Made by a program: the position numbers and the translations under genes. Shown in pieces: positions 1-64,000 of a DNA stretch of 64,000 nucleotides (positions are counted from its first letter, which is position 1; the number at the start of each line of letters is the position of its first letter). This DNA comes from a virus: the IMG/VR virus record IMGVR_UViG_3300031565_000020, positions 1 through 64,000 of that record. One strand, 5' to 3'. The notes under the pieces are model-generated. The model worked only from the letters and a program-made list of their open reading frames with translations. It made no database searches and was not told the DNA's origin.

Positions 1-58
1 TCCTTTTCTTTTTTAACCCGGCAATTGGACCGGATCAAAAAAGAAAAGGATGGTAGGA

Positions 59-343
59 ATGAAAAAAGATAAGTTTGAAAAAAAATGTAATGATTGGTTT
101 AAACGATGTACAGATGATTTGGGGATTAATTCGCAATATGTGGCTTTAATACAAAATCCTGATTTTTTATACGCTGCATATGTGGAAGAGATTAAAAAAG
201 GATTAAAAGATTTTACTGTGCACATGGAAAAAGAAGTCGGAGCAGCAATAACACGAGCCGCGGCTATACATGATTCTAAGGAGCAGATAAATATTTTAAT
301 AAAAAAACTGATAAAATCAAAAAGGAAAGAAGGTGCAAAATGA
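59..343 (+). CDS. Hypothetical protein, 94 aa
   Basis: I do not recognise this small, Lys-rich, largely helical protein. I chose the ATG at 59 because the run AAAAGGATGG lies at Shine-Dalgarno distance from it; the in-frame ATG at 50 overlaps that site. Its 3' end overlaps the next start by 4 nt (ATGA), so translation is probably coupled. Its C-terminal segment (INILIKKLIKSKRK) resembles the C-terminus of the next protein (INRLIKKLNRPKRK), suggesting that both belong to one family of tailed accessory proteins. Confidence 0.6.
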   Translation: MKKDKFEKKCNDWFKRCTDDLGINSQYVALIQNPDFLYAAYVEEIKKGLKDFTVHMEKEVGAAITRAAAIHDSKEQINILIKKLIKSKRKEGAK

Positions 344-1656
344 ATACAGTACGGCATATATATTTTCAAAATATAGAAATTGCGGTGAGTAGTTCAGATG
401 TATGTTCTTATACGTGTGGTGGTTCTAAGTGGGTATCCTATGATATATGGCTGGCTGTGAAGAACATTAGAAAGATTACTTATTGTCAAACCGAAAGAGA
501 TAGAGCGTGGTTATCATACAAAGGATATAATTTTTTAGCTGTGGAAGCTGCTACACAGTCTAACAATATTGTACGTTACAAAAATGACATTGGTATTTAC
601 CACAAAGAGTGGATCACTCTAAAAGGTTGTTTGGACTATATAGACATGGTAGAAAAGAAAAAACAGGAGAATAGAATATTACCCACTACTGTAAGAATAG
701 ACGGTGCCATAAAATGCAATATAAAAGCTTCTGTATCGAAAGACGTAAAAGAAAAACTAGAAGATCTTAAATCATATGTAACAACTTATTGTGGATATGT
801 AATAAGAGATTGTGATCCCGCATTACATAATGGAAATAATTTTTATGTTGATGGTACAGAGTGTACAGACGATGTTAAGCCGTATTTGGGTACCATCTAT
901 TATGAAAAGATGATCGATGTAAAAAATAGCATTGATCAGCGCAGAAAGTTACAGGAAGAGATGAAAAAAGAACATACTGACAAAACGAATACAGTACGGC
1001 ATATATATTTTCAAAATATAGAAATTGCAGTGGATTGTTTAGGTCGTTGTAGGTATAAGAATGATGGTATATATCATGCCTCTTATAATATATTGGCGGC
1101 TATAAAAATTATTAAAAGTTTGGATCTTATGCCCTGGGCTGGTCCTAGAAATTTTATAACGTATAAAGGTTATACATGTACAATTAAGAATTTTCGATTT
1201 GTATATCAAGATGATGCAGGTATACTTTGGAAAGAGTGGGATAATATAAATGATTTTTTGGACTATATAGACATGGTAGAAAAGGAAAAACAAGAAAAAA
1301 GAACAGTAAACGAACATACTACCGTATACAAAAAAGAGGCCCTAAGAAAATCAAGACCTTCACCAGATGTTTTTGTGTTCAAAACATCTGGTGAAGGCAA
1401 TATAAGAATGTATAAGGGACGTGTGATAAGTAAAGCCAGACGCGACGACACAACAGGATATTACCAAGTCAAATGTTTTCATAGGAAGACAAAAAATGCA
1501 AAAATGTTTACGCTAATTACTACGGAAAAAGTATATCCATCTACCCCGGAACTTGAAAAAGAGTATAATTTCTATTTGGAACGTGTATGTTATATGCAGG
1601 AACAAATTAACCGATTAATTAAAAAACTAAATAGGCCAAAAAGGAAAGACAAGTGA
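340..1656 (+). CDS. Unknown protein with tandemly duplicated domain, 438 aa
   Basis: The family is unknown. The protein holds two copies of one domain of about 110 residues. Copy 1 starts at the N-terminus with NTVRHIYFQNIEIAV and ends with LDYIDMVEKKKQENR; copy 2 starts near residue 218 with the same opening and ends with LDYIDMVEKEKQEKR. The flanking DNA is also nearly identical (342-380 and 989-1027), so the duplication is fairly recent or maintained by recombination. A basic C-terminal region follows. The start overlaps the upstream gene by 4 nt with AAGGTG as ribosome site. The gene contains a 17 bp perfect hairpin at 1357-1397. The next gene carries a diverged third copy. Confidence 0.7.
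   Translation: MNTVRHIYFQNIEIAVSSSDVCSYTCGGSKWVSYDIWLAVKNIRKITYCQTERDRAWLSYKGYNFLAVEAATQSNNIVRYKNDIGIYHKEWITLKGCLDYIDMVEKKKQENRILPTTVRIDGAIKCNIKASVSKDVKEKLEDLKSYVTTYCGYVIRDCDPALHNGNNFYVDGTECTDDVKPYLGTIYYEKMIDVKNSIDQRRKLQEEMKKEHTDKTNTVRHIYFQNIEIAVDCLGRCRYKNDGIYHASYNILAAIKIIKSLDLMPWAGPRNFITYKGYTCTIKNFRFVYQDDAGILWKEWDNINDFLDYIDMVEKEKQEKRTVNEHTTVYKKEALRKSRPSPDVFVFKTSGEGNIRMYKGRVISKARRDDTTGYYQVKCFHRKTKNAKMFTLITTEKVYPSTPELEKEYNFYLERVCYMQEQINRLIKKLNRPKRKDK
1357..1397. repeat. 17 bp perfect inverted repeat inside a coding sequence
   Basis: Bases 1357-1373 are the exact reverse complement of 1381-1397 (arm begins CCTTCACCAGATG), with a 7-base loop. The repeat lies wholly inside the duplicated-domain gene and keeps its frame open. 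No U-run follows, so it is not an ordinary terminator. Confidence 0.9.
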
Positions 1657-2192
1657 TAAAAGAAAAATATATTTGGTATGGTATAGACCAAATAGTATAT
1701 AAAGATAATCGTTTTTACTGTGATATTTGCGGAACAATAGAACATAAACCAAATATACAGTTAGCTTTGCAAAGTATTGATAATATGCATAATAAAACAT
1801 CTATTTTTTTTGGGTATAAAACTGTTACGTATATTGGTTATACTATAACCGTGTTTTCGCTACATGTGGATCTGCATGTAGATAATAATGTGTTATCTTT
1901 TCCAGACATATCTGAGGCTATTGCTTGGGTGGATAGGATAAAAAAAGAAAAACAAGAAAAAAGAATACTGGAAATTTCACAAAAAGACGTAAAAGCGGCC
2001 ATAAGCGATGCATTAGAAAAAGTATTATTGAAAGGTGCAAGGGAAGCGAATGAAAAGACCGATAAAGTCTATCACGTAACGTCAGAACTTGAAACTACAT
2101 ATACAAATTATATTACAGAAAAAGATAAATTTGAAAAACATTTGAATACGCTTCTGGCCGAAATAAAAAAGAATGTAGAAGCTAACCAATGA
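1653..2192 (+). CDS. Unknown protein related to the duplicated domain, 179 aa
   Basis: A GTG start overlaps the previous stop (GTGA) behind an AAAGGAAAG ribosome site. The first 100 residues look like a diverged single copy of the upstream duplicated domain: a short strand-rich head, a middle IDNMHNK segment and a closing helix WVDRIKKEKQEKR that matches VEKEKQEKR of the neighbour. The rest is a charged helical tail. The function is unknown. The three genes from 59 to 2192 overlap and look like one translational unit. Confidence 0.65.
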   Translation: MIKEKYIWYGIDQIVYKDNRFYCDICGTIEHKPNIQLALQSIDNMHNKTSIFFGYKTVTYIGYTITVFSLHVDLHVDNNVLSFPDISEAIAWVDRIKKEKQEKRILEISQKDVKAAISDALEKVLLKGAREANEKTDKVYHVTSELETTYTNYITEKDKFEKHLNTLLAEIKKNVEANQ

Positions 2193-2241
2193 TATTCAGT
2201 AACGGATATCAGCAAACAGTAAAGGTGACTGGAGTTAAACA

Positions 2242-2490
2242 ATGAGTACAGAATTTGATACTTTTATTTTTATAATGCTAAGAATAGATGAGGACGTAAA
2301 AGCGTACCAATCCGAAAACGGCATAATATATTTTGATAAAGACGGTTTGTTTGTTCTGAGAGATATCATAAAAAACATATTAGATACGCTAATTGACGGA
2401 CTTGCAAACACGGATTTAGCCGCGAGTCTCTTTCTTTCCGGATACGGCTTTAGATTACCAAAGAGGGATATGACAAATGAACAAGATTAA
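2242..2490 (+). CDS. Hypothetical protein, 82 aa
   Basis: This is a small acidic protein with no recognised domain. It starts at an ATG preceded by GGAG (CTGGAGTTAAACA). It overlaps the following gene by 14 nt in another frame. Nothing in the sequence indicates a function. Confidence 0.55.
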   Translation: MSTEFDTFIFIMLRIDEDVKAYQSENGIIYFDKDGLFVLRDIIKNILDTLIDGLANTDLAASLFLSGYGFRLPKRDMTNEQD

Positions 2491-2689
2491 AGGTAGAGAC
2501 TATGGAGTGGGTAAATTTCAAAAACATCTGTATGGCAAACCACGTCATTTTAGATCAGACTACACACAGAAAAATAGCCCCTTCAAAGGTTGTTTTGGCC
2601 GGTGTAAATATTTAATCGTTAGACAACTACCAGTGTTAAAAAAAAATAATATATTACAATTATTCGTGGATTATGGACTGGAACGATAA
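2477..2689 (+). CDS. Hypothetical basic protein, 70 aa
   Basis: This is a small, strongly basic protein (many Lys and Arg, with aromatic residues), which is compatible with nucleic-acid binding but matches no family I know. The start at 2477 has GAGGG upstream inside the preceding gene, so the two genes are likely coupled. It contains a short CFGRC motif near residue 40. Confidence 0.5.
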   Translation: MNKIKGRDYGVGKFQKHLYGKPRHFRSDYTQKNSPFKGCFGRCKYLIVRQLPVLKKNNILQLFVDYGLER

Positions 2690-2720
2690 AAAATAACATG
2701 CAGAAAGGGAGCGTAAGAGG

Positions 2721-3077
2721 ATGATGAAAATGGAAAGATTTTACGGGATATTATATAGGGATTGCGAAGCAGTACAACGCGGAATGAAAGACTTTGCCAC
2801 AATAACGATTAAGGTCGACGCAATTGATGCTGTCGTTGAAGCGGTGCAAAATTATGATGTATTGTACCACATACAAAAGGCGGACGATTTGGACGTATGG
2901 GTAGCATTGCACATATATAAAGACCCCATCATGAAAGAAATTATACAACAACTACCGGACGATCCAAATACAGCATATGATCATTATACCAATGGCAAGG
3001 CATATGGGTACCGGTCGGATCAGATTTTTAATTTTATCCGGGAACTACAAATGTCAGGAAAGATAAGGAAACAATAA
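2721..3077 (+). CDS. Hypothetical protein, 118 aa
   Basis: This soluble protein of unknown family has mixed alpha/beta character and a C-terminal helix. The start is the first of two adjacent ATGs after AAAGGGAGCG; the second (2724) is nearly as good. No signal peptide or membrane segment is visible. It is followed by about 170 bases without a gene that hold nested inverted repeats. Confidence 0.6.
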   Translation: MMKMERFYGILYRDCEAVQRGMKDFATITIKVDAIDAVVEAVQNYDVLYHIQKADDLDVWVALHIYKDPIMKEIIQQLPDDPNTAYDHYTNGKAYGYRSDQIFNFIRELQMSGKIRKQ

Positions 3078-3088
3078 AGAAATATGCA

Positions 3089-3206
3089 TGCTATGCGGGT
3101 AAAAATACAATACCTGTGTGAAAAAACAGTATACCACCAGTATACTTGCATAGCAAAATGTAGATGATAGTACTCATTATGTATACTTTTTCGCATAATG
3201 AGTACT
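3089..3206. repeat. Nested inverted repeats in an intergenic gap
   Basis: The gap between the 2721 and 3249 genes holds three perfect dyads. TGCTATGC (3089-3096) pairs with 3148-3155 and encloses AGTATAC (3128-3134)/GTATACT (3140-3146). A separate 13 bp stem pairs 3169-3181 with 3194-3206. The last is followed by TTTG only, so it is a weak terminator at best; transcript 3' processing or protein binding are alternatives. Confidence 0.75.
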
Positions 3207-3248
3207 TTGACCATAAATTAAAAAATAAACAATAGAAGAGGGGTTAAA

Positions 3249-4373
3249 ATGAGATTAGAAAAATTCAAAAATGTATGGGATATCATAGTATTCTTTACAA
3301 GTATACCGATTATACTTGTGTTTACGTTCGGTATAATTCTTATGAGAATAGACGGACTGTCAAGATATGTCGTTAGTTTGGTGGTAATGGGCGCAGTGGG
3401 TATAACCTCTATCGAATATATTGTTGGTTTCATTGTAAGTAGTATAATAAAAGAAAGAAAAGCAAAAGAAAAAAACATAAAAGAATATAGTGAACAATAT
3501 GCAAAGATAATTAACCGTGCAGACACTACTAGCAATCCTTGTGGAGTAGTGAAAAAAAAACAAACAGACATATTGAAATACATTAAGAATTTCGCTGATC
3601 ATCAAAAAGTCATAATCCGGATAAGTACTGCTAGTCCATATATGGCAGACAGTGTTACCATGTTTATACAAAGCAAGGAAGAAAGACTTGATAAACCCGG
3701 ATTATGTGCCACGTATCAACTCAATGGCGATAAACCCCTTGCGCAGTATCTACATGGTTTTTATGCTGCATATGTTGAACATAATCAATCACAAGAAACG
3801 CGGGAAGGTGTTAATGTGGATCATAAGGCAGGCCATACACAACTGGTTTGTAGCAGTAAGGATTGTAATAATGTGTTTAAACATGGTGATGCTAATTGGG
3901 ATAGTATACAATGGTGTGAGTTAACAAAAGCATTTCTATGTGTGGTGTGTTGTAACGAAACACACAGGCATGCTTCTATTAATATGTGTTGCGAATGTCG
4001 TGTGTTTGATGATGTTGAATATACAAAAGAAGAAGGCAGTGATTGTGGTAAGAAGGAAGAGCAGGAATATAAAGAAAAATACTGGAATAATGTTTACGCC
4101 ACAATGGGAATTGGTGATCTTGCACGAGAAAGCAAACACAACAGAACTTGCTGTGTTTGCGCTTATAGTGTAGCTCCAAGCGAGAAAGATTACACTGAAT
4201 TTAGGTTTTGTAGTAGTAGAGATTCTACTATATGTCACAGCTGTTGTGATCATATATGTAACTTAATTGGTGATCGGGAGTGTCAAGACTGTACAGTGTT
4301 TAACAAAGCGGCTACACCCAAAACAACTAAAGAACGAAAAACATCCGTTGGCGGTAGAGTGGATGAGGGATAA
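3249..4373 (+). CDS. Membrane-anchored Cys-rich protein, 374 aa
   Basis: Two hydrophobic segments near residues 13-33 and 40-66 predict a membrane anchor. They are followed by a charged linker and a long cytoplasmic or exposed region. The C-terminal half is rich in Cys and His pairs (CVVC, CCEC, CCVC, CHSC, CQDC), consistent with several zinc-binding knuckles. No exact family is recognised. It is the last gene of its unit and a terminator follows. An attachment of a zinc-ribbon array to the membrane suggests a role at the host envelope (inference). Confidence 0.65.
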   Translation: MRLEKFKNVWDIIVFFTSIPIILVFTFGIILMRIDGLSRYVVSLVVMGAVGITSIEYIVGFIVSSIIKERKAKEKNIKEYSEQYAKIINRADTTSNPCGVVKKKQTDILKYIKNFADHQKVIIRISTASPYMADSVTMFIQSKEERLDKPGLCATYQLNGDKPLAQYLHGFYAAYVEHNQSQETREGVNVDHKAGHTQLVCSSKDCNNVFKHGDANWDSIQWCELTKAFLCVVCCNETHRHASINMCCECRVFDDVEYTKEEGSDCGKKEEQEYKEKYWNNVYATMGIGDLARESKHNRTCCVCAYSVAPSEKDYTEFRFCSSRDSTICHSCCDHICNLIGDRECQDCTVFNKAATPKTTKERKTSVGGRVDEG

Positions 4374-4472
4374 TTGAATTATCACCTATTAAGGGTTTGG
4401 CCTGGTTAACATAGTCACGTAATCACTCGGTATGAGTGATATAATTATATTTATTTTTGAATGATATGTATG

Positions 4473-4508
4473 GATCTGGGATGTTTGTTACATGTTCCGG
4501 ATCTTTTT
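4473..4508 (+). terminator. Rho-independent terminator
   Basis: GATCTGG (4473-4479) pairs with CCGGATC (4497-4503), with an inner TGT/ACA pairing, and is followed by TTTTT. It closes the 3249 gene just before the promoter at 4552. A second small hairpin (ATCACTC/GAGTGAT) lies upstream near 4423-4441. Confidence 0.75.
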
Positions 4509-4551
4509 AGTTGGTACCATAAAATAATTATAAAAATAAATAAAAAACTTG

Positions 4552-4580
4552 TTGACAAAAACAAAGAACTGTATTATACT
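4552..4580 (+). promoter_or_regulatory. Sigma-70-type promoter, first copy of a repeated cassette
   Basis: A perfect -35 TTGACA (4552-4557), a 17 bp spacer and -10 TATACT (4575-4580) lie upstream of the 4630 gene. The block from the -35 through the -10 is identical at 10155-10183 and on the minus strand at 15646-15674. Confidence 0.9.
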
Positions 4581-4629
4581 TAGTATAGTAAGGCAGTTAG
4601 CCCGAACAAATAACTTTAAGGTGGTACTT

Positions 4630-4860
4630 ATGGAAATTATACAAGTAACTAATGGTTGGGGAAGCAAATCAGATCAAGAGGGTATAGCAGTAGGTAGAAA
4701 ATATTTTTACACCTATTACCTTAATAATAATGGAGAGTGGATTAAAAATGGAAAACATAAAATAAACAAAAACAAAGAATTAGTTAAAGCTTATCGGGAT
4801 AATGACAAGAGTGTATTGAAAGAAGAATGTAACAAAGAAAAATACTGGATAAATGACTAG
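4630..4860 (+). CDS. Hypothetical protein, 76 aa
   Basis: This small basic protein is of unknown function. The ATG at 4630 follows the leader TTAAGGTGGTACTT, a ribosome site repeated in front of several genes here, so I reject the longer frame that opens inside the promoter. It is the first gene after the strong 4552 promoter and so probably early and abundant. Confidence 0.65.
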   Translation: MEIIQVTNGWGSKSDQEGIAVGRKYFYTYYLNNNGEWIKNGKHKINKNKELVKAYRDNDKSVLKEECNKEKYWIND

Positions 4861-4901
4861 GAATATTTTTAGGTAAAATAAAAGAAATTAAGGTGGTATG
4901 T

Positions 4902-5270
4902 ATGAACAAAGACAAACAGCAGTATGAATTTAAAGCACGTAGCAGCAGCACGGCAGTTCAAAAACAACGTGCTATATTAGATGATCGTGCGTATGACTGG
5001 TACTTTGATTTTGCGTTGGATTACATTGAAGTTAGTATAGATGTGCGAGGTTTAGACTTTTCATTCAAACCGGATGAAATGAGATTGTACATCAAAGCAA
5101 GGACTATGAACATCAAAGCAAGGACTATGATTCCTAATTCAAAAGAATGGTTTACGGTTGTATTTAAAAGCCTTAAGCAGTCCGGAATTATTAAACAAGT
5201 GTTGACTGGTAATGTACACGGTATTGTATATGACAATCCGTTTTTAGGGTACTTGCTGGCAAGTAGGTAG
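4902..5270 (+). CDS. Hypothetical protein with a small internal duplication, 122 aa
   Basis: This soluble protein of unknown family starts at 4902 after AAGGTGGTATGT, a variant of the repeated leader. A 21-base tandem duplication (about 5091-5132) encodes the seven-residue repeat IKARTMN/IKARTMI in frame. It is the last gene before a strong terminator. Confidence 0.65.
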   Translation: MNKDKQQYEFKARSSSTAVQKQRAILDDRAYDWYFDFALDYIEVSIDVRGLDFSFKPDEMRLYIKARTMNIKARTMIPNSKEWFTVVFKSLKQSGIIKQVLTGNVHGIVYDNPFLGYLLASR

Positions 5271-5271
5271 T

Positions 5272-5303
5272 AACAAAGGCGGTGTAAAAGCCGCCTTTGT
5301 TAT
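5272..5303 (+). terminator. Terminator hairpin, 11 bp stem
   Basis: AACAAAGGCGG (5272-5282) pairs perfectly with 5291-5301 around an 8-base loop, directly after the stop of the 4902 gene. The U-tract is weak (TATAAT), so termination may be partial, letting the next genes be read. Confidence 0.8.
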
Positions 5304-5321
5304 AATATATGGAGTAAAACA

Positions 5322-5489
5322 ATGACAGTAAATAAATGTAGCATCCGTGGCATACATTATTACACATACACAGGAAATAATGTATTTATTGCTGGTGATC
5401 TGGTTGGTATATGCCACGGATGCTACACAACGAGAAAAGAAATACAACGAAAGTGGCTACGAAGAGCCAACATAAGGAAATATAAATGA
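5322..5489 (+). CDS. Small Cys-containing protein, 55 aa
   Basis: This short frame starts at an ATG preceded by GGAGTAAAACA and ends overlapping the next start (ATGA). It has a basic C-terminus and three Cys (CSIRG, CHGC). Most of the frame is occupied by an 18 bp perfect inverted repeat, so the alternative is that this is a structured RNA leader rather than a protein. The ribosome site and the coupled overlap favour a gene. Confidence 0.5.
   Translation: MTVNKCSIRGIHYYTYTGNNVFIAGDLVGICHGCYTTRKEIQRKWLRRANIRKYK
5337..5427. repeat. 18 bp perfect inverted repeat with nested stem
   Basis: Bases 5337-5354 (TGTAGCATCCGTGGCATA) are the exact reverse complement of 5410-5427. Directly inside, ATACATTATT pairs with AATAATGTAT. 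The whole structure sits within the 55-aa frame, and the RNA would fold into a long hairpin over most of that gene. Confidence 0.9.
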
Positions 5490-5758
5490 AAAAGTTAAAA
5501 CCAATTAACGCGGCATTACAGTTTTTAAGCCGGTACGTGCAAAAAGGGGCGCCAAATAACCAATATTTTACAAAAAAGGCTTTATTTACTTACATGGATG
5601 AACATGGGGTGAAAATCAACAAATTTGATAAATGTCTTATACTGCTTAACTTAGAGACAGCACATTTCATTGAATATGATGAACATTGTGACGCATTTCA
5701 TGTGGATATTGGCAGTAGCTTAGTTTGTGAAATTTTAAAAAAATATATTGTGTATTAG
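5486..5758 (+). CDS. Hypothetical protein, 90 aa
   Basis: This is a small helical protein of unknown function with ATAAGGAAATATAA upstream of its ATG. It overlaps the preceding frame by 4 nt. Its LEKYLI-type spacing of hydrophobics could suit a winged-helix fold, but I see no diagnostic motif. Confidence 0.6.
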   Translation: MKKLKPINAALQFLSRYVQKGAPNNQYFTKKALFTYMDEHGVKINKFDKCLILLNLETAHFIEYDEHCDAFHVDIGSSLVCEILKKYIVY

Positions 5759-5768
5759 GAGTACAACA

Positions 5769-5999
5769 ATGAGTAGCAGTATCGAAATATCTGCGAAACA
5801 ATATGAGATACAGGGCAATGTGTATGATGCAAAGATAATAGTCAAGACAAATGAAATGACCCGTTTAGATCTAAACGGGTTGTCAGATGAACAGCTAAAA
5901 GAGGCGTTAATGACTGTTGATTTTGATCAACTAATGGATTTCATATCTAGCAATTATGATGAGGAATTCAAATCATATATTAATGATTTGGAAGATTAA
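5769..5999 (+). CDS. Hypothetical acidic protein, 76 aa
   Basis: This is a small acidic protein with an Asp/Glu-rich C-terminal half (FDQLMDFISSNYDEEF). Small acidic phage proteins are sometimes DNA mimics, but nothing proves that here. The start follows GGAGTACAACA. A 22-base perfect palindrome lies in its middle, and a strong terminator follows the stop. Confidence 0.6.
   Translation: MSSSIEISAKQYEIQGNVYDAKIIVKTNEMTRLDLNGLSDEQLKEALMTVDFDQLMDFISSNYDEEFKSYINDLED
5859..5880. repeat. 22-base perfect palindrome inside a gene
   Basis: The palindrome has the arm ACCCGTTTAGA followed directly by its reverse complement with no loop. It encodes part of TRLDLNG in the 76-aa acidic protein. It could be an operator or a template-switch product. 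Confidence 0.9.
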
Positions 6000-6004
6000 C
6001 ACAT

Positions 6005-6033
6005 AACCAGGCAATAAACCTGGTTATTTTTTT
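6005..6033 (+). terminator. Rho-independent terminator
   Basis: AACCAGG (6005-6011) pairs with CCTGGTT (6019-6025) around a 7-base loop and is followed by ATTTTTTT. It ends the 5322-5999 gene group. Confidence 0.9.
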
Positions 6034-6045
6034 ATATATTTTTTG

Positions 6046-6074
6046 TTGACAAAAACAACTTATTGCAGTAATAT
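6046..6074 (+). promoter_or_regulatory. Sigma-70-type promoter
   Basis: The -35 TTGACA (6046-6051), 17 bp spacer and -10 TAATAT (6069-6074) drive the 6105 gene. The first seven spacer bases (AAAACAA) match the other promoters of this family. Confidence 0.85.
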
Positions 6075-6104
6075 ACGTATATCAACATAATAGGAAGGTG
6101 AGGA

Positions 6105-7250
6105 ATGAAAGACTACAAATATATTAAGGTAAAAAATAAGTTTTATAAGCGGGTATATAGTACAAGACCACATCACAACAGGTGTGATGTATGCGATTTA
6201 GATTCGAAATGTATTAGTGGTGATATATATGGTTGCCAGGCTTATAATTATAAGCCTGGCAACACAGCTTGTTCATTCAAAGAAGTATTAGAATTGCCCG
6301 TTGGCGCCGTGATATGGTCATATGATGAAAATATGGCAATGATCTTTAAATCGGCAGTTGTTCAAAATTCGCAATGTAGGCATTGTCTTTTTGGCATTGC
6401 ATCAAGAGCTGGGGTTTGTGATGTTCCATACGAACTAAATTGTGGTAACGTAAACGGTATTCATTTTGAACATCACAAACCACACAGAAACACAGAGCAG
6501 CTTTTAGCCATGGGTAAAGGGCACAATCAATCTAAGGCGTTTCGTCGGTATAGTGTTTATGATTGTATTTATGTAGGTCTGGACAAAAGCGACGGTGCCG
6601 ACAGTACGGTAAATGATTTTGAACAGGCAATGAAGGATACCCAAGAAACATTGCAGCAGACGCACAAAAAGGCACTAAATACGGCATTTTTTAAGCTTGG
6701 CGGAAAAATATACGAAGAATGTAAAGATTGTGCTACCTGTCGTGATTGCGTTGCTGTTCATAGTGTGTCTCTATGTAAGATTTTGAAGGGAGTAAGGAAA
6801 AAATGCGGTACCTGTGGAACGGTGATCTTCAAACAGGTTAATACATTGCTGCCTGGTACAGTGCTATATGATTATGATACAGGGCGTTATTTGATTGTAA
6901 TGAAAGACACTGATAGGGGTCAACGTGTTACATGCTTTCCTGTATGTGTAGCAGCGAACGCAGATGGAAGTTGTACAACAGGGAAAAAATTTAATTGTGC
7001 CAATATACATTTTGCAATGTATACACAGGAGCAACCGAAAATTAAAGACCCTGCATATTATGTAATAAAAGACGGTGACAAATACTTTACGGGTGTATAT
7101 GGTGAACAACCAATGCATTTAGCACAGATACATTTTGCGCGGATATTTGATGACATTACGGTTGCACATAGAATGCTTACTGTGTACAAAACAGACAATA
7201 AAAAATATACCGGCGCAATCCGAACGATTACAATTAGTGAAATAGATTAA
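6105..7250 (+). CDS. Cys-rich protein with two related domains, 381 aa
   Basis: The protein opens with MKDYKYIKVKNKFYKR, the same opening as the 7308 protein, and then shows CDVCDLDSKC, a further Cys and the block LPVGAVIWSYDENMA. A second related unit starts near residue 195 (KLGGKIYEECKDCATCRDC) with LLPGTVLYDYDTGRY as the counterpart of the Tyr-Asp block. Each unit has about six to eight Cys, suggesting metal binding. The family is not recognised. The start follows GAAGGTGAGGA. Its first domain includes a 32-base palindrome in the DNA. It is transcribed from the 6046 promoter. Confidence 0.7.
   Translation: MKDYKYIKVKNKFYKRVYSTRPHHNRCDVCDLDSKCISGDIYGCQAYNYKPGNTACSFKEVLELPVGAVIWSYDENMAMIFKSAVVQNSQCRHCLFGIASRAGVCDVPYELNCGNVNGIHFEHHKPHRNTEQLLAMGKGHNQSKAFRRYSVYDCIYVGLDKSDGADSTVNDFEQAMKDTQETLQQTHKKALNTAFFKLGGKIYEECKDCATCRDCVAVHSVSLCKILKGVRKKCGTCGTVIFKQVNTLLPGTVLYDYDTGRYLIVMKDTDRGQRVTCFPVCVAANADGSCTTGKKFNCANIHFAMYTQEQPKIKDPAYYVIKDGDKYFTGVYGEQPMHLAQIHFARIFDDITVAHRMLTVYKTDNKKYTGAIRTITISEID
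6232..6263. repeat. 32-base perfect palindrome inside a gene
   Basis: A 16-base arm (GTTGCCAGGCTTATAA) is followed immediately by its exact reverse complement. It lies in the first domain of the 381-aa Cys-rich gene and encodes the segment around GCQAYNYKPG. It is far longer than expected by chance in 64 kb. Confidence 0.92.
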
Positions 7251-7257
7251 AAAGTTG

Positions 7258-7286
7258 TTGACAAAAACAAGTTAATGGATTATAAA
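7258..7286 (+). promoter_or_regulatory. Sigma-70-type promoter
   Basis: The -35 TTGACA (7258-7263), a 17 bp spacer beginning AAAACAA and -10 TATAAA (7281-7286) lie right after the 6105 gene and in front of its shorter paralogue. Confidence 0.85.
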
Positions 7287-7307
7287 TTAAGATAAAGGAG
7301 TAGAGAA

Positions 7308-7685
7308 ATGAAAGACTACAAATATATTAAATTTAAAAATAAATTTTATGAATGCATCCCAGGTCAATTGGAATGTGATAAAGATTGTGATTTACAAAAG
7401 ATGTGTACGACGAGCGAGGCAATGGATGGTTGTTATGAAGATTGGAAAGACGAAGAGAGTTGCGTATTAAAGCAAATAACTCAAATCCCAATTGGTGCTG
7501 CGGTGTGGTCATATGATGAAAATAAAGCGATTGTTGTAGTAGTTGATATAAAAGATAAAACATGCGGTAGTTGTAGGCCGTGTGTGTATTATGGAAATTG
7601 TCCGTTTCCTGATGACAGACATTGTTATGTCTATAACCGAAAAGGCTATCGAGCCTCGCATTTTGAAGTGTATAAATTAGGATAA
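7308..7685 (+). CDS. Cys-rich protein, single-domain paralogue of 6105, 125 aa
   Basis: MKDYKYIKFKNKFYE and IPIGAAVWSYDENKA match the first domain of the upstream 381-aa protein, with about ten Cys distributed similarly (CDKDCDLQKMC, CGSCRPC, CPF). It is a separate gene with its own promoter and the ribosome site AAAGGAG. Its function is unknown; metal binding is likely from the Cys pattern. Paralogy with two-domain and one-domain versions side by side points to local duplication. Confidence 0.7.
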   Translation: MKDYKYIKFKNKFYECIPGQLECDKDCDLQKMCTTSEAMDGCYEDWKDEESCVLKQITQIPIGAAVWSYDENKAIVVVVDIKDKTCGSCRPCVYYGNCPFPDDRHCYVYNRKGYRASHFEVYKLG

Positions 7686-7697
7686 AGGGGGTAAATA

Positions 7698-7946
7698 ATG
7701 AGAATGCGGAAGATAAATTTTTCAAGATTTTATGGCAGCGACATAAAAAATGCTTATAGAGGCAGTGAACCAATTGATTACATATTATTGCACGAAATTG
7801 CAGCAGAGGATATTGGCTGCCTTAAATGTGGCGGTGATAATTTTGTTTGGGACTGTGTAAGACAAGATGGTTGTATTGAATTTACATGTCGCGAATGTGG
7901 TTGTGTTGCAAAGTTGGAATGGCATGTAAAGTGGAGTCAAAAATGA
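7698..7946 (+). CDS. Zinc-ribbon-like protein, 82 aa
   Basis: CLKCGG and CRECGC, about 24 residues apart (roughly residues 45-72), form a typical four-Cys zinc ribbon that probably binds nucleic acid or protein. The start follows GGGGGTAAATA. It lies 12 bp behind the 7308 gene and is probably co-transcribed with it. Confidence 0.65.
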   Translation: MRMRKINFSRFYGSDIKNAYRGSEPIDYILLHEIAAEDIGCLKCGGDNFVWDCVRQDGCIEFTCRECGCVAKLEWHVKWSQK

Positions 7947-8026
7947 ATAAATGAACAGATATTCCATGGTTAATAAGGCAAAATAACACAAACATAGTTT
8001 GTGAATATATATTTATAGGAGATAAA

Positions 8027-8683
8027 ATGAGAAAGATGATTTTTTTAGTGCTGCTTTTGGCACTGCTTACAACAGGGATTAACGCAATTGGACTTATGCA
8101 GTACGAGCAAACAATTATACAGGATAATGTCAGAGCGTCTTGCGCGGCCTCTTCGATACTGGTAGTGTATAGTGAAATATTCGGTACACCTCTTGACCCG
8201 TCATTAGAACAGTATGTGCACGAGAGAGTGTATACACCGGGACTGGGAGCAATGGCTACAGACATGTTTAATTTTCTTCAAACGCATTGGCAAATGGCCG
8301 GACGCGTCAAGATTATCACATATAAGCAATATAATTTTGATGCTGTGACAGCCGAGCTCAAACCAATTTATGAGGCCGTCTTCACACAGGAAGAAGCGCG
8401 GCTTTTTGAGCTGCAAAAAAAGTATCAAAAAGAAATTAAAATCTATGATGGTGCGCCGAATATTAAGGAGTTTGTTGATTACATTTTGACAACGCCTGCT
8501 GCAAAATCAATTAACTTAATTGTTGTGAACAACCAAATATTGCATTGGGTACTGATAAGAGGGATTGACGGTTTCATTGCAGTTATGGACCCGCTAACGG
8601 GTGAAAACACACTATATACCCCGGATCAATATGTGAAAGAATTTAAGCTGGTGACAACAGGAATATCGATTGAAGTGTTATAA
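8027..8683 (+). CDS. Secreted C39-like cysteine peptidase, 218 aa
   Basis: The N-terminus is a classic signal peptide (basic MRKM, then a Leu-rich core, with likely cleavage after INA near residue 20). The mature part resembles the peptidase C39-like (papain fold) family. The nucleophile candidate is in RASCAASSILVVYSEIFG (near residue 40), the His in LHWVLIRG and the Asp in VMDPLTG followed by YTPDQYVKEF, in the family order Cys-His-Asp. The start follows TAGGAGATAAA. The probable location is periplasm or cell surface. A role in envelope remodelling, toxin-type processing or lysis is inference; no bacteriocin-exporter domains are attached. Confidence 0.7.
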   Translation: MRKMIFLVLLLALLTTGINAIGLMQYEQTIIQDNVRASCAASSILVVYSEIFGTPLDPSLEQYVHERVYTPGLGAMATDMFNFLQTHWQMAGRVKIITYKQYNFDAVTAELKPIYEAVFTQEEARLFELQKKYQKEIKIYDGAPNIKEFVDYILTTPAAKSINLIVVNNQILHWVLIRGIDGFIAVMDPLTGENTLYTPDQYVKEFKLVTTGISIEVL

Positions 8684-8733
8684 ATAAGTGTTAAGTGACC
8701 ATAATTAAACACAGCATTAAATGAACAATACAG

Positions 8734-8808
8734 GGGGTAAATTAAACAAACGGTACAAAAAGTGGTATGTAACCCATACATATGTACACGTTTAATTTAC
8801 CCCTTTTT
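8734..8808 (+). terminator. Terminator with 14 bp stem and structured loop
   Basis: GGGGTAAATTAAAC (8734-8747) pairs perfectly with 8790-8803 and is followed by TTTTT. The 42-base loop contains a further GTATG/CATAC hairpin. It separates the peptidase gene from the small genes that follow. Confidence 0.85.
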
Positions 8809-8832
8809 AGTGTAAATGAGAGGAGGGTATAA

Positions 8833-8964
8833 ATGGGTAAATGTAAAGATTGTAAAAAATGGTGGTACTGCTCTGTTTTTTATTTTACAAGCTTTGTCAC
8901 TTATATTGTGAATACATTAGACAGGATAACGGAAGGACTTAAAAAAACTTATAGAAGAAAATAA
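8833..8964 (+). CDS. Small protein with CxxC, 43 aa
   Basis: The strong ribosome site AGGAGGGTATAA precedes this ATG. The protein opens MGKCKDCKKWWYC, then has a short hydrophobic stretch (SVFYFTSFVTYIV) and a basic tail. It may be a small membrane-associated or zinc-binding peptide. No family is known. Confidence 0.6.
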   Translation: MGKCKDCKKWWYCSVFYFTSFVTYIVNTLDRITEGLKKTYRRK

Positions 8965-8992
8965 AGAAAAGAAGAAAGGAGAATAAAAAGAA

Positions 8993-9148
8993 TTGTCGAA
9001 CACGTCAAATGAAAAAAGTGGTAAATATTATGAATGTATACCAGCGCAAGAGAGGGTGTATGTAGATAAGTGGTGCCTTGTGATATTCAAAAACTATCAA
9101 GGCACCACACACATAAAAGAATTTAAATTATTAAATAAGGAGTGGTAA
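8993..9148 (+). CDS. Small protein, 51 aa (TTG start)
   Basis: The frame begins at TTG 8993, 10 bases after AAAGGAG, and ends one base before the ATG of the next gene. KYYECIPAQERV resembles the KFYECIPGQLEC of the 7308 protein, so it may be a shortened relative of that Cys-rich family. An 11 bp perfect hairpin (9070-9080/9098-9108) lies within it. Confidence 0.5.
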   Translation: MSNTSNEKSGKYYECIPAQERVYVDKWCLVIFKNYQGTTHIKEFKLLNKEW

Positions 9149-9382
9149 ATGTTTATAGAATTAACGGTAGCAGTAATTTTTGTTGGAATTAGGGACCAAC
9201 CTATATACGTCAATGTAAATAATATTACAACAATAGAACCCTGCATCACTGTAGATAGTGATGCAGTATGGGGTAGTACTGTAACTTGTGGGAGTGGGAA
9301 CCATTTTACGGTAAAAGAAAAATATGAAGAAATTAAGAAAATGATTAACAACGTATTAATAGGAGTACACAATGACGTATAA
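9149..9382 (+). CDS. Hypothetical protein, 77 aa
   Basis: This is a small beta-rich protein of unknown function (FVGIRDQPIYVNVNNITTIEP, then a Lys-rich C-terminal helix). AAGGAGTGGTAA supplies the ribosome site. The DNA contains a 10 bp perfect hairpin (9241-9250/9257-9266). It overlaps the next start. Confidence 0.6.
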   Translation: MFIELTVAVIFVGIRDQPIYVNVNNITTIEPCITVDSDAVWGSTVTCGSGNHFTVKEKYEEIKKMINNVLIGVHNDV

Positions 9383-10010
9383 AAAAGCCCAAATACAGAC
9401 ACCAATAGGTGCGAAAGAAGCTTATGACGTGCAGCAATTACATTATATTGATAATATTGAGCCCTACTTACGTGATGATGGCAAATACGATTTCCCGCTT
9501 AACATATTGTTCAAATATGAGAATGCAATATATCAAGTAGCGGAGGGTTATCTTTGTATGCAGTGTGATATGGAGAAATGTAAAAACTTTTGGTGTTCAA
9601 GCGTACACCGTTCGGATGCAACGTATGCATGGTATAAAAAAATATGTGACATACCAAAAACCCACACAAAAGAGCAAGTGGATAAAAAATCAATCACTGC
9701 CGCCGACCAACGAAATGAAATGAAGAAGTTTGTAAATATTAATTACAAATTGAAAACAACACAGAAAAAAATCAAGACATTAACAGAGCTAAACAAGCCA
9801 TACCAGGATAACAGCCTACCACACTTCAAAAATGCACCCTTCAACGAGATTATACGTAGCAGGTTGCAACTATGTGATCATTTACTATTCTTTCAATTTG
9901 GACAGCATATACAAGCCGTAATCAAAGATAATCAAATTATTGAAGTTCGTTTTACCAAATCCAATGAAAAAATTATTACTTTTCCACTTGACAATGAGAA
10001 AAATAAGTAG
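9372..10010 (+). CDS. Hypothetical protein, 212 aa
   Basis: Residues 38-80 (NILFKYENAIYQVAEGYL, then CMQCDMEKCKNFWC) recall the FKNKFYE plus Cys-cluster domain of the 6105 and 7308 proteins, so this may be a more distant member. A charged helical C-terminal half follows. The start overlaps the preceding gene. Its function is unknown. A strong terminator follows. Confidence 0.6.
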   Translation: MTYKKAQIQTPIGAKEAYDVQQLHYIDNIEPYLRDDGKYDFPLNILFKYENAIYQVAEGYLCMQCDMEKCKNFWCSSVHRSDATYAWYKKICDIPKTHTKEQVDKKSITAADQRNEMKKFVNINYKLKTTQKKIKTLTELNKPYQDNSLPHFKNAPFNEIIRSRLQLCDHLLFFQFGQHIQAVIKDNQIIEVRFTKSNEKIITFPLDNEKNK

Positions 10011-10080
10011 TACTGTAGTAATACTTTAATACTACTAATATTAATACTTACCTTTCCAAAATCCTAAAAATCCTTATGTA

Positions 10081-10127
10081 AAAGCTTTTCCGGTATTTCC
10101 TAATTTAACCGGAAAAGCTTTTTATTT
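10081..10127 (+). terminator. Rho-independent terminator, 13 bp stem
   Basis: AAAGCTTTTCCGG (10081-10093) pairs perfectly with 10109-10121 and is followed by TTATTTTATTT. It sits in the gap between the 9372 gene and the next promoter. Confidence 0.9.
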
Positions 10128-10154
10128 TATTTCAAACAATTATTTAAATAATTG

Positions 10155-10183
10155 TTGACAAAAACAAAGAACTGTATTATACT
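10155..10183 (+). promoter_or_regulatory. Sigma-70-type promoter, second copy of the repeated cassette
   Basis: TTGACA (10155-10160), 17 bp and TATACT (10178-10183) are identical to the promoter at 4552. The start-proximal leader TGAGGTGGTACTT is also shared, while the bases between differ (AACCGGTTGTTAACCG here). Confidence 0.9.
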
Positions 10184-10236
10184 TAAAGTAACCGGTTGTT
10201 AACCGTATTTATTTACTTTTTTTTGAGGTGGTACTT

Positions 10237-10734
10237 ATGACTTATGCAGATTATACAGAGCAAACAAACAAAGTTGATACATATTATACTTATTGTCCGA
10301 AATGTGGAAATTTCGATATAATAGAAAGTGTTAGTAATAACCCTGTTAGTTTCACATGTGAATGTGGTTGTGAAACTGTTGAAGCGGCAATTTGTCAAGA
10401 GTGCGATGGTTTGTACATCGTCGGTGAGGGTCTTTGTTGTGAACCGAGTGAATTACCAGTCATTGAAAACTGGCTTTTTGATGATGGTATCCCTGGTTAC
10501 ACCGTTGCATTCAACACGATAAAAACCGAAGTGAAATTTGATAAAGTTAGTGTATTTATGGCCCGTGCAAAAAAAACTGATCCGATACAATTTGATTACG
10601 AAAGTATGTCGGTTTTTTTTGCAAAAGAACTGTACATAACTGTGGACATGGGTTATTATGTAGCCGAAAAACTCGCCGAAAGTATGGGTATAAGACAACT
10701 GGAAAGACTTCGACTAACTAAGTTTGACAATTAA
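10237..10734 (+). CDS. Zinc-ribbon protein, 165 aa
   Basis: YCPKCGNFDII, FTCECGCE and ICQECDGLY give three CxxC or CxC groups in the first 70 residues, a double zinc-ribbon-like arrangement. The C-terminal part is acidic alpha/beta. I chose the ATG at 10237 because the repeated leader AGGTGGTACTT precedes it. The first gene after a strong promoter is probably expressed early. The function is unknown. Confidence 0.65.
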   Translation: MTYADYTEQTNKVDTYYTYCPKCGNFDIIESVSNNPVSFTCECGCETVEAAICQECDGLYIVGEGLCCEPSELPVIENWLFDDGIPGYTVAFNTIKTEVKFDKVSVFMARAKKTDPIQFDYESMSVFFAKELYITVDMGYYVAEKLAESMGIRQLERLRLTKFDN

Positions 10735-10757
10735 TCAGTACCACCTGATTTATATAT

Positions 10758-10798
10758 ACCGGCTGTATGCTTGTTAAGTGTATGGTCGGTTATTTTTT
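10758..10798 (+). terminator. Rho-independent terminator
   Basis: An imperfect stem opens ACCGGC (10758) and closes GTCGGT (10785-10790), with internal CTT/AAG pairing, and is followed by TATTTTTTT. Confidence 0.7.
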
Positions 10799-10818
10799 TA
10801 ATTTAAAAGGAGTAAGGT

Positions 10819-11022
10819 ATGAGTAAAAATGAAGAGCGAAGCGTAATAAACGTAGTAAAAAGCCATATAAATAGTTTGTCGTATATACAAAATGACATTT
10901 CCAGTATATTGTTTACTGGAAATTATTGCTTGCTAAATGAGGTGCAAGTGCTGTTGCAGAATTGCATAGATGGTCAAACGGCTGTATTAGATGAAATGCT
11001 AAAAATACACAATAAGGATTAA
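10819..11022 (+). CDS. Hypothetical helical protein, 67 aa
   Basis: This is a small helical protein without a recognised domain, starting after AAAAGGAGTAAGGT. A 10 bp perfect hairpin lies in its coding sequence (10897-10906/10914-10923). It is separated by two bases from the next gene and probably co-transcribed. Confidence 0.55.
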   Translation: MSKNEERSVINVVKSHINSLSYIQNDISSILFTGNYCLLNEVQVLLQNCIDGQTAVLDEMLKIHNKD

Positions 11023-11024
11023 AA

Positions 11025-11501
11025 ATGACAACACAACAAGCAAAAGAAGGCCTCAGAAAAATTGAGACGGCAGAAAAGTTACTTATCGGTTTAACACAAA
11101 AGCAAAAAGTTGATTTATGTTTGTATGCCGTATGTTATTTTTACAAAAATGTAACAGTACAAACCGATAATACACAAAAAATTAAATTACTCATTGACCG
11201 GATCGACGCGCTTAACTGTAAGTCTCAGAACAGAGCAAAATATAAAAGCATTGTCTTAGAGTCCGCGGAAGTGGTAAAGAAAATAAAGAAATCCGCAACA
11301 GATCAAACAACAATCATATACAAAATTGCGCAATTGGCGTATGATATGTCAATTGCTGCAACAAGTTCGAGTGATGCTACAAGTACAAAATACGCCCAAT
11401 ATGTGATTTACTATGCATTAAAATTTAGTGGCAATAAGATCATAGACGATTTAGCTAAAATAAAAGAGTTTCTTATTACTGAGGAAATCATCCAAAATTA
11501 A
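11025..11501 (+). CDS. Hypothetical helical protein, 158 aa
   Basis: This all-helical soluble protein of unknown family is rich in Lys, Ala and Ile. It is the last gene before the virion operon. The upstream gene probably supplies ribosomes by coupling, as only GGATTAAAA precedes the ATG. Confidence 0.6.
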   Translation: MTTQQAKEGLRKIETAEKLLIGLTQKQKVDLCLYAVCYFYKNVTVQTDNTQKIKLLIDRIDALNCKSQNRAKYKSIVLESAEVVKKIKKSATDQTTIIYKIAQLAYDMSIAATSSSDATSTKYAQYVIYYALKFSGNKIIDDLAKIKEFLITEEIIQN

Positions 11502-11521
11502 CCACCTTTTTATAACATATA

Positions 11522-11557
11522 AGCCGGGTATGCAGCATCTACGCCCGGCTTTTTTTA
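11522..11557 (+). terminator. Rho-independent terminator
   Basis: AGCCGGG (11522-11528) pairs with CCCGGCT (11544-11550) and is followed by seven T. It cleanly ends the accessory region before the virion operon. Confidence 0.92.
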
Positions 11558-11559
11558 TG

Positions 11560-11588
11560 TTGATATTTTAACAACAATATAATATACT
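11560..11588 (+). promoter_or_regulatory. Putative late-operon promoter
   Basis: TTGATA (11560-11565), a 17 bp spacer and TATACT (11583-11588) lie directly after a terminator and 80 bases before the portal gene. It departs from the TTGACA consensus of the other promoters by one base, which could give weaker or later expression. An 8 bp dyad (ATAATAAT/ATTATTAT near 11622-11641) lies between it and the gene. Confidence 0.6.
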
Positions 11589-11666
11589 TACTCATTATGT
11601 TAATTCTAAGATTTGCAGCAATAATAATCACTATTATTATGCTAGTGTTACTAACAAGGAATAATA

Positions 11667-12995
11667 ATGAGTAAGAAAAAGAATAGAAATAAGAAAAAAA
11701 TAAGGCGTGACAGTTGGAGTAACGTATATGCAGGAATCGGAAAGAAAAACGACAAATCTATATATACTAATTTCACTTCGTCTGTTACACTGTCAGACAG
11801 GCTTCTAAGTGATTTGTGGTGTGGCGATGGATTCGCCGCAAAAGTCGTTAGGACCATACCAGATGATATGACCCGTGAGGGCGTCACGATAGAAAACGAT
11901 ACTGAAAATGTTATTGATAAAAAACTTGATGATCTTGATAGTGATTTGGTTTTTAATCAAGTGTTAATCTGGAAACGTTTGTATGGAGGCGGTGTGGTTG
12001 TAATGGGTGTAAACGACCAACAAGACCTGGAAGAAGAACTAAACGAAAACAATATACAGTCAATCGACTGGTTGCGAGTGTATCCGCGTACACAAATTGA
12101 TTTGCCCTTTGAAAATTTTGACACTGATACACAATCAAAATTTTATTGTATGCCTGAATTTTATACAATTATGCCTATGCGATATGGTGTGCAGTATCGT
12201 GTACACAGGTCAAGAGTACTTGAATTTAAAGGTGTGATGGTCCCACCTGATAGAGAAAGCGGAAATTTATGGTATTGGGGTATGTCGGCATTACAACAAA
12301 TATGGGATCAAATCAAAGACATTGCAGCGGGAGAAAGGAATCTTTCAAAGTTGTTATATGAATTAGTGATCGGAAAAATTAAAATCAAAGGACTTTCGTC
12401 ATTAATTGCTAGTAAGAACTGGGAAGCAATTCACAATATGGTAGAAGCTATTGACCTTGGTAAGTCGACAATTAACAGTATGATACTGGACGCAGATGGG
12501 GACGACTTCGGGCGCGATACTGTCAATGTAGCAGGCTTTGATAAAATATTGCAAGTTTTCATGTCATTTCTGGCAGGTGTGGCGGGATATCCAATCACAA
12601 GATTATTTGGTCAATCCGCAATGGGTATGAACGCGACCGGCGACGGGGACGAAAAAAACTACAATGCAGAAGTCGAAGCCGCACAAAATACAACTCTTCG
12701 AAAACCGTACCAGCGACTTGTTGACTTGATTAACATGTCAAAAGAAATTGTAAAAAAAGTCACAAATCCAACTGTAAAATTCAATCCATTATTTCAACAG
12801 ACACAAACTGAGATTATAACAAATCAAAAAATACAAGCCGACATTGATAATATATACATGCAGAATAGTGTATTAAGTCCCGAAGAGGTGAGGGAAAACA
12901 GATTTGCTAATGGTTATTCACACGACACTGTTGTAGAGGGTGAAATTGAGTTTGAAGAAGAAGAAGAAGAGGTAGAAGATGAGAGTATAACATGA
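11667..12995 (+). CDS. Portal protein (DUF1073 family), 442 aa
   Basis: The portal is the dodecameric ring at the capsid vertex through which DNA is packaged and to which the neck attaches. The sequence has the hallmarks of the DUF1073 / HI1409 portal family: an early RLLSDLWCGDGFAAKVV region, KRLYGGGVVVMGV near residue 110, and YPITRLFGQSAMGMNATGDG with the following NYNAEVEAAQ near 310-340. The acidic C-terminus (EEEEEEVEDE) is low complexity. The length is normal for this family, and no Acb1-type fusion domain is present. The ATG follows AACAAGGAATAATA. It overlaps the minor head gene by 4 nt. Confidence 0.92.
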   Translation: MSKKKNRNKKKIRRDSWSNVYAGIGKKNDKSIYTNFTSSVTLSDRLLSDLWCGDGFAAKVVRTIPDDMTREGVTIENDTENVIDKKLDDLDSDLVFNQVLIWKRLYGGGVVVMGVNDQQDLEEELNENNIQSIDWLRVYPRTQIDLPFENFDTDTQSKFYCMPEFYTIMPMRYGVQYRVHRSRVLEFKGVMVPPDRESGNLWYWGMSALQQIWDQIKDIAAGERNLSKLLYELVIGKIKIKGLSSLIASKNWEAIHNMVEAIDLGKSTINSMILDADGDDFGRDTVNVAGFDKILQVFMSFLAGVAGYPITRLFGQSAMGMNATGDGDEKNYNAEVEAAQNTTLRKPYQRLVDLINMSKEIVKKVTNPTVKFNPLFQQTQTEIITNQKIQADIDNIYMQNSVLSPEEVRENRFANGYSHDTVVEGEIEFEEEEEEVEDESIT

Positions 12996-14035
12996 AAGCA
13001 TCATTAACAGAGTACCGGCAAGCCAAAAAAGATTACAGACAATTTCACGATTCACTTAATCTTAATTACGCAGATGACAGTATCCGATTTGATGCCGATC
13101 GAGAAAAAGCAACAGCCAAACTATTCAAACAGATTGTACAGCAAAAAATGTTACAAGGACCCTTACCAAATAAGAAGGCCGCCTGGTTATACCCATTTGC
13201 ACAAGAAAGGGCATATCAAAAGCAATTAAAAAAAATACTTAATAAGTTTACCGCTATAACAATATCCGCGATAAAGCCGAATTTAAGCCGTTGGTTAAGT
13301 GAGTTTAACGATTCGGCAAGCGATGACTTGGAAAATATCAATCCCCAATTTGAACGGCAAAAAGAGATTTTGCTAAATACATTTCTTTTTGAGCTAAAAG
13401 ACATACTACTTGCACTCGGTATAACAGTATCATTATTCAACAAAAAACAATGGCAAAAAATACTTAAAGCCAGCCTGGACATTGAATTTCTTATACAAGA
13501 GTCCTGGGAAAAGCCGTTATTAAATGCGTGGGTAAATCGTAACGTAGGCTTAATCAAGGGTTTGTTGGATGATTACACGAAACAAATCAATGACGCCGTA
13601 CAGCAGGGATTTCTTGAAGGCGTGACAGCCAATAAGTTGGCCCAGACATTAAGAAAAATTAACAGAAATTTCAGTCAGTACCGAACAATGTTAATTGCCC
13701 GGGATCAGATTAATAAATTAAATGGAGCTTTTGCCAGGCGTAGACAACTTGACGCTGGGGTAGATAAATATACCTGGAACACTTCCATTGATGAGAGGGT
13801 GCGCGGCAGACCTGGTGGGAAGTATCCAAATGCGCGTCCGACACATTGGGCGCTGGAAGGTAAATTATGCAGGTGGGATAATTCGACCTTATACAGTGTT
13901 GACGGTGGTAAAACATGGTTACAGAGGTCAAGTCTTGGTGCTGTACAAGTACCGCCTGGATTCGCTATACTATGTCGCTGTTGGGGTAACCCATATTTTG
14001 AAGAAATAATAAACGAAATTGAAGAGGAGAAATAA
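12992..14035 (+). CDS. Minor head / head morphogenesis protein (MuF, SPP1 gp7-like), 347 aa
   Basis: The C-terminal quarter carries the MuF signature: WNTSIDERVRG, THWALEGKLC, then VPPGFAILCRCWGNPYF (normally W-T..D..VR..H..L-G.......P-P...CRC). The N-terminal two thirds are helical. Such proteins sit inside or at the portal vertex and are packaged in small numbers. The gene overlaps the portal gene (ATGA), the standard order portal-MuF. Confidence 0.88.
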   Translation: MKASLTEYRQAKKDYRQFHDSLNLNYADDSIRFDADREKATAKLFKQIVQQKMLQGPLPNKKAAWLYPFAQERAYQKQLKKILNKFTAITISAIKPNLSRWLSEFNDSASDDLENINPQFERQKEILLNTFLFELKDILLALGITVSLFNKKQWQKILKASLDIEFLIQESWEKPLLNAWVNRNVGLIKGLLDDYTKQINDAVQQGFLEGVTANKLAQTLRKINRNFSQYRTMLIARDQINKLNGAFARRRQLDAGVDKYTWNTSIDERVRGRPGGKYPNARPTHWALEGKLCRWDNSTLYSVDGGKTWLQRSSLGAVQVPPGFAILCRCWGNPYFEEIINEIEEEK

Positions 14036-14036
14036 A

Positions 14037-14447
14037 ATGATAGAAAATACTAAAAAATACAGATCCAAAACAAACCCGGATATGTTTGTTGATGCCATTA
14101 AATTTAAATTGGGGTGTGGAATGCAAGATGGTTTTTCACGTGAACACACTTCAAAACAAGACAGGCCATACATATACGCAAGTGTATCCGGCCGGTGGCG
14201 TAATGTTACTGTCACAGAAAAAGACACAATTGTGTATTATAAGAAAAAAATGAAAAACGGTAATGTAATCAATCATGTGATCATTATGGGCACTAAACAA
14301 TTTAATCTACATTATGAGAGGGTGCGAGAAGATGTCAGACAAACAGTTGGACCGGAAGATCCGAGCGGTGATATTATACCCCGAACAGAAAAAAGAAAGA
14401 AAAGCAGAAAGAAAGAAGAACCGGAAAGCAATAAAGAAGCTGAATAA
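14037..14447 (+). CDS. Small virion-operon protein, 136 aa
   Basis: This is a soluble beta-rich N-terminal part (KYRSKTNPDMFVDAIKFK, then VIMGTKQFNLHYERV) with a strongly basic, Lys/Arg/Glu-rich tail. The opening resembles short phage proteins of the YRKKPVVVEAIQF type, but the match is weak. I chose ATG 14037 for its GAAGAGGAGAAATAAA ribosome site rather than the upstream in-frame ATG within the MuF gene. Confidence 0.6.
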   Translation: MIENTKKYRSKTNPDMFVDAIKFKLGCGMQDGFSREHTSKQDRPYIYASVSGRWRNVTVTEKDTIVYYKKKMKNGNVINHVIIMGTKQFNLHYERVREDVRQTVGPEDPSGDIIPRTEKRKKSRKKEEPESNKEAE

Positions 14448-14467
14448 TTTGCCATATAAGACATAAG

Positions 14468-14505
14468 AAAGGCCGGGTAGACTGTGTAGCAGCTTTCGGC
14501 CTTTT
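14468..14505. terminator. Bidirectional terminator between convergent units
   Basis: AAAGGCCG (14468-14475) pairs with CGGCCTTT (14497-14504). Rightward it is followed by TTATATTATATT; leftward by TTTCTTATG. It separates the first three virion genes from the leftward mini-operon. Confidence 0.75.
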
Positions 14506-14508
14506 ATA

Positions 14509-14652
14509 TTATATTAACTTGAAGGGTGGTTTCTTAGATGGTGTTCTTTTTTCTTTTTCTTTCTCTTTTCGTTTTCGTTTTCGTTTTCGTATACATATGT
14601 CTTTTTGTTCGTTTTCCCATTTCTTGTATTGATCAAACCAATTGCGTAGCAT
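14509..14652 (-). CDS. Small highly basic protein, 47 aa
   Basis: The ATG at 14652 overlaps the upstream stop (TAATG). The protein opens MLRNWFDQYKKWENE and then has an alternating Arg-Lys run (IRKRKRKRKEKEKEK) encoded by a TTTTCG hexamer repeat near 14560-14590 in the plus strand. It could be a nucleic-acid-binding peptide. It is the last gene of the leftward mini-operon. Confidence 0.45.
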   Translation of the reverse strand: MLRNWFDQYKKWENEQKDICIRKRKRKRKEKEKEKRTPSKKPPFKLI

Positions 14653-14783
14653 TATTTTGATTTCCTTTTATAGTAGAAGTGGGTGAATTTTTCCCGCTTC
14701 TTTGATTTTAACTTGAATGTGAATGATTGCACACCATCCACGGCATCGATTGTTATTCCTTCTTTTGTAAATGTTATATTCAT
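14652..14783 (-). CDS. Small protein, 43 aa
   Basis: This short frame starts at 14783 (MNITFTKEGITIDAVDG) and has a basic end. Its spacing and overlap with the next frame, plus the operon context, support it. The ribosome site is poor, so the confidence is modest. Confidence 0.4.
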   Translation of the reverse strand: MNITFTKEGITIDAVDGVQSFTFKLKSKKREKFTHFYYKRKSK

Positions 14784-14831
14784 TTTAAATCCTTTTTGTA
14801 TAAACTACGTTGTCCATTTATTATCTCCCTT

Positions 14832-14924
14832 TTAAACTCCAAATATAACGTAATAAGTTGTACACAACATAAACCCGGCTAATAATACAGCAATCCAAAA
14901 ACCTATTGATTTCAATAATTTCAT
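14832..14924 (-). CDS. Single-pass membrane peptide, 30 aa
   Basis: A very strong ribosome site (AAAGGGGGTGATTC) precedes the ATG at 14924. The peptide MKLLKSIGFWIAVLLAGFML plus ten residues is one transmembrane helix. The start overlaps the preceding stop by 4 nt. Tiny phage membrane peptides often act on host membrane processes or as holin/antiholin modulators; the role here is unknown. Confidence 0.6.
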   Translation of the reverse strand: MKLLKSIGFWIAVLLAGFMLCTTYYVIFGV

Positions 14925-15016
14925 GAATCACCCCCTTTATTCTTCGATTGTGGTGCAGCTAAAACATCTGCAAGTATGTCCGCTTCTTTTGTTTCTAATT
15001 TTAAGACGTCATTCAT
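14921..15016 (-). CDS. Small protein, 31 aa
   Basis: It starts at 15016 overlapping the end of the 63-aa gene and ends overlapping the membrane peptide start. It is acidic and helical (MNDVLKLETKEADILADVL), and its last codons hold the ribosome site of the next gene. The function is unknown. Confidence 0.5.
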   Translation of the reverse strand: MNDVLKLETKEADILADVLAAPQSKNKGGDS

Positions 15017-15204
15017 TTTACAGCCTTTCTTTTTAAATTGTCACGCAGGCAGTACATACAATTGTAATCATCACCTTCGCCTACTTTATAATATTTAGAA
15101 GCACATTCCTGTTCTTTACCATTTGCTATTTGTAACCAGCATCCGCAATCTTCCCCGTTCTCAATAGCTTGTAAAATCTTGTATAATTTTTTCTTTTCTC
15201 CCAT
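15013..15204 (-). CDS. Cys-containing protein, 63 aa
   Basis: The protein holds CGCW, a lone Cys and CMYC, giving a possible zinc site. The ATG at 15204 is chosen over an in-frame TTG at 15210. It follows the 130-aa gene after 17 bases in the leftward mini-operon. The family is unknown. Confidence 0.55.
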   Translation of the reverse strand: MGEKKKLYKILQAIENGEDCGCWLQIANGKEQECASKYYKVGEGDDYNCMYCLRDNLKRKAVK

Positions 15205-15221
15205 AAGCAACTTCTTTTATT

Positions 15222-15614
15222 TTACGCAATTCTTTTGTCTTTTCTTGTGATTTTAGGCCCGCCGCCGTATACAGGATCAACTACGACTACGTTATAATCA
15301 TATTCCAAAATAACTTTGCCTAAAAATCTAATCTCGTCTTTTTTGCCAAGATTAATTCTAACTTCATCACAGAAAGTAGGGAGTTTTCTTTCTTCTTTTA
15401 AGGTATATTCATAACAATAATTCTTGCCTGAATCTCTTGTGTCAAAAAAACAAGTTTCTTTGTTAAGAAACAAAGACAAGAGGGTGTCTGACCAGTGATA
15501 AAATTTTGTTCCCTTTTTAAAAAGCTTCATCCCGGTACACTCTTCTGTCCATTTCATATCTTGTCCGTTGTATCTCGCACGATCACTCACAAGCACCATG
15601 TCACCCTTTTTCAT
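15222..15614 (-). CDS. Hypothetical protein, 130 aa
   Basis: This is the first gene of the leftward mini-operon. It begins MKKGDMVLVSDRARYNGQD, a beta-rich opening that could be an SH3-like or KOW-like fold, and ends with a basic tail. The ATG at 15614 follows TTAAAGGAGAACAAT; a longer frame that opens inside the promoter is rejected. It is read from the strong promoter at 15646-15674. Confidence 0.65.
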   Translation of the reverse strand: MKKGDMVLVSDRARYNGQDMKWTEECTGMKLFKKGTKFYHWSDTLLSLFLNKETCFFDTRDSGKNYCYEYTLKEERKLPTFCDEVRINLGKKDEIRFLGKVILEYDYNVVVVDPVYGGGPKITRKDKRIA

Positions 15615-15645
15615 ATTGTTCTCCTTTAAACACCTCACTATACTA

Positions 15646-15674
15646 AGTATAATACAGTTCTTTGTTTTTGTCAA
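15646..15674 (-). promoter_or_regulatory. Sigma-70-type promoter, third copy of the repeated cassette
   Basis: On the minus strand, TTGACA (15669-15674), 17 bp and TATACT (15646-15651) repeat the 4552 promoter exactly, including the bases that follow (TAGTATAGTGAGG against TAGTATAGTAAGG). Confidence 0.9.
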
Positions 15675-15714
15675 CAAGTTTTTATTAAATAATTAAAATT
15701 TATTTAAAATTTCC

Positions 15715-15782
15715 TTGACACAACTGTATACTTTTTTATACACTGTATACAAAATCATACACCAATTGTCAATATATTGACA
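15715..15782 (+). promoter_or_regulatory. Promoter and operator-like repeats before the scaffold gene
   Basis: TTGACA (15715-15720), 16 bp and TATACA (15737-15742) form a candidate promoter for the resumed virion operon. CTGTATAC occurs twice (15724-15731 and 15743-15750, 19 bp apart), one copy in the spacer and one just after the -10. A 16-base perfect palindrome TGTCAATATATTGACA (15767-15782) follows. The layout suggests a regulated promoter. Confidence 0.6.
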
Positions 15783-15811
15783 GGTGTTGAAATATCAACG
15801 GGTTGGAAAAT

Positions 15812-17293
15812 ATGTGTACAGAGTTTGAAAACATTACAAATACAAACTTTTCAGAAGATGGTGATAAAGATAGCAAAGCCGTAAAAGCCGCAAAGAATAA
15901 AATCTCAAACGGTATTATTGCAGGCAAAATTAAAAAGCCCGCAACGTGTAAAAAGTGCGGCAAAAACACAAAACTCGAAGCACACCATAACAAAGGGTAT
16001 GACGAAAAAAACCAAACTTCAATCATATGGCTTTGTCCTACTTGCCACGTAGCTGCACATAAGAAGCTTAACGCGTGTAAGAAAAAATCAAAAGACACAA
16101 TCAATCGTATTGATGTATTCAACAACATTAATGAATATATGATTGAACCTTTTATGATTGACCAGGAAACAGGCTTTTACAGTGGTGTTGCTGTTGTTAC
16201 AAATACTGGTATATTCAATTATAGAATTAATGGTAAAACAGTAAGAGAACTTAGAACGCCCGATGAGGTAGGCAGATCATCGAGCCTTGACTCACTGAAA
16301 ATGATACCGATTACAAATGAACATCCAAAGGAATTTGTAACATCTGAAAATGCACAAAAATTAAGTATTGGTATGTCAGGTGAGATTGTAAATTTTGATA
16401 ATACAGCTGTAAGTGTGCGCCTTACAATTACAGACAAAAAAGCGATTGAAGACATCAAAGCCGGCAAAGTGGCATTATCCTGTGGCTACAAAGCAACCAC
16501 AGTTGATAATGGTGGTGGTTTTGCATTTGGCAATAATAGGTATGATGTCGAGCAAACGGACATCATATACAATCACATTGCCCTGGTTGGTATGGGTCGT
16601 GCGGGTGATTTGGCAAGATTGAAATTCGATCGTGATGACGTAGGAATCAATGAAAGTACTATTAATAGTACTGATAATATAGAAACTAATGAAAAAGGAG
16701 CAATAAACATGGCTACTGAGTTACAAACATTGAGAATTGACGGCGTTGACTATTCAGTTGACAAAGACGTAATCAAAGAAGTCAACCGATTAAACAAAGA
16801 CAGCGTTGAAAAAGATACGATAATTGAAGCACTGAAAAAAGATAAAGATGTCTTACAGGCAAAAGCCGACACGCTTGACATTAAAGTCAAAGAGGCAGTT
16901 GAAATTATGAAAGCGGATGAAGGAAAATTCACTAATGAAGATGTGAAAGAAAGGATCGAATTATTCAAAATTGCCGACTCACTGAAAGTCGAATATACAG
17001 ACAATGACAATAATGGCGCGATTAAAAAATTAATAATTAAAACCAAAAACGATAAAATTAATCTTGATGCAAAATCGGATGATTATATCAATGCTGCGTT
17101 CGACATTCTCAAAGAAGACATCAAGAATGAACCGGCAAAAAAGAACGTACAAAAAGCGATGTTTGACAATATGCCAGGCGACAACGCTAGTAAAAAAGAT
17201 ACGCGAACAGCAAGAGAAAAATTTTGTGCTGACAATCAAGAGCGCGCTGAAAATTATAAAGGCGCTGTAAAAAATACAGGAGGTAACGCATAA
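15812..17293 (+). CDS. HNH-fused prohead protease/scaffold (DUF2213), 493 aa
   Basis: There are three parts. Residues 40-80 hold an HNH-type zinc finger (CKKCG, LEAHHNKGYDE, IIWLCPTCHVAAHK). Residues 95-290 match DUF2213, the putative prohead protease found before capsid genes (VFEY-like TGIFNYRINGKTVRELRTPDEV, ITNEHP, VALSCGY, YNHIALV). Residues 300-493 are a helical scaffold-like region. The protease would mature the capsid in the prohead. No start codon lies between the HNH and DUF2213 parts, so the fusion looks real. Start ATG 15812 or TTG 15803; both have weak ribosome sites. A nested start at 16709 may give free scaffold. Confidence 0.8.
   Translation: MCTEFENITNTNFSEDGDKDSKAVKAAKNKISNGIIAGKIKKPATCKKCGKNTKLEAHHNKGYDEKNQTSIIWLCPTCHVAAHKKLNACKKKSKDTINRIDVFNNINEYMIEPFMIDQETGFYSGVAVVTNTGIFNYRINGKTVRELRTPDEVGRSSSLDSLKMIPITNEHPKEFVTSENAQKLSIGMSGEIVNFDNTAVSVRLTITDKKAIEDIKAGKVALSCGYKATTVDNGGGFAFGNNRYDVEQTDIIYNHIALVGMGRAGDLARLKFDRDDVGINESTINSTDNIETNEKGAINMATELQTLRIDGVDYSVDKDVIKEVNRLNKDSVEKDTIIEALKKDKDVLQAKADTLDIKVKEAVEIMKADEGKFTNEDVKERIELFKIADSLKVEYTDNDNNGAIKKLIIKTKNDKINLDAKSDDYINAAFDILKEDIKNEPAKKNVQKAMFDNMPGDNASKKDTRTAREKFCADNQERAENYKGAVKNTGGNA
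16709..17293 (+). CDS. Nested in-frame scaffold protein (internal start), 194 aa
   Basis: An internal ATG at 16709, in frame with the protease, has a far better ribosome site (AAAAAGGAGCAATAAAC) than the main start. The product, MATELQTLRIDGVDYS onward, is mostly coiled helix with KEVNRLNKDSVEKDTIIEALKKDKD, as expected of a scaffold. The arrangement matches lambda C/Nu3, where scaffold is made from an internal start of the protease gene. The expression itself is inferred. Confidence 0.6.
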   Translation: MATELQTLRIDGVDYSVDKDVIKEVNRLNKDSVEKDTIIEALKKDKDVLQAKADTLDIKVKEAVEIMKADEGKFTNEDVKERIELFKIADSLKVEYTDNDNNGAIKKLIIKTKNDKINLDAKSDDYINAAFDILKEDIKNEPAKKNVQKAMFDNMPGDNASKKDTRTAREKFCADNQERAENYKGAVKNTGGNA

Positions 17294-18087
17294 TGGCTCA
17301 ATATGGAAATATGGAAATTGCAATTCCAGGTCTGCTCGATAGTTATTACCCGTTTTTCAAATCAACACGATGTGCAAAACAAGATATTCAGTATGGCAAA
17401 CCTGTAATGGGTTATCTGGATGATGTTACAAACGGTTATAATTATGCGTTAGATACTTCAAAAATAGTTTGGGACGCTGATTTTGTAACCAGCAACTTAA
17501 TAGATATTGTGGTAAATGGTGTAACAATAACACAAGTTCCTTTCAACACGGATCATGATACCACAATGGATGATGTTGTTACACAGGTAACAGCAAAGTC
17601 TATTACAGACAGTGTGTTGGGTGTTGTTACGTTCAAGGCTGCCCTGGACGCTACTGATGCCAATAACAGAACCTTATACATCCGGACAACAGGTCTTGAT
17701 TCTACTGTAACCGAAGCTGTTACAGCCGGTGCAACACAAGCGACCGGTACAATTACAACACAATCCGATCAAGTACTAATCGGCGGGGCCGTTTTTCTAC
17801 AAAGAGAAGTTGCTGCGAGCACTGGGGCAAAATACTATGTTAATGACGATATCACAGTAATTGAACAGGGTAGAATTTGGATGTATGCCAATTCTGCAAC
17901 TGGTGACGGTATAGCATATATTGATAATGCTGGGGCCGACAAAGGCAACTTTGCAAATGCGGCAGGCGATACGGTTAACACTGTATTCAGGTCGTTAAAA
18001 ATAACCAATGCAGATACTACCGATGATCTTGCGCTTGTTGAATTTTTCGGTATCAAAAAAATAAATGCTGTACTGGCATGGGTATAA
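17293..18087 (+). CDS. Probable capsid cement/decoration protein, 264 aa
   Basis: It overlaps the protease stop (TAATG) and precedes the major capsid gene, where structural cement proteins (DUF2190/Gp24-like) usually lie. The opening, GLLDSYYPFFKSTRCAKQDIQYGKPVMGY, resembles these, and the rest is Thr/Ala/Gly-rich beta structure (TTGLDSTVTEAVTAGATQ). The C-terminus VEFFGIKK also fits a beta-rich shell protein. The assignment rests on order and composition. Confidence 0.65.
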   Translation: MAQYGNMEIAIPGLLDSYYPFFKSTRCAKQDIQYGKPVMGYLDDVTNGYNYALDTSKIVWDADFVTSNLIDIVVNGVTITQVPFNTDHDTTMDDVVTQVTAKSITDSVLGVVTFKAALDATDANNRTLYIRTTGLDSTVTEAVTAGATQATGTITTQSDQVLIGGAVFLQREVAASTGAKYYVNDDITVIEQGRIWMYANSATGDGIAYIDNAGADKGNFANAAGDTVNTVFRSLKITNADTTDDLALVEFFGIKKINAVLAWV

Positions 18088-18097
18088 GGAGTAACAA

Positions 18098-19114
18098 ATG
18101 AGAGAACAACGAGTAACAAAAACAGATATTGAAACGTATAAAAACGACAATGCCGAACGTGTTGACCATTTGGCGGCCGTGTATGGCTGGTATGACGATG
18201 AAACGGGTAGAGTAGATTCTAATCTATCAGCCTTTTTTCTGCGAGAGCTTGAAAGTATTGAGGCTCAAAGTTATGATACAAAATTTAAATTAATTAAATA
18301 CTTAGATCATTTTCCTACCGACTACTCAGACGACGAAGGGGCGGAGACACTTACTTATCGCGTATTCACAGAAACCGGTACAGCAAAAATTATTGCTGAT
18401 TATGGCGACGATGTGCCACGAGTAGACCTGTATGGCGAAGAAGTAAGCAAGAAAGTGTATTCACTAGGAAATATGTTCACTTATACTGATAGAGAGGTGC
18501 GCCGTGCACGAATGGCGGGAAAACCACTCGAACAGCGTAGAGCAAACGCCGCACGCAGGGCAGTTGAGCAAGAATGTAATACTATTGCATACACAGGTAA
18601 TGCTACATATAACATACCAGGATTTATTAATAACGCCAATATTTCAGAATACACTATTCCTAATGGTGTAGGAGGAAATGAAGAGTGGAACACGAAAACA
18701 CCAGACGAAATTATTGCGGATCTTTCAGGAATTGCAACAAGTATTATAGATGGTACAAACGGTGTAGAAGAGCCAGACACAATGTTGTTGCCTATTGAGC
18801 AATTTAATTATCTGAATAATACACGTATGACCGGCGGTAGTGACATAAATATTATGCAATATTTTTTGACTACCAACGGGCACATTAAGTATGTCGATTG
18901 GGTAACCGAGTTAAAAGGCGCAGGTGCTGGTGGATCTGATAGAATGATGGTATATGCAAAAGATCGAGAAAAATTAGTCTTTAAAGCGCCTATGGAGTAC
19001 CGACAGTTAGCACCGGAAAGACGGGGTTACGGTACAGAAATTCTAACTGAAAAAAGAATTGCTGGCGTAACTATCTATTACCCGCAATCGGTCGCGTTTG
19101 CTGACAATATCTAA
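18098..19114 (+). CDS. Major capsid protein (DUF2184 family), 338 aa
   Basis: This HK97-fold shell protein of the DUF2184 type has FFLRELESIEAQSYDTKF near residue 45, the VYSLGNMFTYTDREVRRARMAG block near 125, RANAARRAVEQECNTIAYTG, LLPIEQFNYL, then a C-terminal APMEYRQLAPERRGYGTEI and GVTIYYPQSVAF. The position after protease and cement genes is canonical. The ATG follows AAGGAGTAACAA. Confidence 0.92.
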   Translation: MREQRVTKTDIETYKNDNAERVDHLAAVYGWYDDETGRVDSNLSAFFLRELESIEAQSYDTKFKLIKYLDHFPTDYSDDEGAETLTYRVFTETGTAKIIADYGDDVPRVDLYGEEVSKKVYSLGNMFTYTDREVRRARMAGKPLEQRRANAARRAVEQECNTIAYTGNATYNIPGFINNANISEYTIPNGVGGNEEWNTKTPDEIIADLSGIATSIIDGTNGVEEPDTMLLPIEQFNYLNNTRMTGGSDINIMQYFLTTNGHIKYVDWVTELKGAGAGGSDRMMVYAKDREKLVFKAPMEYRQLAPERRGYGTEILTEKRIAGVTIYYPQSVAFADNI

Positions 19115-19138
19115 CACTACACTATATAGGAGGTAAAA

Positions 19139-19702
19139 ATGAATATATTAATTAAAAATAATGAAAAACGACAAATAACAATACCTGGAAGTACAGGGCA
19201 GAAAAAAACAGCCCTGTCGCCTGGTTATAATGAATTATCTATTGATGTGTGGCTTACACACAAAGATTGCAAAGCAATCAAATATAAACTCGATAATAAA
19301 TTACTGGAAGTTGAATTCAAAGAAAACAGCGAATCTAAAAAACATACAAAAAAAATACATGAATTAAAAACAAGACTTGGTGAACACAAAGCCGCACTCG
19401 AAAAAACAAACAAAGCAATTCTAAAAGAAACTGTTGAGGCTAAAATTGCAATTCTTGTGACAGAAAAAAAAGAGACTGAAAAAAATGTTGAAGAATTGAA
19501 CAACCAATTAGCCGAAACACAGGTTGCAGAAATAGCCACGCGAGGCGATTTTAATCTACTTTCCCACGAAGAAAAAGAGAACGTTATCAATAACACATAT
19601 AACGTGAAAGTGCTGGAAAAATGGAAAGCTGATGACGGCAGAGCCGAGATTAGAAATTTAATTTTGGATCAAATGAAAAAAATTAAGAAAAATAAAAAAT
19701 AA
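19139..19702 (+). CDS. Coiled-coil protein next to capsid gene, 187 aa
   Basis: After a short beta-rich head (LIKNNEKRQITIPGSTGQKK), residues 65-145 form a Lys/Glu-rich coiled coil. AGGAGGTAAAA precedes the ATG. It lies between the capsid and DUF4054 genes and so probably acts in head assembly or the head vertex. No family is recognised. Confidence 0.65.
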   Translation: MNILIKNNEKRQITIPGSTGQKKTALSPGYNELSIDVWLTHKDCKAIKYKLDNKLLEVEFKENSESKKHTKKIHELKTRLGEHKAALEKTNKAILKETVEAKIAILVTEKKETEKNVEELNNQLAETQVAEIATRGDFNLLSHEEKENVINNTYNVKVLEKWKADDGRAEIRNLILDQMKKIKKNKK

Positions 19703-19713
19703 GAGAATAAATT

Positions 19714-20103
19714 ATGAGTCTTACAATTGAGCAAACACTTGATAGCATTGCACCACAACTAGCAGCAGATACTGAAAAAGCAAACCATATCACATTTGCT
19801 ATACAGCAGACTAATCTTACAAAGTTTGGTGACAATTATAATCTTGCTGTTGCCCTGCGTGCGGCTCACTCTCTTACTCTGAAAGATATACAAAATGGAA
19901 TAGGTGCAGGCACAGGTGGAAAGATCATTTCAAAAAGGGAAGGTGATTTGGCTGTTAATTTTGCGGCTACTCGTTTTGTAAGTGACGGAGATCCATACCT
20001 TAATCAAACAGCATACGGTACGCAACTACTATCACTAATTAATAGTACAATCATGTCTGTTAGTTTGACTGGTTTAGGTTTGTTCAATACAGGGGGCGTG
20101 TAA
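19714..20103 (+). CDS. Head completion/adaptor protein (DUF4054-like), 129 aa
   Basis: The helical pattern with YNLAVALRAAHSLTL in the middle is typical of DUF4054 adaptors (A..L.AH.L) that sit below the portal. It lies after the capsid gene and before the neck genes, as in related myophages. The stop and the next ATG are adjacent. Confidence 0.75.
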   Translation: MSLTIEQTLDSIAPQLAADTEKANHITFAIQQTNLTKFGDNYNLAVALRAAHSLTLKDIQNGIGAGTGGKIISKREGDLAVNFAATRFVSDGDPYLNQTAYGTQLLSLINSTIMSVSLTGLGLFNTGGV

Positions 20104-20454
20104 ATGGCTATTGCATACATGACATCCGTTAATATATCAGAATATGACAAAAATATTACTAATGAAGCGTGGGAATTCAAAGAGGTTTTGTCCGCTCCCG
20201 GTACAGGAAGTAGTGTACTGATACCCGTTAATGTAGATAATATTGGTATACAATTAACTATTCTTCCAAATGCTGCTGCAAAAGTACAGGTGACAAACGA
20301 CACAGTTGCAGCTGTACTAAATGACACAGCTACTTGGATAGACTGGGAATTAGGTGAAATTGGATTGACCGGAATTGATACTATATATGCTGTAACAGCA
20401 ATTAGACATGTGTGTACACTAATAGAATCTACAATGACAGTGAGGGCGCAATAA
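20104..20454 (+). CDS. Virion-operon protein, 116 aa
   Basis: This small beta-rich protein (GSSVLIPVNVDNIGIQL, AAKVQVTNDTVAAVL) starts directly after the DUF4054-like gene stop. The order suggests a head or neck structural component. I cannot name a family. Confidence 0.6.
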   Translation: MAIAYMTSVNISEYDKNITNEAWEFKEVLSAPGTGSSVLIPVNVDNIGIQLTILPNAAAKVQVTNDTVAAVLNDTATWIDWELGEIGLTGIDTIYAVTAIRHVCTLIESTMTVRAQ

Positions 20455-21198
20455 ATGGGAGTCTCGAAAACGAATAAGGATGTGTCACAGCAATCAAGTG
20501 TTGATAATTTTTTTCAATATACAGGTATACGCGAATTGAAAAACGATATCACATTAACCACACAGGTTCAAAAAGATGATACCATTATTAATGTATCTTC
20601 CGGGCATGGTTTTGTTATTGGTGATATATTGACAATTTGGGAAGATACCCGTTTTGAACAAACGGAAGTGATCCTTGTTACTGTTGATGCAATAACAATA
20701 ACTATACCAAGTGCAAGTGTTTTTAGTGTTGCAGGCGCGCGCGTGGTACGTGGAAATAGTAATCTTAATGTAGATGGGAGTGTAACGCCTGTTTCAGTGC
20801 TGTTTAAAACGTACAACTCTTTTGTGCCAATCGATATATCAAAAACTGTAATTCTTATGTCACACAGTGCAGCAGCAGATGATTCGAAATTTGGCGGGAT
20901 CACTGCACTAATCAACGGTATATATTTTAGGAAAGAAGATGGTGTTCGCACAAACTTTGGTAACTACCGGAAAAATATAGATTTTAAAGGGTTCGGTGCA
21001 ACAGTGGCGTACACAGACAAAGCCGGCGGCGGTATATATGCAACAGAAATTACATTTGATTTTGTGACAATTTTCGGGCGTGAACTGCGCTTAAACACAA
21101 GACTTGAAGAATTTATTTGCGGGGTGATACGCGACGACCTAAGCGGATTATCTGGACTCAAAGTTGTATTAACAGGCTCTTTCACGGAGGGTGAATAG
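20455..21198 (+). CDS. Virion-operon protein, 247 aa
   Basis: This beta-rich protein of unknown family includes the short block SSGHGFVIGDILTIWED, which resembles beta-barrel segments of virion proteins. It is directly joined to both neighbours. It is probably a structural component of the head-to-tail region (inference from position). Confidence 0.6.
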   Translation: MGVSKTNKDVSQQSSVDNFFQYTGIRELKNDITLTTQVQKDDTIINVSSGHGFVIGDILTIWEDTRFEQTEVILVTVDAITITIPSASVFSVAGARVVRGNSNLNVDGSVTPVSVLFKTYNSFVPIDISKTVILMSHSAAADDSKFGGITALINGIYFRKEDGVRTNFGNYRKNIDFKGFGATVAYTDKAGGGIYATEITFDFVTIFGRELRLNTRLEEFICGVIRDDLSGLSGLKVVLTGSFTEGE

Positions 21199-22050
21199 AT
21201 GGGATTGGATACATATTACAAAGATATTACAAGTGATGATTACATTGTAGAAATTAATAAAGGTAATGTTGCCGGTCATTATCATATACGAAAGTTTTTT
21301 GAAAATCCTGATTTTGGTACAACCACGGAAGACATGTGGAATTATCCCGGATCGGGAGCCGGTGTATACACATACACTGCCTATGCTGGTGCTGATTACT
21401 ACATTGCGAGTAGCAATGATAGTGATACACAAGAAATTATTATAGGTCTTTTTGATACTGATTTCAATCTGCACGGACACACTTTGACACTTACAGGGCG
21501 GACACCCGTAAAAATAGTTAGTGGTACAACGTTATGGACGAGAGCTTTTCGGATTGTGAATAATTCAAATACACCTTTTCTCGGCAACATCGCATTAACG
21601 GAAGGAAATGCGTTTACGCTGGGTGTACCGAATGTAACTACCTCAGTAAGAGCGTATGTCAAATTAGGCCCCCTTGAAAATCAAACACTAATGTGTCATA
21701 TGTCGACACCCGCTAATTATTACGCGTATCTAACAAATATAAAAATTGATACACTACGAAAAGTAGCCGCACAAATTAACGTACGTCTTTATATACGAAA
21801 ATACGGAAAAGTATTTACAACACAGGATAGCACCGGATATGTTACATCTGGTACGTCTGCAACACAATACTCAATTAACACCACTGGACTTATTGCGCCG
21901 AAGAGCGACATAAAAATTGATGCTATCAGTGATGCCGCAAGTATGGCGGTAACAGGTAGCTACGATGTTACTTTCATTCGTTCCGATTTGGTTAATCGTT
22001 ATAATATTTTTGATGGTAGTGATCCTAATTTTATACAGGGCTCTCAATAA
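21199..22050 (+). CDS. Virion-operon protein, 283 aa
   Basis: This beta-rich protein is rich in Thr, Tyr and Asn (VYTYTAYAGADYYIASSNDSD), with no recognised domain. It lies between neck-region genes and overlaps the next gene by one base (TAATG). It is probably structural. Confidence 0.6.
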   Translation: MGLDTYYKDITSDDYIVEINKGNVAGHYHIRKFFENPDFGTTTEDMWNYPGSGAGVYTYTAYAGADYYIASSNDSDTQEIIIGLFDTDFNLHGHTLTLTGRTPVKIVSGTTLWTRAFRIVNNSNTPFLGNIALTEGNAFTLGVPNVTTSVRAYVKLGPLENQTLMCHMSTPANYYAYLTNIKIDTLRKVAAQINVRLYIRKYGKVFTTQDSTGYVTSGTSATQYSINTTGLIAPKSDIKIDAISDAASMAVTGSYDVTFIRSDLVNRYNIFDGSDPNFIQGSQ

Positions 22051-22520
22051 TGACTACTACTAATTACAGACTCATAATTAAGGATCGAGGTTGGAACGAA
22101 ATAAAAAAAGAACATAAACGGCTTGACGGTGTCAAAATCGAGGTTGGCCTATTTAATGATGGTGGTGGGGACACGCCAGAAGATAATATTGCTATGCGCG
22201 GCGCTGTACACGAGTACGGCACAACAAACATACCCCAAAGACCCTTTATGCGAAAAGCAATGTTGGGTAAAAATAAAAAAGAATTACAACACTTTATAAG
22301 TGTTATCTATACACAATATGTTAAAAAAAAGCAAACACTATCTTTATTTTTAAAAAAAATAGGTGTGTTTCATGAATCACAGATAAAAAACAGTATAAAA
22401 AACGGAAGGTACAAGAAACTAAGTCCCATTACTATTAGACGCAAGCTTAGTAGTAAACCACTCATAGATACAGGTGAAATGCTAAACAGTGTTGAATACA
22501 GAATAAAGATGAGGTTATAG
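22050..22520 (+). CDS. Neck / tail completion protein (HK97 gp10 / Mu G-like), 156 aa
   Basis: The diagnostic block is AVHEYGTTNIPQRPFMRKAM near residue 52, which defines the virion morphogenesis family that joins head and tail. The basic C-terminal part ends with IDTGEMLNSVEYRI, also typical (LIDTG.L..S). Its neighbour is the head closure gene. Confidence 0.82.
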   Translation: MTTTNYRLIIKDRGWNEIKKEHKRLDGVKIEVGLFNDGGGDTPEDNIAMRGAVHEYGTTNIPQRPFMRKAMLGKNKKELQHFISVIYTQYVKKKQTLSLFLKKIGVFHESQIKNSIKNGRYKKLSPITIRRKLSSKPLIDTGEMLNSVEYRIKMRL

Positions 22521-22521
22521 C

Positions 22522-22872
22522 ATGTCAATATTTTTTCCGCAAACATGGTCAAAAACACAATATACGGCTGGAAGTTATGTCAATGGAAAATGGGTAGAAG
22601 GCACGCCGACTGTATCGGCTCTTATAGCAGACATACAGCCGATATCAGGCAAAGAACTAGATACATTAACTATTGGTGATAGAAATATTGGAAAGATAAA
22701 AGTATACACCAGTGAGGCACTTATAATAATGAATGAGGGTACATACCAATCAGGGGACCGGGTAACATGGAACGGTGAAATATATGAACTTATTGGAAAA
22801 CAAGAAAGAAATGGTGGCTTAATTATGCATACTAAATATATTGGAGAATTGAGAAAAAATGACAATCGATGA
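22522..22872 (+). CDS. Head closure / head-tail joining protein, 116 aa
   Basis: This small beta-barrel protein contains VSALIADIQPISGKELDTL, GKIKVYTSEALIIMNEG and GDRVTWNGEIYELIGKQE, the order seen in SPP1 gp16-like stoppers and head-tail joining proteins. It overlaps the tail terminator gene by 14 nt. Confidence 0.75.
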   Translation: MSIFFPQTWSKTQYTAGSYVNGKWVEGTPTVSALIADIQPISGKELDTLTIGDRNIGKIKVYTSEALIIMNEGTYQSGDRVTWNGEIYELIGKQERNGGLIMHTKYIGELRKNDNR

Positions 22873-23380
22873 AATGTACACATTTATACGGTCATGGATC
22901 AATCAAATTCTTAACACCCAATACAGTCTAAGTATACCTGTTATTTTTTCAAATGAAAATGCAGCACGGCCACCATTGCCATATTTTGTTATACACCGTC
23001 CGCCAATTTCAAATATACAATTGCCAGGTGAGAATTATTGTCCGTGGCAATTCACAAACGAACAAACAGACACCGGTAATGTAGAATATAGCACCAACTA
23101 TCAAGCTTCTATTTCACTAGAAGAAGTGGGGGGTGATGACGGGCAAACATTACAATACTTAACTTTGTCACGAAAACAAGATGATATATTGCAATTATGG
23201 AAAAACAACAAAATAACACTACTCAGTCAGACGGCTATTGCAGATATATCCGATATTACTGAGAATGTAATTGAAAAACGTGCGGTAATGGACATTACTG
23301 TAATTTATAATGTACAAACTAGCTACGATCCGGGGTATATCGGTACTGTCGAATTTTCCGGAACTATTTCACTAAACTAA
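22859..23380 (+). CDS. Tail terminator / neck protein (LIC_12616 family), 173 aa
   Basis: IRSWINQIL near the N-terminus, then RPPLPYFVIHRP and Q-rich strands match the LIC_12616 family of phage neck terminators, which cap the tail tube and sheath at the head end. It precedes the sheath gene, as expected. Confidence 0.75.
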   Translation: MTIDEMYTFIRSWINQILNTQYSLSIPVIFSNENAARPPLPYFVIHRPPISNIQLPGENYCPWQFTNEQTDTGNVEYSTNYQASISLEEVGGDDGQTLQYLTLSRKQDDILQLWKNNKITLLSQTAIADISDITENVIEKRAVMDITVIYNVQTSYDPGYIGTVEFSGTISLN

Positions 23381-23400
23381 AATAAAAGGAGCGAATTCAA

Positions 23401-24465
23401 ATGGCAACAGACGCACCATTAAAGAATTTAATTCAAATTACAATCACACGCGAAACACAAACAATCAAAGTTGCGAGTTTCAACACTATACTACTTGTTG
23501 ATGAAGTTGACGACGCAAGCCCCCCATTTGTAGGCCGTACAAAAAGCTACGCATCAATACTGGAACTTGCAGGAGACGGTTACACAGCAGGTGACTATGT
23601 ATACGATTCGGCTGCAAACATTTTTGCACAAAATCCAAGTGTTTCAAGTATCAAAGTCGGCCTCAAATACATTACTACTACACCGGATGCAAGTTGGACG
23701 GCTGCAATGAACGCGATACAAACTGCAGATCCCGATTGGTACGGCTTTACAATTATTTCAGAAGTTCTCGCAGATCAATCAGAAGTTGCGGATTGGGCGG
23801 AAGCTGCTGCACCAAAAGTACTCTTTGCTATTCGTTCTAATTCCGCCGATATAATTGACCCTGTAAGCACTACTGACATTGCATATTATATACAAAATAG
23901 TTCATATGAAAGAAGCTTTGTATATTATCATTCGGGCACAAACGCAGAATACATTGACGCGGCCGCACTGGGGGAACGCTTTCCACGCAATCCGGGAACA
24001 GGCACATGGATGTACAAGACCCTTGCAAGTGTTTCTATCTATGCGCTAACCAGTGCAGAAAGAACAGCAGCACTTGATAAAAATTGTAACATATATATTA
24101 GCTATGCAGGTGTTGGAACCACAGAGGCCGGAACGGTTGGTGTGGGTGAATACATAGACATTATGCGGGGTACGGACTGGTTGGAATCGACTATACAGGC
24201 CGACTTGTTTACTGTCTTGAAAAATATTGAAAAAGTACCGTATACCGATCCCGGTGTAGATTCCATGGTGAGCATCATCAAGGGATCACTACAAAAAGGC
24301 GTGAACAGAAATTTCATTAACGCCGGTTTCACAGTTACAGCGCCACTTGTTGCAGACGTAAGTGTCAATGACAAAGGCAATAGAATACTACCAGACATAA
24401 CATTTACAGCCACGTATTCAGGTGCTATACACACAATTCAAATAACTGGAACAATCAGTTTATAA
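23401..24465 (+). CDS. Tail sheath protein (DUF3383), 354 aa
   Basis: The sheath contracts to drive the tube through the envelope. The protein fits DUF3383: an N-terminal ITITRETQTIKVASFNTILLV strand set, the PPFVGRTKSYASILEL block, the WYGFTIIS segment, and a C-terminal strand-rich end with VTAPLVADVSVNDKGNR. The ATG follows AAAGGAGCGAATTCAA. Its presence defines the virion as a myovirus. Confidence 0.88.
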   Translation: MATDAPLKNLIQITITRETQTIKVASFNTILLVDEVDDASPPFVGRTKSYASILELAGDGYTAGDYVYDSAANIFAQNPSVSSIKVGLKYITTTPDASWTAAMNAIQTADPDWYGFTIISEVLADQSEVADWAEAAAPKVLFAIRSNSADIIDPVSTTDIAYYIQNSSYERSFVYYHSGTNAEYIDAAALGERFPRNPGTGTWMYKTLASVSIYALTSAERTAALDKNCNIYISYAGVGTTEAGTVGVGEYIDIMRGTDWLESTIQADLFTVLKNIEKVPYTDPGVDSMVSIIKGSLQKGVNRNFINAGFTVTAPLVADVSVNDKGNRILPDITFTATYSGAIHTIQITGTISL

Positions 24466-24477
24466 AGGAGGTAGATC

Positions 24478-24912
24478 ATGGCATTAGATACGAAACTTAG
24501 AACATATGATCCTAAACTAGTTGCGTTGAGTTTTAAAGGCGCAATAGTTACCGGATATACTGACGGTGACTTTATTGCCGTCACCAATGATGACGGCTTC
24601 GAATCCCGCACAGGTGCGGACGGATCAGAAGACCGTGTAAACAAAAATATAACAGGTGTTAATGTAGATGTAACGTTGATGGGCTCATCAATTACAAACG
24701 ATGTCTTAAATGATTTTTATGAGATCGACAAAGCCACAAATGTAGGGTATGGCGCGTTTAGTATTAAAGATCTTAACGGTACAATGCTGTTAACATCTGG
24801 TGAAGCGTACATTACAAAAAAGGCTGACAAATCATTAGGTAACGGTGTGGGATCTGTAACATGGACTTTCAGGTGTCCACAGGCGATTTACAACCCTGGC
24901 AGTAACCTGTAA
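24478..24912 (+). CDS. Tail tube protein (DUF3277-like), 144 aa
   Basis: It lies immediately after the sheath gene. The block DDGFESRTGADGSEDRVNKN near residue 40 and VTLMGSSITNDVL match the phage tube family DUF3277. The length (144) is standard for a tube subunit. The ribosome site is AAAGGAGGTAGATC, the strongest in the operon, fitting a highly expressed protein. Confidence 0.85.
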   Translation: MALDTKLRTYDPKLVALSFKGAIVTGYTDGDFIAVTNDDGFESRTGADGSEDRVNKNITGVNVDVTLMGSSITNDVLNDFYEIDKATNVGYGAFSIKDLNGTMLLTSGEAYITKKADKSLGNGVGSVTWTFRCPQAIYNPGSNL

Positions 24913-24934
24913 TTACGTAAATAGGAGTTTTTGA

Positions 24935-25393
24935 ATGAAAATAGAAACGGTTAAAAGGATCATTGATGGTATTGAATTTAATGTTCAGCAATTCAAATGG
25001 TCAAAATCTATTGAGCTTGAAATAGAAGTTATCGAGGTTCTTAGTCCTGCGCTTGATGTACTGAAAAACTTTAAGAACATGGATGATGAGATTGAATTCA
25101 ATGAATTGGGAATGGCTATACAAAAAGCTATCACAACATTGCGCGGTAAGGGTGCCTTTGAATTCATATCAAAATTAGTGTGTCAAACGTTTGCAACCAT
25201 TAATGGAAAAGAGACATTACTTGATAACGAAAACATAATTAATGAGGTTTTTCACGGCCAAACAATGACAGCAATCAAACTTGTTATAGAGGTCATGAAA
25301 ATAAATAAATTTGCTTTTATCGCGGGGTTGGCTGGACGGGATGCGATAACCGGTATCTTTACGCCGGACGGCAAAAACAAAAACAAAAAATGA
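24935..25393 (+). CDS. Tail assembly chaperone, 152 aa
   Basis: This helical protein lies between the tube and tape-measure genes, the conserved place of tail assembly chaperones, which bind the tape measure during tail building. It ends in GKNKNKK followed by TGA, and an overlapping second frame follows in the -1 phase. Confidence 0.7.
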   Translation: MKIETVKRIIDGIEFNVQQFKWSKSIELEIEVIEVLSPALDVLKNFKNMDDEIEFNELGMAIQKAITTLRGKGAFEFISKLVCQTFATINGKETLLDNENIINEVFHGQTMTAIKLVIEVMKINKFAFIAGLAGRDAITGIFTPDGKNKNKK

Positions 25394-25623
25394 AAATGAT
25401 AGGGAAAGTGGGTGAATTATCTAGTACATTGGAAGCGCAGCATATGTACTTTCATGTACTTGATACATATCCACAACTGATGCTTGTTGAAGATCAATTG
25501 TCTTTTCCTGAGTTACAAAAATATTATGCTGTTTGCTGCATGAAAGAGGCTTATAACATGACTATGTATGAATATAATAACGAGCAGGCAGAAAAAGAAG
25601 CGGAAAGAGCAAGGCGTAAATAA
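25390..25623 (+). CDS. Second tail assembly chaperone frame, 77 aa
   Basis: It overlaps the first chaperone by 4 nt (ATGA) and lies in its -1 frame, like the G/GT pair of lambda. It starts at ATG 25390 or could be expressed by frameshifting on the A-rich tract (AAACAAAAACAAAAAATGA). The C-terminal NNEQAEKEAERARRK is a charged helix. Confidence 0.65.
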   Translation: MKMIGKVGELSSTLEAQHMYFHVLDTYPQLMLVEDQLSFPELQKYYAVCCMKEAYNMTMYEYNNEQAEKEAERARRK

Positions 25624-27624
25624 ATGATAGTAAGAAAATTACTTAATTTGATAGGTTTTGATGTTGATAAAAATTCAATGAACAAAGCCGAAAAAGATGT
25701 AAAAGCTTTGCAATTCAGACTGCTAAAAGTAGGTAAGATTGTCGGCGCTTCGATTTTTGCAATTGGTATTGCTGCTGTGAAAACTGCTGCGGATATGGAA
25801 ATGCTAGAAGTACAGTTTGAAGTCATGTTAGGTAGTGCAGAAGCCGCCGCCGCACTAATGGAAAAATTAAAAACTTTTGCGGCTGCAACGCCTTTCGCGT
25901 TGCAGGATCTTGCACAAGGCACACAAACACTACTTGCAGCAGGTATAGAAGCCGAAAATGTCGTAGGTGTAATGCGAATGTTAGGCGATGCTGCGCAGGG
26001 TAACAATGAAAAACTACAAAGTATGGCTCTAGTTTATGGGCGTATACAACAAAAAGGAAAGGCCTCACTAGAAGAAATTAACATGCTTGTTGAAAGACAA
26101 GTACCGATTATAAAAACATTAACTAATCAATTAGGATTGGACACTCCCGAAGCATTATTCAAACTTATCAGTGCAGGTAAGGTCACGTCAAAAGACATGA
26201 CTACCGCTTTTCAAACAATGACCAGTGAGGGCGGTGTTTTTTTCAAAGGAATGGAAAAACAAGGACAAACTTTTTTAGGTCTGCTGTCTACAATGAAAGA
26301 TAATATTACTTTCGTGTTGGCAGACATTGGAAAAAAGTTACTGCCGACAATGAAGATACTGACTAAACGCGTAACAACATTATTTCAAGGCGTGTTAGGG
26401 GAATTGGCAATGCAATTAACCTCAATACTTAATCCAGTTCTTATAAGCGCTATTGATATATTTGAAGGGTTACTCAATGTATTACTACCTATAACAAAAG
26501 TACTTATAGATGTACTTGTGCCTGTGTTGGACTTGTTATTCAAAACATTACTTGACATCCTAAAACCAGCTTTACAACTCATTAACGCAATTCTTGCACC
26601 AATACTCAATATTATATCAGCTATTACACCTATATTCTTAGAATTTGCTACACTTCTATTAGAAACATTTACAAGTGAAATATTAAAAATACTAACAGAC
26701 ATGACAGATATATTCACGGAATTAGGGGTAATAGTCGAATCATTATTGCCAGCATTTATACCTTTATTACAAATGGCTTTAAAATTTTTTGGGATATGGT
26801 TAAAAATACGGCTACTGATGCATACAGTATTGATTAGAATCATGCTAAAAGCAATTAAATTGATACTCGGTTTATTGTCACCACTCATACAAAAAATTGC
26901 AGGAGAATTACCAGCAGCAGTATTGGTGTTGGCAAAAGCATTTAAATTCCTTGAAATTCTTGCTGGTAAAACGTTTGCTGCCATAAAAGAAGGATTAAGT
27001 GAGGCTTTTGCATCCGGGAGCGTAAAAGCAAAAGAGATTTTTCAGAATGCTTTTCAAGGCGCGAAAGAGTTTTTTTCAAATGTAATTGATGTCATTAACG
27101 TTGTCATTACTGCTATTGTAGATAGATTAATGATCATAAAGCAGACCATTAGAGATTTTTTGGTTGGAATATTTGGAGAAGCGTTCATCAAAAAAGTAAG
27201 TGATGCTTTCCGGTCTATTACTGACTTTCTGGCAAATGTAGTTGAAAGTATATTTACCACAATATTCAAACAAATTAACAACGTGCTTGTAGCCATTAAT
27301 AAGGCCATTAAATTTATTAACGATTTGCCGTTTGTCAAAGAATCTTTCAAAGAACTTGAATTATTGGAAGCGTCCGGAATATTTGACAAACTAAAAGGTG
27401 ATGATGAGAAAACAAATCAAATACTTGCCGAATTATCGGGATTGACTACACCAGGTGCAGGCGACACAAAAATTACAAACCTTAATCTTAACAATGATAT
27501 TAATATTACAAACCATAATAAGAATACTACTACAAACAAGATAAGTCAAAAATCACTTGCCGATACAACAAAAAACATATTTAGTATTGAGCTAAAACGT
27601 TTGTTAGTGGATGCGGGGGCGTAA
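25624..27624 (+). CDS. Tape measure protein, 666 aa
   Basis: This protein sets tail length and is ejected with the DNA. Residues 55-170 form the conserved tape-measure N-terminal domain (VQFEVMLGSAEAAAALM, TPFALQDLAQGTQTLLAAG, GRIQQKGKASLEEINMLVER). A long hydrophobic helical middle (residues 240-480) follows, then coiled helices. At about 1.5 angstroms per residue it predicts a tail of roughly 100 nm (inference). Confidence 0.9.
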   Translation: MIVRKLLNLIGFDVDKNSMNKAEKDVKALQFRLLKVGKIVGASIFAIGIAAVKTAADMEMLEVQFEVMLGSAEAAAALMEKLKTFAAATPFALQDLAQGTQTLLAAGIEAENVVGVMRMLGDAAQGNNEKLQSMALVYGRIQQKGKASLEEINMLVERQVPIIKTLTNQLGLDTPEALFKLISAGKVTSKDMTTAFQTMTSEGGVFFKGMEKQGQTFLGLLSTMKDNITFVLADIGKKLLPTMKILTKRVTTLFQGVLGELAMQLTSILNPVLISAIDIFEGLLNVLLPITKVLIDVLVPVLDLLFKTLLDILKPALQLINAILAPILNIISAITPIFLEFATLLLETFTSEILKILTDMTDIFTELGVIVESLLPAFIPLLQMALKFFGIWLKIRLLMHTVLIRIMLKAIKLILGLLSPLIQKIAGELPAAVLVLAKAFKFLEILAGKTFAAIKEGLSEAFASGSVKAKEIFQNAFQGAKEFFSNVIDVINVVITAIVDRLMIIKQTIRDFLVGIFGEAFIKKVSDAFRSITDFLANVVESIFTTIFKQINNVLVAINKAIKFINDLPFVKESFKELELLEASGIFDKLKGDDEKTNQILAELSGLTTPGAGDTKITNLNLNNDINITNHNKNTTTNKISQKSLADTTKNIFSIELKRLLVDAGA

Positions 27625-28146
27625 ATGGCAATATTAAATAGTACTTTGTTTTTCAAATCGAATCGCAGTTATGGCGTAGGCGCAATTGTATTTGATTTGA
27701 TATTAGAAGAAACACACAGCCTTGTAAATAGTGTAACAGAGTTCAAAATAGAAGACGGCTCGACTATCACGGATCATATTCAAAACGAAAACCGCACTGG
27801 TACGACAAAAGGCTTAATAACCAATTTCAGTTTGACGCGTGGCATACTCACACAAAATACCGCACAGACGGCATTTAATCAGATTGTACAGTTGTGGAAA
27901 GATCGGGAATTAGTAGACATTGTAACCGTCCTGGACGTGTACCGTAATGTACTAATCGATAATATAACAATGAAGCGTGATAACGGAGACGGGGAAAGCT
28001 TAACTGCCGACTTCGCTTTTACAACTGCAAAAATTGTAAAACTCCAACAATTAACTATTGAGGCATCTGTCAATCTGACAGATATGGGAAATGATTTGAA
28101 TCGTCAAAGTGCGCTCCTGCTTAATGCAGGAAAGACAGCGGGATAA
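27625..28146 (+). CDS. Tail hub / Dit-like protein, 173 aa
   Basis: It directly follows the tape measure. The block FDLILEETHSLVNSVTEFKIEDGSTITDH near residue 25 resembles the N-terminal domain of Dit-like distal tail proteins, and the C-terminal part is beta plus helix. It would join tube and baseplate. Confidence 0.65.
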   Translation: MAILNSTLFFKSNRSYGVGAIVFDLILEETHSLVNSVTEFKIEDGSTITDHIQNENRTGTTKGLITNFSLTRGILTQNTAQTAFNQIVQLWKDRELVDIVTVLDVYRNVLIDNITMKRDNGDGESLTADFAFTTAKIVKLQQLTIEASVNLTDMGNDLNRQSALLLNAGKTAG

Positions 28147-28150
28147 TAAA

Positions 28151-28507
28151 ATGAGTGTGGCAATACCACTTTTCAAAGAATCGAGTGCTGACTTTCAGCA
28201 AAATATAGACCTTAATAATGTCAATTACACCATCCGACTTACGTACAATGTGCGTGTCGGTTATTGGTTCATGACATTATCAACAGAAAACTATACAATA
28301 ACGAGTGTAAAATGTACTCTTGAATTTCCGATTCTTTGGCAACATTATGCTCTTATGCCTGAATTATCCGGGGATTTTTTTATAAATCAAATCGAAGATC
28401 TGCAAAACCGACCCGACTTGACATATGATAATTTTGGATCCGTATTCAAATTATTTTATTACACGCCGGAAGAAGTACTTGAATGGAGGTCTGCGAATGG
28501 CCTTTAA
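28151..28507 (+). CDS. Baseplate plug-like protein, 118 aa
   Basis: The sequence FQQNIDLNNVNYTIRLTYNVRVGYWFMTLST is typical of phage baseplate plug proteins (IPL......Q.....L.....L...N...g.W...I). The C-terminal LRSGDFFI-like segment is present as ELSGDFFINQIEDLQNRP. ATG 28151 opens MSVAIPLFKE; a longer frame overlapping the previous gene is rejected. Confidence 0.7.
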   Translation: MSVAIPLFKESSADFQQNIDLNNVNYTIRLTYNVRVGYWFMTLSTENYTITSVKCTLEFPILWQHYALMPELSGDFFINQIEDLQNRPDLTYDNFGSVFKLFYYTPEEVLEWRSANGL

Positions 28508-29336
28508 GCGCGTAGTAACACTCGAAGTTATTAACAACAATACAACTCTTACTCAAATATCAAATCTTGATATAGAATTCGATATTGAGCGGTCTATCAC
28601 ATTGCCAGATAATACAGCCGAGTTTGTTATTCATAATGCAAAAACTGAGACTCGAAACAATATATTGAAGGCCGGTAATAATATAATTTTTAAAGCGGGT
28701 TATGAGGATGAAAAAAACATAGCTTCTATTTTTTTTGGTACAATCGATACAGCAATATCAGTCAAAGACGGAGTTAATTGGATTACAACTATAAGCGCAA
28801 AAGACGCGGGAAACAACAAACAACCTCTTACACACCAGACATTAGCATACAGTTACATACCAGGTAGCCCTGTAAGCCAATTAATAAGCGATTTAAAAAC
28901 TTTTTTGAATATACCTGTATTTGGACTTGAAAATATAGCAGGTTTAAAATTAAATAATGGGCTTAATTATTCTGGGGCGTTGGGGGGATTGCTTCGACAA
29001 CTACAGCAAATATTGAATAATTCAGATATTGGCTTATTTTTTGATAGTTCCCAAATGGTTATTTTTAATAAGGCCGGTAGGGATTCGAAATTTGGAGTTG
29101 TGAACTTAACTCAAGATTCAGGACTTATTGGAAACGTTGAAGATGTTACGGATACAACGAAAGACAGCAAGAAAAGAATAAAATTTAAATCTCTTATGAA
29201 TCCAAGATTTCAACCGCTTGGGCTTGTTAACATCACAAGTCAAACAATAACAGGATTGTTTATAATTGAGAAATTAGTTTTTGCAGGTGATAATTTTGGT
29301 GGTGATTTTTCTGTAAGCGGCGAAGGAGTAGAGTAG
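28497..29336 (+). CDS. Baseplate hub protein, 279 aa
   Basis: It lies between the plug and spike genes. The opening, MAFKRVVTLEVINNNTTLTQ, then IEFDIERSITLPDNTAEFVIHNA and IIFKAGYEDE resemble hub proteins of the gp27/late control D fold that hold the spike. ATG 28497 overlaps the plug gene by 11 nt and follows GGAGGTCTGCGA. Confidence 0.72.
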   Translation: MAFKRVVTLEVINNNTTLTQISNLDIEFDIERSITLPDNTAEFVIHNAKTETRNNILKAGNNIIFKAGYEDEKNIASIFFGTIDTAISVKDGVNWITTISAKDAGNNKQPLTHQTLAYSYIPGSPVSQLISDLKTFLNIPVFGLENIAGLKLNNGLNYSGALGGLLRQLQQILNNSDIGLFFDSSQMVIFNKAGRDSKFGVVNLTQDSGLIGNVEDVTDTTKDSKKRIKFKSLMNPRFQPLGLVNITSQTITGLFIIEKLVFAGDNFGGDFSVSGEGVE

Positions 29337-30103
29337 TGCTTGAAAATATAGTTGATGTAATGGACCAATTTTTGTTTAGTCGTCTGCTTAATGTACACAC
29401 ATGTTTGCCTGGTGAAATTCAAGAATATTATGGCCATAAAGAGCGAAAAGCAAAAGTCAAACCACTGGTCAAAATGAAGACTATCAAAAATGAAAATGTA
29501 GAAATCCAACCCATTGACGGCGTACCTATAATGTTTCCAGGTTCAACAAAAACACACAATGAATTATTTCCATTAAAAAAGGGTGATGGTGTGTTACTGT
29601 TATTTGCAGAAAATCCAATTGGTAATTATCTATCTGGAAATTCCGAAGTCGATAGCGATGATTTAACGCGTTTTGCTCTTACGGATTGTATCGCTATTCC
29701 TGGATTATGGAGTTTTTCAAACATACCCCAACCGGTACCGGAAAACGATAATGATTATTTTTTTACATTTCAAAATGCAGCAATCACAATAAAAGACAAT
29801 ACTAACGATATTGAAATCAAAAATAATAATACAACAATTACAATGTCAACAGCGGGAAGTATCACACTTGAAACCACTACCGGAAAAATAGAAGTTGATA
29901 CAGTTGGTAATATTACAATGAACAATGGTACAGAGCCATTTGTGTTGGGTACTACTTTTGACACCTGGATTACAGCAGCACTATTAACTGTATTCAACGC
30001 ACACACACACGCAAGTCCGGCGGGGGGTAATACAGGACCACCAAACGCGCCACTTACGCCGCCGATTGCGTATCTAAGCAATAGAATAAAAGGAAGTATA
30101 TAG
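29336..30103 (+). CDS. Baseplate spike protein (Gp138-like N-terminal OB domain), 255 aa
   Basis: A GTG start overlaps the hub stop by one base after GAAGGAGTAGA. Residues 1-125 match the Gp138 N-terminal domain (LFSRLLNVHTCLPGEI, IDGVPIMFPGSTKTH, LKKGDGVLLLFAENPIGNYL). Then comes a Thr/Ile beta-helix (IEIKNNNTTITMSTAGSITL) and a Pro/Gly-rich C-terminal tip with HTHAS, a common metal-binding spike tip. It would pierce the outer membrane or wall. Confidence 0.82.
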   Translation: MLENIVDVMDQFLFSRLLNVHTCLPGEIQEYYGHKERKAKVKPLVKMKTIKNENVEIQPIDGVPIMFPGSTKTHNELFPLKKGDGVLLLFAENPIGNYLSGNSEVDSDDLTRFALTDCIAIPGLWSFSNIPQPVPENDNDYFFTFQNAAITIKDNTNDIEIKNNNTTITMSTAGSITLETTTGKIEVDTVGNITMNNGTEPFVLGTTFDTWITAALLTVFNAHTHASPAGGNTGPPNAPLTPPIAYLSNRIKGSI

Positions 30104-30104
30104 A

Positions 30105-30506
30105 ATGGCTTATAATTTCTATCAAGATCCTGTTACGAAAGATCTTGTAATTGAAAATAATAATTTCAAATTAACAGCGGGCAACACCGAATTCATAAGT
30201 CAAAAAATTGAAAATGAATTTCTTTTTTTCCTTGGTGAATATTGGTTAGATGTCTCGCAAGGTATCCCGTATCGATCAATAGAAAACAAAGACAGAGATA
30301 ACCCAACAAAAAACATAGTAGGGATAAAAAATCCTGATATTAACTATATCAATAGTGTGTTTGTTTTGGCACTATCCAGTATAGAAGGTATTGATCAAAT
30401 CATAGACTTAACCAGCAATTACAACAACATAAATAGAAAATTATTGATTAACTACACTGTAAGAATTACAACAGGTGAGATTATAGTTAATCAAGTGGGA
30501 GTATAA
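30105..30506 (+). CDS. Baseplate wedge protein (gp25/DUF2634-like), 133 aa
   Basis: Its position between spike and J-like genes and its size fit the gp25-like wedge family. Residues show FYQDPVTKDLVIENNNFKL, FFLGEYWLDVSQGIPYR and a closing VRITTGEIIV strand. The W-L-D-x-x-x-G-I-P block is characteristic. Confidence 0.78.
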   Translation: MAYNFYQDPVTKDLVIENNNFKLTAGNTEFISQKIENEFLFFLGEYWLDVSQGIPYRSIENKDRDNPTKNIVGIKNPDINYINSVFVLALSSIEGIDQIIDLTSNYNNINRKLLINYTVRITTGEIIVNQVGV

Positions 30507-30509
30507 CAA

Positions 30510-31973
30510 ATGGGCACATATATAGACGCAACAGGATTTCACAAAAAAACACTCTCAACACTATTGTCTGAAATGCAAACGGATTTTAAAACCGAATTTG
30601 GTAATGACTTGGATCTTGCACCATCCGGAACAGCTGGACAATTAATTAGTATTATGACAAAAGATTTTGCTGATTTGTGGGATGGTGCAGAAGAAATTTA
30701 CACTGCAAGAGACCCGGACGAGGCGACCAGTACGAGCTTAGATAATATCATTGTAGAAAACGGCATTAAAAGACTTGAAGCGACAAAAACAACTGTACTT
30801 GATGTAATGCTTACAGGTGATCAGGGCGTGATTATTGCAGCCGGGAAACGTGCAAAAAATCCTAATCAGATAATTGAATATATATTAGATAGTGCTGTAA
30901 CTATTGATCAAACGGTTGCAAGAGAGGGTTACATTAGTGTGGGTACGCTTACAACAATAGTAACTTACACAGTTACTATTGACGCTACACCTTACGCATA
31001 TGTAGCACTAATTACCGACGACGAAGAAGCCGTATTAACAGAAATCAAAACCCTTATCGATGCAGGCGCGTGGGGCGGTACTGTTACAGTAACAGGTAAT
31101 TCAATGAAAATTGAAAACACTACACCTTTTGATTTTGATGTTACAAATTTGGATATAGATGGGATTTCCAATCCTGGTAATTTCACAGCCGATACTGCAG
31201 GAGCCTACACGCTTGCTGCAAATTCACTAACAGAAATTGTAACGCCTGTTACAAATTGGGATAGCATCAACAATGCTGGTGCAGGACTTACCGGTAGAAA
31301 TGTAGAAACCGACAGCGAGGTAAGAATTCGCCGGTGGGTAAGTATTTTGAACGGATTGGCAACTGATCAATCCATTGCTGAAAGCATATTCAACAATGTA
31401 ACAGGCGTCACGGCTGTGTCTGTCATAAGTAACAGGTCTGATATTGTTGATATAGATGGGCGTGACGCTCATTCTTTTGAGTCAATTGTTGTGGGAGGTG
31501 GTGACACTACAATTGCCGAAGAAATTCTGCGAACACAACCGGCAGGAATTCAAAGTTTTGGGAACACAACCGAAATAGTTAATGATTCGCAGGGCGTCCC
31601 TCAAACAATTAATTTTTCAAGACCCGTCAATCAATATATACATGTACGAATTAGCAGAAGTCTATATAGTGAAGAGAGCTACCCCGCAAATGGTGATGAA
31701 CTAATCAAAAGTAACATTGTTGCATGGTCGCTATTGTCTGCCAACATTGGTGTAGGAAAAGATGTAATTCGCCAACGGTTAGCCACACCCGTTTACGGCG
31801 TAAGTGGCAATACTATATATCCCCTTATACCGGGGATTGAAGACATATTAATTGAATTGGATGTTACACCGAATCCAGGCGACACGCCTACATTCACGCA
31901 AACAAACATTACAATTGCAGCGCGTGAAATTGCCGTATTTGCTATAACAAGAATAACTGTACAAGTGCTATAA
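30510..31973 (+). CDS. Baseplate wedge protein (baseplate J-like), 487 aa
   Basis: The baseplate J / gp6 family forms the ring of the baseplate. Seen: GFHKKTLSTLLSEMQTDFKTEFG at the N-terminus, APSGTAGQLISIMTKDFADLWDGAEEIY, TGRNVETDSEVRIRRWVSI near residue 265 and VTAVSVISNRSD. The length is typical. AAGTGGGAGTATAACAA precedes the ATG. Confidence 0.88.
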   Translation: MGTYIDATGFHKKTLSTLLSEMQTDFKTEFGNDLDLAPSGTAGQLISIMTKDFADLWDGAEEIYTARDPDEATSTSLDNIIVENGIKRLEATKTTVLDVMLTGDQGVIIAAGKRAKNPNQIIEYILDSAVTIDQTVAREGYISVGTLTTIVTYTVTIDATPYAYVALITDDEEAVLTEIKTLIDAGAWGGTVTVTGNSMKIENTTPFDFDVTNLDIDGISNPGNFTADTAGAYTLAANSLTEIVTPVTNWDSINNAGAGLTGRNVETDSEVRIRRWVSILNGLATDQSIAESIFNNVTGVTAVSVISNRSDIVDIDGRDAHSFESIVVGGGDTTIAEEILRTQPAGIQSFGNTTEIVNDSQGVPQTINFSRPVNQYIHVRISRSLYSEESYPANGDELIKSNIVAWSLLSANIGVGKDVIRQRLATPVYGVSGNTIYPLIPGIEDILIELDVTPNPGDTPTFTQTNITIAAREIAVFAITRITVQVL

Positions 31974-31983
31974 GGAGTGAAAA

Positions 31984-32571
31984 ATGACAAAAGAATTAAG
32001 CCAAATAGCAGATTACACAAGTAATACGGAGTTACTATTAAGCGAATATTTCACAAAAGAAAATGTTCAAAAAATATTAAAAATATTTAGTCAGCAATGT
32101 GATGATCTTGAAACTGCACAGTTTGAAATACGTGACGAATTCTGGATTGACACCGCCGAAGGTGTACAACTTGATATACTCGGAAAGATCCAAGGCATCA
32201 CACGTGACGGACTTAATGACACAGATTATCGTACGATAATAAAAACAAAAATAGTAATCAATAATGGAAGTGGTGAATTTGAAACAATCATACAGGCCCT
32301 AACCGGCCTTTTCGGTGCCACAACTGTCATACTAAAAAACATAGGAAATGCCACATTGTCAGTAAGTGCAGACATATCATTGACAGTATCAGAATTTACA
32401 ATCTTATTAGATCTGTTTGCGGCTGGCGTGGGTGTAATATTCAAAGAAATTACTACAAACCCTTTTCAATTTGACACAATTAATCAAGGGTTTGGTATAC
32501 CGACTGTACCAGGCAACTTACCAGACAACACAGCAGCAGGTGGCAATCTTAGTGCCGTGCTTTCAACATAA
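31984..32571 (+). CDS. Tail protein (DUF2612 / gpI-like), 195 aa
   Basis: The block FWIDTAEGVQLDILGKIQGITRDGLNDTDYR near residue 52 is the signature of the DUF2612 baseplate-to-fibre connector family. It follows the J-like gene and precedes the fibre gene, the usual order. AAGGAGTGAAAA is the ribosome site. Confidence 0.8.
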   Translation: MTKELSQIADYTSNTELLLSEYFTKENVQKILKIFSQQCDDLETAQFEIRDEFWIDTAEGVQLDILGKIQGITRDGLNDTDYRTIIKTKIVINNGSGEFETIIQALTGLFGATTVILKNIGNATLSVSADISLTVSEFTILLDLFAAGVGVIFKEITTNPFQFDTINQGFGIPTVPGNLPDNTAAGGNLSAVLST

Positions 32572-32592
32572 ATTTATTAAGGAGTTAACACA

Positions 32593-34725
32593 ATGGCAAT
32601 AAAACCATTAGATGATCTTACTTTTGCAACAGCATCAATAACAGATCCGGCTACCGGACAGCCAAACAAGATAGTACCTAACGTAACTTATCAGACAAAT
32701 GGGTGGGTGAGTTTTGATACAGCCCCTTTTTCTTGGTTTAATTACTTGTTTAACGGCTATTACACGTGGCAACAATATTTTGAAGCCACTACTGACGATA
32801 TTTTACTAAATAATCTGACAATTGCAGGGAATAAAACTTTTTCAGGGAGTACTATATTTCAAGCTAACATTAATGTAGACATTAATGTGTTTTCGGTTAA
32901 CACAACGTCAAATTTAGTTGGCGTCAAAGCTGATTTGGCTGTGGTATCGCCGGGGGCCGACGGTCTAATTGCAGAAGGCATTTTTCCAGTTACTTCACGC
33001 CGTGACACAAGCACAGTTGGTTTCAGTGTATTACAGTCTTTTCAAATGAAAAACAGTAGCGGCGACTACACACCTTATGCTAATTTTCTGTCTGTTATCG
33101 ATGATAACACCGCCGGAGCCGAGTGTGGTTCTTTTCACATACGCTGTGTGAGTGCGGGCAATATAAGCACCCCTCAATTTATTTTCAACGATACTGGAAA
33201 TTTTACAGCAATTACAAGTATAACGATTAATGATACATTTATTAATGCTTCCGAAATAGGGATTAATAAATTAACAACGGGCAACAGGACTGCAAAACTT
33301 GATTTGTATTCGGATGATACAAATCCTTTTGGTTTAGAAATTCTAAGAAGTAGTGGTGTAAATGGTACTACGCAGCTATTGCATCATGGTACTGGCAATC
33401 TAAGCTTTGAAACATTAGACACAAGTGCAATGAATTTTTCGACTGGAAGTACCAGCCGTGCTGTTATAGAGGCAAATGGTAATTTTGCATATAAAACAAA
33501 TTTACTTTTCGTAGATTATGTTAATAGCCGAATCGGTATCAAAAAAACTCCAACGGTGCACAACCTGGAAGTGCTAACAAGCGCTGCTATTGGAAGCACT
33601 GTTGTAGCATCAAGCATGATTGGTATTAATCAATTAGGTACTGGTGATAGGGGCGCCTATATAGATTTTGTAGCAGAGGATACCAACCCAAATTCCGTAA
33701 GAATTATAAGAAATAGCGGAGTGAATGGTAGTTACAGCACAACTAATCAAGGCGACGGTCAAACGGTATATGAAAATGTTGGTATCGGATCACATAGATT
33801 TCGAAATAATGGCGCCGATTCATTATATGTAACTTCTGCAAATCAAATACAAGCAGTTGCGAATACCAATGCGACATCAAAAGACACCGGCGCCTTTGTG
33901 GTGACATTGGGCGGAATGGGAATTGAACAGGATGTATGGCTGGGTGGCAGCCTTAATCATGCGAGTGCGCTGTTATTCAAGACGGGGGGAAATGAAGGCT
34001 TACGCCTTAGTAATAGTAAACTTAGTACATTAGGAGAACTTACTCCTGATTGCAGCCCTGGGGGACTTACTTTACAGCAAGGGCCTAACGATGGTTATAT
34101 TTTAACATGTAAATCAACCGATGTTGCTCATGGTATGACAACAATAGCGGAAACAGACACATATGCAACCTTTGACAAGTTCCAAGGAGGACAAGGGGGA
34201 TTGCAAATTATAGGACTAAACGGAGGTACTGGAATTAGGGGTATCTCTATATCTAGTTACGCGCCCACAACAGATAATACTACTAGTGTGGCGGGAACTG
34301 GTCAAATCGAACTTGTCAGTTACTTAAAAACCGGAACAACCGGAGGAAGTTTAGCAAGTGACGCCAATTTACTTGCTATGCGTAATGCTGGACTAACTAG
34401 ACACCTTTTTAAGGGTGATGGAGATATACGCACAAGTACAGGAGTTCTAAGTATATATGATAACGAAAACGACATGTTATTAGTACACGCAGCAAGAAAC
34501 GTGCTATCAGGGAATACCTCACCATTTAAGGATAATAAAGAGTTTAAAAAATACGCCACAAGACTAAACGAATTGGGTATCATTGAAAATGGATTTGTAA
34601 GTCATCACAAAATGATGCAGCTCAACTTAGGCGCAATGGGGCAAGTTTGGAATATGATTAAAGGTATGGCAAAAGAATTCAATATTTCAGAAAAAAAACT
34701 ATTAACCTTTGCAAAACAATATTAA
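32593..34725 (+). CDS. Tail fibre protein, 710 aa
   Basis: This is the receptor-facing fibre candidate. The N-terminus (about 100 residues) probably docks to the baseplate. The middle is Gly/Ser/Asn-rich beta structure with at least two related blocks: INKLTTGNRTAKLDL with DDTNPFGLEILRSSGVNG near residue 220, and INQLGTGDRGAYIDF with EDTNPNSVRIIRNSGVNG near residue 345. The last 75 residues are helical (KKYATRLNELGIIENGF), unlike the beta shaft, and could be a trimerisation or intramolecular chaperone part. Confidence 0.78.
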   Translation: MAIKPLDDLTFATASITDPATGQPNKIVPNVTYQTNGWVSFDTAPFSWFNYLFNGYYTWQQYFEATTDDILLNNLTIAGNKTFSGSTIFQANINVDINVFSVNTTSNLVGVKADLAVVSPGADGLIAEGIFPVTSRRDTSTVGFSVLQSFQMKNSSGDYTPYANFLSVIDDNTAGAECGSFHIRCVSAGNISTPQFIFNDTGNFTAITSITINDTFINASEIGINKLTTGNRTAKLDLYSDDTNPFGLEILRSSGVNGTTQLLHHGTGNLSFETLDTSAMNFSTGSTSRAVIEANGNFAYKTNLLFVDYVNSRIGIKKTPTVHNLEVLTSAAIGSTVVASSMIGINQLGTGDRGAYIDFVAEDTNPNSVRIIRNSGVNGSYSTTNQGDGQTVYENVGIGSHRFRNNGADSLYVTSANQIQAVANTNATSKDTGAFVVTLGGMGIEQDVWLGGSLNHASALLFKTGGNEGLRLSNSKLSTLGELTPDCSPGGLTLQQGPNDGYILTCKSTDVAHGMTTIAETDTYATFDKFQGGQGGLQIIGLNGGTGIRGISISSYAPTTDNTTSVAGTGQIELVSYLKTGTTGGSLASDANLLAMRNAGLTRHLFKGDGDIRTSTGVLSIYDNENDMLLVHAARNVLSGNTSPFKDNKEFKKYATRLNELGIIENGFVSHHKMMQLNLGAMGQVWNMIKGMAKEFNISEKKLLTFAKQY

Positions 34726-34763
34726 TTATATATTATAATGTAACAAAAACATAGGAGATATGA

Positions 34764-35141
34764 ATGATAAAAACAACGATTCAAAAATTACTTACAACCA
34801 AACACAGCATGGAAATGCTAATTGCAAAAGATTTTGACATGAAGAAAAGTTGGGAAATAGTGAAACTAATACAAGCCTGCGATGTCGAATTACTGGCTTT
34901 TGAAAAATTAAGAGATCAGTTATTGAAAAAGTACGAGCTTACTATCGAAACACTACAACAAGACATAACAGATCCGGTAATTATCGAAAATAAAAGAAAG
35001 CTTAATTCAGATATTAAAGCACTATTGGATAATGAAATTAGTCTTAATATTAACAAAATTGAAATTGATGTAAACACAAATATCAATATTGCACCAGGCG
35101 TGTTACTGGCATTATCTGATTTCATTACAATTTTGGAGTAA
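34764..35141 (+). CDS. Hypothetical helical protein, 125 aa
   Basis: This small helical protein after the fibre gene is rich in Lys, Glu and Asn. The start follows TAGGAGATATGA. The position suggests a fibre assembly chaperone or a lysis accessory, but nothing in the sequence decides. Confidence 0.6.
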   Translation: MIKTTIQKLLTTKHSMEMLIAKDFDMKKSWEIVKLIQACDVELLAFEKLRDQLLKKYELTIETLQQDITDPVIIENKRKLNSDIKALLDNEISLNINKIEIDVNTNINIAPGVLLALSDFITILE

Positions 35142-35148
35142 ACAAAAA

Positions 35149-35538
35149 ATGAGTGATTACGAAAAAGCATTATATGAAATCATTGAAAAATTCAGATCGG
35201 AAATGACAGCGTTTCGAGAAGATGCAAAAACAGAAATCAGAGCCCAAACACAGGACATCAAAGAAATTATGGTAATCGAGTTCAACAAAATCCACACAGA
35301 ATTAAGTACAATGAGTGACAAAATCTCAAATGAACATGACAAAAATATAGTGCAAGATATGTTAATCACACAGCTCGCAGCAGATATTGGTGGGCTGTCA
35401 AAACGGTTTACCGGGAAAATTGAGACGATGGAAAAAAACAAAACCAAATTAAATTTTTTGTGGGGTGGAGCTATACTATTATTATCTGTACTTTTTACAA
35501 AAATATTACCCTCAATTTTAACAAAATTCACACCTTAA
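35149..35538 (+). CDS. Holin-like protein (XhlA-type), 129 aa
   Basis: A long N-terminal amphipathic coiled region (residues 1-95) is followed by a single C-terminal transmembrane helix (LNFLWGGAILLLSVLFTKIL), the architecture of XhlA/haemolysin-type phage holins. It is the last gene of the virion operon, where lysis genes often lie. No endolysin gene is recognised next to it. ATG 35149 is chosen. Confidence 0.6.
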   Translation: MSDYEKALYEIIEKFRSEMTAFREDAKTEIRAQTQDIKEIMVIEFNKIHTELSTMSDKISNEHDKNIVQDMLITQLAADIGGLSKRFTGKIETMEKNKTKLNFLWGGAILLLSVLFTKILPSILTKFTP

Positions 35539-35544
35539 AAAATA

Positions 35545-35583
35545 GCTTGCTGCATATCCGGAAACACCACAGCAAGCATTTTA
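35545..35583. terminator. Bidirectional terminator, virion operon against LRR operon
   Basis: GCTTGCTG (35545-35552) pairs with CAGCAAGC (35570-35577). Rightward it is followed by ATTTT, leftward by TATTTTTT. It lies between the convergent virion and LRR operons. Confidence 0.85.
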
Positions 35584-35610
35584 ATAAATAAATTAACTCC
35601 TATTTATTTA

Positions 35611-35645
35611 ACCCGGCGCTTTATCATTCAAGAGCCGGGTGTTTT
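35611..35645. terminator. Second hairpin between convergent operons
   Basis: ACCCGGC (35611-35617) pairs with GCCGGGT (35634-35640) and is followed by GTTTTA rightward. The 150 bases from here to 35797 hold no gene I can support. A leftward frame there (a reading of YGYGKSLKER) has no good start and may be a remnant. Confidence 0.7.
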
Positions 35646-35797
35646 ACTCGTATTTTTCAAAATAACCCTTTCTTTTAAACTCTTTCCGTACCCGTACCAA
35701 CTATTCCCCCTCCCATCTTCTAAACATTCTAATATGCAAGCGTCTCTCATTAATCGGTCATACTCTTTTTTGTAATTGTAATCATTTCATTATTCAT

Positions 35798-36454
35798 TTA
35801 TTTTCTCCTTTGTTTTTCTGTTTTATTCCCATATTTCCAGCCGACAGAACATCCATTATTTATATTCCAATTCACAACATCAAGATTGGCTTGCCCCTGG
35901 GGAGTGCCTGGTTTGATTTCCATATTGTTGTTATTTAAATAAAGGCGTGTAAGTCCCATAAGTCCATTAAGCGGACTTATGGGACTTATTGAGTTACCGT
36001 CTAAATCAAGGTCCGTAAGTCCACTTAATGGGCTGATGTCGCTTATTGAATTGCTGTATAAATAAAGGTATTCACGCTCTGTAAGTCCTCTTAATGGGCT
36101 GAGGTCACTTATTGAGTTGTATGATAAATCAAGATATGTAAGCGCTGTAAGCCCACTTAATGGGCTTATGTCACTTATTTTGTTGTCGTCTAAATCAAGG
36201 GATGTAAGCGCTGTAAGCCCGCTTAATGGGTTTATGTCGCTTATTGAGTTGTTATATAAATTAAGGTCTGTAAGCGTTGTGCAGTATTCTAAACCGGCAA
36301 TATTTGAAATCTTTTTCATACTAGCACTTAATGATTTTATCAATACCAAATCAAAAGCCAAAATCTTTCCAGTTGGCTTGCCAATCTTTAAACGGATGAC
36401 AGATTCTAAATTTGGATCAGGAAAATTCACAACCATATTATTTTCATTTTTCAT
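35798..36454 (-). CDS. LRR protein 7 of the array, 218 aa
   Basis: This is the most promoter-distal member. The cap begins MKNENNMVVNFPDPNLESVI and contains LEYCTTL. About seven repeats of the form L-x-x-L-x-L-x-x-N-x-I-S-D-I-S-P-L-S-G-L-T follow, one of them shortened (PLSGLTDLDLDGNSISP). The tail GQANLDVVNWNINNGCSVGW ends NKTEKQRRK. No signal peptide or membrane segment is present, so it is probably cytoplasmic. It overlaps member 6 by 4 nt. It is probably a protein-binding scaffold; the target is unknown. Confidence 0.85.
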   Translation of the reverse strand: MKNENNMVVNFPDPNLESVIRLKIGKPTGKILAFDLVLIKSLSASMKKISNIAGLEYCTTLTDLNLYNNSISDINPLSGLTALTSLDLDDNKISDISPLSGLTALTYLDLSYNSISDLSPLRGLTEREYLYLYSNSISDISPLSGLTDLDLDGNSISPISPLNGLMGLTRLYLNNNNMEIKPGTPQGQANLDVVNWNINNGCSVGWKYGNKTEKQRRK

Positions 36455-37311
36455 TTATTTTCTCCTCTGATTTCCGTTTTATTTCCATATTTCCAGTTAA
36501 CGTCACACTCATTATCCAGATGCCTGTTAACAATATCAAGGTTAGTTTGTCCCTGGGTGGTGCCTGGTTTGATTTCCATGTCGTTGTTCTGTAAATAAAG
36601 GTATTTAAGCGCTGTAAGCCTGTTTAATGGTGTGATGTCACTTATTGAGTTGTTAGCTAAATGAAGGTATGTAAGAGCTGTAAGGCCGCTTAATGGGCTG
36701 ATATCAGTTATTGAGTTGTTATCTAAACCAAGGATTTCAAGCGCTGTAAGCCTGCTTAATGGGCTTACGTCAGTTATTGAGTTGTATGATAAACAAAGTT
36801 CTGTAAGCCCTGTAAGCCTGCTTAATGTGCTTATGTCAGTTATTGAGTTACCGTCTAAATAAAGGTCTTCAAGTTCTGCAAGTCCACTTAATGGGCTGAT
36901 ATCACTTATTGAGTTGTTATCTAAATGAAGATATGTAAGCGCTGTAAGTCCGCTTAATGGACTGATGTCACTTATTAAGTTATAGTATAAATAAAGTTCT
37001 GTAAGTGCTGTAAGCCTGCTTAATGAGCTTATGTCGGTTATTGAGGTGTTGTGTAAATCAAGGGATGTAAGCTCTGTAAGCTCTCTTATTGGGCTTAGAT
37101 CACTTATTGAGTTGTTATCTAAACCAAGGTATGTAAGAGCTGTACAACATTCTAAACCGGTAATATTTGAAATATCTTTATTGCTAGCACTTAATGATTT
37201 TATTCCGAACAAATCACAAGCCAAAATCTCCCCAATTGGCTTGTTGATCTCTAAACGGATGATAGATTCTAAATTTGGATCAGGAAAATTCACAACCATA
37301 TTATTTTTCAT
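36451..37311 (-). CDS. LRR protein 6 of the array, 286 aa
   Basis: It has the same architecture with about ten repeats. The cap has INKPIGEILACDL and LECCTAL, with an extra Cys compared with members 1-4. Residues at exposed positions of the LxLxxN strand differ between repeats (LGLDNN, LDLHNT, LYLYYN, LHLDNN, LYLDGN, LCLSYN). The tail ends NKTEIRGENK. The start overlaps member 5 by 11 nt. Confidence 0.85.
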   Translation of the reverse strand: MKNNMVVNFPDPNLESIIRLEINKPIGEILACDLFGIKSLSASNKDISNITGLECCTALTYLGLDNNSISDLSPIRELTELTSLDLHNTSITDISSLSRLTALTELYLYYNLISDISPLSGLTALTYLHLDNNSISDISPLSGLAELEDLYLDGNSITDISTLSRLTGLTELCLSYNSITDVSPLSRLTALEILGLDNNSITDISPLSGLTALTYLHLANNSISDITPLNRLTALKYLYLQNNDMEIKPGTTQGQTNLDIVNRHLDNECDVNWKYGNKTEIRGENK

Positions 37312-37843
37312 TTATTTCTCCTTTGTTTTCAGTTTTATTCCCATATTTCCAGTTAACATAACAACCATTATCTATATGCCAATTAACAACATCAAGATTA
37401 GTCTGCCCTTGGGTAGTGTCTGGTTTGATTTCCATGTCGTTGTAATTTAAATCAAGGTATGTAAGAGCTGTAAGCCCACTTAATGGACTTATGTCACTTA
37501 TTTTGTTGTTATCTAAATAAAGCTTTGTAAGCTTTATAAGTCCACTTAATGGACTTATGTCAGTTATTAAGTTACCGTCTAAATAAAGTTCTGTAAGCTT
37601 TATAAGTCCATTAAGTGGACTTAGGTCACTTATTGAGTTGTCATTTAAACTAAGGTATATAAGCGCTGTGCAACATTCTAAACCGTTAATATTTGAAATA
37701 TCCTTAAAACCAGCAATTAATGATTTTATCACGATCAAATCAGATTCTAAAATATCCCCAGTTGGTTTATTGATCTTAAAACGGATGATAGCTTCTAAAT
37801 TTGGATCAGGGAAATTCACAGCCATATTATTTTTATTTTTCAT
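37301..37843 (-). CDS. LRR protein 5 of the array, 180 aa
   Basis: This is the shortest member, with about five repeats. The cap reads INKPTGDILESDLIVIKSL with LECCTAL. The tail GQTNLDVVNWHIDNGCYVNW ends NKTENKGEINEK, shared with member 4. The start overlaps member 4 by 11 nt. Differences in repeat number between members fit loss or gain of 66 bp units. Confidence 0.85.
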   Translation of the reverse strand: MKNKNNMAVNFPDPNLEAIIRFKINKPTGDILESDLIVIKSLIAGFKDISNINGLECCTALIYLSLNDNSISDLSPLNGLIKLTELYLDGNLITDISPLSGLIKLTKLYLDNNKISDISPLSGLTALTYLDLNYNDMEIKPDTTQGQTNLDVVNWHIDNGCYVNWKYGNKTENKGEINEK

Positions 37844-38573
37844 TTATTTCTCCTTTGTTTTCCGTTTTATTTCCATATTTCCAGCCGACATAACACCCAT
37901 TATTTAGATGCCAATTAACAACATCAAGATTTATTTGCCCTTGGGGAGTGCCTGGTTTAATTTCCATGTCGTTGTTATCTAAATCAAGGGATGTAAGCGC
38001 TGTAAGCCCACTTAATGGGCTGATATCAGTTATTGAGTTGTTAGATAAACCAAGGTGTTTAAGCGCTGTAAGCCCACTTAATGTGCTGATATCAACTATT
38101 TCGTTCATGTCTAAATCAAGGAATGTAAGCCCTGTAAGGCTGCTTAATGGTGTTAGGTCAGTTATTTTGTTGCCGGATAAATCAAGGGATGCAAGCCCTT
38201 TAAGGCCGCTTAAAGGGCTTATGTCGCTTATTAAGGTGACAGATAAATCAAGGGATGTAAGCTCTGTAAGCCCTCTTAATGGGCTGATGTCACTTATTGA
38301 GTTATCAGATAAATCAAGGCCTGTAAGAGCTGTAAGCCTGCTTAATGGGCTGATGTCGCTTATTGAGTTGCCGTATAAATAAAGGGATGTAAGCGCTGTA
38401 CAGTACTCTAAACCGGTAATATCAGAAATATCTTTATTGCTAGCACCTAATGATTTTATTTTGACCAACTCAGATGATAGGATATCCCCTGTTGGTTTGT
38501 TGATCTTAAAACGGATGACATCTTCAAGATTTGGATCAGGAAAATTCACACCCTTATTATTTTTATTTTTCAT
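37833..38573 (-). CDS. LRR protein 4 of the array, 246 aa
   Basis: This member has about eight repeats. It includes variants such as DLTPLSSLTGLTFLDLDMNE and LISDISPLSGLKGLASLDLS that are found in no other member, so repeats have diverged individually. The tail is nearly identical to member 5, down to NKTENKGEINEK, suggesting recent duplication or conversion of the ends. Confidence 0.85.
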   Translation of the reverse strand: MKNKNNKGVNFPDPNLEDVIRFKINKPTGDILSSELVKIKSLGASNKDISDITGLEYCTALTSLYLYGNSISDISPLSRLTALTGLDLSDNSISDISPLRGLTELTSLDLSVTLISDISPLSGLKGLASLDLSGNKITDLTPLSSLTGLTFLDLDMNEIVDISTLSGLTALKHLGLSNNSITDISPLSGLTALTSLDLDNNDMEIKPGTPQGQINLDVVNWHLNNGCYVGWKYGNKTENKGEINEK

Positions 38574-39429
38574 TTATTTCTCCTTTGATTTCTGTTTTAT
38601 TCCCATATTTCCAGTTAACATAACATCCGTCATTCAGATGCCAATTAACAATATCAAGATTAGTTTGTCCCTGGGTGGTGTCTGGTTTGATTTCCATGTC
38701 GTTGTTAGATAAATCAAGGTATGTAAGCTTTGTAAGTTCGCTTAGTGGACTTATGTCACTTATTGAGTTGCCGTCTAAATAAAGTTCTGTAAGCTTTATA
38801 AGTCCACTTAATGGACTGAGGTCACTGATTGAGTTGACATTTAAACTAAGGTATATAAGCTTTATAAGTCCACTTAATGGACTTATGTCACTTATTGAGT
38901 TGTCGCATAAACCAAGGCGTGTAAGCGCTGTAAGCCCGTTTAATGGGGTGATATCAGTTATTGAGTTGCTATTAAAACTAAGTGATGTAAGCGCTGTAAG
39001 CCTGCTTAATGGTGTTAGGTTAGTTATTTTGTTGCCGGCTAAACCAAGAAATGTAAGCTTTGTAAGCCCTCTTAATGGGCTTATGTCTCTTATTGAGTTG
39101 TTGTCTAAACCAAGGCGTGTAAGTCCTGTAAGTTCACTTAATGGGCTTAGGTCACTGATTACGTTGTATGATAAACTAAGGTATATAAGCGCTGTAAGTT
39201 CGCTTAATGGACTGATGTCACTTATTGAGTTGCTATTTAAACTAAGGTCTGTAAGAGCTGTACAGTACTCTAAACCAGTTATATTTGAAATACCCTTAAA
39301 ACCAGCAATTAATGATTTTATCCCGACCAAATCAGATGATAGAATATCCCCTTTTGGCTTGTTGATCTCTAACCGGATGACAGCTTCAAGATTTAGATCA
39401 GGAAAATTCACAACCATATTATTTTTCAT
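38563..39429 (-). CDS. LRR protein 3 of the array, 288 aa
   Basis: With about ten repeats this is the longest member. The cap has INKPKGDILSSDLVGIKSL and LEYCTAL. It carries the ITNLTPLSRLTALTSLSFNS variant also found, diverged, in member 4. The tail ends NKTEIKGEINEK. The gene starts one base after the member 2 stop. Confidence 0.85.
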   Translation of the reverse strand: MKNNMVVNFPDLNLEAVIRLEINKPKGDILSSDLVGIKSLIAGFKGISNITGLEYCTALTDLSLNSNSISDISPLSELTALIYLSLSYNVISDLSPLSELTGLTRLGLDNNSIRDISPLRGLTKLTFLGLAGNKITNLTPLSRLTALTSLSFNSNSITDITPLNGLTALTRLGLCDNSISDISPLSGLIKLIYLSLNVNSISDLSPLSGLIKLTELYLDGNSISDISPLSELTKLTYLDLSNNDMEIKPDTTQGQTNLDIVNWHLNDGCYVNWKYGNKTEIKGEINEK

Positions 39430-40023
39430 TTATTTTCTCCTCTGATTTTCTGTTTTATTTCCATGTTTCCAGTTAACGTCACACCCATTATTCAGATGCC
39501 AATTAATAACATCAAGATTAGTTTGTCCCTGGGTAGTGCCTGGTTTTATTTCCATGTTGTTGTTATATAAATCAAGTTCTGTAAGAGCTGTAAGTTCACT
39601 TAATGGGCTGATGTCACTTATTTTGTTGTCATATAAACGAAGGAATGTAAGCGTTGTAAGTCCTCTTAATGGACTGATGTCACTGATTGAGTTGCTATCT
39701 AAATAAAGCTTTGTAAGCTTTGTAAGCCCACTTAATGGACTGATGTCACTGATTGAGTTGCTATCTAAATAAAGCTTTGTAAGCTTTGTAAGCCCACTTA
39801 ACGGACTGATATTGGTTATTGGGTTATCTTCTAAATCAAGTTCTGTAAGCGCTGTACAGTATTCTAAGCCGGTAATATCAGAAATATCAGACGAACTAGC
39901 ATATAATTCAGTTATCACGATCAAATCAGATTCTAAAATATCCCCAGTTGGTTTATTGATCTTAAAACGAATGATATCTTCTAGATTTTTATCAGGGAAA
40001 TTCACAACCATATTATTTTTCAT
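39430..40023 (-). CDS. LRR protein 2 of the array, 197 aa
   Basis: About six repeats are present, two of them identical and adjacent (LTKLTKLYLDSNSISDISPL twice), direct evidence of recent unit duplication. The cap reads NFPDKNLEDIIRFKINKPTG. The tail ends NKTENQRRK. The gene starts one base after member 1. Confidence 0.85.
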   Translation of the reverse strand: MKNNMVVNFPDKNLEDIIRFKINKPTGDILESDLIVITELYASSSDISDITGLEYCTALTELDLEDNPITNISPLSGLTKLTKLYLDSNSISDISPLSGLTKLTKLYLDSNSISDISPLRGLTTLTFLRLYDNKISDISPLSELTALTELDLYNNNMEIKPGTTQGQTNLDVINWHLNNGCDVNWKHGNKTENQRRK

Positions 40024-40623
40024 TTATTTTCTCCTTTGTTTTTCCGTTTTATTCCCATGTTTCCAGCCGACATAACATCCGTTATCCAGATGCCAATTAA
40101 CAATATCAAGATTAGTCTGCCCCGGGGCAGTGCCTGGTTTGATTTCCATGTCGTTGTAATTTAAAACAAGGGATGTAAGCTTTGTAAGTCCACTAAGCGA
40201 ACTTATGTCGGTTATTTTGTTGTAGTCTAAATAAAGGTATATAAGCCCTGTAAGCCTGCTTAATGTGCTTATGTCACTGATTGAGTTGCCGTCTAAATAA
40301 AGTTCTGTAAGCTTTATAAGCCCTCTTAATGGGTTGATGTCACTTATTGAGTTGTCATTTAAACTAAGGTATATAAGCTCTGTAAGTTCGCTTAATGGGC
40401 TAATATCAGTTATTTTGTTGTTATATAAGTAAAGGTCTGTAAGAGCTGTACAGTACTCTAAACCAGTTATATTTGAAATCTTTTTATTGCTAGCACGTAA
40501 TGATTTTATTCCGACCAAATCAGAAGCTAAAATATCCCCAGTTGGTTTATTGATCTTTAAACGGATGACAGCTTCTAGATTTTTATCAGGGAAATTCACA
40601 ACCATATTATTTTCATTTTTCAT
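40024..40623 (-). CDS. LRR protein 1 of the array, 199 aa
   Basis: This is the first member, about six repeats. I use ATG 40623, which opens MKNENNMVVNFPDKNLEAVI like all other members; a longer in-frame reading would run through the methyltransferase gene. The start lies inside the last codons of the methyltransferase (11 nt overlap), so its expression is tied to that gene. Confidence 0.85.
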   Translation of the reverse strand: MKNENNMVVNFPDKNLEAVIRLKINKPTGDILASDLVGIKSLRASNKKISNITGLEYCTALTDLYLYNNKITDISPLSELTELIYLSLNDNSISDINPLRGLIKLTELYLDGNSISDISTLSRLTGLIYLYLDYNKITDISSLSGLTKLTSLVLNYNDMEIKPGTAPGQTNLDIVNWHLDNGCYVGWKHGNKTEKQRRK

Positions 40624-41428
40624 TTGTTTCTCCCCACTCTTCCCTTTTACCATATTGTTTACACACATACCACCACCAATGATTGGTTTTGTCAATGCTA
40701 CACGCATACCGCAATTTATGTTTTTGCATCTTTTTTTCCTCTGTACCGTCTTTTGTGTACATAGTCCTAAACGGGTTACAACAATAACCGGCAATACAGT
40801 TCTTACATGTGTCATCACTTTGTTTTATGACATACTGCTGATTACTAATCAAATCAACACAAGTCTTTTCTTTGTATTCTTTTTTCCATATATACCAAGC
40901 ATAGACTTGCATACCTGTTATATATTTTCCGTCATCCCTAATTTCATCGCTTAACATAGGGTAACGGGTGAATGTCTCTATGTTTGTGAGGTAAAACCCA
41001 TTAAGCCCTGTAAATATTTTTTCGGAAAACCTTTGTTGTCCGGAAAAATACGATTGCGGTAGTAAAAAAGCAAATGCTTTTTGCGCAACAAGGCCTGCTT
41101 GCTGGATAAAAGCGCCAGCGTGTATAAACGGCGGATTACCTATTATGTAAGCTGGTTTTTCTGCAACAAAATCAAAAGGTTTTAAGAAATCAAATTCAGG
41201 ATACTGAATTGCCTTAACAGTCTTAAAATATTGCTGCAACACCTTTACCATCGCACCCTTACCCGCTGCTGGCTCCAATACTGGCAGCGTAAAATCAAAA
41301 AAATCTTTATACTTATCTATAAATTGTCTTGTCATAGAATAAGGTGTCTGGTAATCATCATCCTTATTGCGTTGACCCTGGTTAACCTTACTATAACATT
41401 TACCCGTTTTATTTTTTTCTTTTTCCAT
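40613..41428 (-). CDS. DNA N6-adenine methyltransferase-like protein, 271 aa
   Basis: Class I methyltransferase fold: VLEPAAGKGAMVKVL near residue 50 is the S-adenosylmethionine-binding motif I, and IIGNPPFIHAGAF near residue 96 carries the catalytic NPPF of N6-adenine enzymes. The C-terminal third is unusual: it has a Cys cluster (CKNCIAGYCC) and a WWWYVCKQYG end, possibly a metal-binding target module. It could protect phage DNA from restriction. No cognate nuclease is seen beside it. It heads the LRR genes and overlaps the first of them. Confidence 0.82.
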   Translation of the reverse strand: MEKEKNKTGKCYSKVNQGQRNKDDDYQTPYSMTRQFIDKYKDFFDFTLPVLEPAAGKGAMVKVLQQYFKTVKAIQYPEFDFLKPFDFVAEKPAYIIGNPPFIHAGAFIQQAGLVAQKAFAFLLPQSYFSGQQRFSEKIFTGLNGFYLTNIETFTRYPMLSDEIRDDGKYITGMQVYAWYIWKKEYKEKTCVDLISNQQYVIKQSDDTCKNCIAGYCCNPFRTMYTKDGTEEKKMQKHKLRYACSIDKTNHWWWYVCKQYGKREEWGETNEK

Positions 41429-41546
41429 TCTTTTTCCTTAATCCGTATTTATTTAATTCTTGCATTATATAAGCATCCAATAACCAATATAGAATCAATC
41501 CACCAATAAACATCATGTACAAAAGAAACCACAATTGATAACCCAT
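41409..41546 (-). CDS. Small membrane protein, 45 aa
   Basis: MGYQLWFLLYMMFIGGLILY forms one transmembrane helix, followed by a basic tail. The ATG overlaps the previous stop (TAATG) after AAAAGGGAGATTAT, and the end overlaps the methyltransferase start by 20 nt. The function is unknown. Confidence 0.6.
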   Translation of the reverse strand: MGYQLWFLLYMMFIGGLILYWLLDAYIMQELNKYGLRKKNGKRKK

Positions 41547-41893
41547 TAATAATCTCCCTTTTCCTTATTCTCTTTTGCCGTCTTAATATCCGCACGTATA
41601 CCATCACGCCACGGTGTCTTAACACCTTTGACCCGATGTTCTTTTTTCATACTATAATGATTATGTTCAACTCCTGTAAATTCTTTTCCTTTTTCTGTTA
41701 TATACCAAAAACCGCCTTTTTTGTGCACTCTGTAACCGGTTCCATACAACACCTGTTTCAGCGTGACTTTTTTTGTTTTGATGCTGTCGGGCCATTCCAT
41801 ATATATGTTAATTGATTTGACTCCGTGTACACTAACCTTACAAGCCCTTAAAAGTATATCGGCATCTTTTTGTAATTGTTCTGATATTTTCAT
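41546..41893 (-). CDS. Hypothetical protein, 115 aa
   Basis: This basic protein has a central segment, GTGYRVHKKGGFWYITEKGKEFTGV, that resembles the wing of a winged-helix domain (YxITEKGKxF is common in such proteins), suggesting DNA binding. The start overlaps the upstream gene by 4 nt. The regulator assignment is inference. Confidence 0.6.
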   Translation of the reverse strand: MKISEQLQKDADILLRACKVSVHGVKSINIYMEWPDSIKTKKVTLKQVLYGTGYRVHKKGGFWYITEKGKEFTGVEHNHYSMKKEHRVKGVKTPWRDGIRADIKTAKENKEKGDY

Positions 41894-42936
41894 TCCAAAA
41901 TCCCCCTTAATATTATATGCAGGCCCACAACAGGCAGAAAATCAATAAGTATCGCAATAATTACGAAAATAATCAACTGTAATATATTCGCATCGAGATT
42001 AAACATACTTTGAAAGTGCTCAAAAGGACTTTTAATCTCGATTTTTTCAAACTGGATTTTTTTTGCTTCAATCATTGTGGCCTTTTCATTTTCAAGTCTG
42101 TCAATATCCTTTTCATATTTTTGAATTTGTAAAACCTTTTTCCAGATCCGATCATACAATTTCTTATACTCGTTTGAATCGCTTTCATATTTTTCCATAC
42201 GCGTTTTTAAGTCTTCCCTCATTGAATTTCGATCGGTAATTTCATTATAACAGAAATCTATTTTTTTCTGCAAAGCGGCATATAAGTCAATGTCATTCTG
42301 GTTATTATTGTTTTGAAATCTAATATTATTCTCTTTTGCATCTTTCACAGCCGATTGACCTGTGATCGACGTAAAAACGCTAAACATTGTAATGACTAAC
42401 CATATTGCCAGGTATGTTATCCGTTTTTGTTTGATGCCAAAGTAAAAACACACAATACCAGCAAGAGTCACACTCCCGGAAAATGAGTAGGCAAGATGTT
42501 TGCTTTCAATAAAAAACACAAAAAACTCTTTGGCATACAAAACAGTCAAAATAAGCGGTGTTACTATGGTTGCAAGCACTAACACTAAAAACACAGTTTT
42601 CTTTAATTTTACCCCCTTTTTGTTCGTCTCCTGTGGTGTTTTTACAGGGTCTTTAATTTGCGGTTTTTCTTGTGTTTCTTCCTGTATTTCTTTCTGTATT
42701 TCTTCCGGAGTCTTTAAAACTTTATAATGTGCCACATTTCTTCCTAATGCTTTTCTTTTTATAAGCGCTTTTAATAGGTCTTGAAGTGTGCCCATATCAC
42801 ACTTCATGTACTCAACCATTACAGGGAAAGTCGGAAATGTGTCACGACTTTTTTTTAATCCCTGACTTTTTTTATCTTTTACATAATCAGAAATAAACTG
42901 GTATAAAAGCTTTTGTTGTTTTTCAAACTCTGTCAT
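41890..42936 (-). CDS. Multi-pass membrane protein with coiled coil, 348 aa
   Basis: Residues 1-80 are a soluble helical domain, perhaps winged-helix-like. Residues 105-195 hold about three transmembrane helices (TVFLVLVLATIVTPLILTVL, then two more). Residues 210-295 are a charged coiled coil, and the C-terminus holds one or two further hydrophobic segments (LIIFVIIAILIDFLPVVG). The ATG follows AAGGAGAATGTGAA. The family is unknown. It is the first of five overlapping genes that lead into the LRR array. Confidence 0.65.
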   Translation of the reverse strand: MTEFEKQQKLLYQFISDYVKDKKSQGLKKSRDTFPTFPVMVEYMKCDMGTLQDLLKALIKRKALGRNVAHYKVLKTPEEIQKEIQEETQEKPQIKDPVKTPQETNKKGVKLKKTVFLVLVLATIVTPLILTVLYAKEFFVFFIESKHLAYSFSGSVTLAGIVCFYFGIKQKRITYLAIWLVITMFSVFTSITGQSAVKDAKENNIRFQNNNNQNDIDLYAALQKKIDFCYNEITDRNSMREDLKTRMEKYESDSNEYKKLYDRIWKKVLQIQKYEKDIDRLENEKATMIEAKKIQFEKIEIKSPFEHFQSMFNLDANILQLIIFVIIAILIDFLPVVGLHIILRGILE

Positions 42937-42968
42937 TTCACATTCTCCTTTCTTGATTTACTATCATT

Positions 42969-43538
42969 TTAATCCTTCCAACCCAGTTTTTTTAAAAGCG
43001 ATTCTTTACTTTTCCGCCACGCATCCAATGTCGATATACGCATTTGAATAACGGTAAATGGATCTTTACTGTCAATCACGCTTTGTAATATGTTAATCTC
43101 TGTTGTTAGTGAGGTAATTTCTGTTTTAGTTGCTTCTATTAATTTATAATCAGTATAATGTTGTGTAGACTTAACGGGAAATAGTGTAGTGAGATCATCT
43201 GCCATTTGTGCTTTATTACCAGTCATAGACTGCGGTTTAAGTATTTTTTTATACTTTATATGCGGTTGAAAATATCCTGCGGCATTCGCTTTATTCAAAA
43301 ACGAACTAATATTAGCAATTATTGTTTTCTTTGTCTTATCGCCTGTATTTTTTTGTTTGTTTATCACTGCCATATATAGTTCTAAGTCTTCTAATGACAA
43401 TGTAAAAACACTTCTAGCCGAATGATTTGTTATGTTAAGTAGCTCAATAATGTTGCGTCTATATGTTGCTTTTACGCCTGAATTTAAATGTGAAAAAAAC
43501 ACTTTCATGATACCATTTATACTTTGAATTTTATTCAT
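42969..43538 (-). CDS. Protein with integrase SAM-like N-terminal domain, 189 aa
   Basis: Residues 5-100 resemble the core-binding (SAM-like) domain of tyrosine recombinases: a helical head FFSHLNSGVKATYRRNIIELL, then a second helix set with LEDLELYMAVI and IANISSFLNKANAAGYF. The catalytic domain (R-H-R-Y) is absent and is replaced by a coiled coil. It may be a DNA-binding remnant or a regulator. AAGGAAGGTAAAGA is upstream of the ATG. Confidence 0.5.
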   Translation of the reverse strand: MNKIQSINGIMKVFFSHLNSGVKATYRRNIIELLNITNHSARSVFTLSLEDLELYMAVINKQKNTGDKTKKTIIANISSFLNKANAAGYFQPHIKYKKILKPQSMTGNKAQMADDLTTLFPVKSTQHYTDYKLIEATKTEITSLTTEINILQSVIDSKDPFTVIQMRISTLDAWRKSKESLLKKLGWKD

Positions 43539-43554
43539 TCTTTACCTTCCTTTT

Positions 43555-43605
43555 TTAATTGTACACTTCATGCCATTTGTTATAATTTCTAATCTCTTCT
43601 TTCAT
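43555..43605 (-). CDS. Possible 16-aa peptide
   Basis: The frame MKEEIRNYNKWHEVYN has an excellent ribosome site (GGGGGAAGGAAA) but is very short. It could be a leader peptide for the 42969 gene, which lies 16 bases downstream. Low confidence. Confidence 0.3.
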   Translation of the reverse strand: MKEEIRNYNKWHEVYN

Positions 43606-43623
43606 TTTCCTTCCCCCTTTTAT

Positions 43624-43860
43624 TCAATCTAATTCCAATACTTTTGCTCGCTGATTTTCTGTAATTTCTTTTCTGTAAATCCAACGGTCCCTGTGCTCCC
43701 GACATGCTTCTAATGTAGAACGTACACAAGAAAATAAACCATGTACTTTATGTCGAAAATCATATTGACACATTTCTTTTTTTATAAAAGAACTGTAAAA
43801 CATTTCATAACTCTCTTTACCTTCTTTACAAACACTACAACCGTTTTTATCGCTTTTCAT
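43624..43860 (-). CDS. Small Cys-containing protein, 78 aa
   Basis: CSVC near the N-terminus and three further Cys suggest a metal site. ATG 43860 follows the repeated leader AAGGTGGTACTT. No promoter lies directly in front; transcription probably reads through the hairpin at 43899-43932 from the 44121 promoter. The function is unknown. Confidence 0.6.
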   Translation of the reverse strand: MKSDKNGCSVCKEGKESYEMFYSSFIKKEMCQYDFRHKVHGLFSCVRSTLEACREHRDRWIYRKEITENQRAKVLELD

Positions 43861-43898
43861 AAGTACCACCTTATTTAAAGTTAATTCGCCTACCTTTT

Positions 43899-43932
43899 AT
43901 TTTTAATGCCGGACGCACTAAACACCCGGCAT
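43899..43932 (-). terminator. Hairpin between two small genes
   Basis: On the minus strand ATGCCGG (43932-43926) pairs with CCGGCAT (43912-43906) and is followed by TAAAAA, so it lacks a good U-run leftward. It could be a partial terminator or attenuator before the 43860 gene. Confidence 0.6.
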
Positions 43933-43940
43933 ATTATTAT

Positions 43941-44069
43941 TTAATATTCCTTTTTAATATGCCCCATACTCTCGTAAGATCGCAATCTCTGTGACCGCGC
44001 TTTTAATTTTTCATATTCCGCTTTTGTAATTGTACCCATTATTTCATTGTTTGTATTCTTCTTCTTCAT
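43941..44069 (-). CDS. Small basic protein, 42 aa
   Basis: The start follows TTAACTTTAAGGTGGTACTT, the fullest copy of the repeated leader, and the gene is first after the 44121 promoter. MKKKNTNNEIMGTITKAEYE continues with a basic helix. The function is unknown. Confidence 0.6.
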   Translation of the reverse strand: MKKKNTNNEIMGTITKAEYEKLKARSQRLRSYESMGHIKKEY

Positions 44070-44120
44070 AAGTACCACCTTAAAGTTAATTTTTAAGCTA
44101 GTTGCCAACTAACTAATATT

Positions 44121-44149
44121 AGTATATTACATAAGTTTGTTTATGTCAA
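44121..44149 (-). promoter_or_regulatory. Sigma-70-type promoter
   Basis: On the minus strand, TTGACA (44144-44149), 17 bp and TATACT (44121-44126). The -35 overlaps the last codons of the primase gene. It belongs to the same family as the 4552 promoter (spacer begins TAAACAA). Confidence 0.88.
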
Positions 44150-45049
44150 CAAGTTTTTATATGTTTTCTTAACTTTCTTCATAAACAACTTACTTTCATC
44201 TTGTGTAAGGTTGTCGGCGGCCTTTTCAGCACTTATAATAAAACTAACTACACCCAAGCTATCAAGTAACAAACTAAGTTTTTGACTACCGTCTCTGCCT
44301 GCGCTATCAGGATCAAAGTAGATGAAAACTACCTTGAAACAAGATAGTAACAAGACTTGTTGCTCTGTGAAGATACGACCTAAGGTCGCGCAAGTGTTAT
44401 CGCCTAACTTCCAAACTTTCATAAATCCCTCTGTTACTATACACCAATCTTTTTGACAGTTATCGAAGTTGTAAAGTATATGCTTATGGTGCACTATCTC
44501 TTTTGGCTTTGAACACGCTTTGTACCGTTGCTCGCTTTGATTAGTTATGTCTCTTCCTTGGTAGCTAACCAACTTTTTATTGTAAAAAAAGGGTACAACA
44601 ACCCTTAATCGATATGCACCAAGTGGGCCGGTCCCTGTTATCTTATACTTATGTATGAGGTAATCAGGGCTAAATCCTCTTTGTTTCAAGTAGTTTTTAT
44701 GTAATTTTGTTAGATTTTGCCCTGGTAATATAACTTTTTTGGGTATTTCTTTTAGTTTTCTTTCATTATTGTTTAATTTTAATAATAATTGATAACCTGG
44801 ACGATACTGTTTTACGATCTGTTGTGGGCTCGTATCCGGTGCAAGTAGTTTTAGTGTGGCAAAAATTGATTTTTTACCACATTTCCAACAGCTCGCACCC
44901 ATACCATTTTTTGCAATTCCAAAATGGTACCCGTGATCATCACAGCCAGGGAAAGGGCAATGAATATTTAAGAAATTTTCAGACGTGTTTGGACCTTCCG
45001 TAATGAAATCAATATTGTAATCCCCTAGAAACCGTTCAACATCGAACAT
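44141..45049 (-). CDS. DNA primase (zinc finger plus TOPRIM), 302 aa
   Basis: C31, C36, C54 and C57 (CPFPGC and CWKC) form a CHC2-like zinc ribbon that reads single-stranded templates. A TOPRIM domain follows, with IVTEGFMKVWKLG carrying the catalytic Glu and VFIYFDPDSAGRDG carrying the DxD metal site. It makes RNA primers for lagging-strand synthesis, and the helicase is a separate gene at 50549. It lacks the helicase-interaction domain of bacterial DnaG. It is leftward, possibly reading from the 47074 promoter. Confidence 0.85.
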   Translation of the reverse strand: MFDVERFLGDYNIDFITEGPNTSENFLNIHCPFPGCDDHGYHFGIAKNGMGASCWKCGKKSIFATLKLLAPDTSPQQIVKQYRPGYQLLLKLNNNERKLKEIPKKVILPGQNLTKLHKNYLKQRGFSPDYLIHKYKITGTGPLGAYRLRVVVPFFYNKKLVSYQGRDITNQSEQRYKACSKPKEIVHHKHILYNFDNCQKDWCIVTEGFMKVWKLGDNTCATLGRIFTEQQVLLLSCFKVVFIYFDPDSAGRDGSQKLSLLLDSLGVVSFIISAEKAADNLTQDESKLFMKKVKKTYKNLLT

Positions 45050-45110
45050 TATTTTAAAATTCCTTTTCTGTGATATTAATCTTATTCATTCTTGTACTTC
45101 TTTTTAACGC

Positions 45111-45395
45111 CTACTTGTGACGGTGCCGATGATGTTGTGGTGGTGCCGATAATGGGTGTGGTTTTGGGTAATCAGGTGCGTCACTGTTTTTTGTATATAC
45201 TCTTTTTCTCCCATCCCTGGTTTTTGCATATGCATTATTTATCTTCTCTTCAATTATCTGGTATTTTTTATCAAATTTATGTATAGTTTTCTTTTGTTCT
45301 GCAAAGATTTTTTTTAATTCATACCGCATAATAGTAAACAAACAACCGGATAAAAACACACAAAAACATAACATTCCTGTTTGAAAATCTGTCAT
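45111..45395 (-). CDS. Small membrane protein, 94 aa
   Basis: One N-terminal transmembrane helix (GMLCFCVFLSGCLFTIM) is followed by a charged helix and a Pro/His-rich end (PPQHHRHRHK). AAAGGAGGTTTTTAA is a strong ribosome site. It lies between helicase and primase. The function is unknown; the shape resembles Rz-type or membrane-anchored accessory proteins, without proof. Confidence 0.6.
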   Translation of the reverse strand: MTDFQTGMLCFCVFLSGCLFTIMRYELKKIFAEQKKTIHKFDKKYQIIEEKINNAYAKTRDGRKRVYTKNSDAPDYPKPHPLSAPPQHHRHRHK

Positions 45396-45408
45396 TTAAA
45401 AACCTCCT

Positions 45409-47046
45409 TTATAAGTTCACAATATCCGTAAACCCTTCTTTCTTATAATCATCAATCCTCATAAGTGTATGTTTTTCAAGTATGCAATTATGACTATCAA
45501 AAAAATCATATACATTAACACTAGTTTTACCTGTATCAATCCTTAACGCACGCCCTAACCTTTGTATTGTTTGTATATAGCTTTTTCCCCCGCCGGCAAT
45601 TATCAATGTGCGTATACAATTAATAGATATACCCTGATCAAATATACCGGACGCGATTAATACAAAGTCATCTGTATCATTGAAAAGCTCCACATTATAT
45701 TCACGGATAGACACAGCATCGCTACCGGAAATAAATACGCTGTTAGGGATGATGGAAGCAAGTTTTTGCCCGTGTTCGATCCTTTTCACCAATATCATAG
45801 TTTTGTTTGATTTTAGGGTTATTTCTTTGATCTTTTGATTCCTTATGTCGTTGTCAATAATTCCCATTTGTTCGGCATTTCTCCAGCGTTTCTCGTATAA
45901 GTTATCTGGTTTGGTAATTGGCACCATGAATATTCTAGGCTTTGCTATTTTTTCCTGGGCAATGAGATTTACAGCCGGCAATGTATACTCAATATCTCCA
46001 ATGTACTCTTGCACTTTAAGTTTTTTTACTCTTTCTTTTTCGACAAATGGCGTTGCAGAAAAGCCAAACCGGTAAATAAAATCATTACTTTGAAGAAATG
46101 ACCGAAATGTGTATGACACTGCTGTGTGACATTCATCAACAATTACAGTATCATATTTTTCTTTCAACTTGTGTACAGAATTGATACTACACATAATTAT
46201 TTTTCTACCTTTCTCATCAACTACCGCACCTGTAATAATGCCTACATTGAGTCCGGCATCCTGTGCGCGTTTGTAGGTTTGTCTTAATACCGATACCGCT
46301 TTGAACAGTAATAATACTTTTCTATTCATTAATTTACAAAGGGCGAGAAATATTTCAGATTTTCCGCCGCTTGTCGGAAGCTTAATTACCACGTTTACTT
46401 TTTTAAGACAGACCTTAACGGCCTTTATTTGGTAATCATATAATGACAAGTAACCGAGACAATCCTTAATTTCACTGTTTGTAAACTTGTACTTAGTTTT
46501 GTTTCTTTTATCGTTAGTTTTGACCTTGTTATTATCTAGTTTTAATCTAGCTACAAGCCCTTTTTTGAACCCTATACCCATTTTTACATAAGGGTTAGTT
46601 TTGTTTTTTTCTAAACTAGCAAACTCTACTATTTGGCGTTTGCTTGCGTCATATGATCCCGATAAGTAACACATACTATAATCATACGTTTGATATACAA
46701 TCAATAATCTATTGAGAAAATCAGTATCTTTTGATTCTACCGTCAAATGGTTGTTATACAATTGAACGGTAATCGGCTTATTGCTAATTAGTTTGTCTGA
46801 GTTAGTTTCTTTGCAGCCTGGTTTGAAAGTTATATCGAAACCTAATTTTCTAATTATCTTCAATGTTTCCGGGCGGTTATGTACTATCCATTGTTTGTTA
46901 TAGTCTGTGTATTTTCTGTATTTACTTGGAATTGTTCTTATTGCAGCAATGATTTTAATAAATTCCGGACGTGGTAGATATTTTATTTTCAGTGTGAATT
47001 TGTCATCAACGCAAATCGCCTCAAGCACGATTTCTTTACTAATCAA
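45409..47046 (-). CDS. SF2 DNA helicase (UvsW / DEAD-box type), 545 aa
   Basis: Superfamily 2 motifs are clear: Q-like LYDYQIKAV, Walker A KLPTSGGKS near residue 220, DECH box (VIVDECHTA) near 305, motif III FSATP, and motif VI IQRLGRALR near 490. The first 190 residues form an N-terminal arm, as in T4 UvsW. Such helicases remodel forks and recombination intermediates. The gene is read from the minus-strand promoter at 47074-47102. Confidence 0.88.
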   Translation of the reverse strand: MISKEIVLEAICVDDKFTLKIKYLPRPEFIKIIAAIRTIPSKYRKYTDYNKQWIVHNRPETLKIIRKLGFDITFKPGCKETNSDKLISNKPITVQLYNNHLTVESKDTDFLNRLLIVYQTYDYSMCYLSGSYDASKRQIVEFASLEKNKTNPYVKMGIGFKKGLVARLKLDNNKVKTNDKRNKTKYKFTNSEIKDCLGYLSLYDYQIKAVKVCLKKVNVVIKLPTSGGKSEIFLALCKLMNRKVLLLFKAVSVLRQTYKRAQDAGLNVGIITGAVVDEKGRKIIMCSINSVHKLKEKYDTVIVDECHTAVSYTFRSFLQSNDFIYRFGFSATPFVEKERVKKLKVQEYIGDIEYTLPAVNLIAQEKIAKPRIFMVPITKPDNLYEKRWRNAEQMGIIDNDIRNQKIKEITLKSNKTMILVKRIEHGQKLASIIPNSVFISGSDAVSIREYNVELFNDTDDFVLIASGIFDQGISINCIRTLIIAGGGKSYIQTIQRLGRALRIDTGKTSVNVYDFFDSHNCILEKHTLMRIDDYKKEGFTDIVNL

Positions 47047-47073
47047 TTTGAGCTCCTATTTTTTGTTTTTATA

Positions 47074-47102
47074 TTATTACCATATCCATAGATTTTTGTC
47101 AA
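47074..47102 (-). promoter_or_regulatory. Sigma-70-type promoter for the leftward replication genes
   Basis: On the minus strand, TTGACA (47097-47102), a 17 bp spacer beginning AAAATC and -10 TAATAA (47074-47079), 28 bases in front of the helicase gene. It is divergent from the promoter at 47331. Confidence 0.8.
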
Positions 47103-47330
47103 GTAATTTGTATTCTTGTAATCAATTGATGTACAAAACTGTAACTAAAAGTATTGATATGTTGTGTAATACGAGAGGTCAATTATAACCAAAATTATAC
47201 AAAAGTGTAACGCATAATGAATGAAAATGTTTAAAATATAAGAAATATGTTTATAAACTTTGTAGAATCAAAAGTATAAAACATACAAGACTACTACATA
47301 AATGTATAGTAAAAATAGTTAAAATATATG

Positions 47331-47381
47331 TTGACAGCTTTAACCTATTATAGTAGACTCTTTTAACCTATTTAGGTTAAA
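47331..47381 (+). promoter_or_regulatory. Promoter with palindromic operator TTTAACCTA-TT-TAGGTTAAA
   Basis: TTGACA (47331-47336), 17 bp and TAGACT (47354-47359). A half-site TTTAACCTA lies in the spacer (47339-47347), and the full 20-base palindrome lies just after the -10 (47362-47381). A dimeric repressor bound there would cover the promoter and start point. The gap from 47103 to 47330 has no gene; it is AT-rich with scattered short repeats and may contain origin or control sequences. Confidence 0.78.
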
Positions 47382-47486
47382 GTAATAAGCATATATGGTA
47401 AACGTCATTAATCTATATAGTAAAAACCATGTACTATTATTTATAGTTTTTATAAGAAAAATCTGAGATTATAGGAGAAAAATAGC

Positions 47487-48890
47487 ATGAACGATATTGA
47501 AACTGTGGCAAGTGCTGACACGTGGTATTTGTATGGCGATGGATTGCTTTTGGAATTAGGCATGGATACCACTTTACTTTTGTCACGAATAATAAATATA
47601 TACACCCAATTGAATTTTACAACCGATTACTTTGAGTGTAGTGTTGTATCTATAAGAAGAGAGATTGAAATGTCTGCTCATAGACAACGGATTTCAATAG
47701 AAAAACTAACAAAGTTGGGAATAATAAAGACTAAAAATAGCGATTTGCCTGCAACACGAAAAGTAAAACTTTGTAACACAAACATTATCAATACTGTAAA
47801 GGATGTTTATGGTGGTGAAGAGGGGGGTGGTTTTGAGCAAAACAAAAGTGTCGAATTTGAGTTGATTTTTCCAAAAACACAGTTATATATTACATATATA
47901 ACATTATATTCTCTTTATTATTTATTAATAATAAATAATAGAGTTATCAAAAATGATAACTCCTATTTGTCCACTTTAAATTTTTTTTCAAATAGGAAAA
48001 TACTTTCTTTTGAAGAGAGAGAAAAAAAAACAAAAGAAAAAAACAATGAACTAAAAAACAAAATTTTATCCGATGAAAATTTCTTGGAAATTATAAGAAC
48101 ATTTTCAGATTTTCCGGCCCCGGCAGTTACACACAATGTGAACAAAATAACGAACACACTTGCAGAAGCGTACAGTCTATACCAGCACTTGCTTAACGGT
48201 ACATTTTTCGATAATTGTAAACAAATCACAGAGCCGTGGATCGTTGCCAATAAAGGCGATTGGAGTAAATTAAAGGAAAAAAAATGGAAACACAAGAAAA
48301 TTATGAAAGTACTGAAAGAGGCCGGAAAACCATATTTACCAGACTATTACCCATTTTCAAAAGATGACAAAAAAAAGATTTTGCCGAAGAGCTTGCCACA
48401 ATTATTTTATAATCCCTTCGTAAAAAAATGCCCGTCTTCTTTTATTCGTGCCTATTTACAGCCGCCGAAACTATCTCCGGTACAAGAAATCACAGACAAG
48501 TACCCGGGAATTACTACTGAAATTTCGCAGATGTGCGACGTAACACCTCGGATAATTATACGTGCTATCACATATTTAGAGCCCTTCTACAATGAAATTT
48601 GTAACAAGTCGATTATTTTTGAAGATGGTAAAAAATACACCCGGTTATCCCTTGACATGGAGTTTTCGCGCCATTTGGGAACGTTTGTAAAGTTTTTAGG
48701 CGTGTATGTCGAGTGGTTAGGGTCTTTATCGGAAAAATGGCGCAACCAGCAATCAGTAAGGCTCGCGGGTGTTACGCGTGGTTGGTTCGACGAGTACTTG
48801 AAAAAAAATTATGATATTATTTTAGAGCCTAATGACAGCTATTTACAACGGTTGGCGCGAGATTTGAAAAGAATGAAATCCGGTTATTGA
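47487..48890 (+). CDS. Winged-helix initiator-like protein, 467 aa
   Basis: Residues 15-95 look like a winged-helix domain (LLLSRIINIYTQLNF, VVSIRREIEMSAHRQRISIEKLTKLGIIKTK), typical of phage replication initiators (O/RepA/DnaD-type). A low-complexity Asn/Ile/Tyr linker with in-gene hairpins follows, then a basic C-terminal domain. The position, behind an operator-controlled promoter and among replication genes, supports an initiator. No family-specific motif is seen. TATAGGAGAAAAATAGC is upstream. Confidence 0.6.
   Translation: MNDIETVASADTWYLYGDGLLLELGMDTTLLLSRIINIYTQLNFTTDYFECSVVSIRREIEMSAHRQRISIEKLTKLGIIKTKNSDLPATRKVKLCNTNIINTVKDVYGGEEGGGFEQNKSVEFELIFPKTQLYITYITLYSLYYLLIINNRVIKNDNSYLSTLNFFSNRKILSFEEREKKTKEKNNELKNKILSDENFLEIIRTFSDFPAPAVTHNVNKITNTLAEAYSLYQHLLNGTFFDNCKQITEPWIVANKGDWSKLKEKKWKHKKIMKVLKEAGKPYLPDYYPFSKDDKKKILPKSLPQLFYNPFVKKCPSSFIRAYLQPPKLSPVQEITDKYPGITTEISQMCDVTPRIIIRAITYLEPFYNEICNKSIIFEDGKKYTRLSLDMEFSRHLGTFVKFLGVYVEWLGSLSEKWRNQQSVRLAGVTRGWFDEYLKKNYDIILEPNDSYLQRLARDLKRMKSGY
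47941..47998. repeat. Two adjacent perfect hairpins in the initiator gene
   Basis: GAGTTATCA (47941-47949) pairs with 47954-47962 around AAAA. Then CCTATTTG (47962-47969) pairs with CAAATAGG (47990-47997). Both lie in the Asn-rich linker-coding part. Confidence 0.8.
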
Positions 48891-48910
48891 AAAAAAATTA
48901 AAAAAATATC

Positions 48911-48939
48911 TTGACATGTTAAAAAAAATAGGTTATTAT
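48911..48939 (+). promoter_or_regulatory. Strong promoter of the stable-RNA locus
   Basis: TTGACA (48911-48916), 17 bp and TATTAT (48934-48939) lie just behind the initiator gene. The predicted start is near 48946, with no protein gene carrying a convincing start close behind. Confidence 0.8.
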
Positions 48940-48945
48940 GGCGAA

Positions 48946-49437
48946 CAATTAACGATGACAAGGGAAACCAGGGAGACGGCAAGATGAAAAACTTAGTGAA
49001 AATTATTTTTATAACGATCGTGAATAATCTCACTAAGAAAAATAATTTTGTAATAAAATCCTTTACGACACGTGTGCTTACAGTTTATGATGGTTTATGG
49101 CCTGTAAAAAACACTACTTCGGAAGCAGGAACGGTGACAAGGCTGATAACCGTAAACCGTGATAGCAAAAGGATTGCTAATACCATTCGTATCAATGGTC
49201 TACCTGGTTATGGTTAATTGAGGTTTAGCATGGTCTGTGATTTTGGATCAGTTCGGTGGGTGTCATACACTTTCCGGAAGGCAAAATCTAGAATCGGATT
49301 GACTTCTGTTGTGTTTGTGCAACGTGCAACGTCGCATGATAAACATGATGGGAAAAATCAGGATCTTGTTGAAGGGGTTCGGGGTGGTGCTGCCAGGTCT
49401 CACCCCGAAAAACCTTTAACGAATGATTATTTTTTTT
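48946..49437 (+). ncRNA. Candidate large structured non-coding RNA, about 490 nt
   Basis: Between the promoter and the zinc-ribbon frame there are many perfect pairings. CTTAGTGA (48992-48999) pairs with 49030-49037, and AAATTATTTTT (49000-49010) with 49038-49048; these two helices interleave, so they form alternatives or a pseudoknot. Further: TTACAG/CTGTAA (49078/49102), ACGGT/ACCGT (49131/49149), AGCAA/TTGCT (49164/49174), ACCATT/AATGGT (49182/49194) and TTCGGGGTG/CACCCCGAA (49378/49401) with an outer AAGG/CCTT, then a T-rich stretch to 49437. A promoter plus tRNA neighbours recalls large phage RNAs such as ROOL and GOLLD; membership is not shown. A 77-aa frame (48984-49217) is the rival explanation. 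Confidence 0.55.
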
Positions 49438-49450
49438 GTAGGGTGGTCAT

Positions 49451-49636
49451 GTGTCTAATATTTGGAATGATGGGATTTGTAATGCGTGTGGTGCAGTAGT
49501 TGAAGAAATGTCAAGTGCAAGACTTGGTCAAGGTTTTGATTATCAAAATAGGTGTACCAATTGCAAATGTGTTAACCATTGCTGGCATCATTGCGGAGAT
49601 ATGGAAGAACTTGATTATTACAAGCATAATCAATAA
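49451..49636 (+). CDS. Zinc-ribbon protein, 61 aa (GTG start)
   Basis: CNACG and CTNCKC plus a later HCWHHCG give a four-Cys zinc-ribbon pattern like that of the 7698 and 10237 proteins. The GTG start follows GTAGGGTGGTCAT, similar to the repeated AAGGTGGTACTT leader. It sits inside the stable-RNA locus. Confidence 0.55.
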   Translation: MSNIWNDGICNACGAVVEEMSSARLGQGFDYQNRCTNCKCVNHCWHHCGDMEELDYYKHNQ

Positions 49637-49644
49637 GTGTATTG

Positions 49645-49721
49645 ACAGAGTAGTATGGTACTAACGCTACCGTTCAGGCCTTACAAGCTTGGTAAATCGG
49701 ATGGTTTGTACTGTACTCTGT
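49645..49721 (+). ncRNA. Structured element before tRNA-Thr
   Basis: ACAGAGTA (49645-49652) pairs perfectly with TACTCTGT (49714-49721). Inside are GGTA/TACC with a 7-base loop (49657-49671) and TTAC/GTAA with a 7-base loop (49681-49695). The closed multi-arm shape is tRNA-like, but there is no T-loop sequence, so I do not call it a tRNA. Confidence 0.45.
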
Positions 49722-49750
49722 GAATGCACTTGTATTTAAAGCCTGTTAAA

Positions 49751-49824
49751 CGGGGTATATGTATGATTTGGTGTAATAAACAGGTCGTACCTGTTTATCG
49801 GAGGTTCAAGTCCTCCCGCCCCGA
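49751..49824 (+). tRNA. tRNA-Thr (anticodon CGT)
   Basis: The acceptor CGGGGTA pairs with CGCCCCG (last pair mismatched). The anticodon stem AACAG/CTGTT encloses loop GTCGTAC with U33 and anticodon CGU (reads ACG). The T-arm is GGAGG-TTCAAGT-CCTCC and the discriminator base is A. The D-arm pairs poorly although GG is present. CCA is not encoded. Confidence 0.7.
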
Positions 49825-49828
49825 ATAC

Positions 49829-49857
49829 ATACAGTCTGCCAGGTAGGCAGACTGTAT
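49829..49857 (+). other. Hairpin directly after tRNA-Thr
   Basis: ATACAGTCTGCC (49829-49840) pairs perfectly with 49846-49857 around AGGTA, starting four bases past the tRNA end. It may guide processing of the tRNA precursor; a T-run further on (49867-49873) could also make it a weak terminator. Confidence 0.7.
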
Positions 49858-49877
49858 AATCTAAAGTTTTTTTCAAA

Positions 49878-49970
49878 CGGGCTGTGGTCTAATTGGGAGC
49901 GGCTATCTGATCCATAGCAGTAAGACAAGGGCAAACGCCTTTATTGTGAGTTCGAATCTTACCGGTCCGA
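49878..49970 (+). tRNA. Abnormal tRNA-like element, anticodon loop three bases short
   Basis: The acceptor CGGGCTG/CGGTCCG and the T-arm GTGAG-TTCGAAT-CTTAC are good. A D-stem GTCT (49887-49890)/AGAC (49923-49926) encloses a 32-base D-loop that begins AATTGGG and contains an extra hairpin GCTAT-CTGATCC-ATAGC. The arm in the anticodon position is AGGGC/GCCTT with a loop of only AAAC, followed by a normal 4-base variable region. An alternative fold makes the CTGATCC hairpin the anticodon arm (GAU) and the AGGGC arm a long variable arm, but then base 37 is C and the D-stem is poor. Confidence 0.55.
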
Positions 49971-50004
49971 TTGAAAAAACAGTATTGCTAATTTTTAATT
50001 TCAT

Positions 50005-50038
50005 TAATACTTATGGGGTGTCACTCTCATAAGTATTA
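50005..50038 (+). other. Hairpin directly before tRNA-Glu
   Basis: TAATACTTATG (50005-50015) pairs perfectly with 50028-50038, ending two bases before the mature tRNA 5' end. It is likely a processing or spacing element. Confidence 0.7.
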
Positions 50039-50039
50039 T

Positions 50040-50110
50040 GGCCTAATAATCTAATGGTAGGATATTAGATTTTCGATCTAAGTACCGGGGTTCGACTCCC
50101 TGTTAGGCTA
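50040..50110 (+). tRNA. tRNA-Glu (anticodon TTC)
   Basis: All arms pair: acceptor GGCCTAA/TTAGGCT (first pair G-U), D-stem ATC/GAT with a GG-containing loop, anticodon stem TTAGA/TCTAA with loop TTTTCGA (anticodon UUC), T-arm CGGGG-TTCGACT-CCCTG and discriminator A. 71 nt, CCA not encoded. Confidence 0.93.
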
Positions 50111-50348
50111 ATGAACAAGCACGAACTGAGCAATAGGAATTATGATAAACGACACACTTTAAGTTTTTAATTCCTCCCTTTTGAGCTATACGAGAACAAG
50201 GTAGACACAAAAGGGCAGCGTGTTACGTGGGTGGCGAAGGAAAGTCGATGACTAAACCCGTTTACCGCTAGACGAACAAGCGGAAATCTAATTAGTACAA
50301 AGCAGGATTATACCCGCGCCTGTTGAAATAATGGCGGGTACATTTTTT
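50111..50348 (+). ncRNA. Structured RNA after tRNA-Glu with terminator, about 240 nt
   Basis: No protein frame is present. Perfect helices: AGGAATTA (50135-50142)/TAATTCCT (50168-50175); CCCTTTTG (50176-50183)/CAAAAGGG (50208-50215), stacked directly next to the first; CCGCT (50265-50269)/AGCGG (50279-50283); and a terminator TACCCGC-CC/GGCGGGTA (50311-50340) with six T. The segment GAAGGAAAGTC (50236-50246) recalls the GAGGAAAGTC of RNase P RNA, but the other conserved parts are missing. Confidence 0.55.
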
Positions 50349-50391
50349 AAAAATTATATTTATATATGGCTACTCCTTTTAATTTATTTTA

Positions 50392-50532
50392 CCGGTTACA
50401 TATATTGATAATATGTAACCGGGTTATTTTACACGCAATCTCTTTTTGAGATCATTATATATATTCCATTTTAGTCAGTTCTTTTTTGCCGGTTGTTATT
50501 TATCCTTTTTGTAATAACCGGTTATTTTTTTC
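50392..50532 (+). terminator. Tandem hairpins before the helicase gene
   Basis: CCGGTTACATAT (50392-50403) pairs perfectly with 50411-50422 and is followed by GTTATTTT. A second stem, CCGGTTGTTATT (50489-50500)/AATAACCGG (50513-50521), is followed by TTATTTTTTT. Between them ATCTC-TTTTT-GAGAT also pairs. The region 50349-50548 holds no gene and should insulate the stable-RNA locus from the replication operon. Confidence 0.75.
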
Positions 50533-50548
50533 TTAAAGTGAGACGTTA

Positions 50549-52021
50549 ATGAATTTTACGATTGATAGAGTTGACAATAAAAAATTAAAAATGCTTGTTA
50601 TATCAATGATAGTGTCAACAAAAGTGTGCAGTGAAATTATACCTGTACTGAGAGTTAATCTTGATTTATTTTACGAGGTGTTCGAAAGTTTCTATAAGCC
50701 GGTTGTAACCTGGATCATTGAATTTTACGAACTTACAGAGAAAGCACCAGAAAAACATATACAAAATATATTTGACGACAAATCAGAAAAACTTGAAGGT
50801 ACTGAGAAAAGTTTAATTCAGACTTTTCTGAAAACTCTTAATGATGAATATGTGAAATATGAAAAATACAATGAAGATTACGCAATTGATCAGGCAAAAA
50901 TATACTTGCGTGAAGCGAATCTGGCATTACTCACAAAAAAAATAAGTGCTGCAACAAAAGCAGGGAAACTAGATGATGCTGAAAATTATATTGCAACATA
51001 TAACCAGATCGAAGCCAAAACACAGATATGCCAAGAGACGTCTATTGTGTATGGTAAAGAATTTTGGGATGATGATCCGGATAACAATCCCGATTCACTT
51101 TTTATAATGCCTGGTGCACTGGGCGACATTGCAGGCCCATTTGCACGCGGTGATTTTGTAGCGTTTAACGGCCCCAAAAAGCGCGGGAAATCATTCTGGC
51201 TCAAGCAAATAGCAATATGGGCGATGGAAAGTAATCTCAATGTAATCTATTTCAATATGGAAATGGCACATAAGAAATGCATACGCAGATTTAGACAATA
51301 TTTCAGTGCCGAAACTCTACGATTGAAAGATAAAAAAACTGGATATGATGAAATCAGAATTCCGAAATTCATTGAAGCGGGTGACGAGTCTGGACAATGG
51401 GAAATGTCATACACAATGAAAAAGAAAAAGGGTGTAACAAAAGAGAAATCTAAAAATAAACAAAAACAATTACAAATCAAATACAGGGGCGATATCCGAT
51501 TCATTACGTATGCAGCAAACTCATTAACGCTGTCTATTGCTGATAAGAAAATTGACGAGTATTTCAACAATGGCTTTGTTGCAGACGTGATAATATTTGA
51601 CTCAATGGATTTGTTGAAATCTGGAAAACGGGACCAGGTACGGCAGGAAATCAATGAAAAATGGGGTGTAGGTCGAGAACTCGCACAAAAAAAACACGCG
51701 TTAATTGTTACAGTATCGCATACAAACAAGGAAACTAATAAAAGAGCTATTACAGGTTCGGACTTTCAAGAGGATGATAGAAAAGGCAATTGGTTAACTG
51801 CTGGATTTGGGCTTAACCAAACAGAGGATGAAAAAGAGACCGGTATTATGCGCGTGAATTGTTTAGTGAGTCGTGACAATTTTTTCACATCAAAAAATTT
51901 TGTATATGTTTTGGAGTGTCGAGATATTGGGAAAATTTATCTGGATTCAAGACATCAATGGGAAATAAAAAATAATGAGAGGAGTAGCAATGAAAATAAG
52001 CAAAAGCCAGCTTATCAGTAA
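50549..52021 (+). CDS. Replicative DNA helicase (DnaB/RecA-like SF4), 490 aa
   Basis: The N-terminal 160 residues are helical. The RecA-like core starts near residue 190 with FVAFNGPKKRGKSFWLKQIA (Walker A variant GPKKRGKS), followed by VIYFNMEMAHKKCIRRF and Walker B VIIFDSMDLL near 350, then VTVSHTNKE and the C-terminal ECRDIG strand. These match the DnaB-type phage helicases that unwind the fork as hexamers. It would work with the separate primase at 44141. Confidence 0.85.
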   Translation: MNFTIDRVDNKKLKMLVISMIVSTKVCSEIIPVLRVNLDLFYEVFESFYKPVVTWIIEFYELTEKAPEKHIQNIFDDKSEKLEGTEKSLIQTFLKTLNDEYVKYEKYNEDYAIDQAKIYLREANLALLTKKISAATKAGKLDDAENYIATYNQIEAKTQICQETSIVYGKEFWDDDPDNNPDSLFIMPGALGDIAGPFARGDFVAFNGPKKRGKSFWLKQIAIWAMESNLNVIYFNMEMAHKKCIRRFRQYFSAETLRLKDKKTGYDEIRIPKFIEAGDESGQWEMSYTMKKKKGVTKEKSKNKQKQLQIKYRGDIRFITYAANSLTLSIADKKIDEYFNNGFVADVIIFDSMDLLKSGKRDQVRQEINEKWGVGRELAQKKHALIVTVSHTNKETNKRAITGSDFQEDDRKGNWLTAGFGLNQTEDEKETGIMRVNCLVSRDNFFTSKNFVYVLECRDIGKIYLDSRHQWEIKNNERSSNENKQKPAYQ

Positions 52022-53051
52022 GATAGGCTTTTTTAAAAAACTAAAAAACCAGGCGGATGATAACCGTATATACATAGATGGTTCTGCTATGTACAAAGAC
52101 GGTAGAATTTCTTTTTTGGTTGTACAGTTAGAAACTGAAAATTTAAAAAAATATGTAATACCATACGCAGAATTTGTGAAGTTTCTTGACCGGGTGAAGG
52201 CCGACAAAGGCGATGAGATTACAATCGAGTATAACGAAGAAGGTACACAATTACAAATCAAATGTGGGCGGAAATGCTGTAATTTACCGGTTCTTAAATG
52301 GGATGAGAAAAACGATAAAAAGATTGAAACATTTTACGATATACAACAAGGAAACGAGCTGTCTGTTGATTTTGTACAGGCGTTACAGCACTGTAAGGGC
52401 ACAATTGACAAACAACGCGGCACGCCTAATAATAATATTGTAGTCGAAAAAGATTACACATGGTCATTCAACAGATACGCTTTTGCTAGGATGAAAAATA
52501 ATATAAGTTGTTTGGACACTTTGTACATTCCCGTTGAATATGTAGATATCTTAACGGTTTTGGGGCCCGTTAAAATTAGTCAAACAAAAAATGGCTTATT
52601 TTTTGCAAGTGCTGGTAATGATATATTACAAATACACCAACCTGCATATCAAAGCCAGCATACCCCGAAAGATTTTTTCGATAAAATCACCATGTCGCCG
52701 GACATCTTCGACAGTAAAGCGTTGTTAGATGGAATTAGAACAGCCGAAATACTTGTTGAAAAAGAAGAAATTAAGCGTAGGAAGGTACTACTCAATTTTC
52801 AATTGGAAAAAATAACAATTACCGCTGAAAATGATAGCAGTAGTATTCTGTGTGAAATTTCACACAAGAGCCGGACGCTACAAAAAATTATTATAGACCC
52901 TGTAAATTTCACAAAGGGCATAAGTTTGTGTGAAAAAAATAATGTAATCAATATAATTTTTCATGATATTAACGAAAAAGCCGGATACGTGTTGTTTACC
53001 AATGATAACAAAGAATATTTGGCAACTTATGAGAGAGTTATTAATGAATGA
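51990..53051 (+). CDS. Sliding clamp (beta-clamp-like), 353 aa
   Basis: It lies between the helicase and the polymerase and is followed by a clamp loader, the classic order. The three-domain length (about 350) and blocks such as PYAEFVKFLDRVKADKGDEI, DTLYIPVEYVDIL and FHDINEKAGYVLFTNDNKEY fit DnaN-like clamps, though similarity is distant. ATG 51990 follows GAGAGGAGTAGCA; the 15-base longer start is rejected. It overlaps the polymerase start. Confidence 0.68.
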   Translation: MKISKSQLISKIGFFKKLKNQADDNRIYIDGSAMYKDGRISFLVVQLETENLKKYVIPYAEFVKFLDRVKADKGDEITIEYNEEGTQLQIKCGRKCCNLPVLKWDEKNDKKIETFYDIQQGNELSVDFVQALQHCKGTIDKQRGTPNNNIVVEKDYTWSFNRYAFARMKNNISCLDTLYIPVEYVDILTVLGPVKISQTKNGLFFASAGNDILQIHQPAYQSQHTPKDFFDKITMSPDIFDSKALLDGIRTAEILVEKEEIKRRKVLLNFQLEKITITAENDSSSILCEISHKSRTLQKIIIDPVNFTKGISLCEKNNVINIIFHDINEKAGYVLFTNDNKEYLATYERVINE

Positions 53052-55605
53052 AGGGTTTTTTGATTTTGAAAAAGCACAAGCGGAAATAAAGGAGCTTTCC
53101 TCCATACGCTCGGATACTCTAAAAAAAAGTGTCTGTGAAAAATGTAAACTTTGTAAAAATCAAATTCCAAAAATGGACGCAATCGGGAAAGGGAAAAAAA
53201 AGATTCTTATTGTAACTAATAATCCCGAATGTATTGATGGTCAGATAGAAAAAGAAAAGCTTAGAAACATTCTAAAAGCAGAAAATATTGATTTGAATAA
53301 AGATTGTTGGTACGCATACGCGGTAAAGTGTTACACCGATACTGTATCAATTGCGCGGGTTAAGCACTGCAAACAATTTCTAATTGATCAAATAGAAGAA
53401 CTTAAACCCCATAAGATACTTATACTCGGTAAGGCCAGTATGCAGGCATTGTATTGTGATGAAATCACTATTAGCGATATGGAAAGATATTACCAGGCTG
53501 AAATTCCTTGTCAAAAATACAAAGCTTTTGTATATCCGTTCTATTCAATTGAATATATGGATTACCAGAAAAATACGATACTATGGGGCCGCTTCAAAAA
53601 AACAATACACAGGTTAGCAGTAAGAAAAATTGAAGATTTTAAAGATTATGGTGATTTAAAAAAAGATTACAATCATTTACTGTCAACTGATCTAGTCAAA
53701 ATCAAAAAGTTTTTGGCTAAAATCATTCCAAATCAAGACCCTCTGTTTTTTGATTACGAGACAACCGGATTAAAGCCGCACGCACCAGGGCATGAAATAA
53801 TCTGTGTATCTATGCAGCAGGGTAAAAACGCGCTGGCATTTCCAATGTATGATGAGTTAAAGCCAATAATAGCCGAAATTTTATTCGATAAAAAGATTAA
53901 AAAAGTGGCGCACAACATGGCTTTTGAAGATGATTGGAGTTATTTCATTTTGAATACCAATGTAAATGGGTGGTTTTGGGATACACAATTAACTGCACAT
54001 GTTATAGACAACCGGCAATATTTTACCAGTCTCAAACATCAAGTGTTTTTGAATTGCGGTGTTTTGGGATATGAAAAAGAAGTATCCACACACATAAAGT
54101 CTACGAACGGTACTGCCAATGGGTTCAATCGCATGAAAGAGCTTGATATTGAAAAAGTATTACTTTATTGTTTCTTTGATACTATGTTTATGGCGGATTT
54201 ATACCCCTATCAAAAAGCCATTATAAAAAAAGACAAACATCTTGCAAAAGGAAATAAATTTTTATTACGTTCCATGAGAGGTTTAAATTGTGTACAAAAA
54301 GCGGGAATTTGTGTGGACATGGTACAAATACTTAAAAATGAAGAATCGTTAAATAAGCGGTTGTTTTCGATCAATGAGAGTATACAAAAATGTAAGGAAG
54401 TCAAAAAGCTTAATTTGCCGCCTGGTCAAAAGTTCGACCATACTAGCAATAATAAATTGAAAGACCTATTATACTGTGTGCTAGGCTATGAGACAGAAAA
54501 TGCTACTACCGGTGGGGCGAAGTCAGTAGAAAAAGAAGCACTTGAAAAGATCAATTCTGAATTGTGTAAGTTGGTGTTGGAGTACAGACGATTATTCAAA
54601 GCATTGTCTTACGTATTACAGCTCAAAAGGGAGGCAGTAGAGATTGAAGGACTTTGGAAAATATTCCCGATGTACAGGCTGTCGGGTGTAGTAACATATC
54701 GCGGTAGTGCAAGTAATCCCAGTTGGCAGAATATACCGGTTCGAGATCCGGAAATTAAGAAACTCATTAGAGGTTGCGTAATTCCGAGTCCTAACAATCA
54801 AATAGCGGAAGCGGATTACTCAGCCATTGAGGTTGCCGCAAGTGCCTGCTACAACGAAGATCCAAAATTGATAGAGTATGTAACTGATCCCACAAAAGAT
54901 ATGCATAGAGACGTTGCATCGTTGGTTTTTGGTTGCAAGCCGGAAGAGGTTTCAAAACCAATGAGGCAAATGGTTAAGGGCGGTTTTGTATTCAGTCAAT
55001 TCTACGGTGATTGGTGGAAACAATGTGCGGAAAATATGTGGATTGAAATGACATCGGAATTTAAGAAAATTTTAAAAGCCAATACGGGAATTTCAACACT
55101 CGGAAAATTAAAATATAATGATCGTGGGTACATTGATAAGGCGGCCGGATTTTATAATCATATTCAAGAAATTGAATATGATTTTTGGTACAAAAGATTT
55201 AGGGTGTATAACCAATGGAAAAAGGATAATTGGACGGCTTACCAGAAAAATGGATATGTAGAATTAAAAACCGGTTTTCGAATGACCACTATTCAAAAAC
55301 GAACTAAAGTTAATAATGGATGTATACAAGGAAGTGCCTTTCATATATTATTATGGAGCCTTTACGAAATTGTAAAGTATCTAAAAAAAGGAAATTATAA
55401 GACTTGTATAATTGGACAAATACATGACTCACTAATTTTTGATTTTGCGCCGGGTGAGCGGGAAGAGCTTTTACCTGCGATAAAATATATAATGGAAAAA
55501 AAAATTAAAAAACATTGGAAATGGATTATTATACCGCTGCGTGTAGAGTTTGAAATTACACCGGTAAATGGTTCATGGGATCAAAAAAAGGAGATAACAG
55601 AATGA
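53044..55605 (+). CDS. DNA polymerase I-type with N-terminal UDG-like domain, 853 aa
   Basis: Residues 1-195 resemble family-4 uracil-DNA glycosylase: CEKCKLC near residue 26, YAVKC near 89 and VKHC near 104 are like its iron-sulphur Cys, and HKILILGKASMQAL matches its C-terminal strand, but the catalytic GEAPG is replaced by TNNPE. The 3'-5' exonuclease follows (FFDYETTGL, AHNMAFED, YCFFDTMFMADLY). The PolA domain has motif A EADYSAIEVAA, motif B MRQMVKGGFVFSQFYG and motif C GQIHDSLIFD. SPO1-type polymerases share this fusion. The ATG at 53044 overlaps the clamp gene. Confidence 0.9.
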   Translation: MNEGFFDFEKAQAEIKELSSIRSDTLKKSVCEKCKLCKNQIPKMDAIGKGKKKILIVTNNPECIDGQIEKEKLRNILKAENIDLNKDCWYAYAVKCYTDTVSIARVKHCKQFLIDQIEELKPHKILILGKASMQALYCDEITISDMERYYQAEIPCQKYKAFVYPFYSIEYMDYQKNTILWGRFKKTIHRLAVRKIEDFKDYGDLKKDYNHLLSTDLVKIKKFLAKIIPNQDPLFFDYETTGLKPHAPGHEIICVSMQQGKNALAFPMYDELKPIIAEILFDKKIKKVAHNMAFEDDWSYFILNTNVNGWFWDTQLTAHVIDNRQYFTSLKHQVFLNCGVLGYEKEVSTHIKSTNGTANGFNRMKELDIEKVLLYCFFDTMFMADLYPYQKAIIKKDKHLAKGNKFLLRSMRGLNCVQKAGICVDMVQILKNEESLNKRLFSINESIQKCKEVKKLNLPPGQKFDHTSNNKLKDLLYCVLGYETENATTGGAKSVEKEALEKINSELCKLVLEYRRLFKALSYVLQLKREAVEIEGLWKIFPMYRLSGVVTYRGSASNPSWQNIPVRDPEIKKLIRGCVIPSPNNQIAEADYSAIEVAASACYNEDPKLIEYVTDPTKDMHRDVASLVFGCKPEEVSKPMRQMVKGGFVFSQFYGDWWKQCAENMWIEMTSEFKKILKANTGISTLGKLKYNDRGYIDKAAGFYNHIQEIEYDFWYKRFRVYNQWKKDNWTAYQKNGYVELKTGFRMTTIQKRTKVNNGCIQGSAFHILLWSLYEIVKYLKKGNYKTCIIGQIHDSLIFDFAPGEREELLPAIKYIMEKKIKKHWKWIIIPLRVEFEITPVNGSWDQKKEITE
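55156..55183. repeat. 12 bp perfect hairpin with GAAA loop in polymerase gene
   Basis: AATCATATTCAA (55156-55167) pairs perfectly with 55172-55183 around the stable tetraloop GAAA. It lies inside the polymerase domain. Confidence 0.85.
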
Positions 55606-56525
55606 ATTTTGCAGTAGAAAACAGGCCGGATAATCTTGATGATTATTGGGGAAATGAAAAGACAAAAAAGATTATAACAAAAATGGCAGAAGCGGAAACG
55701 CGTCCAACTACATACTTATTTCACGGCCCGCACGGAAGCGGTAAGACTACACTTGCAAGAATTTTCTCTAAAATGGTTAATTGTCCGGAAGACAATATTT
55801 TTGAGATTAACGCGGGTCTTGATAAGGGTATTGGTGCTGTACGAGATATGACAGACAGTGTCGCAGTTCCCACATTCGCGGGTGCAAAAAAAGTATACAT
55901 TCTTGATGAGGCGCACAATTTTACCACACAAGCCGAAGAAGGTCTATTAAAGCTATTGGAGGAGCCCCCAAAAGATGTGTATTTTGTTCTTTGTTCGACC
56001 AATCCACAAAAAATTGTTAAGACTGTGATAAGTCGGTGTACAAAGTTTGAGATTGAAAGATTACAGGTAAAGGAGCTTACAAAGTGTTTGTTTTCTTTTG
56101 CTGAAAAAAACAATATACAGGTAACAAAAAAAATATGTAAGGCGATTGTGAAACGGGTTAATAGACATAATAGGGACGCAATCATATTACTGGAAAAGCT
56201 GTCACATCTGGAAAGCGAAGACGAACAGCAAGCGATGATTGACCAGGTAATTATTGAACTCGATGAAAAGGAAGCGATTGATTTGTGTAGAATTTTGCTT
56301 ACTGGTGGTTGGAAAGATGTTGCAGAAGTGCTCGCAGCCATACCGGATACTGCAAATGTTGAAACAATAAGACTAACCATTTGTGGTTACATGCAAAAAG
56401 TGTTGCTGTATGGGGAAAAAAACACAAGAGCAGCTAATGTTTTGAATGCGTGTAAGAATGATTTTTTTAGGTCCGGTTTTTCTGGTCTCGTACATGCATG
56501 TTATCAGGCTGTTAATGCAAAATAG
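55602..56525 (+). CDS. Clamp loader ATPase (DnaX/RFC-like), 307 aa
   Basis: AAA+ motifs: Walker A FHGPHGSGKTTLA near residue 40, Walker B VYILDEAHNF near 100, sensor 1 FVLCSTNPQK and the SRC arginine-finger motif (ISRCTKFEI) near 145. It opens the clamp and loads it on DNA. ATG 55602 overlaps the polymerase stop and follows AAAAGGAGATAACAG. The usual zinc-finger Cys set of DnaX is missing, as in phage and RFC-type versions. Confidence 0.88.
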   Translation: MNFAVENRPDNLDDYWGNEKTKKIITKMAEAETRPTTYLFHGPHGSGKTTLARIFSKMVNCPEDNIFEINAGLDKGIGAVRDMTDSVAVPTFAGAKKVYILDEAHNFTTQAEEGLLKLLEEPPKDVYFVLCSTNPQKIVKTVISRCTKFEIERLQVKELTKCLFSFAEKNNIQVTKKICKAIVKRVNRHNRDAIILLEKLSHLESEDEQQAMIDQVIIELDEKEAIDLCRILLTGGWKDVAEVLAAIPDTANVETIRLTICGYMQKVLLYGEKNTRAANVLNACKNDFFRSGFSGLVHACYQAVNAK

Positions 56526-56528
56526 TTA

Positions 56529-56557
56529 TTGACATCAACAAAAATAACGGGTATAAT
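56529..56557 (+). promoter_or_regulatory. Sigma-70-type promoter
   Basis: TTGACA (56529-56534), 17 bp and the perfect -10 TATAAT (56552-56557), 18 bases before the ATG of the next gene. It should give extra expression of the SSB and recombination genes. Confidence 0.9.
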
Positions 56558-56574
56558 TAGTATGGGAGTTGAAA

Positions 56575-57069
56575 ATGAATGATAGAGAGATTGACATAAT
56601 AGTTAATCCAGACCAGCTTGATGAGCTTTTTGAACGTCAAGCTTTGTTGACACTACGTTATAGGGATCTTGCAGACGATTTTCTTGATGAGGTGCAGCGG
56701 TGTAAGTTGATTGTTGATAAGAAAAAAGAAGAATTAGGAATATTGGAAAATAAAATGTTTGCGCAGTTCAAAACAACTATAAAGTTGGATGGAAAAACGC
56801 CGACCGATTCATATGTTAACGCGCTGGTCAAATCCGATCCTGCACGAAAAACAATTATAGATAATCTGTATACGTTACGTGAAGAGTTGGACAAAGCGTA
56901 TTCTGATCATAGAAAAGCCGAAACAATGGTATTTGCTTTACAGGTCCGGAAAAACAGCGCCGAGCGTATCAATTCACGAATCGAACAAGGGTTATACATT
57001 CGCGGATCTGCAAAAAAAACACAAAAAAAAATAACAAACAAAAAATTAAATAAACATTTTGAAAAATAA
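56575..57069 (+). CDS. Coiled-coil protein, 164 aa
   Basis: It is helical and charged throughout with a Lys-rich end. ATG 56575 follows GGGAGTTGAAA. It lies between clamp loader and SSB, so a recombination or replication accessory role is possible. The family is not recognised. Confidence 0.62.
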   Translation: MNDREIDIIVNPDQLDELFERQALLTLRYRDLADDFLDEVQRCKLIVDKKKEELGILENKMFAQFKTTIKLDGKTPTDSYVNALVKSDPARKTIIDNLYTLREELDKAYSDHRKAETMVFALQVRKNSAERINSRIEQGLYIRGSAKKTQKKITNKKLNKHFEK

Positions 57070-57082
57070 AGGAGATTGTGAA

Positions 57083-57931
57083 ATGAAAAAAAAAGATTTG
57101 AATAAAAAAAGAAAAGAGAACCGTATAAATGATCAAAATAGTAGATTCGGTGCGAACTTTTACGATTACGAGGTGTTGAGTGATAAAGGTTTTGACAGGT
57201 TCAATCCCAAGGATGCGAAGTACACGATAACATTAGTACCGTTCTTAATCGGCAAGAACCCCTTTAAGGGAGAAACTACCGGCAGCCCTGCTTATGCTGT
57301 GTATCCTTATGTACATTACGGGCAAGGTGTGAACGGTAAAGACTCCGTCGTGTGTCTAATGGACACCTACGGGGAGCCTTGTCCTATTTGTGATCACATC
57401 AATAAATCAGATTTGACAGAAGAAGAACGTAAACCATTAAAAGCAAAAAAAAGAATGTTCTGTCTAGTTTTAGAAAAAGGTGAAAAAAAAGTAAAGTTTT
57501 TTGCAGTGTCCGCGCCTTTGTTTGATATACCTCTTGATAGAGCTGTCACAGCTTTTACGCAGAAAGCTGAAGAAGCGCCTGCACCTTATTACATAGAAGG
57601 TGGATCGTATTTTACTTTTTTTGACCAAATATCACAGAAAAAAGGGTTGGACCGGTTCCATTCGTTCATTATCCACTCCGAAGAGTCAAAGTTGTTTGGA
57701 AAGATTAATAAAAAAATTACTGAACAGGTTTTTTCATTAGATGAGTTGGTGTATAAACCCACACATGCAGAAGTGCAGAAAGCTATGTATTTTGATATGG
57801 ATGAATTAGATGATTCAGAGACAGATGAAAACGAAGAGCCGTTAGAAGCATATGTTGAACATTTGCCAAAAGAAAAGAAAAAGAAAAAGAAAAAGAAAGA
57901 TAAAAAGAAGAAGGATAAGGATAAGGATTAA
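57083..57931 (+). CDS. Single-stranded DNA-binding protein (gp32-like), 282 aa
   Basis: An OB-fold with a zinc site is indicated by RFNPKDAKYTITLVPFLIG near residue 37 and GEPCPICDHINKSDL near 112, then KKRMFCLVLEKGEKKVKFF. An acidic stretch (DELDDSETDENEEP) precedes a Lys-only tail, the reverse of most SSBs, which end acidic. Start 57083 has AAAGGAGATTGTGAA. It coats single strands for replication and recombination. Confidence 0.78.
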   Translation: MKKKDLNKKRKENRINDQNSRFGANFYDYEVLSDKGFDRFNPKDAKYTITLVPFLIGKNPFKGETTGSPAYAVYPYVHYGQGVNGKDSVVCLMDTYGEPCPICDHINKSDLTEEERKPLKAKKRMFCLVLEKGEKKVKFFAVSAPLFDIPLDRAVTAFTQKAEEAPAPYYIEGGSYFTFFDQISQKKGLDRFHSFIIHSEESKLFGKINKKITEQVFSLDELVYKPTHAEVQKAMYFDMDELDDSETDENEEPLEAYVEHLPKEKKKKKKKKDKKKKDKDKD

Positions 57932-57933
57932 TC

Positions 57934-58203
57934 ATGAATACAGAAGACCATGAATTTATTAATGGCCTTTGCAATCTTGCAGGGGCCATTGCATATTTGA
58001 AAAAAAACAAAAAGCCCATGAATTCCGGGACATTCAAAAACTGGTTTCAGCAAATTGGATGGTCAGACCAAATAGGATATATGCGAATATACAAAAAAAG
58101 TGATTTGGATAAAATAATTAAAGGTGTTGTAAAATATGGAGAATGGAAAGCCGAAGACCACAGGAAAAAAATTAAAAGTAACAAAGATAGAAAAAATAAT
58201 TAA
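57934..58203 (+). CDS. Small HTH-like protein, 89 aa
   Basis: The middle part, MNSGTFKNWFQQIGWSDQI then MRIYKKSDLDKIIK, looks like a small winged-helix or excisionase fold, with a basic tail. It starts two bases after the SSB stop. It may help load or regulate recombination; no family is certain. Confidence 0.58.
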   Translation: MNTEDHEFINGLCNLAGAIAYLKKNKKPMNSGTFKNWFQQIGWSDQIGYMRIYKKSDLDKIIKGVVKYGEWKAEDHRKKIKSNKDRKNN

Positions 58204-59194
58204 AAAAGCAATGAGGCGAAAGCCATTAGTTGAATTTATCACAACCGGCTGTGATATGTATGATCTGGTGTTGGGCGGGGGTTACATTCAGGGTGGGCTC
58301 ATAAACATCGTAGGTGATAAATCAACATGCAAGTCATTACTGGCTACTGAGTGTGTAGCGGCCAACAGGGATGTGCCGCACCAATATTTTGATGAGGAAT
58401 CCGGCGCAAAATTTGACACACAAGCTGTATACGGTATGGACATATATGCCGAAGTGGTGCCAGAAACATTAGAAGAATTTGCATATTCGACCTTCCCTGT
58501 TTTTTATAGAGACAAACAACAGTCACTAACTGTTGTAGACAGTTATGATGCATTACAAAGCAAAGCTGCACGGATACGACAGCAGGAAGAGGAACAGCGG
58601 TACAAAAAAAATCAAGACCCTGATCCGGAAAATAAAGGTTCTTACAAACTTGAAAAGCCCAAATTACTGAAAGAATTTCTGGGCTCCCATATTGTGGCTA
58701 TGCAAAAGAAAAAAGCGACGTTAATTTTTATATCCCAGTTGATAGCGAACCTGGACAATCTTATGTACAAACCTAAGCACAAGAGAACGGGTGGTAAAGC
58801 ACTCGATTTCTATTCAAGTCAAATAATCTGGCTAAGAGAGGTAGAAAAGCACTTCAAAAAAGGGCGGGCAATAGGCGTTACTGTCGAGATCCGAACCGAA
58901 AAATGTAGAAGCGCGACACCTTTTCGAAGTTGTTATATACAAGTATTGTTTGGCTATGGTGTTGATAATGTCACAACTAATCTTTTATTTCTGTATGACA
59001 TGTATACAGCGAAAGAGGGGAAATTAAAAAAAAGCGCAACTGTTGTATGGGATGGTGTGGAGATGACATTAGATCAGGCTGTCGAGCATATCGAAGTGAA
59101 TAACCAGGAAGCGGAATTAAAAAAAAGAATCGTTGAAAAGTGGCATAAGATAGAAAACGAGATTGGACCTGGCAAGCGGAAAAGGAAATATTAA
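58136..59194 (+). CDS. RecA/UvsX-like recombinase, 352 aa
   Basis: The RecA core has LVLGGGYIQGGLINIVGDKS followed by TCKS (Walker A GDKSTCKS) near residue 55, the QYFDEESGAKFD strand, Walker B SLTVVDSYDALQ near 125 and FISQLIANL near 200. It promotes strand exchange. Start 58136 has AAAGGTG 9 bases upstream and overlaps the previous gene by 68 nt; an ATG at 58211 (MRRKPLVEF) is the other option. Confidence 0.82.
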   Translation: MENGKPKTTGKKLKVTKIEKIIKKAMRRKPLVEFITTGCDMYDLVLGGGYIQGGLINIVGDKSTCKSLLATECVAANRDVPHQYFDEESGAKFDTQAVYGMDIYAEVVPETLEEFAYSTFPVFYRDKQQSLTVVDSYDALQSKAARIRQQEEEQRYKKNQDPDPENKGSYKLEKPKLLKEFLGSHIVAMQKKKATLIFISQLIANLDNLMYKPKHKRTGGKALDFYSSQIIWLREVEKHFKKGRAIGVTVEIRTEKCRSATPFRSCYIQVLFGYGVDNVTTNLLFLYDMYTAKEGKLKKSATVVWDGVEMTLDQAVEHIEVNNQEAELKKRIVEKWHKIENEIGPGKRKRKY

Positions 59195-59195
59195 A

Positions 59196-59786
59196 ATGAA
59201 GAAGGGTGGGAGTAAAAATAAAGGTAATGCTTTTGAAAGAGAGGTAGCAAAAAAACTTAGTTTGTGGCTAACAGATAATGTATTATCTGATGCCGTATGG
59301 CGGTCGGACACATCCGGCGGACGTTCTACTTTGCGCATAAAGAAAGGTGAGAAAAAAACACAGAACATGATTGATAATGCCGGAGATTTGAAATCAGTTA
59401 TACCGCAAGGACAATATGACAATCTTGATAGATTTTTTAATCAGTTTTGTGTCGAGCTTAAATTTTATAAAGAAATTAATATGCGTATACCATTAAAAGG
59501 GCATCTGGTCAAGTTTTTTGACCAGTGTTTACAGCAGCAAGCACAAACACAGAAAGACATATTTTTAGTTGTAAAATCTAATCGTAAAAAAACACTTATT
59601 TTTACAAGTATATACATTAAATGTGGTAATCGTTTATCTTTGTATATATATAAAGATAAGGGTTTTCACTGCTATCTTTTAGACGATTTTTTTGTAGACA
59701 CAAAAGATTGTGATTGTAGTAGTAGGATACCTGGTACTTTTTGCTTTTTGGATGGATCTTTATATGTTAACAAAACTGATAATTGA
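59196..59786 (+). CDS. Holliday-junction resolvase / PD-(D/E)XK nuclease, 196 aa
   Basis: GNAFEREVAKKLSLWL near residue 10, WRSDTSGGR, AGDLKSV near 62 (active-site Asp) and CVELKFYKE near 87 (E-x-K) follow the order of Hjc-like PD-(D/E)XK resolvases. Start 59196 has AAAAGGAAATATTAAA. An 8 bp perfect hairpin (CTGGTCAA/TTGACCAG, 59503-59523) lies inside. It would cut branched intermediates before packaging. Confidence 0.75.
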   Translation: MKKGGSKNKGNAFEREVAKKLSLWLTDNVLSDAVWRSDTSGGRSTLRIKKGEKKTQNMIDNAGDLKSVIPQGQYDNLDRFFNQFCVELKFYKEINMRIPLKGHLVKFFDQCLQQQAQTQKDIFLVVKSNRKKTLIFTSIYIKCGNRLSLYIYKDKGFHCYLLDDFFVDTKDCDCSSRIPGTFCFLDGSLYVNKTDN

Positions 59787-60648
59787 AAATATACAGAGTC
59801 ATAAGCACACTGTAACAAATTTCAAGTCTGGAATCAATGCCATTATAGGCCCATCTGGAACGGGGAAAAGTGCGCTGGTGAGGTCGATAATAATAAACCT
59901 CACCAACCAGCCGGCGCAAATGCAATCACAGTTAATCAGACATGGCGAGAAAGGTTATTGTATAACCACAGAAGATGATAGAAACAACAGCATAACCCGT
60001 AAAAAAGCACCCGGTATAAATCAATATATTGTGAATGATAATGTATTGGAAGCGGTTAATAAATCCGTACCTGTTGACGTGCAGGATATATTTAATTTTA
60101 CAGAAATTAATTATTCCAGTCAATTATCAGGTGCTTTTTTATTTCATTTTACTTCGGGTGAGATTGGAAAATACATTAATAGCATTGTGGACCTTGACAT
60201 AATGACCAACTGTCTATCAAACATAGAAAAGCGAAAAAATAAAGAAAGTAGAAATATAGAGCAGCTTGAAAAAGAGCTTACAGAAAAAGAGACAGAGTTA
60301 GAAAGGTATGCCGGGTTATCAGACATGGTGAAAGACATCAAAAAACTTAAAAAATTAGATAATAAAAAGAATACAATAATAAAGCTTATAAGCAATCTAA
60401 AAAAATTGTATGGTCAATATATTGAATGTAAGCAAAAACATACTGTTGGTATACCGACAATGCCTGAAAAGTTATTGGCTGAGTACCAGGCGATTGACCA
60501 GAAGATTGTTCTGTTATCAGAGTATAGTGATTTGAAAGATCTGTATGATAATGGAAATAAGCACTTACAGCAAATGGAGAAAGAGCTCAAAAGACTTACA
60601 CCCGATAATATTTGCCCTTTATGCGGGAAAGAAGGAATTAACAGATGA
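59764..60648 (+). CDS. sbcC: SbcC/Rad50 N-terminal half with zinc hook, 294 aa
   Basis: Walker A INAIIGPSGTGKSALVRSI near residue 28 and the N-lobe LIIENIQSHKHTVTNF are clear SbcC/Rad50/gp46. A coiled coil (residues 150-280) ends in the zinc-hook sequence CPLCGKEG at the very C-terminus. The chain stops there, so signature and Walker B are not in this gene; they lie in the 61806 gene. ATG 59764 overlaps the resolvase end and follows GGATGGATC. It is half of a split ABC ATPase. Confidence 0.85.
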   Translation: MLTKLIIENIQSHKHTVTNFKSGINAIIGPSGTGKSALVRSIIINLTNQPAQMQSQLIRHGEKGYCITTEDDRNNSITRKKAPGINQYIVNDNVLEAVNKSVPVDVQDIFNFTEINYSSQLSGAFLFHFTSGEIGKYINSIVDLDIMTNCLSNIEKRKNKESRNIEQLEKELTEKETELERYAGLSDMVKDIKKLKKLDNKKNTIIKLISNLKKLYGQYIECKQKHTVGIPTMPEKLLAEYQAIDQKIVLLSEYSDLKDLYDNGNKHLQQMEKELKRLTPDNICPLCGKEGINR

Positions 60649-60779
60649 AATTAGCAATAGTAGGATCAAGAGGTTTCTACAACGTTAACGATTATAACAA
60701 GGTGCAGGATGCTATACATAGATTTTTTATTGATACAGCTATCAAGTTACAGAAACTGGTAATAATAATGCCAATATAA
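60645..60779 (+). CDS. Short SLOG/DUF2493-like protein, 44 aa, probably truncated
   Basis: MKLAIVGSRGFYNVNDYNKV matches the first strand and loop of DUF2493 (SLOG superfamily, K.aIvGSRgf.d), but the following GGARG.D part is missing; the frame ends LVIIMPI. It overlaps the sbcC half by 4 nt. It is either a remnant left after deletion or a tiny functional descendant. Confidence 0.55.
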   Translation: MKLAIVGSRGFYNVNDYNKVQDAIHRFFIDTAIKLQKLVIIMPI

Positions 60780-60791
60780 AGGAAGGCAAAA

Positions 60792-61580
60792 ATGAAATTA
60801 TTATTTACAGCTGATTGGCACATTAGAACCACACAGCCCGTAAATCGAATTGACGATTTTTTACTGCTACAAAAAGAAACTGTAAAATTCATATACGATA
60901 CTGCATTTGATAATCATGTTGATTATGTAGTTATTGCTGGTGATCTTTTCCATTGCGCAAGGGACCGATATCCACAGGAAATGTTAATCTTTCTTAATGA
61001 TAGCATGTTACAGTTTTCTACTGTGTACATACCGGGTAATCACGATCTGTTATACCATGCAGACACTAAGGAATATATGTCAAATATAGGATTGCTTAAT
61101 CGTATGTCTGACAGATCAGACATACCGAACAATATTGATGTCTATCATCAATATTGTTCAATTGTGGTACCACCATATATCGAAAAAGGCACCACTGCAA
61201 AAGATCTATGCGAACAGTCAATCAAAGACGTTATATTAGTTGGTGATAATCACCAATCATTTGTGTATCGGCACCCGGAAACTATGCAATTATTAGTTAA
61301 TCCTGGTTGTATCACGCGCCAAAAGCTATCAGAGAAAGATTACAAACCCTCAATATATATTTATGATTTTGATAATAAAAGCGCACAGCGTGTGTATCTC
61401 TTAGATAAGAGAGATAACGTGTTTGCAGAAAATAGAGCAAAAAACTTGAAATCAATAGAATCATATCGACGCATTGACGGTGTTGAAGGTCTTGATTTTG
61501 AAGAAAAAATATTAAATTATAATAAAAAAATGATGGTAAAAGAACCTGTCAAGGCAATAATCATGGAGTGTTTGTCATGA
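60792..61580 (+). CDS. sbcD: SbcD/Mre11-like nuclease, 262 aa
   Basis: Metallophosphoesterase motifs are present: FTADWHIR near residue 6, VIAGDLFH near 47, YIPGNHDLLYH near 80, VGDNHQSF and the C-terminal VNPGCITRQ. It is the nuclease partner of SbcC, trimming ends and opening hairpins. AAAGGAAGGCAAAA precedes the ATG. It is shorter than host SbcD (about 400 aa), as in T4 gp47-type proteins. A 14 bp perfect hairpin lies inside. Confidence 0.87.
   Translation: MKLLFTADWHIRTTQPVNRIDDFLLLQKETVKFIYDTAFDNHVDYVVIAGDLFHCARDRYPQEMLIFLNDSMLQFSTVYIPGNHDLLYHADTKEYMSNIGLLNRMSDRSDIPNNIDVYHQYCSIVVPPYIEKGTTAKDLCEQSIKDVILVGDNHQSFVYRHPETMQLLVNPGCITRQKLSEKDYKPSIYIYDFDNKSAQRVYLLDKRDNVFAENRAKNLKSIESYRRIDGVEGLDFEEKILNYNKKMMVKEPVKAIIMECLS
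61127..61159. repeat. 14 bp perfect hairpin in sbcD
   Basis: GAACAATATTGATG (61127-61140) pairs perfectly with 61146-61159 around TCTAT. Confidence 0.88.
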
Positions 61581-61813
61581 ATGACATTGTTGTAGCGTAT
61601 ACAGCACTTACAAAAAGAATAGAAAGAAATAATACAAAGCAGGCCGAATTAGCAGGGCAGCTAAAAGCACTACAAAAAGAGTTAACCGGTGCAGGGCTTA
61701 CGGCATTTGAATCGGTCCCAGAAGAGTTGAAAATATTGGAAGCGAAGAAACAAAAAATCGCAAAAAAATTAAATAAGATACTTGACAAAATAGGTAGAGT
61801 ATTGAATGATTGA
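61577..61813 (+). CDS. Coiled-coil protein between sbcD and sbcC C-half, 78 aa
   Basis: It is helical throughout (IERNNTKQAELAGQLKALQKEL, then KKQKIAKKLNKILDKI). It overlaps both neighbours (ATGA at 61577, 8 nt at 61806). It may be the detached second strand of the SbcC coiled coil, lying between hook and C-lobe in gene order. It carries no Cys, so it cannot supply its own hook. Confidence 0.62.
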   Translation: MNDIVVAYTALTKRIERNNTKQAELAGQLKALQKELTGAGLTAFESVPEELKILEAKKQKIAKKLNKILDKIGRVLND

Positions 61814-62411
61814 CTGTATTATAGAGAAAGTGAATGAGAGAAAAGGTGCGTACAAACTCTTACAGCAGCAAAAGAATAAAATAAAAGAAAGCCTTACAAT
61901 TGAACGACAACAAAACAATTACACCTGCGAGGCCTTGGAAATAATTCAAAAATTAGCATTGGAAACACAAGAGCAGTTAACTTTTCATATAACGGACATG
62001 GTTAATTTTGCCGTTAGTCAGATTCCGTTTCAGGCGGCATACACATTCGAAGCAAAATTTCTTATTAAGAATAATAAGCCAGCCTGTGAATTTTTTTATG
62101 TTCGGGACGGGCAAAAGATGCAGCCCAAATTTGATAGCGGTGGTCTACTTGACGTGGTGTCATTGGCTTTACGGTTATCGCTGTGGAGTTTAAAAAAGGG
62201 TAAGAAGTCCAATATATTTATACTGGACGAGCCTTTCAAACATCTATCAGATGATTTACTTCCATACGCTTGTGATATGCTAAGAGTGTTAACGGACAAA
62301 TTACAATTACAAGTGATCTTGATTACACAAAAAAGAGATTTTGAAAATATAGCGGACAACATACTACACACAATATTAGAAGATACAGAAACCACAATTA
62401 AGGCTTTATGA
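61806..62411 (+). CDS. sbcC: SbcC/Rad50 C-terminal half, 201 aa
   Basis: After a coiled segment come the signature region FDSGGLLDVVSLALRLSLW near residue 107 and Walker B NIFILDEPFKHLSDD near 134, then VILITQKRDF in the H-loop position, where the usual His is Gln. This completes the ATPase begun at 59764. There is no fusion or obvious frameshift site; three genes lie between the halves. The short coil (about 70 residues) implies a small hook arm. Confidence 0.82.
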   Translation: MIDCIIEKVNERKGAYKLLQQQKNKIKESLTIERQQNNYTCEALEIIQKLALETQEQLTFHITDMVNFAVSQIPFQAAYTFEAKFLIKNNKPACEFFYVRDGQKMQPKFDSGGLLDVVSLALRLSLWSLKKGKKSNIFILDEPFKHLSDDLLPYACDMLRVLTDKLQLQVILITQKRDFENIADNILHTILEDTETTIKAL

Positions 62412-63056
62412 ATGATTGAAAAGAAAAAAAGAGTGACACGAAAAGAAACCAAAGTCAGATCCTTACAAATATGTAAGGATCTTATTGGTGATAAGGTATA
62501 CAAAGAGTTAAAGGCTGCAGGTTTAGAACCGCGAGAAATTAAATTTTGTGCAATATATACACATACACTTGATGTTGTAGAGGCGTACCAGCAGTATAGT
62601 TTGCGGGGTGTGACAGAAAAAACAGCGTATCAATCGGGTAATGCATTATTACAGATACAGCATATTAAGAAAGCAATTAACATGTTAATTAATAGAGCGT
62701 TTGATGCACTGAAACCAATATTGAAAAAAGAAATTATCGAAACTCTTCGACTACGCGCCTTTTATGACGTCGCTGCATTTGTGAATGAGGATGGTACAGC
62801 AAAGAAAATCAATGAAATAGACAAGTCATTAAGGAAGTCTGTCATTGACGGTGTAGAGCGCAAGCATTACGGAAAAGATGGTAACGAGATCGAAACTGTG
62901 TTGAAGCTGGCAAATAGAGATAAGGCACTGACTGAGATCATAGCCATTATAAATTTGATAAATAAAGTAGAAAATAACACTGTAATAGGCATTAACGCAG
63001 AAGCACAAAAGACATTAATAAATATTTTCAGTGCGCGGAAAGATAATAATGAATGA
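62412..63056 (+). CDS. Terminase small subunit, 214 aa
   Basis: It precedes the large subunit and overlaps it by 8 nt. The N-terminal half has the small-terminase HTH pattern (FCAIYTHTLDVVEAYQQY, TAYQSGNALLQIQHIKKAI), followed by a helical C-terminal region. It recognises packaging sites. A 10 bp perfect hairpin lies near the start (62457-62482). Confidence 0.78.
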   Translation: MIEKKKRVTRKETKVRSLQICKDLIGDKVYKELKAAGLEPREIKFCAIYTHTLDVVEAYQQYSLRGVTEKTAYQSGNALLQIQHIKKAINMLINRAFDALKPILKKEIIETLRLRAFYDVAAFVNEDGTAKKINEIDKSLRKSVIDGVERKHYGKDGNEIETVLKLANRDKALTEIIAIINLINKVENNTVIGINAEAQKTLINIFSARKDNNE

Positions 63057-64000
63057 TGATGTACTTGAAGCAATAGACCTTGAATACATTCGAGATAATC
63101 CATATGTATTAGGCCATTTGGCAGGGTTCACAAAACTTACACCCCTACATTCGGAGTGGATTAAGTATATTTGGAATCCTCAACAAGAAAAAAGAGCTTT
63201 ACAGGCCCACCGCTATAGTTACAAAACCACAGCGATAATAGTAATTGGTGTAATATATTGGCTTCTTTTTCATCCTAACGCTACAATAGGTATTGTTAGA
63301 AAAACCGTGACAGACGCGCAAGAATGTCTTAGAAATATATCCACACTGATGCAAAAGGACGAATTCAAAGCAATTTTTTTGAAAGCACACGGCATAACGC
63401 CCCGACTGGAAGAGGATAACGCCAACACATTAAGATTTAATTTCAAAGAAACCGTCACCAGGGAAGGCTCTGTAAATGCCTACGGCATCAAGACAGGCGC
63501 AACCGGGAAACATGTCGATGCCGCTATATGTGATGATTTTGTAACGATCGATGATAAAATTAGTGTGGCAGAAAGAAAAAGAACTGCTGCAATGATGGAA
63601 GAATTGATTATCAATGTACTTAATCCGGCAGGTCTTATAGGGTTCATTGGTACGCCCTGGCATCGTAACGACTGTTGGAGTTTGAAAGCCATACCGGAAC
63701 CGAAACAATGGGATGTGAACAGTACAGACATATTGACAGAAGTGGAAAAAGCGGATAAACGAAAAAACACAACGGCTATCACATGGGCGGCTAATTACCT
63801 ATTGAAGCACGTATCCAGCGAAGACGCGTTGTTTAAAAATCCTCATTATGCAAAATGGCAATACCAGCACAAAAAAGCAATAGGGCATATAGACAAAGCG
63901 TATAGCGGCAATGACACAACGGCTATTACATTTTGTGAGAAGAAACCAGATGGTAGATACCAGGTTATAGGGCTGGTGTTTACTGCAAATATAAAAGATA
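63049..64000 (+). CDS. Terminase large subunit, partial (first 317 aa)
   Basis: The frame runs off the window end. Seen: an ATPase N-terminal HRYSYKTTAI in the Walker A position near residue 53, GIVRKTVTDAQECL, Walker B AAICDDFVTIDD near 163, coupling motif GFIGTPWHRND near 202, and the start of the RNase H-like nuclease GHIDKAYSGNDTTAI near 285. It powers DNA packaging and cuts concatemers. ATG 63049 overlaps the small subunit. Confidence 0.88.
   Translation, partial: MNDDVLEAIDLEYIRDNPYVLGHLAGFTKLTPLHSEWIKYIWNPQQEKRALQAHRYSYKTTAIIVIGVIYWLLFHPNATIGIVRKTVTDAQECLRNISTLMQKDEFKAIFLKAHGITPRLEEDNANTLRFNFKETVTREGSVNAYGIKTGATGKHVDAAICDDFVTIDDKISVAERKRTAAMMEELIINVLNPAGLIGFIGTPWHRNDCWSLKAIPEPKQWDVNSTDILTEVEKADKRKNTTAITWAANYLLKHVSSEDALFKNPHYAKWQYQHKKAIGHIDKAYSGNDTTAITFCEKKPDGRYQVIGLVFTANIKD

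What the first reader, a model, noticed from the sequence alone, without database searches (positions are those of the whole stretch)
35798..40623. Seven-gene tandem LRR cassette array with coupled translation
Seven paralogues in a row share cap and tail but differ in repeat number (about 5 to 10 units of 66 bp) and in the exposed residues of each LxLxxN strand. Each gene's tail carries the ribosome site for the next. Member 2 has two adjacent identical repeats; members 4 and 5 share nearly identical tails. This looks like a repertoire that changes by recombination between 66 bp units and between genes. None has a signal peptide, so the proteins act in the cell or on virions. A multi-member LRR set inside a phage genome, behind a DNA methyltransferase, is unusual and could be a family of binders against variable host targets.
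Basis: partly seen in the sequence, partly recalled or inferred. Interest (0 to 1): 0.82.

Follow-up and report, generated by a model that had tools for sequence, protein, structure and literature searches.

The report
Phage array of seven recombining LRR binders
A 65-kb bacterial virus carries seven intact genes in a row for small intracellular leucine-rich-repeat proteins whose binding faces differ and whose genes recombine with one another, which looks like a toolkit of binders for unknown host proteins.

Summary
Seven intact paralogous genes (180-288 aa) lie head to tail on the minus strand, 40623 to 35798, in a circular 64,757-bp myovirus genome. Each is N-cap plus 4-9 LRR units of 22 aa plus C-cap, with no signal peptide. 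Each start overlaps or abuts the previous stop, with an AGGAG site in the preceding tail. AlphaFold2 gives an internalin/SDS22-class solenoid (pLDDT 91.5). The array is distal in a minus-strand block downstream of a repeated sigma70-like promoter, away from the plus-strand structural genes.

Recombination between members is supported. PHI tests are significant in caps and tails. A ~97% identical relative (G001) has a mosaic first gene: g1 flank and start, then 101 bp identical to g3. Exposed strand positions carry pN/pS 1.30 against 0.53 elsewhere. None of 45 contigs chosen by capsid or methyltransferase similarity has a related LRR (many are fragments). Unrelated virus contigs carry one to four signal-less LRR genes; bacterial homologues examined are mostly secreted.

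Most likely: intracellular binder proteins of different specificity, diversified by homologous recombination and selection. Targets (host defence proteins guessed) are unproven. The fold is known; a seven-gene recombining set in a phage was not found elsewhere here.

The parts
40024..40623 (-). LRR gene g1 (199 aa, 5 LRR units)
   Evidence: intact ORF; Pfam LRR_4 5e-26; first gene is mosaic in relative G001
39430..40023 (-). LRR gene g2 (197 aa, 5 units; units 2 and 3 identical)
38563..39429 (-). LRR gene g3 (288 aa, 9 units); its cap is identical over 101 bp to the first gene of G001
   Evidence: Pfam LRR_4 2e-48; AlphaFold2 model pLDDT 91.5
37833..38573 (-). LRR gene g4 (246 aa, 7 units)
37301..37843 (-). 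LRR gene g5 (180 aa, 4 units)
   Evidence: 58-bp exact tract shared with g2 cap
36451..37311 (-). LRR gene g6 (286 aa, 9 units)
35798..36454 (-). LRR gene g7 (218 aa, 6 units, one shortened by 3 aa)
40031..40035 (-). Shine-Dalgarno AGGAG for g2 inside the g1 tail (equivalents at 39437-39441 g3, 38580-38584 g4, 37850-37854 g5, 37318-37322 g6, 36462-36466 g7)
   Evidence: read from the upstream sequences printed
40613..41428 (-). Small DNA methyltransferase-like gene (271 aa; GNPPF motif), overlaps g1 start by 11 nt
   Evidence: phrog_799 DNA methyltransferase 5e-26; homologues of about 200 aa at 44-45% identity in two other virus contigs
44121..44149 (-). Sigma70-like promoter (TTGACA-17-TATACT) in a repeated element; candidate promoter for the block that ends with the LRR array
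   Evidence: 11/12 match; similar copies near 4521-4632, 10142-10240 and 15631-15685
35600..35650 (.). Convergent terminator-like region between the array and the plus-strand tail genes
   Evidence: terminator-like match at 35636-35650; CCCGGC...GCCGGG stem visible in the sequence printed
58136..59194 (+). UvsX/RecA-like recombinase of the phage, candidate agent of recombination within the array
   Evidence: phrog_97 6.5e-27, Pfam RecA 3e-18

Best explanation
The locus encodes a set of seven small cytosolic binding proteins built on the internalin/SDS22-type leucine-rich-repeat fold and nothing else (N-cap, 4-9 repeats, C-cap). They are made together from one translationally coupled array, probably during the intracellular phase of infection, from a host-type sigma70 promoter. 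The concave strand face of each differs, so each probably binds a different protein. The set changes by homologous recombination: gain or loss of 66-bp units, and exchange between members, possibly helped by the phage's own UvsX-like recombinase. Change at the binding face is kept by selection. The most likely role is to bind and neutralise, or redirect, host proteins that vary between hosts, defence proteins being the leading guess. Shown: anatomy, predicted fold, sequence mosaicism, excess change at exposed positions. Inferred: expression timing, selection as the cause, binding, the targets.
For: Seven intact ORFs with a conserved framework. High-confidence solenoid with beta-strands at 22-residue spacing covering the variable xLx positions; closest solved folds InlA, InlF, InlC2/InlB, Roco LRR and SDS22. 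Exposed positions 9, 11, 13, 14, 16: pN/pS 1.30 (bootstrap 1.06-1.65) against 0.53 (0.45-0.65) elsewhere; no random set of 5 columns in 400 reached the observed pN. Exposed pN over all-site pS is 1.77 here, 0.73 in pooled Goldiibacteriota LRRs and 0.82 in the phage pair L030. PHI: no permutation of 2000 as low as observed in caps; 0 to 15 of 2000 in tails. In G001 the first gene is 84% identical to g1 over 160 bp, where 125 other windows have a median of 2 differences per 160 bp; its last 101 bp are identical to g3. The array shares the strand and block with helicase and primase-like genes, opposite to the structural genes. UvsX- and SbcC/D-like genes are present. No reverse transcriptase was found by a Pfam RVT_1 search, which argues against a diversity-generating retroelement.
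Against: No target is known and no defence family matches (PADLOC). Only one relative, from a contig that ends inside g1, tests reshuffling, so an assembly chimera at a contig end is not fully excluded. The pN/pS signal comes from paralogous repeats with few synonymous sites; other LRR proteins reach similar or higher values (Mollicutes plasmids L016-L018), and g6 alone is below 1. LRR x-positions are variable in any LRR family.
Confidence: 0.5

Rival explanations
1. Virion-associated adhesins: the LRR proteins decorate particles or tail fibres and bind variable receptors on the host surface, as internalins do on the bacterial surface.
For: Closest folds and most homologues examined are secreted or surface binding proteins; phage proteins need no signal peptide to enter virions; the array ends next to the tail genes.
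Against: Opposite strand to the structural genes and convergent with them; shares a block and a likely sigma70-type promoter with replication-type genes; no structural or attachment domain beyond the LRR and its caps.
Confidence: 0.15
2. Superinfection exclusion or inter-phage competition: each member binds and blocks a protein of competing phages or mobile elements rather than of the host.
For: A cytosolic variable set would also suit variable rivals; location in a block with an early-type promoter.
Against: No direct evidence; nothing in the sequence names the target.
Confidence: 0.12
3. Tandem amplification with little function: one ancestral LRR gene duplicated by recombination between its own repeats; copies and repeat numbers drift, and exposed positions vary because nothing constrains them.
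For: 66-bp repeats favour slippage and unequal crossing over; exposed positions of ordinary LRRs vary too.
Against: All seven ORFs are intact, framework positions are under purifying selection (pN/pS 0.53), and exposed pN exceeds the synonymous level; the phage spends 4.8 kb (7%) of its genome on the array.
Confidence: 0.15
4. Dosage or assembly set: the seven proteins bind each other or one common partner and act as one scaffold; differences are incidental.
For: Translational coupling suggests co-production in similar amounts.
Against: Repeat number differs more than twofold and the strand faces share few residues.
Confidence: 0.08

Closest known systems
Listeria internalins (InlA, InlB, InlC2, InlF, InlH)
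   Same: 22-aa SDS22-class LRR units, helical N-cap, concave binding face; about 31-46% identity by tblastn; top structural hits
   Different: Internalins are secreted proteins of bacteria with signal peptides; these are signal-less, phage-borne, made of cap-LRR-cap only, in a coupled seven-gene array
Secreted LRR lipoproteins and plasmid LRR proteins (Goldiibacteriota MAG SKW91; Mollicutes bacterium LVI plasmids)
   Same: Closest sequence relatives found outside the phage: 50-55% over N-cap and repeats for Goldiibacteriota, 53-59% for Mollicutes plasmids; Goldiibacteriota proteins also end in an LRR C-cap
   Different: Goldiibacteriota proteins have signal/lipoprotein-like N-termini and stand singly in their loci; the Mollicutes plasmid proteins are longer, some with a DUF5011 part
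Signal-less LRR genes in other virus contigs (L030/G003 pair, one fused behind a YopX-like domain; G004 with four ORFs; PHROG 6688 and 7816)
   Same: LRR proteins without a signal peptide encoded by viruses, sometimes in two or more copies
   Different: At most two in tandem; unrelated phage backbones; different caps
Variable lymphocyte receptors of jawless vertebrates
   Same: Works-like resemblance only: LRR cassettes, variable unit number, variation concentrated on the concave strands (own knowledge)
   Different: VLRs are somatically assembled, secreted or membrane bound; here whole genes recombine in a genome
LRR gene families of giant viruses and entomopoxviruses
   Same: Multi-member LRR families in large DNA viruses; the neighbours in the viral structure library are of this kind
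   Different: Eukaryotic viruses, low sequence identity (17-35%), other LRR subclasses

Membership tests
Internalin-fold (SDS22-class) LRR proteins | Tandem 22-aa LxxLxxLxLxxNxIxDIxPL units forming a solenoid | tested here: met
Internalin-fold (SDS22-class) LRR proteins | Helical N-terminal cap preceding the repeats | tested here: met
   helix 12-22 in the model; profile alignment with InlB/InlC2/InlH/InlF begins at positions 8-15, inside the cap
Internalins sensu stricto (bacterial secreted or surface proteins) | Signal peptide and surface anchoring or secretion | tested here: not met
   N-termini MKN..NMVVNFPD lack a hydrophobic stretch; the protein ends after the C-cap
Internalins sensu stricto (bacterial secreted or surface proteins) | Ig-like inter-repeat domain after the LRRs | tested here: not met
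   after the repeats only a C-cap helix and strand, residues 252-272 of g3
Diversity-generating retroelement target | Reverse transcriptase in the same genome | tested here: not met
   no RVT_1 match in the 64,757-bp record; control genomes ring
Known anti-phage defence proteins | Match to a PADLOC family | tested here: not met
   no match for g1, g3, g6 or the methyltransferase-like protein; PADLOC lists defence, not anti-defence
VLR-like diversified receptor (works-like only) | Variation concentrated on the concave face | tested here: met
   pN/pS 1.30 exposed, 0.53 elsewhere
VLR-like diversified receptor (works-like only) | Exchange of cassettes between members | tested here: met
   PHI tests and the G001 mosaic; one relative only
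VLR-like diversified receptor (works-like only) | Binding to many different ligands | not testable with these tools
   needs pull-downs

The most novel reading that the evidence does not exclude
The array is a phage-encoded, recombination-diversified repertoire of cytosolic LRR binders, each against a different host defence protein: an antibody-like toolkit that the virus brings into the cell and reshuffles at strain level.
Probability: 0.22. Interest if true: 0.88.

Novelty: new variant of a known kind. Interest (0 to 1): 0.62.

Why it matters
If the proteins bind different host factors, one phage carries a ready-made panel of natural LRR binders, and the targets can be found by pull-down with seven related baits. 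It would connect a well-known binding scaffold (internalins, VLRs) with phage-host conflict, and gives a compact system to watch repeat recombination create new binding faces. If the targets are defence proteins, it would be a kind of anti-defence by variable binders not seen in the resources searched here.

Tried and rejected
Searches for array relatives with tail and cap patterns in viral contigs found only G001 as a close relative; the first genome-contig scan found nothing and the second found mostly secreted or large LRR proteins. Distant blastn against INPHARED phages: no match. tblastn against phages hits mostly Listeria records that are probably chromosomal internalin DNA (inference). 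The Mollicutes plasmids with many hits looked at first like LRR arrays, but the annotated records show long LRR genes repeated with their whole surroundings, as in multimeric or concatenated plasmid sequence. Diversity-generating retroelement: no reverse transcriptase. Integrated prophage: no tyrosine integrase found. Relation of the methyltransferase tail to the LRR tails: only a similar ribosome-site region, not pursued. Literature searches found LRR domains in isolated phage proteins (PMC10945359, a weak HHpred match in a vibriophage tail-module protein; PMC7765460, a BspA-type LRR gene in a jumbo vibriophage) but no multi-gene array.

Full report
WHAT THE WINDOW IS. The window is 64,000 bases of a 64,757-bp virus record. 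Its ends overlap by 126 bp, so the genome is circular or circularly permuted. It is a contractile-tailed phage: portal, head protease, phrog_264 capsid, sheath, tape measure and baseplate wedge on the plus strand between about 11.7 and 35.5 kb, with a DNA polymerase, DnaB-like helicase, clamp loader, UvsX-like recombinase and SbcC/D-like genes at 50-62 kb. No tyrosine integrase was found. G+C is 36% for the genome and 35% for the array.

THE ARRAY. Seven ORFs follow one another on the minus strand from 40623 to 35798. Each consists of a cap beginning VNFPD.NLE..IR, a variable number of 22-aa LRR units (5, 5, 9, 7, 4, 9, 6) and a shared tail with C.V.WK.GNKTE. None has a signal peptide, and in the two members scanned Pfam finds LRR families only. 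Each start codon overlaps or abuts the previous stop, with AGGAG inside the previous tail. The two kinds of tail end (QRRK and GEINEK) follow from small length differences in the purine-rich ribosome-site stretch (alignment). A methyltransferase-like gene (phrog_799) precedes the array and overlaps g1 by 11 nt.

FOLD. AlphaFold2 on g3 with the six sisters gives mean pLDDT 91.5 and pTM 0.85. Beta strands recur every 22 residues and coincide with the xLx motif; there is an N-cap helix (12-22) and a C-cap helix and strand (252-272). The best solved matches are InlA, InlF, Roco LRR, InlC2, InlB and SDS22. In the library of predicted viral structures the named matches among the top 50 are from eukaryotic viruses (giant viruses, entomopoxviruses, an algal virus), none from a tailed phage.

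VARIATION. Over 30 in-register units, positions 9, 11, 13, 14 and 16, which are the exposed concave positions around LxLxxN in LRR architecture (established knowledge), have pN 0.51 and pS 0.39, ratio 1.30 (bootstrap 1.06-1.65). The other positions have ratio 0.53 (0.45-0.65). None of 400 random sets of five columns reached the observed pN. As controls, exposed pN over all-site pS is 1.77 here, 0.73 for pooled Goldiibacteriota LRRs, 0.82 for the phage pair in L030, but 1.8 or more in Mollicutes plasmid proteins. So the pattern fits diversifying selection but is not unique, and it rests on paralogous repeats.

RECOMBINATION. PHI tests (own implementation) on caps gave no permutation of 2000 as low as observed; tails gave 0 to 0.0075; caps plus tails 0 to 0.005, depending on the window. 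g2 units 2 and 3 form a 71-bp exact repeat at 66-bp offset; g2 and g5 share 58 identical bp in the cap; g1 and g3 share 48. The relative G001 (IMGVR_UViG_3300031673_000211) is about 97% identical over most shared blocks. Its contig begins inside g1. Over the first 160 bp it is 84% identical to window g1 (25 differences), while 125 windows elsewhere have a median of 2 differences and only two reach 25 or more. Upstream sequence and the MKNENN start are of g1 type; the last 101 bp are identical to g3. This is a mosaic made by gene conversion or by a deletion that joined g1 to g3. Because the contig stops there, an assembly chimera remains possible.

PLACE IN THE GENOME. The minus-strand block 47046-35798 holds a helicase-like gene, a Toprim/primase-like gene, small genes, the methyltransferase-like gene and the array. 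A sigma70-like promoter at 44149-44121 belongs to a repeated element with further copies near 4.5, 10.1 and 15.6 kb. It is a candidate start for the block that ends with the array. Expression in the intracellular phase is therefore more likely than in the late structural programme; this is inference.

DISTRIBUTION. In one search 50 virus records were queried with the array profile. Five had been brought in by the LRR-unit search; 45 had been chosen by capsid or methyltransferase similarity. The five matched, the 45 did not. Many of the 45 are fragments, so absence is weak evidence, but it fits a recent, lineage-limited acquisition. Signal-less LRR proteins do occur in other virus contigs: a tandem pair in L030 between replication genes and the terminase, the second behind a YopX-like domain, and four ORFs in the 189-kb record G004. 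Most bacterial homologues found are secreted.

MECHANISM. The best reading is a set of co-produced cytosolic binders with different faces, diversified by recombination and selection, acting on host proteins. Anatomy, predicted fold, mosaicism and excess change are shown; timing, binding, selection as the cause and targets are inferred. Defence proteins are a guess based on phage biology, without a database match. Rivals are virion adhesins, inter-phage competition, neutral amplification and a common scaffold.

NOVELTY. The fold is known and single phage LRR proteins are known. A seven-gene, translationally coupled, recombining set was not found in the collections and papers searched here. I therefore call it a new variant of a known kind.

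Noticed in passing
window 35640-35797, minus strand: Directly after g7 a short ORF starts MNNEMITITKK and continues in another frame as EYDRLMRDACILECLEDG..., which resembles a common small phage protein; the frame changes at a run of A, so it is either broken or frameshifted.
   Followed up: partly
window 4521-4632, 10138-10240, 15629-15706, 44067-44171: Four copies of a repeated intergenic element with a near-consensus sigma70 promoter (TTGACA-17-TATACT type), on both strands.
   Followed up: partly
L030:5608-7197: In an unrelated phage contig two signal-less LRR genes lie in tandem; the second is fused behind a YopX-like domain.
   Followed up: partly
L121, L126, L129, L130 (record G004, 188,942 bp): A large virus record carries four separate signal-less LRR ORFs, dispersed rather than in tandem.
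   Followed up: no
L016, L017 (CP136957.1, CP136955.1): LRR proteins on Mollicutes bacterium LVI plasmids show a strong excess of amino-acid change at exposed LRR positions (exposed pN over all-site pS 4.8 and 6.6) at low DNA divergence; the records look like multimers of one unit.
   Followed up: partly
window 40613-41428, minus strand: The methyltransferase-like protein has a cysteine-containing C-terminal extension of about 70 aa that its roughly 200-aa homologues in L115 and L116 lack.
   Followed up: no
window 336-676 and 981-1303: Internal DNA duplication within the ORF at 340-1656, pieces about 85-96% identical.
   Followed up: no
window 49878-49970 and 50039-50111: Two tRNA-like genes, one tRNA-Glu (TTC) and one with an unusual four-base anticodon call, ccat.
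   Followed up: no
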